The position numbers and the translations under genes were made by a program. A model generated the notes under the pieces. The model saw nothing but the letters and a program-made list of their open reading frames with translations, did no database searches and had not been told where the DNA came from. A DNA stretch of 33,729 nt from assembly GCA_023264635.1 (NCBI GenBank), contig JAHFLT010000006.1, positions 1-33,729 of the forward strand, given 5' to 3'. Shown piece after piece: positions 1-33,729 of the stretch. This DNA is from Candidatus Woesearchaeota archaeon (lineage in GTDB: Archaea > Nanobdellota > Nanobdellia > Woesearchaeales > JAGVYF01). Position 1 is the first letter of the stretch; every line of letters begins with the position of its first letter.

Positions 1-94
1 TTCATAAGAGCCTATTTTTAATGATTTAATGATTAGTATGTAGTAACAAAAAAGAAAGTTTTATGTCGAAAAGAGGTTGTATCTAAAGTGGTTC

Positions 95-411
95 GCAAAG
101 AAGTGAAAACGCTTCTTGCGCCCAAATGCGCATTGCGCACTTGGGATTTGAGCACAAAGAACTGCAAAGCATTTCTTGTGCAAAAAAACCTTTGATTTTT
201 GCACAAGGAGCTCTGAACGCCTTTGTGCAAAAAATCATTTGTGATTTCTTTGCAGCTGAAGTAGCAAATGACACAATTATCTCCTATAAAAAAATTCATT
301 TGCTACTAAGAGCGGACAACAATTTATTCGTTTTATCCTTGTCCACGATTAAGCATTTGCTGAGGAACTTTTCAATGACGCCTTCCATCCACTAGTTATA
401 AAAACTAGTGG
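95..411. repeat. cluster of six intergenic stem-loops
   Basis: Non-coding stretch with successive inverted repeats, all read directly from the sequence: 95-103/112-119 (GCAA-GAAG with CTTC-TTGC); 121-131/135-145 (CCCAA, TGCGC with GCGCA, TTGGG, one A/C mismatch); 175-186/196-207 (perfect 12 bp, CTTGTGCAAAAA); 227-237/243-254 (near-perfect); 261-270/297-306 (perfect 10 bp, GTAGCAAATG); 389-397/403-411 (perfect 9 bp, CCACTAGTT). Open frames here follow the repeats and resemble nothing known. Positions 1-94 show nothing I can interpret. This could be a decayed mobile repeat, a set of terminators or a structured RNA; the sequence alone does not decide. Confidence 0.75.
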
Positions 412-450
412 TATATTTCTGACAGAGAAGATATATCGGTTTGCTAGCAT

Positions 451-458
451 GATAAAAT
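451..458 (+). promoter_or_regulatory. putative TATA box of the HIT gene pair
   Basis: GATAAAAT ends about 18 nt before the ATG at 476, slightly closer than the usual archaeal TATA-to-start distance. It would give a leaderless or nearly leaderless transcript. Confidence 0.4.
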
Positions 459-475
459 TAGGTTAGAAGAGTAAA

Positions 476-1438
476 ATGGCACAACAACTATCCCCTGAAG
501 AAATGCAAGAGAAGCTCGCGTCCATGAGCCCGGAGGAAATAAAAGAACTGCAGAAACGGCAGTGTCCATTCTGCCAAATTATTGCAGGCAAGATTCCTGC
601 CAAGAAAATATATGAGGACGATAAAGTTATTGCGCTACTTGACATAAATCCAGCAGTTTCAGGTCATACCCTACTAATGCCAAAAGAGCACTATACCATC
701 ATGCCGTTTGTGCCAGACGATGTTTTGGTACACCTTGCAAAAATATCCAAAGCATTATCAAAAGCATTTCTTAGGTGTCTCTTCGCCAAAGGAACAACTA
801 TTTTCATCGCCAACGGCGCAGCAGCTGGACAGCAAGTGCAGCATTTTCTCATTCATTTAGTCCCACGTGAAGAAGGTGATGGCCTAGATGTGTTCACACT
901 CCCAGAGACACAACATTCTCCGGAAATGGAACGTGCATTTTCTGCGTTATCACAGCAGTTCTATGCAGCTATGCGCGATTACTGCAATAAGTATCCTTCT
1001 GGAAAAACGCTCCCACCTCAAGAAAAAATATCTGAAGACCAACTCAGTAAACTGGTTGAACAGAATCCACAACTCAGGGAGCTTATTCTCAAACAACCAG
1101 CTCAATTTAAACAGCTTGCAACAACGCATCCCCAACTGAAGCCACTTTTTAGTGGAGTAGACATTGATGCTTTTATTGCGAATTATGTCCCAGCTCTTTC
1201 TAAAGAAGTGGAAAAAGACAAAGAAGAGGACAAAAATAACGGGCCAGAGAAAGTTGATCTTGACCAGATATCTTCACTCATCAACAAAGAGCATCCGTTA
1301 CCAACGCAGATAGGAGAAGCAGAGGCGAAAACACCTGAAACAAAAGAAAAACCAGCAGAAAAAAAGGCACCGTTAAAGAAAAAGAGTGACGATGTTGATC
1401 TGGACAAAGTCCTGGACCTTCTTGGAGGGAATGCATAA
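476..1438 (+). CDS. HIT-family protein with degenerate catalytic motif and charged C-terminal tail
   Basis: 320 aa. Residues 1-29 form a short acidic helix-like leader. A HIT domain follows at about 30-140, with a zinc CPFC pair (C30, C33) and the family segments GHTLLMPKEHY and GQQVQ. HIT hydrolases and transferases act on nucleotide phosphoramidates or dinucleotides through the central His of an H-x-H-x-H motif. Here residues 123-127 read HFLIH, so the nucleophile position is Leu125. About 190 residues follow the domain; they are Lys/Glu-rich and carry two similar segments (VDLDQISSLI near 260 and VDLDKVLDLL near the end). The gene overlaps the next HIT gene by one base (TAATG). I infer a nucleotide-binding or scaffold role rather than hydrolysis. 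Confidence 0.85.
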   Translation: MAQQLSPEEMQEKLASMSPEEIKELQKRQCPFCQIIAGKIPAKKIYEDDKVIALLDINPAVSGHTLLMPKEHYTIMPFVPDDVLVHLAKISKALSKAFLRCLFAKGTTIFIANGAAAGQQVQHFLIHLVPREEGDGLDVFTLPETQHSPEMERAFSALSQQFYAAMRDYCNKYPSGKTLPPQEKISEDQLSKLVEQNPQLRELILKQPAQFKQLATTHPQLKPLFSGVDIDAFIANYVPALSKEVEKDKEEDKNNGPEKVDLDQISSLINKEHPLPTQIGEAEAKTPETKEKPAEKKAPLKKKSDDVDLDKVLDLLGGNA

Positions 1439-1941
1439 TGGCATGCGATTATTGCGACCTCCTGCCCAGAGCGCTGTATGAAGATGCGATTGCTGCTGTT
1501 ATCATACCAAAAAAACCAGCAACACCGGGGCACCTTATTGTTGTCCCTAAGGGACACCACACCATTCTTGAAGAAGCTCCGGATAACGTCATAGAGCACT
1601 GCATGTTGGTTGCCAACAAAACGTCTATCGTCTTATTCGAAGCATTTGGGGGGGGTGGCACGAACATTATCGTGCAGAATGGAATAGCATCTGGTCAGTC
1701 AGTTCCCCATTTTAGCATCAATGTGCTGCCAAGGAAGGATGGGGATGGTCTTTCATTCAAATGGCAGCCGGGGAAGCTGGAAGAACAGAAGATGAATGAG
1801 GTTCATGTTACTCTAAAAGAGGAATGTGATTACATCGGTCAGCCAGGTGAAGAGAAAAAACCTGAAATGAAAAAGGAAGAGAAAAAAATTGATTACTCTG
1901 AAGAAAATTATCTTATTCGGCAACTAAGGAGGTTGCCGTAA
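1438..1941 (+). CDS. second HIT-family protein, catalytic histidines lost
   Basis: 167 aa. The HIT fold is recognisable from C3/C6 (CDYC), GHLIVVPKGHH at 31-41, GGTNIIVQNG at 73-82 and GQSVPH at 86-91. The H-x-H-x-H motif is reduced to HFSIN (H91, Ser93, Asn95), so both the nucleophilic and the third histidine are missing. A Lys/Glu-rich tail fills the last 40 residues. The start ATG overlaps the upstream stop by one base and is preceded by GGAGGG, so translation is probably coupled and the two proteins are likely made together, possibly as a heterodimer (HIT proteins usually dimerise). It converges on argS. Confidence 0.85.
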   Translation: MACDYCDLLPRALYEDAIAAVIIPKKPATPGHLIVVPKGHHTILEEAPDNVIEHCMLVANKTSIVLFEAFGGGGTNIIVQNGIASGQSVPHFSINVLPRKDGDGLSFKWQPGKLEEQKMNEVHVTLKEECDYIGQPGEEKKPEMKKEEKKIDYSEENYLIRQLRRLP

Positions 1942-1977
1942 AAATGGAGAAGCGTTCGAAAAGTCTGTAAAGAATTA

Positions 1978-3684
1978 CTACATCACTTCCGGCGCTTCTA
2001 TCCCCAAGAGTGCAAGACCGTTTTTCTGAACTTGTTTGACACACATCACTAATGCAATCCGTGCAAGCCGCAATTCTTCGTCTCCCACATCGAGCACCGG
2101 ACATTCATGATAAAACGAACTGAATGCATGCGTCAGTTCTATGAGGTAATGTGCGATAATGCTCGGCTTGTACTGCATCGCAGCTGCAGTGACTTTATCA
2201 GGATAAATTGCTAACAGCTTGGCTACTGCAACCTCTTCAGGAGCATGCAGTTTTGAGAGTGATGCAACCATTTTCTTCCCATTAGTTCTGCCAATTTTGC
2301 GTAAAATGGATGCAGCCCGCGCATGTGCATATTGCACATAAGGTCCCGTTTCACCATCAAAAGATATTGATTCTTTTGGATCAAAAACCATATCCTTTAA
2401 TGGGTCTGTCTTTAATAGGTGAAATTTTAGTGCGCCAATACCAATGATACGTGCACGCTCCATGAGTTCTTCGTGTGTAATATCCTTCCAACGGATCATT
2501 ATCTCATGTTGTGCAAGAGAGATCATGTCATCGATTAGTTCATCAGCATCTACGACGTTTCCTTCACGGGACTTCATCTTGCCTTCTGGAAGAAGAACCA
2601 TGCCATAACTAATATGATGCAGACTCTCAGCCCTTGGAAACTTTATGATTTCCAGAATCTTAAAAAGCTGCTGGAAATGCATATTCTGTTCGGAAGCAAC
2701 GACATAGAGGGATTCATCGTATTTCCACTCTTTGTGTTTCAGGATTGCGAGATAGATGTCCTGCGTCATGTAGACACTTGTGCCATCGCTGCGCAAGAGC
2801 ACTTTGTTTGGTAATCCAAACTGCTCCAGTTTTACGAGGACAGCTCCTGTCTCATCTTTCTCAAACAGTCCTTGTTTCAATCCCTCAAACACCACTTTTT
2901 TGCCTTTGAAATAGAACTTGCTTTCGTAATAATGTTTTCTGAACTCTATCCCTAGCCGGCGTATGGTTTGCATAAACCCTTCTTCAGCCCAGGAATTCAT
3001 CTTGCGCCACAAGTCGACAATTTCCTTTTCACCCTTTTCCCATGCTATTAGCATCTGTTGCGCTTCCTCTTCCAACTCTGGATGCGTCTTGCTTTTTTCA
3101 TTGAAGAGAACATAATAATTGCCCACAAAGTGATCTGACTTGATGTCTGGCGCTTTATTGTTGCCAAAATGCTTGTATGCAACCATGGACTTACAGATAT
3201 GTATTCCTCTGTCATTCATCAGATTGACTTGAACTACCTTGTGCCCAAGAGCTTCACACAGTCTGCTGATGGAATAGCCGAGAGAAACATTCCTGAGATG
3301 CCCAAGATGCAGTGGCTTGTTTGTATTGGGAGACAAATATTCGGACACTACCTTTTTTCCGGTTTTTGGATGTGTGCCATAGTCTTCCTTTGCAGTGAGA
3401 ATGCTATTCAATGTATAGGTGAGCAGCAATGTAGTGTCTACAAAAAAGTTGACATAAGGTCCCACTGCTTTTATCTGGGAAACCCCAGCTATCTTTCCTA
3501 CTTCCTGTGCAAGTGCAGTTGCTATTATAGAGGGTGATTGTTTGCGGAGCTTTGCCAACGAAAAGCAGGGAAAGGCATAATCACCCATCCCTTCCGGAGG
3601 AACCTCAAGGATAAATTCTCGCAGTCCTGTCTTTTCTGACAGTACACGTTTAATATTCAATTGTATGTCCATGCTCATGTCCAT
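1978..3684 (-). CDS. argS: arginyl-tRNA synthetase
   Basis: 568 aa, normal for class I ArgRS. It attaches arginine to tRNA-Arg in the cytoplasm. An N-terminal additional domain (about 1-105) is followed by the catalytic core with the HIGH motif as HLGH (126-129, in SPNTNKPLHLGHLRN), a KMSKS-like KMKSR near residue 367, and a C-terminal anticodon-binding helical domain starting around 450 (GPYVQYAHARA). The start is uncertain among Met1, Met3 and Met5. With Met1 the gene overlaps the upstream CTU2-like gene by 35 nt; Met5 (3672) is equally plausible. It is cotranscribed with that gene, a pairing that would link tRNA charging and tRNA modification. Confidence 0.96.
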   Translation of the reverse strand: MDMSMDIQLNIKRVLSEKTGLREFILEVPPEGMGDYAFPCFSLAKLRKQSPSIIATALAQEVGKIAGVSQIKAVGPYVNFFVDTTLLLTYTLNSILTAKEDYGTHPKTGKKVVSEYLSPNTNKPLHLGHLRNVSLGYSISRLCEALGHKVVQVNLMNDRGIHICKSMVAYKHFGNNKAPDIKSDHFVGNYYVLFNEKSKTHPELEEEAQQMLIAWEKGEKEIVDLWRKMNSWAEEGFMQTIRRLGIEFRKHYYESKFYFKGKKVVFEGLKQGLFEKDETGAVLVKLEQFGLPNKVLLRSDGTSVYMTQDIYLAILKHKEWKYDESLYVVASEQNMHFQQLFKILEIIKFPRAESLHHISYGMVLLPEGKMKSREGNVVDADELIDDMISLAQHEIMIRWKDITHEELMERARIIGIGALKFHLLKTDPLKDMVFDPKESISFDGETGPYVQYAHARAASILRKIGRTNGKKMVASLSKLHAPEEVAVAKLLAIYPDKVTAAAMQYKPSIIAHYLIELTHAFSSFYHECPVLDVGDEELRLARIALVMCVKQVQKNGLALLGIEAPEVM

Positions 3685-4279
3685 CTACAGTGATATCTTT
3701 AATGTTTCCATTGCTGTTTCCCCTTTCCAAGAATGGTCGCAGTGCATTTGCGCTTTTCAACAGGCTGTACTTCGAGGAAGGATATTTCTCCTCAAGCGCG
3801 TCAAGAACATCAAAAACAGGATCATGTGCAATTGATGGATATGACAATTTCCGTATCTCGGTATATTTATTAAGCTCACGCTCTGTTACTGACATGAAGA
3901 GCTTGATAATTCTTTTGTCTTCGCACACTGATTTTCCCTGAAAGAAATTACCCAGAAATGTGCCTATCTCACGATCCATTGTCCATGGCAGTACTACCCT
4001 CGCATGGATATGCAGACGCTGGGCAGCAGCCAATTCTTTTTCTGTTTTGAAGAGAGAGAGAGTAATAGGAAGGTCATGAAGTATCGCTTTTAACACAGAC
4101 ATACACAACTCTCCCAAAATAAGAAGATGCTCATTTTTTTCCACGGGAGTTTCTGTACGAATATATTTTCTAATTCTCTTTTCAATGACATCACAAAAAC
4201 AGGTGTCACAATACCACTCCATTATCTTAAATGATGCTTCCCTTTTGCATTTTATACAGGTGTTTACGCAGGTGTTCAT
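3650..4279 (-). CDS. CTU2/NCS2-like protein (tRNA U34 thiolation partner), degenerate P-loop
   Basis: 209 aa. The N-terminus carries a C-x2-C ... C-x2-C zinc site (C8, C11, C24, C27) followed by an IEKRIRKYIR helix, as in CTU1/CTU2 (NCS6/NCS2) proteins. Those form the complex that 2-thiolates the wobble uridine of tRNA. A weak nucleotide-hydrolase-like core follows (HLLILGELCMS, about 49-60), but the SGGxDS PP-loop needed for adenylation is absent. The C-terminal part (about 128-190: ERELNKYTEIRKLSY, then EEKYPSSKYSLLKS) resembles the CTU2 tail. I infer the non-catalytic partner subunit. The start at 4279 is backed by a TATA-like TTTTAAAG at about 4300. The 3' end overlaps argS. The family call rests on motif memory and would benefit from a profile search. 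Confidence 0.55.
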   Translation of the reverse strand: MNTCVNTCIKCKREASFKIMEWYCDTCFCDVIEKRIRKYIRTETPVEKNEHLLILGELCMSVLKAILHDLPITLSLFKTEKELAAAQRLHIHARVVLPWTMDREIGTFLGNFFQGKSVCEDKRIIKLFMSVTERELNKYTEIRKLSYPSIAHDPVFDVLDALEEKYPSSKYSLLKSANALRPFLERGNSNGNIKDITVDGHEHGHTIEY

Positions 4280-4385
4280 TGCCAGTCTATTTTGCCTTTA
4301 CTTTAAAATCTTTTTCATTAACTATTTTTGGGTAGTATCAAAAACAAACATTTAAATATATGTTACCTTTACCGAAGAGTAACAA

Positions 4386-4563
4386 CTATCACCTCTTTTT
4401 CCCCTCGGGCATTCCACAAGGGATACTCTTGGGGTTTTATAATACTACTCGCAAGTAGCATTAAAAACGGAAGTTATTTATAGAAGTTCTTGTTTGCGCC
4501 CACTATCACCTCTTTTTTCCCCAGGTCGTTCCAGCAATGGAACGGCCCAGGGGTTTATAATTA
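4386..4563. repeat. tandem pair of similar hairpin units
   Basis: Two units 118 bp apart have the same layout on the plus strand: CTATCACCTC, a run of T, CCCC, a hairpin, GGGG, then TTTATAAT. Unit 1 is 4386-4443, unit 2 is 4504-4561. In unit 2 CGTTCCA (4527-4533) pairs with TGGAACG (4538-4544) around a GCAA tetraloop, extended by GGT/GCC and CCCC/GGGG. In unit 1 ATTCC pairs with GGGAT inside CCCC/GGGG. The primary sequence inside differs but the pairing is kept, which suggests selection on structure. On the minus strand each unit reads TATA-like, hairpin, purine tract, GAGGTGAT (a perfect Shine-Dalgarno core). No known RNA family is recognised. Confidence 0.6.
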
Positions 4564-4603
4564 CCTATCAGGGATTACTATCAAGGGTTATAATTGCTTA
4601 TTA

Positions 4604-4635
4604 TAATCACTTATTTATGATAATCACTTATTTAT
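4604..4635. repeat. short tandem direct repeat
   Basis: TAATCACTTATTTAT occurs at 4604-4618 and 4621-4635, with a degenerate third start (TAATCACTTGTTAT) at about 4652. It lies just downstream of the Lon-like protease stop on the minus strand. The rest of the 4280-4655 gap holds the hairpin units and TATA-like sequences at about 4300 and 4355. Confidence 0.6.
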
Positions 4636-4655
4636 TTATTATAACCACGTAGTAA

Positions 4656-6470
4656 TCACTTGTTATTGCCTTTGGGACTTTTGCGCAATAGTTTTCTGTA
4701 CACTACAGCAAAGATCACACCCCAAACAAATCCTCCGGCAAAGAAGAGTATTTCGTTTGTATATGAACGGATTGATAGCATTAAGAAGCCTGCCGGTGTA
4801 GCATTTTTCTTCTCTTGGAAGTAAAGTTTGAGATCGCTCATCTCTAATGCGTATTCTGAGAATAACAATGCAGAATAGATGTCATGATCCTGTAGTGCGG
4901 AAGCATATTCCCAATAACTATAGCCTACTATGGGAAAGAATCCTTTCTCCTGTGTCCGTGCAATAGTATCTTTTACGAGCACTAGCTTTTTTTCGACATA
5001 TTCTTTCAGAAAGTCGTCACTGATGCCGATTGTATTGAGAACAACATCTGCTTCAGCTTTTGCTTTTGCTGCCTTATGCAAACATAGCAGGTATTTCTCT
5101 TTCTGGTAATTCTCCTGTGCACTTCTTAGCGTCTCATCAGCAGTTCCTGCTGCTGGGAATATTGTTTTAACATACTGTACACGTTCCTGTGCCTCTGCAA
5201 ATTTTCGCTGACATGCTTCTTTAGTTGCACTTCTGTCAACATTGAACTGCTTTCCCGGCAGACCAAAGAAATGCGTCCATGCCTTTACACTCTGGAAACG
5301 TTCAACAGTATATGCTAACTGTTCAATGGCACTTGCATTTGTAGCCATTATTTTCTGTGTAAGCTCTAGTGCACTAATAGTCTCGTCAAGTCTCTCATTA
5401 ACAATAATATTTGTCTGCATATCAGTTAATGTCTCCAAAGGTATCTGTGCAGTCTCTTTTTGCATATCCTCAACATCATTTTTAATGCGCTGAAGATTGT
5501 TTATGATATCCTGTTTGGACAAATTCTGCAAAAGTATGTTTTGCGCCTGTAATTTTGCATTTGCTGCAAAGCAGTAACTGGCTTGTGAATAAGAGTCATG
5601 ATGTTCTTGTGCTTTCTCAGAACGCTCAACAAGCTCCTGCGCTATTCTGGTATATGTGGAGTTAACACCTGGCATCAACCGCTGAATCACCCGCCTTCGT
5701 TCACAGAGTATTGATGCCACTTCTTCCATTACTGATTGATAAGCACTTTCTTTCGTGATGGTTTTATTGTTTTCATAAAGGTACTTACCGGTAAATTCAA
5801 AAAGCGCAGCATTCAGGTCAGTCACTTCAGTCACCGTAACATTTTGTTTTTTGCCATATTCAAAGAGGTCAACCGTTTTGTTGAGGAACTTAGTCAAAGT
5901 GATGTTCATTGTTTTGTTGGCAGCAGTAATATTTGTGGTTATTGCACTTGGAATGTATTGTTTGTAATTTCGTGTGCCTTTGGAAATGAGCACTTTTTTA
6001 ATGCCTGCCTTTGCAGCAGCATCCATCTTTTCAGGAATGCCAGAAACAGGACCTATCAAACCCCCTGAATTAATTGTACCAGTTATCGCAACCTCCTCAT
6101 TAATTGGCAGGTTTTGCAGTGCAGCCGCTGTGAGTATTGCAAGCGCAGCGCCAGCGCTTGGCCCACCGACTATGGCGCTGTCAGCTTTAATGGTATAGAT
6201 GAAATTCAGTCCGGAGCAATCCTTGTTGCTTAGTTCGCATGCGACATCTTTTGCAAAACGGGTGGATATCTGGGTATCAAGCCGCGTTAGCGGAAATGTC
6301 TCGATGAACACCCTGTTTTGACCAGGAACTATATCCAGATATAGGTCAGCAATGCTGCCCGTGAGGTTTCCTTCTGTTTCTGTAACAGCGAGAAGTTGCA
6401 TGTGACGTGTTTCCGCATACACGGGGAAAACAAGGATAAGAAAAATAAGTAATATTATCAGCTGCTTCAT
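4656..6470 (-). CDS. secreted, membrane-anchored Lon-like serine protease (archaeal COG1750 type)
   Basis: 604 aa. A signal peptide spans residues 1-19 (hydrophobic, ending VYA). The S16 Lon-type protease domain follows at about 25-200, with catalytic Ser105 in GGPSAG and Lys148 in GIPEKMDAA. The Ser-Lys spacing of 43 matches that of Lon. No AAA+ ATPase domain is present. A long helical, partly coiled-coil region (about 240-540) leads to one C-terminal membrane segment (about 570-590) and a basic end. The protease domain should therefore face outside. The likely role is ATP-independent processing or quality control of envelope proteins. The start is supported by ATTTATATCA at 6491-6500 on the opposite strand (TATA about 25 bp upstream). 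Substrates are unknown. Confidence 0.9.
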   Translation of the reverse strand: MKQLIILLIFLILVFPVYAETRHMQLLAVTETEGNLTGSIADLYLDIVPGQNRVFIETFPLTRLDTQISTRFAKDVACELSNKDCSGLNFIYTIKADSAIVGGPSAGAALAILTAAALQNLPINEEVAITGTINSGGLIGPVSGIPEKMDAAAKAGIKKVLISKGTRNYKQYIPSAITTNITAANKTMNITLTKFLNKTVDLFEYGKKQNVTVTEVTDLNAALFEFTGKYLYENNKTITKESAYQSVMEEVASILCERRRVIQRLMPGVNSTYTRIAQELVERSEKAQEHHDSYSQASYCFAANAKLQAQNILLQNLSKQDIINNLQRIKNDVEDMQKETAQIPLETLTDMQTNIIVNERLDETISALELTQKIMATNASAIEQLAYTVERFQSVKAWTHFFGLPGKQFNVDRSATKEACQRKFAEAQERVQYVKTIFPAAGTADETLRSAQENYQKEKYLLCLHKAAKAKAEADVVLNTIGISDDFLKEYVEKKLVLVKDTIARTQEKGFFPIVGYSYWEYASALQDHDIYSALLFSEYALEMSDLKLYFQEKKNATPAGFLMLSIRSYTNEILFFAGGFVWGVIFAVVYRKLLRKSPKGNNK

Positions 6471-6490
6471 ATTCGCAAAAAATCCCAGCT

Positions 6491-6535
6491 ATTTATATCA
6501 TTTGTGGCTGCTCTGTAACTAAAACTTTAAAAAAG
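6491..6535. promoter_or_regulatory. divergent promoter region, protease / GT4
   Basis: The minus-strand TATA (TGATATAAAT, 6491-6500) lies about 25 bp from the protease ATG at 6470. The plus-strand TATA (CTTTAAAAAAG, 6525-6535) lies about 26 bp from the GT4 ATG at 6556. Both spacings predict leaderless transcripts. Confidence 0.6.
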
Positions 6536-6555
6536 CATACCAAATTCTCCCTCTT

Positions 6556-7713
6556 ATGAAGATCTATGTTGCAATGTATGACTATCCTGTGCAGACAGGA
6601 GGCGGTGGCATAAGCACTGCCACATCTGTAGCTGCCTTGCAGACAAAGCATGATGTGAAAGTATTTTACAACTACGATGCACTCAAAGTCGCACTAGGTC
6701 TGGAGAAACCAGATATGGTCCATCATATGAATGTCCGTGGGCTTGTATCAATTGCACGTATGTGTCGTGAACATAACGTAACCTGTATCACGACCCTGAA
6801 CAATGAAATTACCTGCATTAATGGGACACATATGTGGTTTGATAAAACACGTGACACCAATAAGTTTGCTAGAGAATGCAGAAGATGCAGCTTTTTAAGA
6901 GCGACGTATTGCAATTTTTTTGACTGGAGATTTCCTCTCTGGAGGAGGCTCCGCAATGCAGCAACTGTTATTTATCGTTATTTCTTAAACCACAAACGAG
7001 GTCTTGAAGAGCTAAAGAGAATTCCTGCAGTCGTAGTCATTGGTGAATGCGATAGAAAATTACTGCACGAATTCGGAGTTTCCCGGAAGATATATGTGAT
7101 ACCTCAGCCGATACAGGATGATTTCTTTCTGCAGCGATTACCTGGTAAGAATATATCTGGAAAAAAGGTTTTCCTCTTGCCAAAGGGGGCAACCTACAGC
7201 AGAGGATCCCATGTTATCCTGGAAGCGTTCTCAAAGATTCAACGCAATGATATCCAGGTGATAGCTATTAACAACAAAGATGGCAATCAAAAGGAATTAC
7301 AGGAGTTGAAAGAATATTTTTCTCATCCAAACATAAAGCTAATAGACCAGTTACCACCGGAAAAAATGGCTGAATTGTACACTGCTTCCTATGTGACTAT
7401 TTTTTCTGATCTGACATATAGCCCATTTGGTCGCACATGGGCAGAAAGCTGTGCCAGGGGGACTCCTGTAATGGCATTTCGCGGTCGCGGTGCTGCTGAG
7501 GATTATCTTATCCACAAAGAGACTGGTTATTTCATGCAGGAAAGCATACAAGGCATAATAGATGCCATCAATGAATTGTGTGATGATACTGTGCTCTATG
7601 CAAAAATCCGCGCCAACAGTTTTGCATACGTCAACAAAAACCTCAAAGCATCTCACTGGCTTAGCAAAATAGAACAAGTTTATGGAGATGTTTTTTCAGG
7701 GAATTCATATTAA
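6556..7713 (+). CDS. glycosyltransferase, GT4/GT-B fold
   Basis: 385 aa. The N-terminal half begins MKIYVAMYDYP followed by a Gly-rich acceptor-side loop (TGGGGIST, about 12-19). A Cys-rich central insert holds CRRCSFLRATYC near 108-119, which may bind a metal. The C-terminal nucleotide-sugar half has KGATYSRGSHVILEA (about 215) and the donor-binding segment GRTWAESCARGTPVMAFRG (about 295-313), matching the E-x7-E region of GT4 enzymes. It would transfer a sugar from a nucleotide donor to a glycan in the cytoplasm. It is convergent with the PIG-L gene. Sugar and acceptor cannot be read from the sequence. Confidence 0.85.
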   Translation: MKIYVAMYDYPVQTGGGGISTATSVAALQTKHDVKVFYNYDALKVALGLEKPDMVHHMNVRGLVSIARMCREHNVTCITTLNNEITCINGTHMWFDKTRDTNKFARECRRCSFLRATYCNFFDWRFPLWRRLRNAATVIYRYFLNHKRGLEELKRIPAVVVIGECDRKLLHEFGVSRKIYVIPQPIQDDFFLQRLPGKNISGKKVFLLPKGATYSRGSHVILEAFSKIQRNDIQVIAINNKDGNQKELQELKEYFSHPNIKLIDQLPPEKMAELYTASYVTIFSDLTYSPFGRTWAESCARGTPVMAFRGRGAAEDYLIHKETGYFMQESIQGIIDAINELCDDTVLYAKIRANSFAYVNKNLKASHWLSKIEQVYGDVFSGNSY

Positions 7714-7740
7714 AATTGATGGCAGCATTTATTCTCTATT

Positions 7741-8379
7741 CTAGCATTCTATGTCCTTTATGACTTCAAATGCCTCTGCATATTTTTTCTGTATCTGGAA
7801 TCCCCTGTATTGCGCTCGCCCTTTGACGCCATAGAGCCACCATTCGCCATATTTGCTTTTCTGTGATATATGGGCCTCAAGGCTTCTTGTCTTCTCTTCG
7901 ATGAAATCACTGATGTCAATGTATTTCTGCGCCCTGAAAGAAAATGGTGTGATTCCGCCGGGGATGGTTTGTTCATACATATAGACGCTGCACGTATTTT
8001 TTCTTGTAGCTGCAATGGTCGCATTGGAGACTACTTGATGGTCATTATGTGAATCATGAATCCAGTGGGTGAATATTATCTGTGGATCAAATTCGGAGAT
8101 TATCTCATCTAAAGCAGTGGTCATCTTTCTGTCAAACCTCATCTCTTCGGGATTAATCCTAAGACATTGATGCTGTGCACCCAAGATGGCTGCAGCTGCA
8201 TCAGCTTCCTGCAACCGCGCTTCGCTTTTATCAGGGAGAGTGCATGTTACTATTCTGACTGTATGTCCCTGCCGTGCATACTTGGCAATGGTTCCACCCA
8301 TACCGACTTCAGCATCATCCGGATGCGCTCCAAAGACGAGTATTCTCTTCATTACAGTATTCCTGAGTGCATTATTCAT
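7741..8379 (-). CDS. PIG-L/LmbE-family N-acetylglucosaminyl deacetylase
   Basis: 212 aa. The zinc motif AHPDD is at 18-22 (in FGAHPDDAEVGMGG), and the second ligand region HxxHDSHNDH at 105-114 supplies the third zinc ligand (H114 by family pattern). PIG-L enzymes remove the acetyl group from N-acetylated sugars on lipids or small molecules. The start at 8379 overlaps the WbqC stop (ATGA), arguing for translational coupling; an internal Met10 (8352), just before the conserved block, is the alternative. As last gene of the epimerase-DegT-WbqC-PIG-L operon it probably deacetylates an amino sugar of the surface glycan. Confidence 0.9.
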   Translation of the reverse strand: MNNALRNTVMKRILVFGAHPDDAEVGMGGTIAKYARQGHTVRIVTCTLPDKSEARLQEADAAAAILGAQHQCLRINPEEMRFDRKMTTALDEIISEFDPQIIFTHWIHDSHNDHQVVSNATIAATRKNTCSVYMYEQTIPGGITPFSFRAQKYIDISDFIEEKTRSLEAHISQKSKYGEWWLYGVKGRAQYRGFQIQKKYAEAFEVIKDIEC

Positions 8380-9059
8380 AATTGCATTATCTCCTTGATT
8401 TTTTCTCCAATATTGAATATGGCATCGATTGCTGCGAGATGTGAAATGAATCCCTGCCCAAGTTGGTTGTATGTTGGATGCTCAAAATGGTGGTATTCTA
8501 ATCCTATGCCGAGACGGGTGAATGGCGTTTCATTTAAATATTTTTTCGAACTTGCCCCTGCAAGATAAGATGTCGCCCCTACTTTTTGTAGAATTTCTAT
8601 CAGCGCATCAGTGCTCCTAAGAGAAGTATCTATAGGCAAGGCGCTGCTGCAGATGATTTTCCCATCCCAACCCATGATTCTTAGTATTTCACGAATGAGG
8701 GGTATCGTAATAGCAGTCAGCGAATCATGTTCCTGTTCAAATATTTTCTTAAAACCCGCACTATAACTAGAGAAATATGGTGCCTTATGGTATGCCATCT
8801 CGATTGTTTGCCAGTGTTTTAACCTCCAAGAGGTCACATTGTTGATTTTTACATCTTTGAATGGCTTGAACCACGACTCCGTTAGGAGAGGAACTGTCAG
8901 GAGAACCTTCTGTCCATTGGCTTTGATATAGTTTCGGTGGTCGAATCTTTCTTTTACTATTTGAGCAGTATCATAAATCACAAAACAATCACACTTTGTA
9001 ATTTTATTGAAAAAACCAAGGTACGGGAGATAGTTTGGTTGATGGATTGTGACTTTCAT
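8376..9059 (-). CDS. WbqC-like family protein
   Basis: 227 aa from the ATG at 9059, which overlaps the DegT stop as ATGA; a longer reading from 9140 would run deep into DegT and is rejected. The start block VTIHQPNYLPYLGFF and the following DRF/HRNYIK and LTVPL segments are hallmarks of the WbqC family. Such genes sit in O-antigen and other polysaccharide loci next to DegT aminotransferases, and their chemistry is uncertain; acylation or amidation of an amino sugar has been suggested. The neighbours fit that role. Confidence 0.88.
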   Translation of the reverse strand: MKVTIHQPNYLPYLGFFNKITKCDCFVIYDTAQIVKERFDHRNYIKANGQKVLLTVPLLTESWFKPFKDVKINNVTSWRLKHWQTIEMAYHKAPYFSSYSAGFKKIFEQEHDSLTAITIPLIREILRIMGWDGKIICSSALPIDTSLRSTDALIEILQKVGATSYLAGASSKKYLNETPFTRLGIGLEYHHFEHPTYNQLGQGFISHLAAIDAIFNIGEKIKEIMQL

Positions 9060-10171
9060 ATGCTTTCCTTGACTGCATTGATGACGATGTCCTGCTCCTC
9101 TATCTTCATTTCCACAAATGTAGGTAGTGCCACAAGGCATTTGCAGACAGCTTCAGTGTTTGGATACATTCCCCTAGTGTATCCAAATTTTTTCTGGTAA
9201 ACCGGCTGCAGATGAATGGGTGGATTATAGACTTCACCGCACGCTATACCTTTGCCTTCCATGCGTGCTATAAATTCCTCTTTTTTGCACTCCGGAGCAA
9301 GCATGACCTGATACTTGTAGTACGCTGAACGCCCATGAGGTAAGATAAGCCTAATTGCATGGTGATTCACAAATGCTTTATTGTAACGGTCAGCAATCGC
9401 ATTGCGCTTACGAACCCATTCTTCCAGATGCTTGAGCTGGTATTTCCCAAGGACTGCAGCCATCTCAGTAAGTGGCCAACCACCCCCGAGGTTCTGGCAA
9501 TCCATCAGGTTCTTTCCTTGTCCATGGTGCCTAGTACTCAGCAGGTAGTTTTCTATCTCCTTATTGTTAGTAGTCACCATTCCACCAGTTCCACTTGTCA
9601 TTACTTTAGTGGGATAGAAACTGAATACCCCAACATCACACATATTTCCGGCTTTTACCCCGTTGTACTCAGAGCCGTGTGCATGACTGCAGTCCTCAAT
9701 CAGGAACAAATTATTCTTTTTGCAGAACGCCTTTATCTCTTCAATTTCAGGATTGATATGCCCTGTGATGTGCACGAGAACAACACCGCGAGTCCTTGGT
9801 GTAATTTTTTCTTTTAGGGATTGTAAAGAGGGTAAGAACGAGTCTGGTGCTGTATCACAAAACACGGGTTTGCCGCCAGCCCAGATAACAGCATTCGCTA
9901 CAGTGATAAAATTAAGTGCTGGCATAACAACCTCTTTATTGGCAACATCAAAAAATTGGTACAGTAACTGTAGCGCCGTGCCCGCAGATCCCACACCAAC
10001 TGCTACATCTGTCCCAATGTATTTCTTGAATTGTGTTTCAAACTCCTGCAGATGGGGACCTAAGATAAGTTTTCGAGAAATAAGAATGGATTTTATATCT
10101 TCGAGTATTGGTTGTATATCTTCGATAGGAATTGTTGGCTTAACGTTTGGTATCATATCCTTTAGTGTCAT
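9056..10171 (-). CDS. DegT/DnrJ/EryC1/StrS sugar aminotransferase
   Basis: 371 aa, usual length. A PLP-dependent fold type I enzyme that aminates a nucleotide-linked keto-sugar. PLP-binding features are the GSAGTALQLL loop (61-70), Asp160 in EDCSHAHG, and the Schiff-base Lys189 in SFYPTKVMTSGTGG. The start may be Met1 (10171, overlapping the epimerase by 32 nt) or Met6 (10156). It is followed by WbqC-like with an ATGA overlap. The likely product is an amino sugar for the surface glycan, using the keto-sugar pool of the upstream SDR protein. Confidence 0.93.
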   Translation of the reverse strand: MTLKDMIPNVKPTIPIEDIQPILEDIKSILISRKLILGPHLQEFETQFKKYIGTDVAVGVGSAGTALQLLYQFFDVANKEVVMPALNFITVANAVIWAGGKPVFCDTAPDSFLPSLQSLKEKITPRTRGVVLVHITGHINPEIEEIKAFCKKNNLFLIEDCSHAHGSEYNGVKAGNMCDVGVFSFYPTKVMTSGTGGMVTTNNKEIENYLLSTRHHGQGKNLMDCQNLGGGWPLTEMAAVLGKYQLKHLEEWVRKRNAIADRYNKAFVNHHAIRLILPHGRSAYYKYQVMLAPECKKEEFIARMEGKGIACGEVYNPPIHLQPVYQKKFGYTRGMYPNTEAVCKCLVALPTFVEMKIEEQDIVINAVKESI

Positions 10172-11003
10172 GTTTCAATAGCTCTATTATTCCTTCCTGT
10201 AAACTTATAGAGGGGGTCCACTGTAGCAACTCATGTGCTTTGTGGACATCCATCCATCGTGTCGCATAGGTTGGTTTTTCTTCAACAACAATATCAATGG
10301 GAAACCCAACATTCTTTTTTATAATCTCCACAACGTCAAGAAGGCTTGTTGCATGACCGCTACCTATATTGATAGTTTGGTTGATTGCTGCTGTATTCCC
10401 AATAGTCTTCCCAATGGCATGCGCAATGTCATTGACGTGAACAAAATCCATTTGCAATGTCGAGCTGGACAGCATGATTTTCCTTGTTTCTTTTGCTTTC
10501 TTGCAGACATTGTTGATAAACCCGCCTTTTTCCTGATTTTTTCCTGTGCCGAAACCGTAGGCGTTTGCAAACCTTAGAATTGTGTAGGGCACTAACTTCA
10601 CGATTTCTTCACAGCATATTTTTAGCATGCCATAGGTATCATCTGGCATTGGGATATAGTCCTCATAAAGTGGATTCTGGCCCACTGTATTCGTTGTATA
10701 GGCTGCTATACTTGATGAGAAGATAAATTGTTTCACCTTACATTGCCATGCGGCCGAGACAAGACGGGATGTCAGCAAGATATTATTGTCAATAGCTTCT
10801 TTGGGGTGTGTTTCACATTCCTTATGTCCTCCGCCACCTGCAAGATGGATAACCACCGTACAGTCTTTCATCAGTTTGGTGAGTATATCAACAGGCGGCA
10901 CGTGTGTTTCTCTCGCATAGCAGACGACATTATACCGTCTATCGAGGCGTTCTTTCACAACGCTGCCTATAAATCCATTCCCTCCAGTAAGAAGAATGTT
11001 CAT
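10140..11003 (-). CDS. NAD-dependent sugar epimerase/dehydratase (extended SDR)
   Basis: 287 aa from Met at 11003. The Rossmann motif GGNGFIG sits at residues 7-13, the catalytic Tyr124-x3-Lys128 is in YGMLK, and the Ser region is FSSSIAAY (95-102). It acts on a nucleotide sugar. An upstream in-frame Met at 11066 is rejected because the TATA box at 11025-11037 places the transcript start at about 11003-11006, giving a leaderless message. First gene of the four-gene minus operon ending at 7741. Specificity (epimerase or dehydratase) is not readable. Confidence 0.9.
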   Translation of the reverse strand: MNILLTGGNGFIGSVVKERLDRRYNVVCYARETHVPPVDILTKLMKDCTVVIHLAGGGGHKECETHPKEAIDNNILLTSRLVSAAWQCKVKQFIFSSSIAAYTTNTVGQNPLYEDYIPMPDDTYGMLKICCEEIVKLVPYTILRFANAYGFGTGKNQEKGGFINNVCKKAKETRKIMLSSSTLQMDFVHVNDIAHAIGKTIGNTAAINQTINIGSGHATSLLDVVEIIKKNVGFPIDIVVEEKPTYATRWMDVHKAHELLQWTPSISLQEGIIELLKHDTKGYDTKR

Positions 11004-11024
11004 AAGGCAAGGAGTCAAAATACG

Positions 11025-11077
11025 ATTTAAATATATTTCCGTTATGTTTATATAACATATAACCACCCCTTGGTGGT
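11025..11077. promoter_or_regulatory. divergent promoters with a perfect inverted repeat at the radical SAM start
   Basis: The minus TATA (AATATATTTAAATC, 11025-11037) serves the epimerase operon. The plus TATA (TTTATATAA, 11047-11055) is 27 bp from the radical SAM ATG at 11078. Between that TATA and the start lies ACCACC-CCTT-GGTGGT (11062-11077), a perfect 6-bp inverted repeat touching the start codon, positioned as an operator or start-site hairpin. Confidence 0.55.
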
Positions 11078-12130
11078 ATGCTATTAACGAAAAGACTAAA
11101 GATTCTCCGTGCGAAGGGAATCAGATATGGTATCAAGCGTACTATGAGCAAGCTGATGCCCTATTTCCTCTTATCCCACCGAAAGCTAGTCATGCTGCCA
11201 ACAGAGATTATGATAGAACCAACAGCAGCATGTAATCTGAAATGCCCGCTTTGCAGTAATCCAACGCTAACAAGAACAAAGGGAATTATGACACTGGAGA
11301 TGTTTGATACAATTCTTCATAATCTTGATGCCCCCATCAAAGAAGCAACTATTGGGTTAACGGGAGAACCTCTTGTGAACCCGCACACGTTCAAATTTAT
11401 CAAAAAATTAAACTCTCGGGGTATCAAATGCAGCATGCCCACTAATGGTGTGCTTTTTGATCGTTTCTCTATGGATGAGATTTTTGATTCTGGTCTTCAC
11501 CACACCAATATAGCTATCGATGGTGCGACCGAGGAGACATATCTCAAATACAGGATTGGTGGTGATTTTAACCGGCTTGTCAAGAATCTCAAAACCCTCT
11601 GTGATGAGAAGCGACGACGCAAAGCAGAATATCCCATTATCACGATGCAATTTCTGGTCATGAAGACAAATGAACATGAAATAGGTGCCATTAAGAAACT
11701 AGCTGAGGAGATAAAACCAGACAGGTTGCATCTTAAAAGCGCGGCTTTATGGACTTCTTTAACACATAAGGACAGAAAAGATCTTGCGAAAGACTGGCTT
11801 CCCTCACAGGGGGAATTCAGCCGGTATGATGGTGATTTACTGATAACTGAACCGGTAGCTGTTTGCCCATTTGCATATGATAATTCAGTGATTCTCTGGA
11901 ATGGGGACATAGCATTATGTTGCTACGATTTTGATGGAAAATACATATTCGGAAATCTCCTTAAGGAAAAATTTTCAGACGTTTATCATAAAGAGAAGTA
12001 CTACCAAATCAGAAGAAAAGTATTGGATCAAACTCTCGATATCTGCCGTGAATGTGATATTACCAGCGCAACAAAGACGGGAAAATACATCTACTTTAAC
12101 AAAAAGTTGGAAAAAGAATCAGCTGTATGA
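11078..12130 (+). CDS. radical SAM protein with SPASM-like C-terminus
   Basis: 350 aa. The 4Fe-4S motif C-x3-C-x2-C is at C52, C56, C59 (ACNLKCPLC), followed by the SAM-binding region (GLTGEPLVNP near 90) and a TIM-barrel-like middle. The C-terminal 90 residues carry further cysteines (CPFAYD, CCYDFDG, CRECD), typical of a SPASM or twitch auxiliary cluster. Such enzymes modify peptides or sugars by radical chemistry; several occur in glycan loci. It sits alone on the plus strand between two minus glycan operons and shares a divergent promoter with the epimerase, so a sugar-modifying role is inferred. No peptide substrate is visible nearby. Confidence 0.9.
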   Translation: MLLTKRLKILRAKGIRYGIKRTMSKLMPYFLLSHRKLVMLPTEIMIEPTAACNLKCPLCSNPTLTRTKGIMTLEMFDTILHNLDAPIKEATIGLTGEPLVNPHTFKFIKKLNSRGIKCSMPTNGVLFDRFSMDEIFDSGLHHTNIAIDGATEETYLKYRIGGDFNRLVKNLKTLCDEKRRRKAEYPIITMQFLVMKTNEHEIGAIKKLAEEIKPDRLHLKSAALWTSLTHKDRKDLAKDWLPSQGEFSRYDGDLLITEPVAVCPFAYDNSVILWNGDIALCCYDFDGKYIFGNLLKEKFSDVYHKEKYYQIRRKVLDQTLDICRECDITSATKTGKYIYFNKKLEKESAV

Positions 12131-12184
12131 AGCAGTATAACCAATTGTGTGAAATTCTGGCATTTGAATTACGACACATTCTTA

Positions 12185-13684
12185 TTATCCTAAATTGTTA
12201 TCCTGAAAAATAGCTTGTACTTTGGAGAGCAATTTCCGAAGTATTTCCTTATCCTTCTGTTCTAAGCTCTTGAGCGCGAGAGCAACAAGTGCATAAACAA
12301 CAGAAACAATGACTGCTCCGGCAAACAGTGTCAAGGTATTCACTATTTTCGGCAAAAGTAAATAACCAATACTTGAAGCGACCAGTGCAGCAATTATTCC
12401 TTTCAAGAACTGTACTTGTATACTCATTATCCCAAGAAGATAGTAAACATGAGTTATAGCCAGCATCCCATACAATGCAAAACTTATAGCAGTAGCTATG
12501 GCGCCTCCCATCATTCCATATGTCGGTATAAGCAACATGTTCAAACTGAGATTAACAACAGCAGATATCGCTGTATAAAGAAGGAGGAGTTTTGGTCTCT
12601 TGATGGCTTTAAGTGTTTCAACTGCTGGCACAGCCGTTTGCAGCACAAGATGGCTACAGGCAACAAGTACTAAGGCAATCGCACCTTGACCATATTCCTG
12701 CCCAAATATTATTGAAAGGAGCGGTTCTGCAAAAAGGACCATTGCCACAAAAATCGGCAAATTCAGAAAGAATATCCATTTTGAAGCAGAAAGATAAGTT
12801 ATTCTAAACTCGTCAAGTTTCTTCAGCGTGTATAGTTCTGTCATTACTGGCAACAGCAATGAGTTTATTCCTCCAGGGATAATGGAAAGTAGCGTTGCCG
12901 TGGGGAGCGCAGCATTGTATATGCCAACTTCTGCAGAAGAACGGTAGTGTCCAAGAACTAAGATTGCGCTCCACACTAATACTTGTGTAAGCAATGTACT
13001 AAAGAGCAATGGGGTTGAGTAACGCAGTAGCACCATTTTTGATTCAGGTGGAGCAACGTGCCATGGGATGTATTTGTTGTAAAGATAGATACTTACACCG
13101 AAGGTGATGATTATTCCGAGACACGTTGCATAAATAGCTCCCAGCGCCTTGAATCCTATGGCCACTAAGAGAAAAGTTGCTGCTAGCTTAATCACATTCT
13201 CTCCAATATTGCGTGAAAAGACGTCAAAATAACTTTCCTGAGTCCATGCGCGTATTGCGCCCATTATTATATCTCGTGAAGTATACAACGGTATCATCAG
13301 AGCCAGTAGCTGAAAGAGTGGCGTTAGCTCTTCAACATGATAAACTAAAGTAGCTAATGGTCTGGCAATCACAAAAAAAAGCACACCTAATAAGAGAGAC
13401 ACTATCGCTGTAATTTTCAATGATCCGGTGATAGCCCCCTTTACTCGGCCATAATCTCCTTGAGATTTATACTCAGCAACATAGCGTACCACACCTATAT
13501 CAAGGCCGAGAACAGCAAAAACAGAAAAGATGCCAAAAACAGCGAGCGCTATTGAAAGTAAGCCGTATTCTGCTGGGCCAATGCGGGCTACAATAACCCG
13601 ATAAGCGTAGCTCAGGAGCTTGCTTGCTGCCATCCCAAAAAAAACAAAGCCTGCACCTCTTGCTACAGTACTTAATGATTTCAT
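12185..13684 (-). CDS. polysaccharide/lipid-linked oligosaccharide flippase (Wzx/MATE-like)
   Basis: 499 aa, strongly hydrophobic, about 12-14 membrane helices. The N-terminal block (GAGFVFFGMAASKLLSYAYR ... GPAEYGLLSIA ... GVVRYVAEY) is typical of polysaccharide biosynthesis flippases. It would move the polyprenol-linked glycan to the outer face of the membrane. The ATG at 13684 lies 27 bp from a minus-strand TATA (opposite strand GATATATAAAA, 13706-13716). It is transcribed alone, between the radical SAM gene and the GT2 gene. Confidence 0.92.
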   Translation of the reverse strand: MKSLSTVARGAGFVFFGMAASKLLSYAYRVIVARIGPAEYGLLSIALAVFGIFSVFAVLGLDIGVVRYVAEYKSQGDYGRVKGAITGSLKITAIVSLLLGVLFFVIARPLATLVYHVEELTPLFQLLALMIPLYTSRDIIMGAIRAWTQESYFDVFSRNIGENVIKLAATFLLVAIGFKALGAIYATCLGIIITFGVSIYLYNKYIPWHVAPPESKMVLLRYSTPLLFSTLLTQVLVWSAILVLGHYRSSAEVGIYNAALPTATLLSIIPGGINSLLLPVMTELYTLKKLDEFRITYLSASKWIFFLNLPIFVAMVLFAEPLLSIIFGQEYGQGAIALVLVACSHLVLQTAVPAVETLKAIKRPKLLLLYTAISAVVNLSLNMLLIPTYGMMGGAIATAISFALYGMLAITHVYYLLGIMSIQVQFLKGIIAALVASSIGYLLLPKIVNTLTLFAGAVIVSVVYALVALALKSLEQKDKEILRKLLSKVQAIFQDNNLG

Positions 13685-13749
13685 AGGGAGAGATTCATTT
13701 ACCAGGATATATAAAACGTACTATAAAAAGGACTATGAAATGTGCTGGC

Positions 13750-13789
13750 AATCCCGCCAATGTCTAATCCTGTTAATCCTGCCAATGTC
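13750..13789. repeat. imperfect direct repeat
   Basis: AATCCCGCCAATGTC (13750-13764) and AATCCTGCCAATGTC (13775-13789) are separated by TAATCCTGTT, itself a partial copy. It resembles the AATCCTGTTAATCCTG-type repeats scattered in many prokaryotic genomes. The 13685-13961 gap contains this, the flippase promoter and a 33-nt repeat near 13931; no gene is seen. Confidence 0.6.
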
Positions 13790-13930
13790 CTTATACCATG
13801 ATGCCATTGAAAAGGTCGAAGTGACCATTATTCACGCGAGCATTTGTTTTGTCCAAAGCGAGCAAAAAGAAGATTCCAGGGGGAATTTTTACTATTATGA
13901 GTACTATAGGATGCGAGTCCGATAGCACTG

Positions 13931-13963
13931 AAGCATTAGCTGAAGGACTTTTCAATGGAGCCT
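13931..13963. repeat. 33-nt dispersed repeat, copy 2
   Basis: 28 of 33 positions match 351-383 (both begin AAGCATT and share ACTTTTCAATG). In one forward frame both copies read similar peptides (AFAEELFNDA and ALAEGLFNGA), so they may be relics of the same coding sequence. This copy ends at the stop of the GT2 gene. Confidence 0.55.
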
Positions 13964-14666
13964 ATACCATTGACCTTAATCTTTTTATGTTTTTGATGTA
14001 ATCCCAACATGTCCCTGCTATTTTTACCTTTGACTGCCTTGTCCCATCATCTCTCCACAGCACGGGTATTTCGCAAAGCATATATCCTTTTCTTTCTGCG
14101 AGGACCAATAGTTCTGTATCAAAAAACCAGTTATTGTCTTCTATTAAGGGAATAAGTTCATGAGCAGCTTTTCTGGTTATGCCTTTGAAACCGCATTGTG
14201 CATCCGAAAACGTTGTTCTCAGAAAAAGTTTTACAAGAAGATTATAACCTCGTGAAAGTATTTCTCTCTCAAATGTCCGTTGCACAGTAGAATTTTTACT
14301 TAGCCTGCTGCCGTAGACAACATCGCAACCATTCTTGAACGCTTCAAGCATCTTCGACAGTGCAGTGAGTTCAGTCGAAAGATCAATATCCATATAACAC
14401 ATGACGTCCGCTGTACTTTCCAGCCATGCTTTCCGCAATGCCCGTCCCCGACCCTTCTGGTCAAGATGTATCCATGTGACATGATGAGATTTTAGTGCAA
14501 GTTGCTTTGCTACAGCAAGAGTATTATCTGTGGATGCATTGTCTGCAATAACAATTTCATAGTCAGAGATAGTGTTTGCTACGAGAAATGCTCTCAGAGT
14601 CTCGAGGCTTTTGCTTAGCATGCTCTCTTCATTATAGACCGGTAGAACGATGTCGATAGATGTCAT
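13962..14666 (-). CDS. glycosyltransferase family 2
   Basis: 234 aa from Met at 14666 (MTSIDIVLPVYNEE). GT-A motifs: VLPVYNEE, IADNASTDNT (about 42-51) and the metal-binding D-x-D in YMDIDLS (about 95-101). It resembles dolichyl-phosphate glucosyltransferases, which charge polyprenyl phosphate from a nucleotide sugar. An upstream Met at 14705 is less likely because it lengthens the overlap with the FAD enzyme. Last gene of the five-gene minus operon, overlapping the FAD gene by 35 nt. No C-terminal membrane helices, so cytoplasmic or peripheral. Confidence 0.88.
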   Translation of the reverse strand: MTSIDIVLPVYNEESMLSKSLETLRAFLVANTISDYEIVIADNASTDNTLAVAKQLALKSHHVTWIHLDQKGRGRALRKAWLESTADVMCYMDIDLSTELTALSKMLEAFKNGCDVVYGSRLSKNSTVQRTFEREILSRGYNLLVKLFLRTTFSDAQCGFKGITRKAAHELIPLIEDNNWFFDTELLVLAERKGYMLCEIPVLWRDDGTRQSKVKIAGTCWDYIKNIKRLRSMV

Positions 14667-15939
14667 AGTACTTCGCGAGGGTTTTCCCTTTGGCAACAGA
14701 ATCACTGATGCTCCTTTCAGGATAGCTGTTGAACATGCCAGCTATAAAAAGGTTAGTATATGGTGTGACATAAGGAAGAAGTATTTTTTTGATACCTTTT
14801 TTGTAGAAGAGGCCTGCATTTCTGATTCTTCCCACTCGTTTCCAGAGCACGTCGCTGTCTTGCATATAAGGAAACAACTTTTTCAGGTTAGTAAAATACT
14901 GTGCAAAGACACTCTCTTCGCTCATCGTAAGTAAAGGAGAATTGACATCAACATAGCTGCCAAGATAGACGATATGCTGATTTCCATAGTCTCGTTGATT
15001 CATGAAGTTACAATGGTCAACAACCGCTCCAAAGACTGATGGCTCAAGGATATTAGTCCAGTAATATGGTCCGATTGGGCGTTTTAGCCCAAGCATGATG
15101 CAGATTGCAGGTTGGTATTCATGCTGTGAAATTCTATGCTTATATTCTTCTGGAAATTCTATTACTGAAGAGAGGATATGCGGTGGTATGGTTGATAGGA
15201 CAACTGGTGCATCGTACCATTTCTTATTTATGCGCACACGTATTATCTTCCCTTTTTCTGTTTCTATCTTGTCAGCAGAACTCCCACAGAGAATTGTACT
15301 CGTTTTACGTATCTCTTCTTGCAATCGTGAGACGAGCTGATAAAACCCACCATTCAGATACCCAAGTATTTCTCCCTGTTTCCCAGTATGACTCCTTAGT
15401 TGAATGCGTTCTATAAACCAGGCAGCAGATATAGTATCAGCCTGACTGCCATATTTGCTTCTCAGTAGATGTAAAAAGAGTTCATCATAGACATGCTTTC
15501 CACCGAATCGCACGATGAAGTCTCGAACAGAGCAGTTATCATACTTACCTGGATCTTTCGTCATTTTTATAGTAAGCATGAGCCTGCAAAGTTCCAGCTT
15601 TGCTAGAAATGAAATCGCAGAAAACGAGAGAAGATCCATTGGTTTGAAGAGACGATAAAATTTCCCTTTTGAAAAGAATGCGGGAGGTACTTCTTTCCAT
15701 ACAATGCGGGCATGTAACTGAAGCTCGCTCAGCAGCATTTGTAAGTCTTTGTCACGTGGAAAGAAGTGATGGTAAAATGCTTCTATAGTAAAAGTGGGGA
15801 AGTGATAACTTGCCACAGCGCCACCGAGGTCTTTCTCTCTTTCTACAACAAGGGCATATTTGCCATGTTTACTAAGTTCATAAGCAGCTGTCAGTCCAGC
15901 TATCCCTCCCCCGAGGATAACTGCATCATATTTTTTCAT
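14632..15939 (-). CDS. FAD-dependent amine-oxidase/protoporphyrinogen-oxidase-like protein
   Basis: 435 aa from Met at 15939 (MKKYDAVILGGG). The dinucleotide motif GGGIAGLTAAYELS starts at residue 10; VVEREKDLGG marks the ribose-binding Glu. The C-terminal FAD segment NLFIAGMFNSYPERSISDSV lies near the end. Proteins of this family are common in surface-glycan clusters next to dolichol-phosphate GT2s, and some act like UDP-galactopyranose mutase or on lipid carriers; the substrate here is unknown. The start overlaps the GT39 stop by 14 nt; the in-frame Met at 15984 would overlap far more and is not preferred. Confidence 0.85.
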   Translation of the reverse strand: MKKYDAVILGGGIAGLTAAYELSKHGKYALVVEREKDLGGAVASYHFPTFTIEAFYHHFFPRDKDLQMLLSELQLHARIVWKEVPPAFFSKGKFYRLFKPMDLLSFSAISFLAKLELCRLMLTIKMTKDPGKYDNCSVRDFIVRFGGKHVYDELFLHLLRSKYGSQADTISAAWFIERIQLRSHTGKQGEILGYLNGGFYQLVSRLQEEIRKTSTILCGSSADKIETEKGKIIRVRINKKWYDAPVVLSTIPPHILSSVIEFPEEYKHRISQHEYQPAICIMLGLKRPIGPYYWTNILEPSVFGAVVDHCNFMNQRDYGNQHIVYLGSYVDVNSPLLTMSEESVFAQYFTNLKKLFPYMQDSDVLWKRVGRIRNAGLFYKKGIKKILLPYVTPYTNLFIAGMFNSYPERSISDSVAKGKTLAKYYDIYRHRSTGL

Positions 15940-17401
15940 AGTGATACGCGTAAAATCCAACCATCTTTTTGATGGTCGTTGCACGGTAGCCAGCGTTGAT
16001 TATGATCTTATCTATCTCCTCCTTGTTTCGCGCACTCCCGTACACAAACCAGAAACTTCTCAGCGGTTTTACAAGAGAGACAAACTTTTCTATCTCAGAC
16101 GGTACAAGAATGTCGCTTAACCCTTTTGAGATTCCATAGATAGGTAACTCTGGATGGTAGTATCGGAGCAAAAGATGATAGTTCCAGTGAAAAACATATA
16201 TCGACTCATTATCTACATGAAATGCAAGGTAATCTGCCAGCTCTTGTGTCTGTTGCCTACTTGGCAGCACTTCATACATTATGAAAGAACTAACAGAAAG
16301 CAAACCAAGTATGACTAACAGGAAAACAAACGTGGTTTTGCTTTTCTTTTCTAGTATGGCATAGCCTTCTCCAAGGAGAAGAGCAAGCGCTGGCGCTGCT
16401 ACCGAAGCGTATCTGTAGGTATAGACTGGTATGATGTATGAGATACTCCACGGAAGCACCACGGGAACGACCAACCAGAGAAGTAGGTATGTGTTTGTAT
16501 CTTTTTTTCCTTTGTAGAGAGCAAAGAGTGCAACTGCCGCGAAACTCAAGAGATAAAGAATACTTATGGTTATGAGAAAAAACCATGGACTCTCCTTCAC
16601 GATAAGCGTTTGCCCTAATCCGAAAACCAGATAAACTGCTGGTAGGTCAATGAAGTTAAAAGTGAAATAAACGCTTCTTGACGCATCAATGAACCTCAAC
16701 TGATTGATAAAGTGAGGAAGCCATGGAAGATAAATGAGAAACGAAACTAGTTGCCCATAGAAGAATTGCTTAAAGGATTGGCGATAGAAGAAAACGACGA
16801 AGAGCCACTGCGCGAATACGAGGAAAAATGTGTGCGTATGTGAAAGGAGCAAAAGTCCGGTGAAAAGTCCGTACCAGAAGATGCAACGCTGCTTTTTGAG
16901 AACCTTCCAGAAAAATAATGATGACAGTACTGCAAGGAGCATCACTAAAGCATAATCACGCAGCTCATGCGCATAATAAAGATGGAATGGGGAGATGGCA
17001 AAGATAAATGCTGCAAAGATACCAGCACGCTCAGAGAACAATTCCGTTGCCAGCAAGAAAACTGCGAAGATAGTCAGGAGGCTAAACAATACAGACAGCA
17101 GTCTAGCCGAAGTCGTTGTGAACCCAAAGAGTTTTGTCCATAGTGCAAGAAGTGTGTAATACAAAGGTTGATGATTAGAAAACCCATTGAAGTCACTTAA
17201 AGAGTATATTGAAGTCTTAGGTGAATTGTACTTCTCGGATTGGTAAAAAAGGTATGTCGGGTAAAAATCCCAGAAATTTCTCGCTCTGTAAAGAGTATCT
17301 ATCTCATCTGCCCAGAGCTGCTGACCATGAATATTATAGAATCGGATAGCCGCACCCAATAAAATAATAATGAGAACTGTGTGTATGTATGTAGTTCGCA
17401 T
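15926..17401 (-). CDS. membrane glycosyltransferase, GT39/ArnT-like
   Basis: 491 aa, about 11-12 membrane helices. The first extracytoplasmic loop carries the acidic pair Asp32-Glu33 (LWADEIDTLYRARNFW), the catalytic or metal signature of GT-C enzymes such as PMT and ArnT. These use polyprenyl-phosphate sugars on the outer side of the membrane. The last 70 residues are soluble. It lies between the DPM1-like gene, which could make its donor, and the FAD gene; the DPM1-like stop is 24 nt upstream. Confidence 0.87.
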   Translation of the reverse strand: MRTTYIHTVLIIILLGAAIRFYNIHGQQLWADEIDTLYRARNFWDFYPTYLFYQSEKYNSPKTSIYSLSDFNGFSNHQPLYYTLLALWTKLFGFTTTSARLLSVLFSLLTIFAVFLLATELFSERAGIFAAFIFAISPFHLYYAHELRDYALVMLLAVLSSLFFWKVLKKQRCIFWYGLFTGLLLLSHTHTFFLVFAQWLFVVFFYRQSFKQFFYGQLVSFLIYLPWLPHFINQLRFIDASRSVYFTFNFIDLPAVYLVFGLGQTLIVKESPWFFLITISILYLLSFAAVALFALYKGKKDTNTYLLLWLVVPVVLPWSISYIIPVYTYRYASVAAPALALLLGEGYAILEKKSKTTFVFLLVILGLLSVSSFIMYEVLPSRQQTQELADYLAFHVDNESIYVFHWNYHLLLRYYHPELPIYGISKGLSDILVPSEIEKFVSLVKPLRSFWFVYGSARNKEEIDKIIINAGYRATTIKKMVGFYAYHYEKI

Positions 17402-17425
17402 GGACGTGAGGAGCTGAGTTATCCT

Positions 17426-18136
17426 TTAAAAGGTTATGGCTCTGATTTTTCTCGCAAGAACATACAGATAAAGGTCAATCAGCTGGGATATGTACTCGAC
17501 AAATTGCATGCTTCCCAGCTTGCTTGAGCCCAGCATTCTGTTCTGGAAAGTGTATGGGTATTCAACTATCCTTACAGCTTCGCTTTTGACAATGATCTCA
17601 AGCAGTATTTTGTATCCTTTCGGTTTCAATGTTTTTGATTTCAGAATACTCTTGTGAAAAAAAAAATACCCCGACATGGGATCGTGTATGGCCGCCAGAG
17701 GATATGCCAGCATTGTTGCACCTCCAGAAACAATCTTTCTAATAATGGTCCATTTTTCCACGCCACCCTCATGAAGATATCTGCTTCCGACAACAATGTC
17801 ATTATTCTTAAGCAGCTCTACCAGATGGGGTATGATCTCGGGAGGATGGCTAAGATCAGCATCAATGACGCCCACCATATCATTGCTTGAGAATGATATG
17901 CCTTCAACGACTGCAGAAGATAACCCTCTTCTTCTTTTTCGTAATAACACCCGGATAGGATATTGCCCGCCCAATTTTTCAGCGTATGCAGCAGTTCCAT
18001 CTGGGCTATCGTCATCAACGATAACTATCTCTTCCTGTAATCCAGCGCTTTGACAGGTTTTGTGTATCCTTTGAACTAACGGGAGAATATTTTTTAGTTC
18101 ATTATATGTCGGTACAATAATGGAGATATTTTCCAT
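17426..18136 (-). CDS. polyprenyl-phosphate mannose synthase-like GT2 (DPM1 type)
   Basis: 236 aa from Met at 18136. SIIVPTYNE opens the GT-A fold; VDDDSPDGT is at 40-48 and the catalytic D-x-D is at 92-94 (VIDADLSHPP). These are the signature blocks of dolichol-phosphate mannose synthase, which loads a sugar from GDP-mannose onto polyprenyl phosphate. The C-terminal GtrA-like membrane domain of longer family members is missing, so this is the short soluble form. The ATG follows the methyltransferase stop by one base. It likely feeds the downstream GT39-like transferase. Confidence 0.9.
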   Translation of the reverse strand: MENISIIVPTYNELKNILPLVQRIHKTCQSAGLQEEIVIVDDDSPDGTAAYAEKLGGQYPIRVLLRKRRRGLSSAVVEGISFSSNDMVGVIDADLSHPPEIIPHLVELLKNNDIVVGSRYLHEGGVEKWTIIRKIVSGGATMLAYPLAAIHDPMSGYFFFHKSILKSKTLKPKGYKILLEIIVKSEAVRIVEYPYTFQNRMLGSSKLGSMQFVEYISQLIDLYLYVLARKIRAITF

Positions 18137-18137
18137 A

Positions 18138-18848
18138 TTATTTCTCGTATATTCCTGCAAGGAGGTGACCAAAATAAATGCTATATGGTGAGTTGTCAAT
18201 CCAACGCGGAACAGTAATCCATTTTGTTTTTGTCAGTGGTTTGAGGAATGCTGATCCATAGTACCCACGAACTGTGATACTCCTTGCTTTGCCATCTTCA
18301 AGCATTCGTCTAAAATATCCAGTTGTATATCCTTTTCCTGTCGTAGTTTTCACGCTATATTTGAGGAAATGCCCACGGACAAAGTGCCATGCAATTGCAC
18401 CGAGGTATGTTATGCTAAGTAAATTCGGGACGATAATGATTGCTATGCCACCGGGGCGTAATACTCTGATATGCTCAGCAATTGCTTTTTTTGTGGCATC
18501 AAAATGCTCGATCACACCGATACTAAAAACAACATCAAACGTTGCATCCTTATAAGGGAGTGCACAACAATCTCCTTCCTCGACGAAAAAACCATGCTGG
18601 CGCGCAACGCGCACTGATTCTGGACTCATATCAACCCCATAAGGAAGAGCTCCCCTTTGACGAAAGTATTCTAACGTTTGTCCATGACCACACCCAATAT
18701 CTAAGATTTTTTTCTCATTGACGTTGGGCAAAATCTTATCAAAAAGGGCACGAGTGGCAGTTTCACAGTAATCTGGCATCTTTGAAGCGATATGGTTTTC
18801 AGCATTCCAGTAACTCTGTAAGACTAGTTTCTCTTCTGCAGTGACCAT
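18138..18848 (-). CDS. class I SAM-dependent methyltransferase
   Basis: 236 aa. Motif I ILDIGCGHG is at 48-56, then YGVDMSPESVRVAR (acidic ribose ligand), DVVFSIGVIEHF (motif IV) and VLRPGGIAIIIVPN, all Methyltransf_11/23-like. It is the first gene of the five-gene glycan operon, so an O-methyltransferase acting on a sugar or lipid carrier is a fair guess, but the substrate cannot be read. The start lies about 25 bp from the minus-strand TATA at 18873-18880. Confidence 0.88.
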   Translation of the reverse strand: MVTAEEKLVLQSYWNAENHIASKMPDYCETATRALFDKILPNVNEKKILDIGCGHGQTLEYFRQRGALPYGVDMSPESVRVARQHGFFVEEGDCCALPYKDATFDVVFSIGVIEHFDATKKAIAEHIRVLRPGGIAIIIVPNLLSITYLGAIAWHFVRGHFLKYSVKTTTGKGYTTGYFRRMLEDGKARSITVRGYYGSAFLKPLTKTKWITVPRWIDNSPYSIYFGHLLAGIYEK

Positions 18849-18872
18849 ATTTTAAACAACTCCCTACAGGAG

Positions 18873-18880
18873 TATATAAA
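18873..18880 (-). promoter_or_regulatory. TATA box of the five-gene glycan operon
   Basis: Minus strand TTTATATA, centred about 28 bp before the methyltransferase ATG at 18848. A small inverted repeat (CTCC-TGTA-GGGAG) sits between TATA and start. Confidence 0.6.
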
Positions 18881-18897
18881 GATTACTTTAGTCGAGG

Positions 18898-19405
18898 CTA
18901 ATATGAAAACCTCGTTATTTTGATGAGTATCAAAATAACTTGTTTGCCAATTCTCAATAATCGGTCTATGTTATAAGCAATAACTCGTATAACAATCTCA
19001 ACTTTTTGGATTCTATGATGCTTAGCCCTTACATTTGAACCAAATCTTCGCTTAAAATGCTATTCACAGTTTCTATTTTGTTTCTTTGTAAGTATTCACC
19101 ATAGTCAAATACATTACAAGTTCTCTTCCTGTAATTTCCATGCTTTCTATGCTTAGGAACATTCAGATTTCTCTGCAAAATAAGAGAATAAGCATTTAAT
19201 TCTTCGAAACACAAACCAAAAATCTCATTGCCATCATAACCGCGATCTCCATAAAATACTTCGGGATTATAATGTTCAGCAAGTGATTTAATCATAGGTT
19301 TAGCGTCGATAGTATCATGTCTAACTTTCTTTCGCATTTTGCAGAATAAAATCAGATAATTTTCGCTTGTTTGAAGACGTGAAAAGAGACGAAAAATTTT
19401 GAGAA
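18898..19405 (-). pseudogene. decayed IS4/IS5-like DDE transposase, truncated and frameshifted
   Basis: The C-terminal part of a DDE transposase: RHDTIDAKPM, YGDRGYDGNE (second catalytic Asp region) and RNKIETVNSILSED (the Glu region) read in one frame (19029-19337 from an internal Met). At about 19043 the frame breaks to a stop. One base shift restores FGSNVRAKHHRIQKVEI and a continuous reading to a TAG at 18898. The single-base loss falls in a short T run. Upstream in-frame sequence (NYLILFCK) continues to about 19400 without a start, so the N-terminal half is gone. A perfect 11-bp inverted repeat (GTTATTTTGAT, 18914-18939) lies near the 3' end. No intact terminal repeats are seen. Confidence 0.85.
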
Positions 19406-19423
19406 ACTCCCTATTAAGATACT

Positions 19424-19431
19424 TTTATATA
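19424..19431 (+). promoter_or_regulatory. TATA box of the xerA-GTPase pair
   Basis: TTTATATA centred about 26 bp upstream of the ATG at 19454. It supports a leaderless start there and argues against the upstream TTG at 19445. Confidence 0.6.
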
Positions 19432-19453
19432 CAAAACCATTGTTTTGGCGGGG

Positions 19454-20239
19454 ATGGACGAACTTGAGACGCTGAAACTGGAAATGGACTCTCGGGGGTT
19501 TAGTGAAAAAACGAAAAAGGCGTATTTCTTTTTTGCACATGATTTTTTGGTCAAAATGACAAATCCAAAGGAATATATTGCCTACTTGATCACCAAGAAA
19601 AGATATACCAACATCACCGCTAATCTAGCAATAAGCGCATTACAATTCTTTTTCAAAACAGTTAAGAATCAACAACTAATAATAGACAGGCCAAAAAGAG
19701 AAAAGACTTTGCCAACTGTCCTCTCAAAAGAGGAAGTAAAAAGAATAATAGAGTCAACAAACAATGTAAAACACAGACTTGTTCTCAAATGTCTTTACGG
19801 TATGGGGTTAAGGGTTTCTGAAGTTGTTACTGTGAAAGTGGCGGATATTGATTTTGAGAGGGAAATGGTGAAAATAGTAGCTGCAAAGGGGAACAAGGAC
19901 AGATATGTTATGCTTCCTAAAGAGCTGAAGGGAAATCTGAAAGCATACATTGACCTTGAAAGACCTGAGAAATATCTATTTGAAGGAAGAAAGAACCAGT
20001 ATACAATCAAATCAGTACAAAAGGTTTTTGGATACGCTGCAAGAAAGGCAGGAATAAAAAAAGAGGTAAGTTGCCACACTTTAAGGCATTCCTTTGCTAC
20101 GCACTTACTGGAACAAGGCATTGATATACGATACATTCAAGCACTTCTTGGTCATTCCAACCTCCAGACAACCCAAATCTACACGCACGTTGCAAACAAT
20201 AAAGTAAAGAACATCAAAAGCCCTTTAGATACACTATGA
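19454..20239 (+). CDS. xerA: tyrosine recombinase XerA
   Basis: 261 aa. An N-terminal SAM-like DNA-binding domain (about 1-75) is followed by the catalytic domain with all expected residues: Arg120 (GLRVSEV), Lys145 (AAKGNKDR), His208 and Arg211 (HTLRHSFATH), His234 (LLGHSNLQTT) and Tyr243 (IYTHV). The length fits archaeal XerA, which resolves chromosome dimers at dif. No phage genes are adjacent, so a housekeeping role is likelier than an integrase. The ATG at 19454 is preferred over TTG at 19445 from TATA spacing. It overlaps the next gene by ATGA. Confidence 0.93.
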   Translation: MDELETLKLEMDSRGFSEKTKKAYFFFAHDFLVKMTNPKEYIAYLITKKRYTNITANLAISALQFFFKTVKNQQLIIDRPKREKTLPTVLSKEEVKRIIESTNNVKHRLVLKCLYGMGLRVSEVVTVKVADIDFEREMVKIVAAKGNKDRYVMLPKELKGNLKAYIDLERPEKYLFEGRKNQYTIKSVQKVFGYAARKAGIKKEVSCHTLRHSFATHLLEQGIDIRYIQALLGHSNLQTTQIYTHVANNKVKNIKSPLDTL

Positions 20240-21288
20240 ACTTCCAATTCATCCCAAAGATAGAGAACTCTCAGTTTTTTTTAGATGTAGCTTTCAAAGC
20301 AGGGACAACTTCTGCTGAACGCGCACGTTCTGTCGCAAGAGGAACGAGAATGGATAAATCAAAAGAAATAGAGCTCGCACGGATTGTAACAGTAAAGAAA
20401 ACTATCTGCAAAAAGTTAGATGGTATCCTAAAGGCATTTCCTTCATTTGATCAACTTAATCCATTCTATAGTGGATTAGTGAGTTGTTATATAGATATAA
20501 TGCTAGCTAAAAAATCATTAGCTGCCATCGCATGGGCAAATGGGATGATTGAGCGTGTTTTCCTCCAGTCGATGAGCAGAATAAAGCGCGCACAAGAGTT
20601 ACCGAAGATAAATGGATATAGACGAGCACTCTATGGGCGGGCTTCTTCTCTGCTGAAACAGATAGATGACAAGCTCCTCTATCTGGAAAAGGTGCGTTAT
20701 GCAATGAAAGGATTTCCCATCATCAAGGAAAAATACTTTACTGTAGCAATCGCCGGATTCCCAAATGTAGGAAAAACAACACTGCTGTCAAAACTATCTG
20801 GTTCTACACCAGAGATTAAAGAATATGCTTTTACGACAAAATCTCTCAATCTGGGATATATGGAAGAGGGAGCAAAAGTGCAGCTTATCGATACTCCGGG
20901 AACGCTGAACCGATTTGAGAAAATGAATTATATAGAGAAACAAGCATATTTGGCGATTGAGCATTGCGCGCAGATCATTGTTTACGTGTTTGATGTAACA
21001 GAACCATATCCACTAAGTGACCAAAAAAAACTTCTTGAAGAACTGAAGAATTTCGGGAAACCGATATTATTCTATTTGAGCAAGACGGACATTTTATCGA
21101 AAGAAGAGCAACAGAAACTTGAGATGCCTGTGCTGTCGTTAGAGAACTTGAAAAAGGAAGTAATAGAAAAAGCAAAGGTGTGGGAAAAAGAAAGAGAAGA
21201 AATAGAAGCACTAGCGAAGGAAAAAGAGACTACTGAAGAAAAAGGTGAAAATACTGTGGACGAAGAAGGGGATTATGAGGATTACTAA
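20236..21288 (+). CDS. NOG1-family GTPase (ribosome biogenesis)
   Basis: 350 aa. An N-terminal helical NOG1 domain (about 1-165, with FPSFDQLNPFY) precedes an Obg/NOG1 G domain: G1 GFPNVGKTT (174-182), G3 DTPG (219-222) and G4 SKTD (282-285, a variant of NKxD). The last 45 residues are highly acidic. NOG1 acts in large-subunit assembly. The ATG overlaps the xerA stop, so the two are translationally coupled; the functional link between recombinase and GTPase is unclear. Confidence 0.92.
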   Translation: MNFQFIPKIENSQFFLDVAFKAGTTSAERARSVARGTRMDKSKEIELARIVTVKKTICKKLDGILKAFPSFDQLNPFYSGLVSCYIDIMLAKKSLAAIAWANGMIERVFLQSMSRIKRAQELPKINGYRRALYGRASSLLKQIDDKLLYLEKVRYAMKGFPIIKEKYFTVAIAGFPNVGKTTLLSKLSGSTPEIKEYAFTTKSLNLGYMEEGAKVQLIDTPGTLNRFEKMNYIEKQAYLAIEHCAQIIVYVFDVTEPYPLSDQKKLLEELKNFGKPILFYLSKTDILSKEEQQKLEMPVLSLENLKKEVIEKAKVWEKEREEIEALAKEKETTEEKGENTVDEEGDYEDY

Positions 21289-21386
21289 AAAAAGAAACTG
21301 CGAACAAATTATATACTTGTTATACACTTGTATGTACATAAAATTCTAGACAGCTTTGAATAATCATGTGTATTTATACACCTAAA

Positions 21387-21464
21387 ATGTATGAGAACAT
21401 AAGCATAAAAGACATCATTGCTGCAAACCAGCGTTTTGCCAGTGGAAAGATGATAAATAATTAA
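21387..21464 (+). pseudogene. N-terminal relic of a Doc/Fic-like toxin gene (25 codons)
   Basis: ATG to TAA encodes only 25 residues (MYENISIKDIIAANQRFASG...). The pattern resembles the start of death-on-curing/Fic family proteins (xxDIIxxNxRF...G). It is preceded by a palindromic GTGTATTTATACAC (about 21368-21381). Either a broken toxin gene or chance similarity; the fragment is too short for certainty. Confidence 0.35.
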
Positions 21465-21502
21465 AGAACAAATAAAAAAAGTAATAGCAAAATAGGTATA
21501 TG

Positions 21503-21514
21503 CTTTAAATAAAG
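21503..21514 (+). promoter_or_regulatory. TATA box of tRNA-Trp
   Basis: CTTTAAATAAAG centred about 30 bp before the mature 5' end at 21538. Confidence 0.5.
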
Positions 21515-21537
21515 CGAGTTTAATTCTCTGCATCGCT

Positions 21538-21648
21538 GGGGGTGTAGTATAACCTGGCTAGAATAGGAGGCTCCAGATGGAGCGATGAGCCGCGAGGCGA
21601 TGAATGAGAAGATACCTTCGGATCAGGGTTCGAATCCCTGCACCCCCA
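21538..21648 (+). tRNA. tRNA-Trp (CCA) with a 37-nt intron
   Basis: Acceptor GGGGGTG (21538-21544) pairs with CACCCCC (21641-21647), discriminator A. T-arm CAGGG-TTCGAAT-CCCTG is canonical. The anticodon stem GGAGG (21566-21570) pairs with CCTTC (21615-21619), giving loop CTCCAGA once the intron is removed. Anticodon CCA is at 21573-21575. The intron spans 21577-21613, after position 37 as usual for archaeal tRNA-Trp; AGAT at both junctions makes the exact cut ambiguous by one base. The D-stem has an A12/A23 mismatch. No 3' CCA is encoded. A T-rich tract follows. A strict bulge-helix-bulge fold was not confirmed by eye. Confidence 0.92.
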
Positions 21649-21713
21649 CTTTTATTGCCTCTTTTGTATTAACCCAAAAAGCTGCATCCCCAAACTCTCC
21701 CACATATTCCCAC

Positions 21714-21881
21714 TCACTGAGCGCATTCATCTTCTTCACCAACGAGATAACCAATCATGAATGCTTCTTCAGCAGCAGTGATAGCATCTGCATCTGAATA
21801 CTGCTCAAGACCTTCAAATGAATAAAGGTCATCAATTATATCATACTCTTTTTCCTTGATTTGCTGGATAATCTTTCCCAT
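21714..21881 (-). CDS. small acidic protein, unknown function
   Basis: 55 aa, starting MGKIIQQIKEKEYDIIDD and ending VGEEDECAQ, rich in Glu, Asp and Ala. A strong Shine-Dalgarno AGAGGTGA lies about 6 nt before the ATG at 21881, and it begins 5 nt after the stop of the next minus gene, so the two form an operon. No family is recognised. The size, charge and pairing resemble toxin-antitoxin or small regulator pairs, but nothing specific supports that. Confidence 0.6.
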   Translation of the reverse strand: MGKIIQQIKEKEYDIIDDLYSFEGLEQYSDADAITAAEEAFMIGYLVGEEDECAQ

Positions 21882-21886
21882 ATTCT

Positions 21887-22093
21887 TCACCTCTTTTTTA
21901 CGGCAAGCTGCGTCAGCATCATTATCTGCTGCAAAAACAAATACTCTATTGTACGTACACTCACATCTTCTGGGGCTATCACTCGTTTCACCTCTTTTGG
22001 TATTGACTCGAATGTGGTTACCATTCGAGAACTAAGAGCCGCGGTGTGGCCAACCTTGGCGGTGGAATACCGCGGCATTAGCGGGAGTTGCAT
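21887..22093 (-). CDS. small basic protein, unknown function
   Basis: 68 aa from Met at 22093 (MQLPLMPRYSTAKVGHTAALSS). A minus-strand TATA-like CTATTTAAAG at about 22113-22122 is about 25 bp upstream, which favours this start over Met at 22135. No recognised domain. A GC-rich nested inverted repeat (22038-22076) lies inside the reading frame. It is followed after 5 nt by the 55-aa acidic gene. Confidence 0.55.
   Translation of the reverse strand: MQLPLMPRYSTAKVGHTAALSSRMVTTFESIPKEVKRVIAPEDVSVRTIEYLFLQQIMMLTQLAVKKR
22038..22076. repeat. nested GC-rich inverted repeat
   Basis: GCCGCGGT (22038-22045) and ACCGCGGC (22069-22076) are perfect 8-bp arms; inside them GCCAA-CC-TTGGC (22049-22060) forms a second perfect stem. 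It is unusually GC-rich for this AT-rich window and lies inside a small ORF. Confidence 0.7.
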
Positions 22094-22262
22094 CTCTTTT
22101 AATTGAGGAAGTGACTTTAAATAGCTCACGCGCACGTGTCCAGTGTCCAGTGAAAATAATTGTAATTTATAGTCGTGGGCTAATTTTATTAATTACTTTG
22201 TTCCTTCGTTATAATTAATTTCATCTATCAGTTTTACCACTAATTTGGAGTCCTACTAATAA

Positions 22263-22331
22263 GTTTTATATAGAGGTACTAATTTCCATACAGTTATGGC
22301 AACACTAGTTGGTTCTATTCATTGTGCGTGA
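22263..22331 (+). promoter_or_regulatory. putative promoter and 11-codon leader ORF upstream of tRNA-His-like element and hisS
   Basis: TTTTATATAG (22263-22272) is a strong TATA. An ATG at 22296, about 28 bp downstream, opens an 11-codon ORF with one His codon near its end (stop at 22331). A T-rich tract follows (22333-22352). This could start a long hisS leader, or a separate short transcript. Confidence 0.4.
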
Positions 22332-22414
22332 AGTAGATTTTTCTATTTTAATTTATAGTAGTTGTGATTGTGTTCATTACCAGCAATAGCTCTGTTTGTC
22401 CTGTTCCTGATTTT

Positions 22415-22486
22415 GGCAATGGTGATGTAACGGTAGCACGTAAGCTTGTGGAGCTTAAAGTTTGGTGTCAACTCCCAGCCATCGTC
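22415..22486 (+). tRNA. tRNA-His (GTG), or a tRNA-His-like element in the hisS leader
   Basis: The fold fits tRNA-His: G-1 at 22415 opposite C73 at 22486; acceptor GCAATGG/CCATCGT; D-loop AACGGTA; anticodon stem TAAGC/GCTTA with loop TTGTGGA (GTG at 22448-22450); variable loop AAGT; T-arm TTGGT-GTCAACT-CCCAG. G-1, C73 and the GTG anticodon are the known HisRS identity elements. Several canonical features are broken: A3/C70, A10/C25 and T53/C61 mismatches, and T54 is G where TTCAACT is expected. The tRNA-Trp nearby is canonical. T-rich sequence follows. It could be a diverged gene, a pseudogene, or a regulatory mimic, because hisS starts 58 nt downstream. Confidence 0.6.
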
Positions 22487-22544
22487 CTGTTTTACTTCAT
22501 TTTTTGCACAACAATTATAAAAGGAAAAACATGGAGGTATGAAA

Positions 22545-23801
22545 ATGGAACGCGTTAAAGGAACCTTTGACTTTTATCCCGAAGAGAAGTACGCCAAGGA
22601 GCTGACTCTGGATACGCTTAGGAGCGTCGCTGAGAGAGCTGGATTTCTCTGGGTTGAGACACCAGCAATTGAGACAATAAAGCTGCTTACTCGCAAAAGC
22701 GGCGAAGAAGTAAAGAATCAGATTTTTGTGATTGAACAAAGAGGAAGTGAACAATTCGGATTACGCTTTGACATGACTGTCCCTCTCACCAGAATGTTTA
22801 TTGCAAAACAAAAAGAATTACCAAAACCTGTTAAGTGGTGTTACAGCACTCGCATGTGGCGTTATGAATCCCCACAGAAGGGAAGACTACGCGAGTTCTA
22901 TCAATATGGTATTGAAATTTTTGGGGCAAAAACAGCAGCTTCAGATGCTGAGACAATACAATTGCTCCTTGAATCATTGTTTGCGTTAGGGATAACAGAA
23001 AATGACATTGTTGTTAAGGTGAGCAATAGAAAACTTATCCAAGGATTATTGTATGATCTTGTTCCAAAAGAGAAAATGGAAGAAGTGCTCCTGATCATTG
23101 ACAAGGCGCAGAAGGTAACAAGAGAAGATGCAGCAACTCAGCTTGAGAAAGTTGGAATAAAAAAAGTAAAGGAAATACTGCACCTCCTTGATATCAAAGG
23201 CACTCCAAAAAAAGTCTTTGAAGACGTTGCTTCATTTGAATTAAATGAGCTTGCAAAAGAAGGATTAGAGGAACTCAAAGCTGTGCTTGGGCTTGTGCGA
23301 TCTCCATGCATTGTTGTTGATCTTTCGACCGTCAGAGGACTGGCTTATTATACGGGCATAGTCTTTGAGTGCGTTGATAAAGAAGGGAAATACCGTGCTC
23401 TGGCAGGCGGTGGAAGATATGATGATCTTGTACAATTGCTTGGTGGAGAACCAACACCTGCTGTAGGTTTTGCAGTAGGCTATGCGACTTTATCATTGGT
23501 TCTTAGTGAGTTGAATCGTTTGCCGAAAAAAAGACTGTCACCTCAGATTTATTGTGTAGTGATAGAAGAAAATGTAAGACCTGATGCTTTGAAGATTGTG
23601 CAAAAGCTGCGTAGGAAGTATGTTGTTGAAGTTGATCTCCTTAGCAGAAAGGTTGGCAAACAAGTCGAGTATGCCAATGTGCTTGGCGCGCAGTACGTAG
23701 TTTTTATAGGGCCTGATGAAATCAAGCAAAAAAAAGTCAAGCTGCGTGATATGAAGAGCGGAAAAGAGACTTTACTAGACCCGGAGAAGATAGAGGTATA
23801 G
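22545..23801 (+). CDS. hisS: histidyl-tRNA synthetase
   Basis: 418 aa from the ATG at 22545, six bases after GGAGGT (22533-22538); the ATG at 22539 directly abuts this site and is less likely. Class II core: motif 2-type block (FGLRFDMTVPLTRM ... RMWRYESPQKGRLREFYQYGIEIFG), the HisRS histidine-binding peptide LAYYTG near residue 260, and motif 3 region LAGGGRYDDL. A C-terminal anticodon-binding domain covers about the last 90 residues. It charges tRNA-His. A TATA-like TTATAAAAG at about 22513 would start transcription after the Shine-Dalgarno site, so a start farther upstream, including the tRNA-His-like element in the leader, is plausible. It is followed closely by an aminotransferase gene. 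Confidence 0.96.
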   Translation: MERVKGTFDFYPEEKYAKELTLDTLRSVAERAGFLWVETPAIETIKLLTRKSGEEVKNQIFVIEQRGSEQFGLRFDMTVPLTRMFIAKQKELPKPVKWCYSTRMWRYESPQKGRLREFYQYGIEIFGAKTAASDAETIQLLLESLFALGITENDIVVKVSNRKLIQGLLYDLVPKEKMEEVLLIIDKAQKVTREDAATQLEKVGIKKVKEILHLLDIKGTPKKVFEDVASFELNELAKEGLEELKAVLGLVRSPCIVVDLSTVRGLAYYTGIVFECVDKEGKYRALAGGGRYDDLVQLLGGEPTPAVGFAVGYATLSLVLSELNRLPKKRLSPQIYCVVIEENVRPDALKIVQKLRRKYVVEVDLLSRKVGKQVEYANVLGAQYVVFIGPDEIKQKKVKLRDMKSGKETLLDPEKIEV

Positions 23802-23802
23802 C

Positions 23803-24921
23803 ATGCTAGCTGACCGTGTGAAACATATTGGCGAAAGCAAAACATTCACTGTGCAGAAAAGAGCAAAGGAATTAGCTGCTACTGGGAAGTATGTTATAGA
23901 CTTTGGACTTGGGGAGCCTGACTTTCCTACGGCAGATGTGATTAAGGAAGCTGGAAAAAGAGCGATTGAGCAGAACAAGACACGCTATACTGCTGCAGAA
24001 GGAGTTATAGAGTTACGAAAAGCTCTTACTGAGAAGCTAAAAAGAGAAGATGGACTTATTTATACTCCCGAAGAGATTATTGTTTCTAATGGAGCAAAAC
24101 ATTCACTAGACAACATAATGCGTATCTTACTAGATAAAGGAGACAAAGTGTTGCTTCCTGCACCGTACTGGGTTAGTTATATCGAGCAGATTAAGCTGGC
24201 TGAAGGGGTTCCTGTTATTGTGCACTATGATGAGCGAATCACTGCGGAACTTGTACGAAAGAATAAGGATGGCATAAAGGCAGTTATTCTTAATTACCCT
24301 AACAATCCTACAGGAACAACAATTGCACCAGAAGAAGTAGAGGAGATTGCGTGGCTTGCAGTTAAACATGATTTTTTTGTTATTTCGGATGAAGTATATA
24401 AGAAATTCTTGTACGATGAAAAGAAACATATCTCTATTGCACGCTATGCAAAAGACAAAACATTTGTCGTTGATTCCGTGTCAAAAGAGTTTGCAATGAC
24501 GGGGTGGAGGATCGGCTATGTTGCCGGACCCAGGGAAGCAGTAAGGGCAATGGCAAACATGCAAAGTCATACCACCAGCAATCCATCATCTGTTTCACAA
24601 TATGCTGCTTTGGAAGCGATGAAAGAAAATAACCAAAAGCACGTACAGATAATGATCCAGGAATATGAAAAAAGGAGGAACCTTGTTCAGAAAGCACTGG
24701 CAGAGTGCTCATTTTATCTACCCGAAGGGACATTCTTCTTTTTTATCAAAATTCCAGAAGGAAATTCTCTCGAGTTCTGTTCACAGTTGCTTGAGCAGAA
24801 ATATGTAGCGACTGTGCCGGGAGAAGCATTTGGTGCAGACAACTACTTCAGATTGAGCTATTGCACAAGCGAAGACAGGCTAACAGAAGGTATAAGAAGA
24901 ATCAAAGAATTTATGGGATAA
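23803..24921 (+). CDS. class I/II aminotransferase, aspartate aminotransferase-like
   Basis: 372 aa. Fold type I PLP enzyme: NYPNNPTG (164-171, PLP ring and substrate contacts), SDEVYKKFLYDE (195-206) and Schiff-base Lys228 in VDSVSKEFAMTGWRIGY. The AspC family moves the amino group between aspartate (or aromatic/alanine) and 2-oxoglutarate. The start follows the hisS stop by one base and has a GAGGT upstream, so it is cotranscribed with hisS. Exact substrate uncertain. Confidence 0.92.
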   Translation: MLADRVKHIGESKTFTVQKRAKELAATGKYVIDFGLGEPDFPTADVIKEAGKRAIEQNKTRYTAAEGVIELRKALTEKLKREDGLIYTPEEIIVSNGAKHSLDNIMRILLDKGDKVLLPAPYWVSYIEQIKLAEGVPVIVHYDERITAELVRKNKDGIKAVILNYPNNPTGTTIAPEEVEEIAWLAVKHDFFVISDEVYKKFLYDEKKHISIARYAKDKTFVVDSVSKEFAMTGWRIGYVAGPREAVRAMANMQSHTTSNPSSVSQYAALEAMKENNQKHVQIMIQEYEKRRNLVQKALAECSFYLPEGTFFFFIKIPEGNSLEFCSQLLEQKYVATVPGEAFGADNYFRLSYCTSEDRLTEGIRRIKEFMG

Positions 24922-24937
24922 CAAGGGATAGCTATAT

Positions 24938-25591
24938 TCAAGTTTTTTTCTTAATTAGTTTCGTTACTGTTTTTTTTCTTTGCGTTCTCTGCTTCTTTAT
25001 TGACACTTTCTTGGATTTAAGTCCTTTCACTTTTTTAATTGCTTTCACTGGTTTACTTACTCTGGGCAACAAGCCCATCTCCTTAAGGTCATCATGCAAT
25101 GATTTCTCGAGGTCTGTTATCTCGTGCTTAATGCGTTCTATCTCCTTGAAATTATTCTCCAGTTCAATCAGCGAGCCGCATTCGGGGCATTTGAAATCAA
25201 AGTTAGTAGCTTGCTCAAAATCAAGCCTGATACATTTATTAGGACATAAGTAAAATTGACCAGATGTCTCACGAGAAAACCTATCACGTAACCTTTCCAA
25301 GCGTTCTTTTTTCAGCTTCAATGCGAGAAACTTTATCTGCTTTTCATTGAAAGTCCAATAATAAATATACCATCCTTTCTTACGATCCTTTTTACGCACG
25401 AATGTTATCAGGTTGTTATCGTAAAGGCGATAAAGTTTGTTGCGGGTGATATTAATCTGTTCTCTTATCAGCTCAGCTATTTTGAATTCAGATATGTTCT
25501 TTTTGTCACGTATAGCGACTACTAAGGGAATAACATCTTCTCCGGCAACATCTGCTACCACTTGTTTAATGAGGCTACTCGTTATCCTCAT
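24938..25591 (-). CDS. tfe: transcription factor E (TFIIE-alpha homologue)
   Basis: 217 aa from Met at 25591 (Met at 25594 is equally possible). The N-terminal extended winged helix (about 1-85: VIPLVVAIRDKKNISEFK ... NKLYRLYDNNLITFVRKKD) is followed by a zinc ribbon with CPNKC and CPEC pairs (near 115-145), both typical of archaeal TFE, which helps TBP/TFB open promoters. A Lys-rich tail (about the last 40 residues) extends beyond the usual end and may contact DNA or RNA. Start supported by GGAG on the upstream side; 5' end overlaps the small zinc protein gene by about 17 nt. Confidence 0.92.
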   Translation of the reverse strand: MRITSSLIKQVVADVAGEDVIPLVVAIRDKKNISEFKIAELIREQINITRNKLYRLYDNNLITFVRKKDRKKGWYIYYWTFNEKQIKFLALKLKKERLERLRDRFSRETSGQFYLCPNKCIRLDFEQATNFDFKCPECGSLIELENNFKEIERIKHEITDLEKSLHDDLKEMGLLPRVSKPVKAIKKVKGLKSKKVSIKKQRTQRKKTVTKLIKKKT

Positions 25592-25781
25592 CATCTGCGC
25601 TCCAGTTGTGTAGGCATTTACTGCTACAGAAGTATTTCTCATCTGCCTTCTTCTTAATATGCCAATAGGCTTTAAGATAGAAATAATTAGTTTCAGTATC
25701 CACCTTCCCTCCGCATTCAGCGCATTTCAGAGAAGACTTACTGGGCTTCCATCGTTTCTCGATTTTTGTAAAGTGAATCAT
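25575..25781 (-). CDS. small zinc-finger protein, unknown function
   Basis: 68 aa. Two Cys pairs, C20-x2-C23 (CAECGGK) and C52-x3-C56 (FCSSKCLHNW), form a likely treble-clef or TRASH-like zinc site with aromatic residues between; the end is acidic. It overlaps and precedes tfe, so the two are translationally coupled and it may work in transcription, but that is inference from position. The leader is about 80 nt if the minus TATA-like sequence at 25883-25893 is used. Confidence 0.72.
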   Translation of the reverse strand: MIHFTKIEKRWKPSKSSLKCAECGGKVDTETNYFYLKAYWHIKKKADEKYFCSSKCLHNWSADDEDNE

Positions 25782-25882
25782 GGTGCTAAATTGCTACGTC
25801 TTTCCTGCACCCTTTTTCGGCAAGAAGGAGACCAATGTGGTTTCTTTTAGCTTGCCTAAGTAATAGGTTATTGCGGGATGAT

Positions 25883-25917
25883 GTTTATAAAGCTTTCTGC
25901 GCAATCTTTATATTTAT
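25883..25917. promoter_or_regulatory. divergent promoter region, zinc protein-tfe / 40-aa gene-dph2
   Basis: The opposite-strand GTTTATAAAGC (25883-25893) serves the minus operon. CTTTATATTTAT (25906-25917) serves the plus genes. The two TATA boxes are about 23 bp apart. Confidence 0.5.
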
Positions 25918-25953
25918 CCCCTCTTCCGCTGTCGGCATGTTTGAGGTGGTGTG

Positions 25954-26076
25954 ATGAAAAGGGGAGAACGCCGACGGAAAAAAGAGAACGTTGATGAAGG
26001 TTTACGATTTGCGCTGAGCAAACAGATAGTTGATCCATATGAGCTTGATGCATTGATGAATGAATACCAATCATGA
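25954..26076 (+). CDS. 40-aa basic protein, unknown
   Basis: Starts MKRGERRRKKENVDEG, ends LDALMNEYQS. A very basic N-terminus is followed by an amphipathic helix. GAGGTGGTGTG precedes the ATG. The stop overlaps the dph2 start (ATGA). A small RNA- or DNA-binding protein is possible; no family recognised. Confidence 0.6.
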   Translation: MKRGERRRKKENVDEGLRFALSKQIVDPYELDALMNEYQS

Positions 26077-26324
26077 ATATCGACTTAGAATTAGAAAAAG
26101 TTGTGACGAGGATAAACGCAGAGGATGTGCAATTGGTATGCTTGCAACTACCTGAAGGGCTAAAGCCGAAAGCGTTGGTGATTCAAAAGGAACTCGAAGA
26201 GAAAACTCAAGCTACTATAATTGTATGGATGGGGAATGCATATGGCGCATGCGACATACCGCAGCTAGACAAAGTAGGAGTAGATCTTCTTGTACAGTTT
26301 GGGCATGCGGAGTGGAGAGTATAG
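26073..26324 (+). pseudogene. truncated Dph2-like diphthamide biosynthesis gene
   Basis: 83 aa. QLPEGLKPKALVIQKELEE (25-43), then YGACDI with Cys60 and LLVQFGHAE (72-80), match the N-terminal first third of archaeal Dph2, the 4Fe-4S enzyme that starts diphthamide synthesis on elongation factor 2. Full-length Dph2 has about 330-340 residues and three cluster cysteines; only the first is present. The reading frame ends in TAG right after GHAEWRV, and I see no continuation in any frame over the next 240 bp. Coupling to the 40-aa gene by ATGA is intact. Probably a pseudogene, unless the remainder was moved elsewhere. Confidence 0.75.
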
Positions 26325-26564
26325 CACGTAATTCTTTACCAAAACAATCTTCATAGCAGATGTTCACTTTTTCCGGATTTGTGTAACACATAAAAAGCGT
26401 TTGCTAAGAGTCGATTTTGGTGTATTCACCACCTGAGGAGGGAGTTATTACACATAAACCATGCACAGTCCGTATGTATATACAAAGCATACTAGTACAA
26501 CTGAGCATCGGCACTAAGCATAAGTACAAAAAGATTATTATACCTCTCCCACATAGCTGTTAAA

Positions 26565-26909
26565 ATGAAAAGATTTTCACTAAGTTTACTAGCATTGATG
26601 TTATCTGGTTGTGTTCACAAAAATATAAGTATGTGCTTACCAAACAACATCAGACTAGATACTCTCGTGCAGCAAGGAGTGACTGTTGACCAGAAACTCC
26701 ATGAGGTGGGAGCATATTGTGCAAATGGCAAGCTTCTTGATTCTTCTGGAAAAGAGATTCACTTTTATCATCTCAAAGGATGTTGGGGAAATCCTCCCTA
26801 TAATTATAAAGAGATTCTTGATGCGCAGCAGAAAGAAATCACCACGCTGCGTGAGAAATATAGGGTGATAGAGATAGACTGTAATCCTACTGGCATACTT
26901 ATTCAATAA
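26565..26909 (+). CDS. putative lipoprotein, unknown function
   Basis: 114 aa. A signal sequence MKRFSLSLLALMLSGC ends in a lipobox-like LSG-C16, so the mature protein is probably lipid-anchored at Cys16. The mature part has three more cysteines (C24, C48, C68) and a short polar C-terminus. TATA-like TTATTATACC at about 26533-26542 is some 25 bp before the ATG. No domain recognised. Confidence 0.6.
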   Translation: MKRFSLSLLALMLSGCVHKNISMCLPNNIRLDTLVQQGVTVDQKLHEVGAYCANGKLLDSSGKEIHFYHLKGCWGNPPYNYKEILDAQQKEITTLREKYRVIEIDCNPTGILIQ

Positions 26910-27072
26910 ACAGGCATTTCAATGCTTGTGATTTACTAGAGGATTACTGTTTTCTACTTGATGTACTGCCAACAGATTTTGTGCAAGTATACCAATTGAA
27001 TTGCAAACACCATTATTAACAACACACCAACCAGAAGCATCAACAGCCAATTTATTTAGTTAGTCGGATGAC

Positions 27073-27104
27073 TTTACATTGTGCACTATTTACATTGTGT
27101 ACTA
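27073..27104. repeat. tandem 16-bp repeat
   Basis: TTTACATTGTGCACTA and TTTACATTGTGTACTA lie end to end, with one mismatch. They sit downstream of the interrupted minus ORF. The rest of 26910-27129 shows nothing I can interpret. Confidence 0.75.
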
Positions 27105-27129
27105 ATAAGCCATTATTCATCTTATACCC

Positions 27130-27513
27130 TCACCATCCATCATAATCAGCAACGTGGTGACTTGGCACGATAAATGTCTTATTGAGATGCAACAGTGTGC
27201 TGTAAAACAATGAAACAGTGTGAGTACGATGTCTGTTGCTATATGTGTTCGGTGTACTTGGTATTTGAACCACTATCGTCTGCGGTAATTCATAGTATGT
27301 CAGAATACGGTTTGCTTCAGTAAGGCACTCGTCTCGTGCTTCTTCTTCCCTACACCACCAGTTCACTTTTTCTACAAATGCTAATCAGACTGTTAGTGCG
27401 TCCATAAGATTACGCTTTGCTTCACGTTCGGTTTTCTCATCCGGTTTTCCTCCATCATACTTGTTACGGATGTCTAGATTATTTTTCATTGGAATGTGTA
27501 TTGGAATTTCCAT
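27130..27513 (-). pseudogene. ORF interrupted by a single in-frame TGA
   Basis: A TATA-like sequence at 27532-27541 leads to an ATG at 27513 and 42 codons ending DALTV, then TGA (27385-27387), after which the same frame stays open for 85 more codons (LAFVEKVNWWCREEEARDECL ...) to the stop at 27130. Both halves look protein-like: a charged helix, then a WWCREEEARDEC segment. Total about 128 codons. No family recognised. Either a nonsense-mutated gene, two small genes (a GTG at 27366 could restart), or recoding. TGA is used as a stop elsewhere in the window, so a code change is unlikely. Confidence 0.5.
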
Positions 27514-27530
27514 ATAGAATATAGACTGTT

Positions 27531-27541
27531 GATATTTAAAG
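27531..27541. promoter_or_regulatory. shared bidirectional TATA element
   Basis: GATATTTAAAG reads as a TATA box on both strands. It is 21-24 bp from the plus start at 27558 and the minus start at 27513. Confidence 0.5.
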
Positions 27542-27557
27542 ATAGCACACTCCAAAA

Positions 27558-28742
27558 ATGTTATTTTCGGAGAAATTATGTGCCATGACAGACTGTGAAA
27601 GAGCAGGAAAATCCTCTGCTTTGTTGCTGTGCCAGGGAATTTTTCTTTTCCACGTAGGAACACAAGTATATTACACTAGTACCAATATCTCTCATAATCT
27701 CTTTCCATCAAAGACCAGAAGCTCATTTACGCAGGAATTCGGTTTCCCGATTAGAGGTACTGATGAAGACATAAAAAAACATGTAGGGTATATCCCATCA
27801 GTATTACATAAGGAAAATGAGGAATATCAGTTTACACTACAGATGCTTGAAGTTAGATCAGATAAATATGTACTACAATCCATTGACCAGCAAATTGATT
27901 CCATTATCGGTTTTGGGAATATTGGATATTACTGGCATGGAACAGTAGTAGTTGATGTGGATGCTACGAGTAGTACACTACATCATGAGATAAAACATGC
28001 AAAAGCAGAAGAGATAAACAGAATACATCCTGAATTCAAAGCACGATGGATGGAATGTGCTACTAACGGTGGTAAAGAAAAGGTTTATCTTACATCACTC
28101 GAAGAATTTTGCTCACGATATAGAGGATTACAAAGCTACGTCCCAAAAGAGAAACAAAATCACATCCACAATGAAACGCTTGGCTTTGTGAGAACGTATG
28201 GGCGGACAAACATAGACGAAGATATAGCGACACTCTGTGAATATGCTGAGTGCCGCAGTAACATGTTCATACGATGGCTCTACGATAAGCCCAATCAAAA
28301 GATTATCAGTAAAGTGCAGCTTGCAGAGAAATACGGACTTTTACCTACAGAATTCAGTGAATATATCTGGCTTGAGAAGCTATATTATGAGGGAAAATGG
28401 GAATTATATAGAGAACTGAGCGATTACTTTTTTGGTAAACATCATCACAGTATCTATGATATCAACGTACGAAGAAAGCGGGGGCTTTTTCTTGAGGATC
28501 ATTCTCCGGAATTAGCAATAGAGGAATACAAAAAAGGACTTGCTGCGCGATACAAGGAACCAACAGAGTATCAAATGATACTCACATCACTTAGAGAGTT
28601 GTATGAGCGTGAGCATAATAAAGAGAAAGTGACATTATACAATAAAGCAAATCAACTATATTCTAAAAGACAACTGGCAAACGATATGCAACTTCCCCTT
28701 CAGGGCGTGAATGGTTATCTTATTACTAACGGAGAGATATAG
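27558..28742 (+). CDS. putative membrane-anchored zinc metallopeptidase (HExxH)
   Basis: 394 aa. A hydrophobic stretch (about 20-40) could be a membrane anchor. The zincin motif HEIKH (143-147, in LHHEIKHAKAEE) follows a beta-strand-like VVVDVDATS. A downstream acidic segment NIDEDIATLCEYAE (218-230) could supply the third ligand, as in gluzincins. The C-terminal third is helical with TPR-like character (ELAIEEYKKGLAARYKEP). No precise family is recognised; a peptidase is inferred from the motif. The start is supported by the shared TATA at 27531-27541. Confidence 0.6.
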   Translation: MLFSEKLCAMTDCERAGKSSALLLCQGIFLFHVGTQVYYTSTNISHNLFPSKTRSSFTQEFGFPIRGTDEDIKKHVGYIPSVLHKENEEYQFTLQMLEVRSDKYVLQSIDQQIDSIIGFGNIGYYWHGTVVVDVDATSSTLHHEIKHAKAEEINRIHPEFKARWMECATNGGKEKVYLTSLEEFCSRYRGLQSYVPKEKQNHIHNETLGFVRTYGRTNIDEDIATLCEYAECRSNMFIRWLYDKPNQKIISKVQLAEKYGLLPTEFSEYIWLEKLYYEGKWELYRELSDYFFGKHHHSIYDINVRRKRGLFLEDHSPELAIEEYKKGLAARYKEPTEYQMILTSLRELYEREHNKEKVTLYNKANQLYSKRQLANDMQLPLQGVNGYLITNGEI

Positions 28743-28958
28743 TACATTCGGGAATTATTGGAAATATAGTGAACAAAATAAAAGCACTTCGTTATTCTAT
28801 TTGGAGAACACAAAAAAACCAGTGGGATTTTTTGTGCAAGAAATTCTATAGAATTTCTTTGCTTCGTTATAATTGAAAATGAGGATAATATCTCACACCC
28901 ACAATACCTTACTGTCTTTATAGCAAATATTATAAGTACCTCTATTTCTTAGGATGAA
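28743..28958. other. intergenic region with two strong hairpins
   Basis: CACAAAAAA (28809-28817) pairs with TTTTTTGTG (28828-28836). GCAAGAAATTCTA (from 28836) pairs with the following TAGAATTTCTTTGC (to 28862). The second hairpin belongs to the same family as the one at 223-255. A TATA-like TTATAAGTAC near 28930 serves the next gene. No gene is seen. Confidence 0.65.
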
Positions 28959-30476
28959 ATGGAAAAAGAAATAGGAGAATTGCATCTTAAGGATTCTGGC
29001 AAGACGTGTGAGCTGCGTGCAAAGATTGAGGAAATCCAGCAGACTTCAGGTCCCACGTTGTTTACATTATTTGATGGAACAGGATCATTGGTGGTGAAAG
29101 CCTTTGCGGGACCCGGTGTCAGGGCTTTCCCCGAATTAAAGGAAGGGAGTTTTGCTCGAATGCATATCATGTTGCATGTCTACGAAGGTGCGCTTGAAGG
29201 CGAATTACAAAAAGCGTCGTTACTTCCACCAAAAGAAGCTACGGCATTACTGCAACAGATACAGTACAGCTTAGCAAAAAAAGCTAGTCCTCCGACGACA
29301 AAATTACTCATCCATTCTCCATTGCTTGAACAGCTAAAGCCTAGGATGGTTGCTTTTGCTACGGCTGTCAGGCAAGCAGTGATGGAGGCAAGGCCTATTA
29401 TCATGCGACATAACGCAGATACTGATGGGTACACAGCAGCACTTGCATTAGAGCAAGCTATTGTTCCCCTGATTATAAGCCATCATGATGATGAGAAAGC
29501 ACAGTGGCACTACTATCGTCGCAGTCCAAGCAAAGCACCTTCTTACGAGTACGGTGATGCATTGAAAGATCTGGCAACCACGTTACAGGATATGGCACGA
29601 TTTGGCATGAAGGAACCGCTCATTATTCTGGCTGATTTCGGTGGAACACGTGATGACCTGTTGTCGTTGAAAAAAGTCAGGGCTTATGGCGCAAAGGTGC
29701 TTATCGTAGACCATCATGAGCCGGGAGATGTTGAGAAATATGCTGATGTATTTGTTAATCCGCACGCAGTAGGAGGAGATTCGAATAATTGCACTGGCAT
29801 GCTAGCCACAGAAATTGCTCATTTCATTAATCCTAAGTGCCAACTCTTTTTGTTCGCAGCTGTTGCTGCTCATGGAGACAAAGTGAGTGGGCCAGAGGTT
29901 GACCAATACGTTGCGAAAGCTGGTGAGCTTGGCTTTTCAGAGGAATTCTTGAAGAACCTGGCGGAATGCATTGACTTTGATGCGCACTACCTGCGCTTTA
30001 TTGAATCGCGCGGGCTGGTTAATGATTTACTGCTCTCTGAACCTGAACGTCAGAAACAGCTTGTTGAGATGCTTATCACAGAAATTACTGAGCGCAGGGC
30101 AGCAGTATTAGGGGCTGCTAAGCACTATGTCGAGAAAGTCCCAATGAGAAATTTCATTTTTGGCATTGTTCCTATAGCAAATGTGACTATCAAAAGCGAA
30201 TATCCTGCACCAGGCAAGGCGATTGGTCTGCTGTTTGATCATCTTAAAGAGAAACAGCCAGTTATTTTATTCGGCTATGGACCTGATTTCATCACTATAC
30301 GTTCTTCGTATTCTGGATTTGATGTTAATGTGTTTGCAAAAGAACTTGAGAAAGCCTTCCCTCACGCGCTTGTGTGCGGAGGTGGACATCAAGTTGCAGG
30401 GAGTGTGCATTTCATTGAGGCTGCGCTTACCGAGATACTCGCGTTTAGCAGGAAGTATATAGAAAGACTGAACTAA
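28959..30476 (+). CDS. RecJ-like DHH-family phosphoesterase/exonuclease with N-terminal OB fold
   Basis: 505 aa. An N-terminal OB-like domain (about 8-90) precedes the DHH domain with HNADTDG (151-157), LADFGGT (224-230) and DHH at 251-253 (VDHHEPGD), followed by a DHHA1-like C-terminus with GGGHQVAGSVHF near 475. These residues bind the two metal ions that cleave phosphodiesters. Archaeal RecJ-like proteins of this layout act in replication (GINS-associated nuclease) or RNA/DNA trimming. The start is close to TATA-like TTATAAGTAC at about 28930; an ATG at 28954 is out of frame. Confidence 0.87.
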   Translation: MEKEIGELHLKDSGKTCELRAKIEEIQQTSGPTLFTLFDGTGSLVVKAFAGPGVRAFPELKEGSFARMHIMLHVYEGALEGELQKASLLPPKEATALLQQIQYSLAKKASPPTTKLLIHSPLLEQLKPRMVAFATAVRQAVMEARPIIMRHNADTDGYTAALALEQAIVPLIISHHDDEKAQWHYYRRSPSKAPSYEYGDALKDLATTLQDMARFGMKEPLIILADFGGTRDDLLSLKKVRAYGAKVLIVDHHEPGDVEKYADVFVNPHAVGGDSNNCTGMLATEIAHFINPKCQLFLFAAVAAHGDKVSGPEVDQYVAKAGELGFSEEFLKNLAECIDFDAHYLRFIESRGLVNDLLLSEPERQKQLVEMLITEITERRAAVLGAAKHYVEKVPMRNFIFGIVPIANVTIKSEYPAPGKAIGLLFDHLKEKQPVILFGYGPDFITIRSSYSGFDVNVFAKELEKAFPHALVCGGGHQVAGSVHFIEAALTEILAFSRKYIERLN

Positions 30477-30498
30477 TTATTATAATATGATCCAATTA

Positions 30499-30783
30499 TT
30501 ATCGTATGATCACTTCACCAACGAGATCTTCTAATTCTTTTGGTATTACGATAGTTCCCTCGACTCTCCAGATGTGATCAACCAGTATCGTTGACGATGG
30601 AAAATTTTTGCCAAATGGCTCTTTCCGTGGATCATAATGGAGCTTAATGCCATACATTTGCTCTGTGTAATCCTGTGGGGCACTGACTTCCATACTTCCA
30701 TACGTTGCTTCTTCGGAAAGAACTTTAATAGATGGGAAATTGTGTATCCTCTTTTTGAGCACAGCAAAATCTTTTTGGTACAT
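30499..30783 (-). CDS. small protein of unknown function
   Basis: 94 aa from Met at 30783 (MYQKDFAVLKKRI), preceded by a GGAGGGAG Shine-Dalgarno-like site; a longer reading starts at 30849. Mostly beta-like, ending LVGEVIIR. No domain recognised. It lies downstream of the TFS gene on the same strand. Confidence 0.6.
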   Translation of the reverse strand: MYQKDFAVLKKRIHNFPSIKVLSEEATYGSMEVSAPQDYTEQMYGIKLHYDPRKEPFGKNFPSSTILVDHIWRVEGTIVIPKELEDLVGEVIIR

Positions 30784-30912
30784 CTCTTCTCCCTCCTTCC
30801 AAGTCCTCCATTCTCTGCGTTTTAACAACAATATGTAATTAAGGATCATGGATACCGTCTTCTTCCTACTGAGTTCTTTGGTGATAGTAATAAAGTTTTG
30901 ATATATGTCCTG

Positions 30913-31230
30913 TTATGTGTAATCCCTCCATTGGTGTTTGCATTTCTCACATTTGTAGAACTTGGTTTCTGCCTCATCTGCAGCACGTGTCTGGATAAGC
31001 CAGTAGTGGGCTTTATTATGTCCACATTTAGGGCATTCTGCTTCTGTCAGTGGATTGGGGTCCTCTTCCTTTGTGATGACTTCTATTTTCGGTTCTCCAG
31101 TGTTTACTTTTTCAGATACTTTAGCTTTGCTCAAGTCAGCAGTCTGAAAGCCGCAAGAGCAGGACATAACACGCTTGCTGTCTTTGACGCCTGGCCGTAA
31201 CAATGATTTACATTTTGGGCAAAACAACAT
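30913..31230 (-). CDS. transcription factor S (TFIIS/RPB9-like)
   Basis: 105 aa from Met at 31230, with AGGTGAT four bases upstream. N-terminal zinc ribbon CPKC ... CSC (4-26), C-terminal TFIIS zinc ribbon CPKC (about 66-69) and CEKC (about 94-97), and the acidic Asp85-Glu86 tip in TRAADEAETKFY that triggers transcript cleavage by backtracked RNA polymerase. The length matches archaeal TFS. It follows the signal peptidase stop by 9 nt, in one operon. Confidence 0.93.
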   Translation of the reverse strand: MLFCPKCKSLLRPGVKDSKRVMSCSCGFQTADLSKAKVSEKVNTGEPKIEVITKEEDPNPLTEAECPKCGHNKAHYWLIQTRAADEAETKFYKCEKCKHQWRDYT

Positions 31231-31239
31231 GATCATCAC

Positions 31240-31860
31240 CTAGATGGTTTTATACTCCATAGGACATGCTATATTAAAAAGACATATGGTTTTTATTGCT
31301 AGTATCTTTACCCAGCCAAGATACGGAATACGCAGAACTGCCTCTCCTCGGACTGCTTCGACTGGTACATGTGTTTCATCAATGTCATTAGATTGGATGG
31401 GTGCCGGGTTTGTCAGATAATTATCTCCCTTAGTGAGGTAATACACGTGATCACTCTCTTCCTGCTTTTTTATAATCCGATGGATAATTGGATCTGGTTT
31501 ACCGGAGTGGAAAACGATTATGTCTCCTATTTTCGTTTTTCCCTGAGAAACGCCGTATAGCACCATGATGTCACCTTTTGAAAAACCGTTTCGCATGGGA
31601 AAATCCTCGAATTGTTCTTTCTTAATCCCCTGAGTGATATACCATTCATTGGAATGCTCCCACCACTCATCAAATGAATCCGCATGATACATGCTATTGG
31701 AGATGACAGCTACAATCGGGAAGCTGGTGTTAAGGAGGAATCCCAAGCCCGGATACACAATGTATTTGATAAGCACAAAAGCAAGAACTATATTGGTAAA
31801 CCAACTCCAGATACTATCATCATCCCAAATAAAATGCCAGAGGTTTTTCCAGAATCCCAT
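31240..31860 (-). CDS. signal peptidase I, Sec11 type
   Basis: 206 aa. A membrane helix (about 20-45) leads to the catalytic Ser56 in VAVISNSMYH. The second dyad residue is His127 in DPIIHRIIKK, the archaeal/ER form where bacteria have Lys. The conserved GDN (145-147) follows. The C-terminal helix (about 185-203) is a second membrane segment. It cleaves signal peptides outside the membrane and would process the lipoprotein- and protease-type exports in this window. A minus TATA (opposite strand about 31885-31893) is 25 bp upstream. Confidence 0.9.
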   Translation of the reverse strand: MGFWKNLWHFIWDDDSIWSWFTNIVLAFVLIKYIVYPGLGFLLNTSFPIVAVISNSMYHADSFDEWWEHSNEWYITQGIKKEQFEDFPMRNGFSKGDIMVLYGVSQGKTKIGDIIVFHSGKPDPIIHRIIKKQEESDHVYYLTKGDNYLTNPAPIQSNDIDETHVPVEAVRGEAVLRIPYLGWVKILAIKTICLFNIACPMEYKTI

Positions 31861-31891
31861 AGTTTATTGATTTTTGAAGCTTCTTTTAAAT

Positions 31892-32644
31892 CTATCGCTC
31901 GGTCTGTGAGAAATAATCATTATATGCTTGTGAAAGCGATTTATTCTTGTTCTCATCATTTCCATAGTAGTCACGCAGCCATAAGCCAATTTCGTTGCCA
32001 GCAAGCTGATCTGGTGGAGCATAATCGTTATTGTCGATATTACCTGAAAATGTTACTCTTATCCACGTGTTATGCAATGACCGTTCTATGTTTTGGTAGT
32101 AGTCTCCCCAGTTGGTATTGACGCGTGCCATGATGCCTTTCCATAGTCCGAATCTCCGGTTCAAGTTAGAGCGCAATCCTGCATAGGAATGACCAATGTC
32201 AATGCGCTTCCCATTATACACAATAAATTTGGGAAAATTCTTGCATGGTAACTTCACTTTTTGATATCCATCTGTTTCTGAGCCATGTTGGAAAAGGCGT
32301 ATGCTGGCAAAAGTTCTATCGATATCAACCAGATACGCTTCATAATGCAGTTTTGCTATGAGTTTTTTCCAGTCACTATCTGGATTTTCTTTTTCTAGCA
32401 TCTTCATATAGGAGATGAATTCTTCTGCATTGAGTTCCAGATTATTAGTCTTACGGTCATTGCATCTTTTTTGGATACCTGACCAAGCTTCCTGCACCAT
32501 TGCGTCATCAACGCAGAAAACACGCACTCCTCCAAGTCCGAAGTATGCCCGTGCTCTCATTTTTTCTTCGCACGTCCTTCTCTCTTGTGCATATGCAATG
32601 CCACAAGCAAACAATACAATGATAAATAATAGATGATATCTCAT
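31892..32644 (-). CDS. secreted protein of unknown function
   Basis: 250 aa. Signal peptide MRYHLLFIIVLFACGIAYA, cleavage after residue 19. Four mature cysteines (C24, C44, C60, C133) suggest disulfides. The segment RIDIGHSYAGLRSNLNRR (about 147-164) resembles an RxDxGHxxAGL pattern I recall in other uncharacterised secreted proteins. No catalytic motif identified. It precedes the signal peptidase gene by 31 nt on the same strand and is divergent from the NMD3-like gene. Confidence 0.7.
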   Translation of the reverse strand: MRYHLLFIIVLFACGIAYAQERRTCEEKMRARAYFGLGGVRVFCVDDAMVQEAWSGIQKRCNDRKTNNLELNAEEFISYMKMLEKENPDSDWKKLIAKLHYEAYLVDIDRTFASIRLFQHGSETDGYQKVKLPCKNFPKFIVYNGKRIDIGHSYAGLRSNLNRRFGLWKGIMARVNTNWGDYYQNIERSLHNTWIRVTFSGNIDNNDYAPPDQLAGNEIGLWLRDYYGNDENKNKSLSQAYNDYFSQTER

Positions 32645-32679
32645 TCTGATTATACTCTCTTATTCTTCCGGGAAGTAAT

Positions 32680-33324
32680 ATGTTTGAATATATTTATAAA
32701 GACTTCGAAGACAAAGGGAGTATGACGCTCGTCACAAAACAATCACGGTATTACGAAGGGATTTTGCAACTCCGTAATCCCTCTTTGCAGATTATTGACT
32801 TCATCAAAAGCCAACTGTGTAAGGAAGAGGTACATGTAACAAAAGAAGTGTATGTTCCGGAAGGAGTGGATCTTTACGTCACTTCAAGGAAGTTTCTCCG
32901 CACGCTAGCCACTAGGTTGAAAGCACAATTTGGGGGTACTGCATCCTTAACTGCAAGGCTACATACACGAGACAGGCAAACCCAGAAAGATGTTTATCGT
33001 GTTGCTTTATTGTACCGCGCGCCATTGTTGAAAAAAGGAGATGTTGTTGCTTTCGAACAGTACTTGGTAAAGATAAAGAATGTGTCCACATTTGTGACTG
33101 GCGTGGACATTAAAATAGGGAAGCAGCTCTCTTTCAAATACAATCCTTCATTTGAGCCATTAGTTGTTTATGAGACACGCGTTGTGAAAATATATCCTTC
33201 ATTAGAGGTCCTTCATCCTGCTACCTATCAACCAGTAGAGGTGGCTAATCCCCAACAGATGACTGCAGGAGAAAAGGTGAAAGTAGTCTTTGATGGACAT
33301 AAGTGGTATATCATCGGAATTTAA
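32680..33324 (+). CDS. NMD3-like protein lacking the zinc domain
   Basis: 214 aa. RYYEGILQLRNPS (23-35), VDLYVTSRKFLRTLATRL (64-81), FGG...LTARLHTRDRQTQKDVYRVALLYR and the gdVVAFEQYLVKIKN block match the core of NMD3, the 60S (archaeal 50S) biogenesis factor. Typical NMD3 begins with two CxxC zinc pairs, which are absent here. A TATA-like GATTATAC at about 32648 lies close to the ATG at 32680, so a missing upstream exon is not likely. It may be a shortened form; the neighbouring NOG1-like GTPase (20236-21288) is in the same pathway. Confidence 0.78.
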   Translation: MFEYIYKDFEDKGSMTLVTKQSRYYEGILQLRNPSLQIIDFIKSQLCKEEVHVTKEVYVPEGVDLYVTSRKFLRTLATRLKAQFGGTASLTARLHTRDRQTQKDVYRVALLYRAPLLKKGDVVAFEQYLVKIKNVSTFVTGVDIKIGKQLSFKYNPSFEPLVVYETRVVKIYPSLEVLHPATYQPVEVANPQQMTAGEKVKVVFDGHKWYIIGI

Positions 33325-33349
33325 CGAAGTTTTTTCTCCTTCAAAATAC

Positions 33350-33520
33350 GAGCCTCGAAAACTGAGGCAACCCACAGTTTTCAGAGTTGCGAGGATTTTG
33401 AGAGATGAGAAAAAATTTGGAGAAATTAGGGAAAACGCTTGGCTTTTTAGCGTCAGCGACAGAATTTCTCGTTAAATTCCTGTTAATCTCTTTTTCCATA
33501 CTAAGTGTGGAAAAATTAAG
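33350..33520. other. intergenic hairpin-rich region after NMD3-like
   Basis: GAAAACTG (33357-33364) pairs with CAGTTTTC (33375-33382). GAGAAATT (33420-33427) and AATTTCTC (33463-33470) enclose ACGCT/AGCGT (33435-33439/33449-33453). TTTTTCCA (33491-33498) pairs with TGGAAAAA (33508-33515). No gene is credible in 33325-33604. Confidence 0.65.
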
Positions 33521-33604
33521 TCCACAAAGTCGTGAAGGGGCAAAATTTCTATCGATAACGAAGTTTAATATAAGAAAAAGAATAAAGGGCAAGAATTGTT
33601 TTGA

Positions 33605-33729
33605 TTAGTTAAGTGAAACTCTTCCTAATCCAGTTGTCAATTGTCCTGTCGTGTTAGGATCTCCATAAACAACAAAAGTTATGTTTTCTAATTTTGTTTG
33701 CTTTCCATATCGCTGCATGAATCCTTCTA
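33605..33729 (-). CDS. 3' end of an unknown gene, cut by the window edge
   Basis: 41 codons to a TAA at 33605, reading ...EGFMQRYGKQTKLENITFVVYGDPNTTGQL and ending LGRVSLN. No family recognised; beta-rich composition. Convergent with the NMD3-like gene. Confidence 0.5.
   Translation of the reverse strand, partial: EGFMQRYGKQTKLENITFVVYGDPNTTGQLTTGLGRVSLN

Follow-up and report, generated by a model that had tools for sequence, protein, structure and literature searches.

A candidate histidine-sensing leader-peptide attenuator upstream of tRNA-His and hisS in a woesearchaeal genome

A conserved His-codon reading frame precedes tRNA-His and hisS

The region upstream of the histidyl-tRNA synthetase gene hisS in the window, the 33,729-nt stretch of woesearchaeal DNA analysed here, is probably a histidine-sensing leader-peptide attenuator, in which translation of a short upstream open reading frame (uORF) would be coupled to a U-tract terminator and no hairpin pair of the bacterial type would take part. 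The uORF is conserved, shows specificity for histidine, is attached to tRNA-His, hisS and his genes, and occurs together with a characteristically spaced promoter and a T-rich tract. The window lies on contig C16 of an archaeal host genome of 1.32 Mb (46 contigs; 96 % complete). Among the archaeal proteins that it encodes are TFE-alpha, XerA and an archaeal-type aspartate aminotransferase.

All elements of the locus lie on the forward strand. The leader promoter (P1) has a TATA box (22264–22271) that starts 32 nt before the ATG of an 11-codon uORF (22296–22331). This uORF encodes MATLVGSIHCA*, its His codon being CAT (22320–22322). Just 3' of the uORF is a T-rich tract, TTTTTCTATTTT (22338–22349), which incorporates two runs of at least four T residues and constitutes a candidate archaeal U-tract terminator. 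It is followed by a tRNA-His(GTG) gene with unusual mismatches (22415–22486) and, after a spacing of 58 nt, by hisS (22545–23801; NCBIfam TIGR00442, 366.5 bits against a cut-off of 286.75; Pfam tRNA-synt_His). A TATA-like site (P2; 22515–22522) is situated 30 nt before the hisS ATG and may give rise to a leaderless hisS transcript, and a predicted Shine-Dalgarno sequence, GGAGGT (22533–22538), would be of use to hisS on transcripts from P1 only. The distance of approximately 30 nt between TATA and ATG implies a leaderless start from P1 and P2 alike. The TATA box, the 11-codon reading frame with its His codon, the hisS Shine-Dalgarno sequence and the second TATA-like site had all been listed in the initial annotation, and all are present.

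The uORF family and its promoter

The reading frame at 22296–22331 belongs to a conserved uORF family with the consensus [RK]-[VA]-[DG]-[CYF]-[ILV]-H-x*. The stretch that is clearly common to the leaders of the window, of its only same-genus relative (G001) and of G025 is TTCATTGTGNGT, and a degenerate search finds a match in many hisS leaders. The encoded peptides include MRVGCLHCK* in G001, MNSNEADYIHCE* in G025, MTRVDCLHR* in G037, MARVDFIH* in G006 and MKKVDFIHHLR* in G016, and that of the window, with SIH rather than CIH, is among the more divergent members. In nearly all uORFs, an in-frame ATG precedes the motif by a few codons, and the His codon is followed by a stop no more than a few codons further on. 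Each uORF contains one or two His codons, without a run. Among the leaderless-type uORFs with a TATA box, this box starts 28 to 34 nt before the ATG in 45/54 cases, which implies that the transcripts are leaderless. In several genomes, a second type of uORF, led by a Shine-Dalgarno sequence and with the consensus EAKxQxSAGCIH, lies in the interval between tRNA-His and the gene that follows. The codons next to the His codon almost always have T as their third base and the residues before His are conserved, so that selection may also act on the motif itself, as RNA or DNA, or on a nascent peptide that stalls the ribosome. In G025, a tandem second frame ending in FIHCE* immediately follows the first uORF (L034, 1239–1301), resembling a duplicated sensor.

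Specificity for histidine and linked genes

The identity of the candidate sensing codon was examined with an open-codon search of 241 genomes, using the pattern GYTGRTTGTMTTNNNTGY with the sensing codon given as NNN, a reversed pattern as control and no use of hisS. CAT or CAC was found in 25 of the 47 matches, with 17 matches in the control. The 22 non-His matches are distributed over fourteen codons, none of which occurs more than four times, and are thus at about the level of this control. All 25 His matches are located in histidine loci, with 23 preceding tRNA-His, hisS or a his gene and two directly following tRNA-His. When the His codon was fixed, a search of 371 genomes, which likewise made no use of hisS, and which covered genomes of the phylum yielded 29 matches in 28 genomes, and none in the control. 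Six of these matches are outside the order to which the window belongs and all six precede hisS, five with tRNA-His between the uORF and hisS and the remaining one with a HisGE-like gene in this position.

Among the distinct uORFs, a set which was partly collected from hisS loci, 73/78 have a tRNA-His, HisS or his gene within 3.3 kb downstream. The his genes include those for HisG (L260, L266 and L267), HisG-HisE fusions (L230 and L244), HisI (L245 and L266), HisIE (L267) and HisD (L266), as well as a HisC-HisB-like aminotransferase-HAD fusion (L255 and L262). Also downstream of uORFs are genes for a HisS-like protein (L241) and, at L240, for an aromatic amino acid lyase belonging to the histidine ammonia-lyase (HAL) family. 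Within the 900 nt upstream of hisS, no uORF was found for many of the hisS genes of the order, nor for any of those checked outside the DPANN. The uORF system is thus widespread, but not universal. Judging from the sequences, short translated-looking reading frames with a His codon stand ahead of genes for histidine synthesis and tRNA charging, which is the arrangement expected of an attenuator. A gene for a GNAT acetyltransferase (...AEPPWNE...) also recurs in several genomes after a His-codon uORF, mostly following tRNA-His (L217, L251, L263, L264 and L159), and is possibly a member of the histidine regulon.

Candidate termination signals and proposed mechanism

Archaeal transcription termination does not need a hairpin. 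U-tract termination by aCPSF1 is established, with the protein binding U4 tracts in Methanococcus and two tracts giving the highest termination efficacy (PMC8716108). In 67 % of the leaders, the 40 nt that follow the uORF stop contain a run of at least four T residues, as compared to 20 % at a distance of 80 to 120 nt. Together, these T-runs and U-tract termination by aCPSF1 make translation-coupled termination the simplest model. No hairpin terminator was found in the window with scan types (sigma-70, hairpin) that are ill-suited to archaea, and the folding of the window leader is no better than that of shuffled sequences. Furthermore, the motif TTCTAANTAGTT is enriched 3' of the uORF, being matched at 10/12 or more in 30 % of leaders and 3 % of shuffles; the motif had been selected visually in these very leaders.

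In the mechanism that we infer, which comprises translation, stalling and termination as well as the direction of their effects, transcription from the TATA box at 22264 would start at or near the uORF ATG, and the 11-codon uORF would be translated leaderless. When charged His-tRNA is plentiful, the ribosome would translate past the His codon, finish at the stop and come off the RNA. The T-tract would then be open to termination by aCPSF1/FttA, and little tRNA-His-hisS transcript would be made. Under a shortage of histidine or charged tRNA-His, the ribosome would halt at the His codon and either block the termination factor or keep the polymerase coupled, so that transcription would continue into tRNA-His and hisS. 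Several points count against an attenuator, namely the presence of only one or two His codons, the near-constant third-position T of the neighbouring codons and the conserved residues before His, the weak overall signal for a helix between the uORF and downstream RNA, the divergent peptide of the window, and the many hisS genes of the order upstream of which the motif was not found. In addition, a possible hisS promoter at P2 (22515) would bypass the switch.

Pairing of GAGTTGR, within the uORF, with a downstream YCAACTC gives a predicted helix that is striking in some genomes, where paired changes occur (e.g. L147, L247, L043 and L255). The helix is convincing in approximately 15/54 leaders and weak overall (mean z -0.47 ± 0.19), and was dropped as a general feature on account of this small mean effect.

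Alternative readings of the uORF

The uORF may instead sense histidine or charged tRNA-His and control translation, or act by nascent-peptide arrest, without termination of transcription. In the case of arrest, [VA][DG]C[IL]H would stall within the exit tunnel, and access to the downstream start or Shine-Dalgarno sequence would be altered by the arrested ribosome. The conserved residues before His agree with this, as do the second uORFs that are Shine-Dalgarno-led, carry the longer EAKxQxSAGCIH and directly precede the downstream gene, and the paired changes in the subset of leaders with the helix. However, most uORFs, including that of the window, are separated from the regulated start by 100 to 250 nt and a tRNA gene, a distance that suits termination better, and T-runs follow the uORF. 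Control of this kind is considered rather unlikely as an explanation of the family.

It is still less probable that the locus is an ordinary tRNA-His-hisS operon, with the motif serving a histidine-responsive regulator as its DNA operator close to the start site and the reading frame being incidental: the nearly invariant third-position T, the conservation at nucleotide level and the nearby TATA box would fit an operator, but an in-frame ATG and an in-frame stop, each at a varying distance of a few codons on its side of the motif, accompany almost every instance, synonymous changes occur in the His (CAT/CAC) and Cys (TGT/TGC) codons, and the Shine-Dalgarno-led copies lie 3' of the tRNA, at a distance from the promoter.

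The tRNA-His gene

The element at 22415–22486 is most likely the hisS-linked tRNA-His gene of this woesearchaeon, carried in the operon that the attenuator would control. Rfam RF00005 matches positions 22416–22486 with 34.5 bits (gathering score 29). A tRNA-His covariance model built on the genes of eight relatives, with that of the window left out, recovers the element as its top match in the genome, with 64.4 bits (E ~1e-14), the relatives themselves scoring 71 to 95 bits. ARAGORN does not call it. The GTG anticodon, G-1 (22415) and C73 (22486) are retained, and the A3/C70, A10/C25 and T53/C61 mismatches and the T-loop GTCAACT are present, all as initially annotated. G10, G53 and T54 are all lost, and three positions do not pair. 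A comparison was made across 31 tRNA-His genes, every one with the anticodon GTG. The thirty from other genomes have a mean of 0.33 mismatches; all of them have T54, one is without G10 and one is without G53. No other tRNA-His examined combines three mismatches with the absence of G10, G53 and T54. The gene in the window departs from a cloverleaf with conserved G10, G53 and T54, though it fits the relatives' model. The predicted fold of the unmodified tRNA is not a cloverleaf, whereas a cloverleaf is predicted for the gene of the same-genus relative. C-to-U repair could mend the A3/C70 and A10/C25 pairs, but not T53/C61 or G54.

A scan of the 96 %-complete genome with Rfam, the His model and a D-arm/anticodon pattern found no second tRNA-His, which favours a working gene. 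The D-arm/anticodon pattern has one other match in the genome, which is not tRNA-like. The His model picks up tRNAs with long T-loop introns at 14 to 17 bits, even those for other amino acids, and a hidden tRNA-His with such an intron should therefore have been seen. A fully canonical tRNA-His is found at the same place in G001. Similarly, tRNA-His is located upstream of hisS in G005, G006, G009, G025, G037 and G038, in two cases with an intron, and downstream of hisS in G023. The linkage of tRNA-His and hisS thus recurs within the order, and tRNA-His genes also follow the uORF where hisS is not adjacent. An intron-bearing tRNA-His at this position must be processed as a tRNA, and a gene that is canonical or spliced is not a mimic. 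In G002, a relative from the family of the window, the only HisS is divergent (32 % identity), and a search for tRNA-His at E 1e-8 gave no match.

The initial annotation had proposed that the element may be a mimic bound by HisRS as feedback. This is not the best reading, given that the relatives have a canonical or intron-bearing tRNA at this place. In such a reading, the element would be a decaying or dedicated mimic through which HisRS represses its own synthesis, as in E. coli thrS, and the working tRNA-His would be in unassembled sequence. The unmatched combination of mismatches and lost bases speaks for it, as does the predicted fold in the window, which is not cloverleaf in contrast to that of the same-genus relative. 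In G025, a degenerate hisS-linked copy, with an intron and three mismatches (L034), occurs alongside a clean, intronless copy elsewhere (L096/L110), and this is the only genome with a tRNA-His separate from the hisS-linked one. A clean tRNA-His may, as this pair hints, be missing from the assembly of the window's genome. Against a mimic stand the lack of a second match for tRNA-His in the 96 %-complete genome, the canonical same-genus orthologue and the introns in relatives' tRNAs at this place. Furthermore, the likeness to the thrS operator consists of a sequence resembling a tRNA ahead of a synthetase gene, but the element in the window is a tRNA gene which ends 58 nt from the hisS start codon, with the Shine-Dalgarno sequence outside it. 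Neither the overlap with the ribosome site nor the pairing of an unprocessed mimic with a separate tRNA gene, by which a thrS-type mimic would be recognised, was found. A mimic is thus regarded as improbable. The wider proposal of a regulated hisS leader is supported, with the His-codon uORF, rather than a tRNA mimic, as the most likely sensor.

Comparison with known systems

As in hisL and other bacterial amino-acid leader attenuators, a short 5' reading frame with the cognate codon is placed before genes for synthesis and tRNA charging, and is followed by a terminator-like signal. Bacterial his leaders carry long runs of His codons. The archaeal uORF differs in being leaderless, in having one or two His codons and conserved residues before them, in the absence of a bacterial terminator hairpin and in the presence of a tRNA-His gene inside the controlled transcript. 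The start MTRV, as in the G037 peptide, is presumably shared with E. coli HisL. The system would accordingly work like bacterial his attenuation with neither a His run nor hairpins, and is not a member of the hisL family. Arrest leaders of the TnaC type similarly have conserved residues upstream of a critical codon, but in the uORF the sensed amino acid is itself encoded at the critical position and no pocket for a free ligand is evident. T-box riboswitches also exert leader control over synthetase and amino-acid genes through tRNA charging, and T-boxes of his genes occur in Firmicutes. The sensor here, in contrast, is a translated-looking uORF, and Rfam shows no T-box or other non-tRNA RNA family in the window, with a targeted scan adding a tmRNA match on an intron-bearing tRNA-Trp.

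According to a 2021 paper on transcription in archaea, no example of attenuation or antitermination was known there at the time (PMC8448881), and no later case of an archaeal leader peptide or attenuation was found in the open-access literature. We lean towards viewing the present system as the first example of archaeal attenuation, in which a leaderless leader of one or two His codons, coupled to U-tract termination without a hairpin, would control all of the histidine regulon (tRNA-His, hisS, hisG/E/I/D and a hisC-HAD fusion) throughout a DPANN class. A conserved His-codon leader would demonstrate ribosome-mediated sensing of tRNA charging in a large archaeal class, in a form suited to leaderless mRNAs and U-tract termination. 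It would place tRNA-His, its synthetase and histidine synthesis under one signal in organisms that are thought to be host-dependent, and would offer a compact, testable element and a route to further archaeal leader peptides.

Introns and repeats in tRNA genes of the host genome

The tRNA-Trp(CCA) gene in the window (21538–21649) has an intron of approximately 37 nt in the anticodon arm and lies approximately 650 nt upstream of the hisS leader. Many tRNA genes of the host genome contain T-loop introns after TTCRA(A), some of nearly 400 nt (L079, tRNA-Glu). Such introns are found at the loci L024, L028, L077, L078 and L079 (contigs C22, C6, C29, C14 and C3, respectively). Introns also occur at the anticodon, in the D-loop and in the variable loop, and are missed by standard tRNA finders. 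A repeat family with the ends CAGCTTTTTG ... CCAAAAACCTGGGAAAA is present in tRNA introns, beside tRNA 3' ends, in a tandem array and in the 16S rRNA gene. Members of this family are found at L005, L013, L023, L026 and L077, while the insertion in the 16S rRNA gene (L029) is approximately 190 nt in length.
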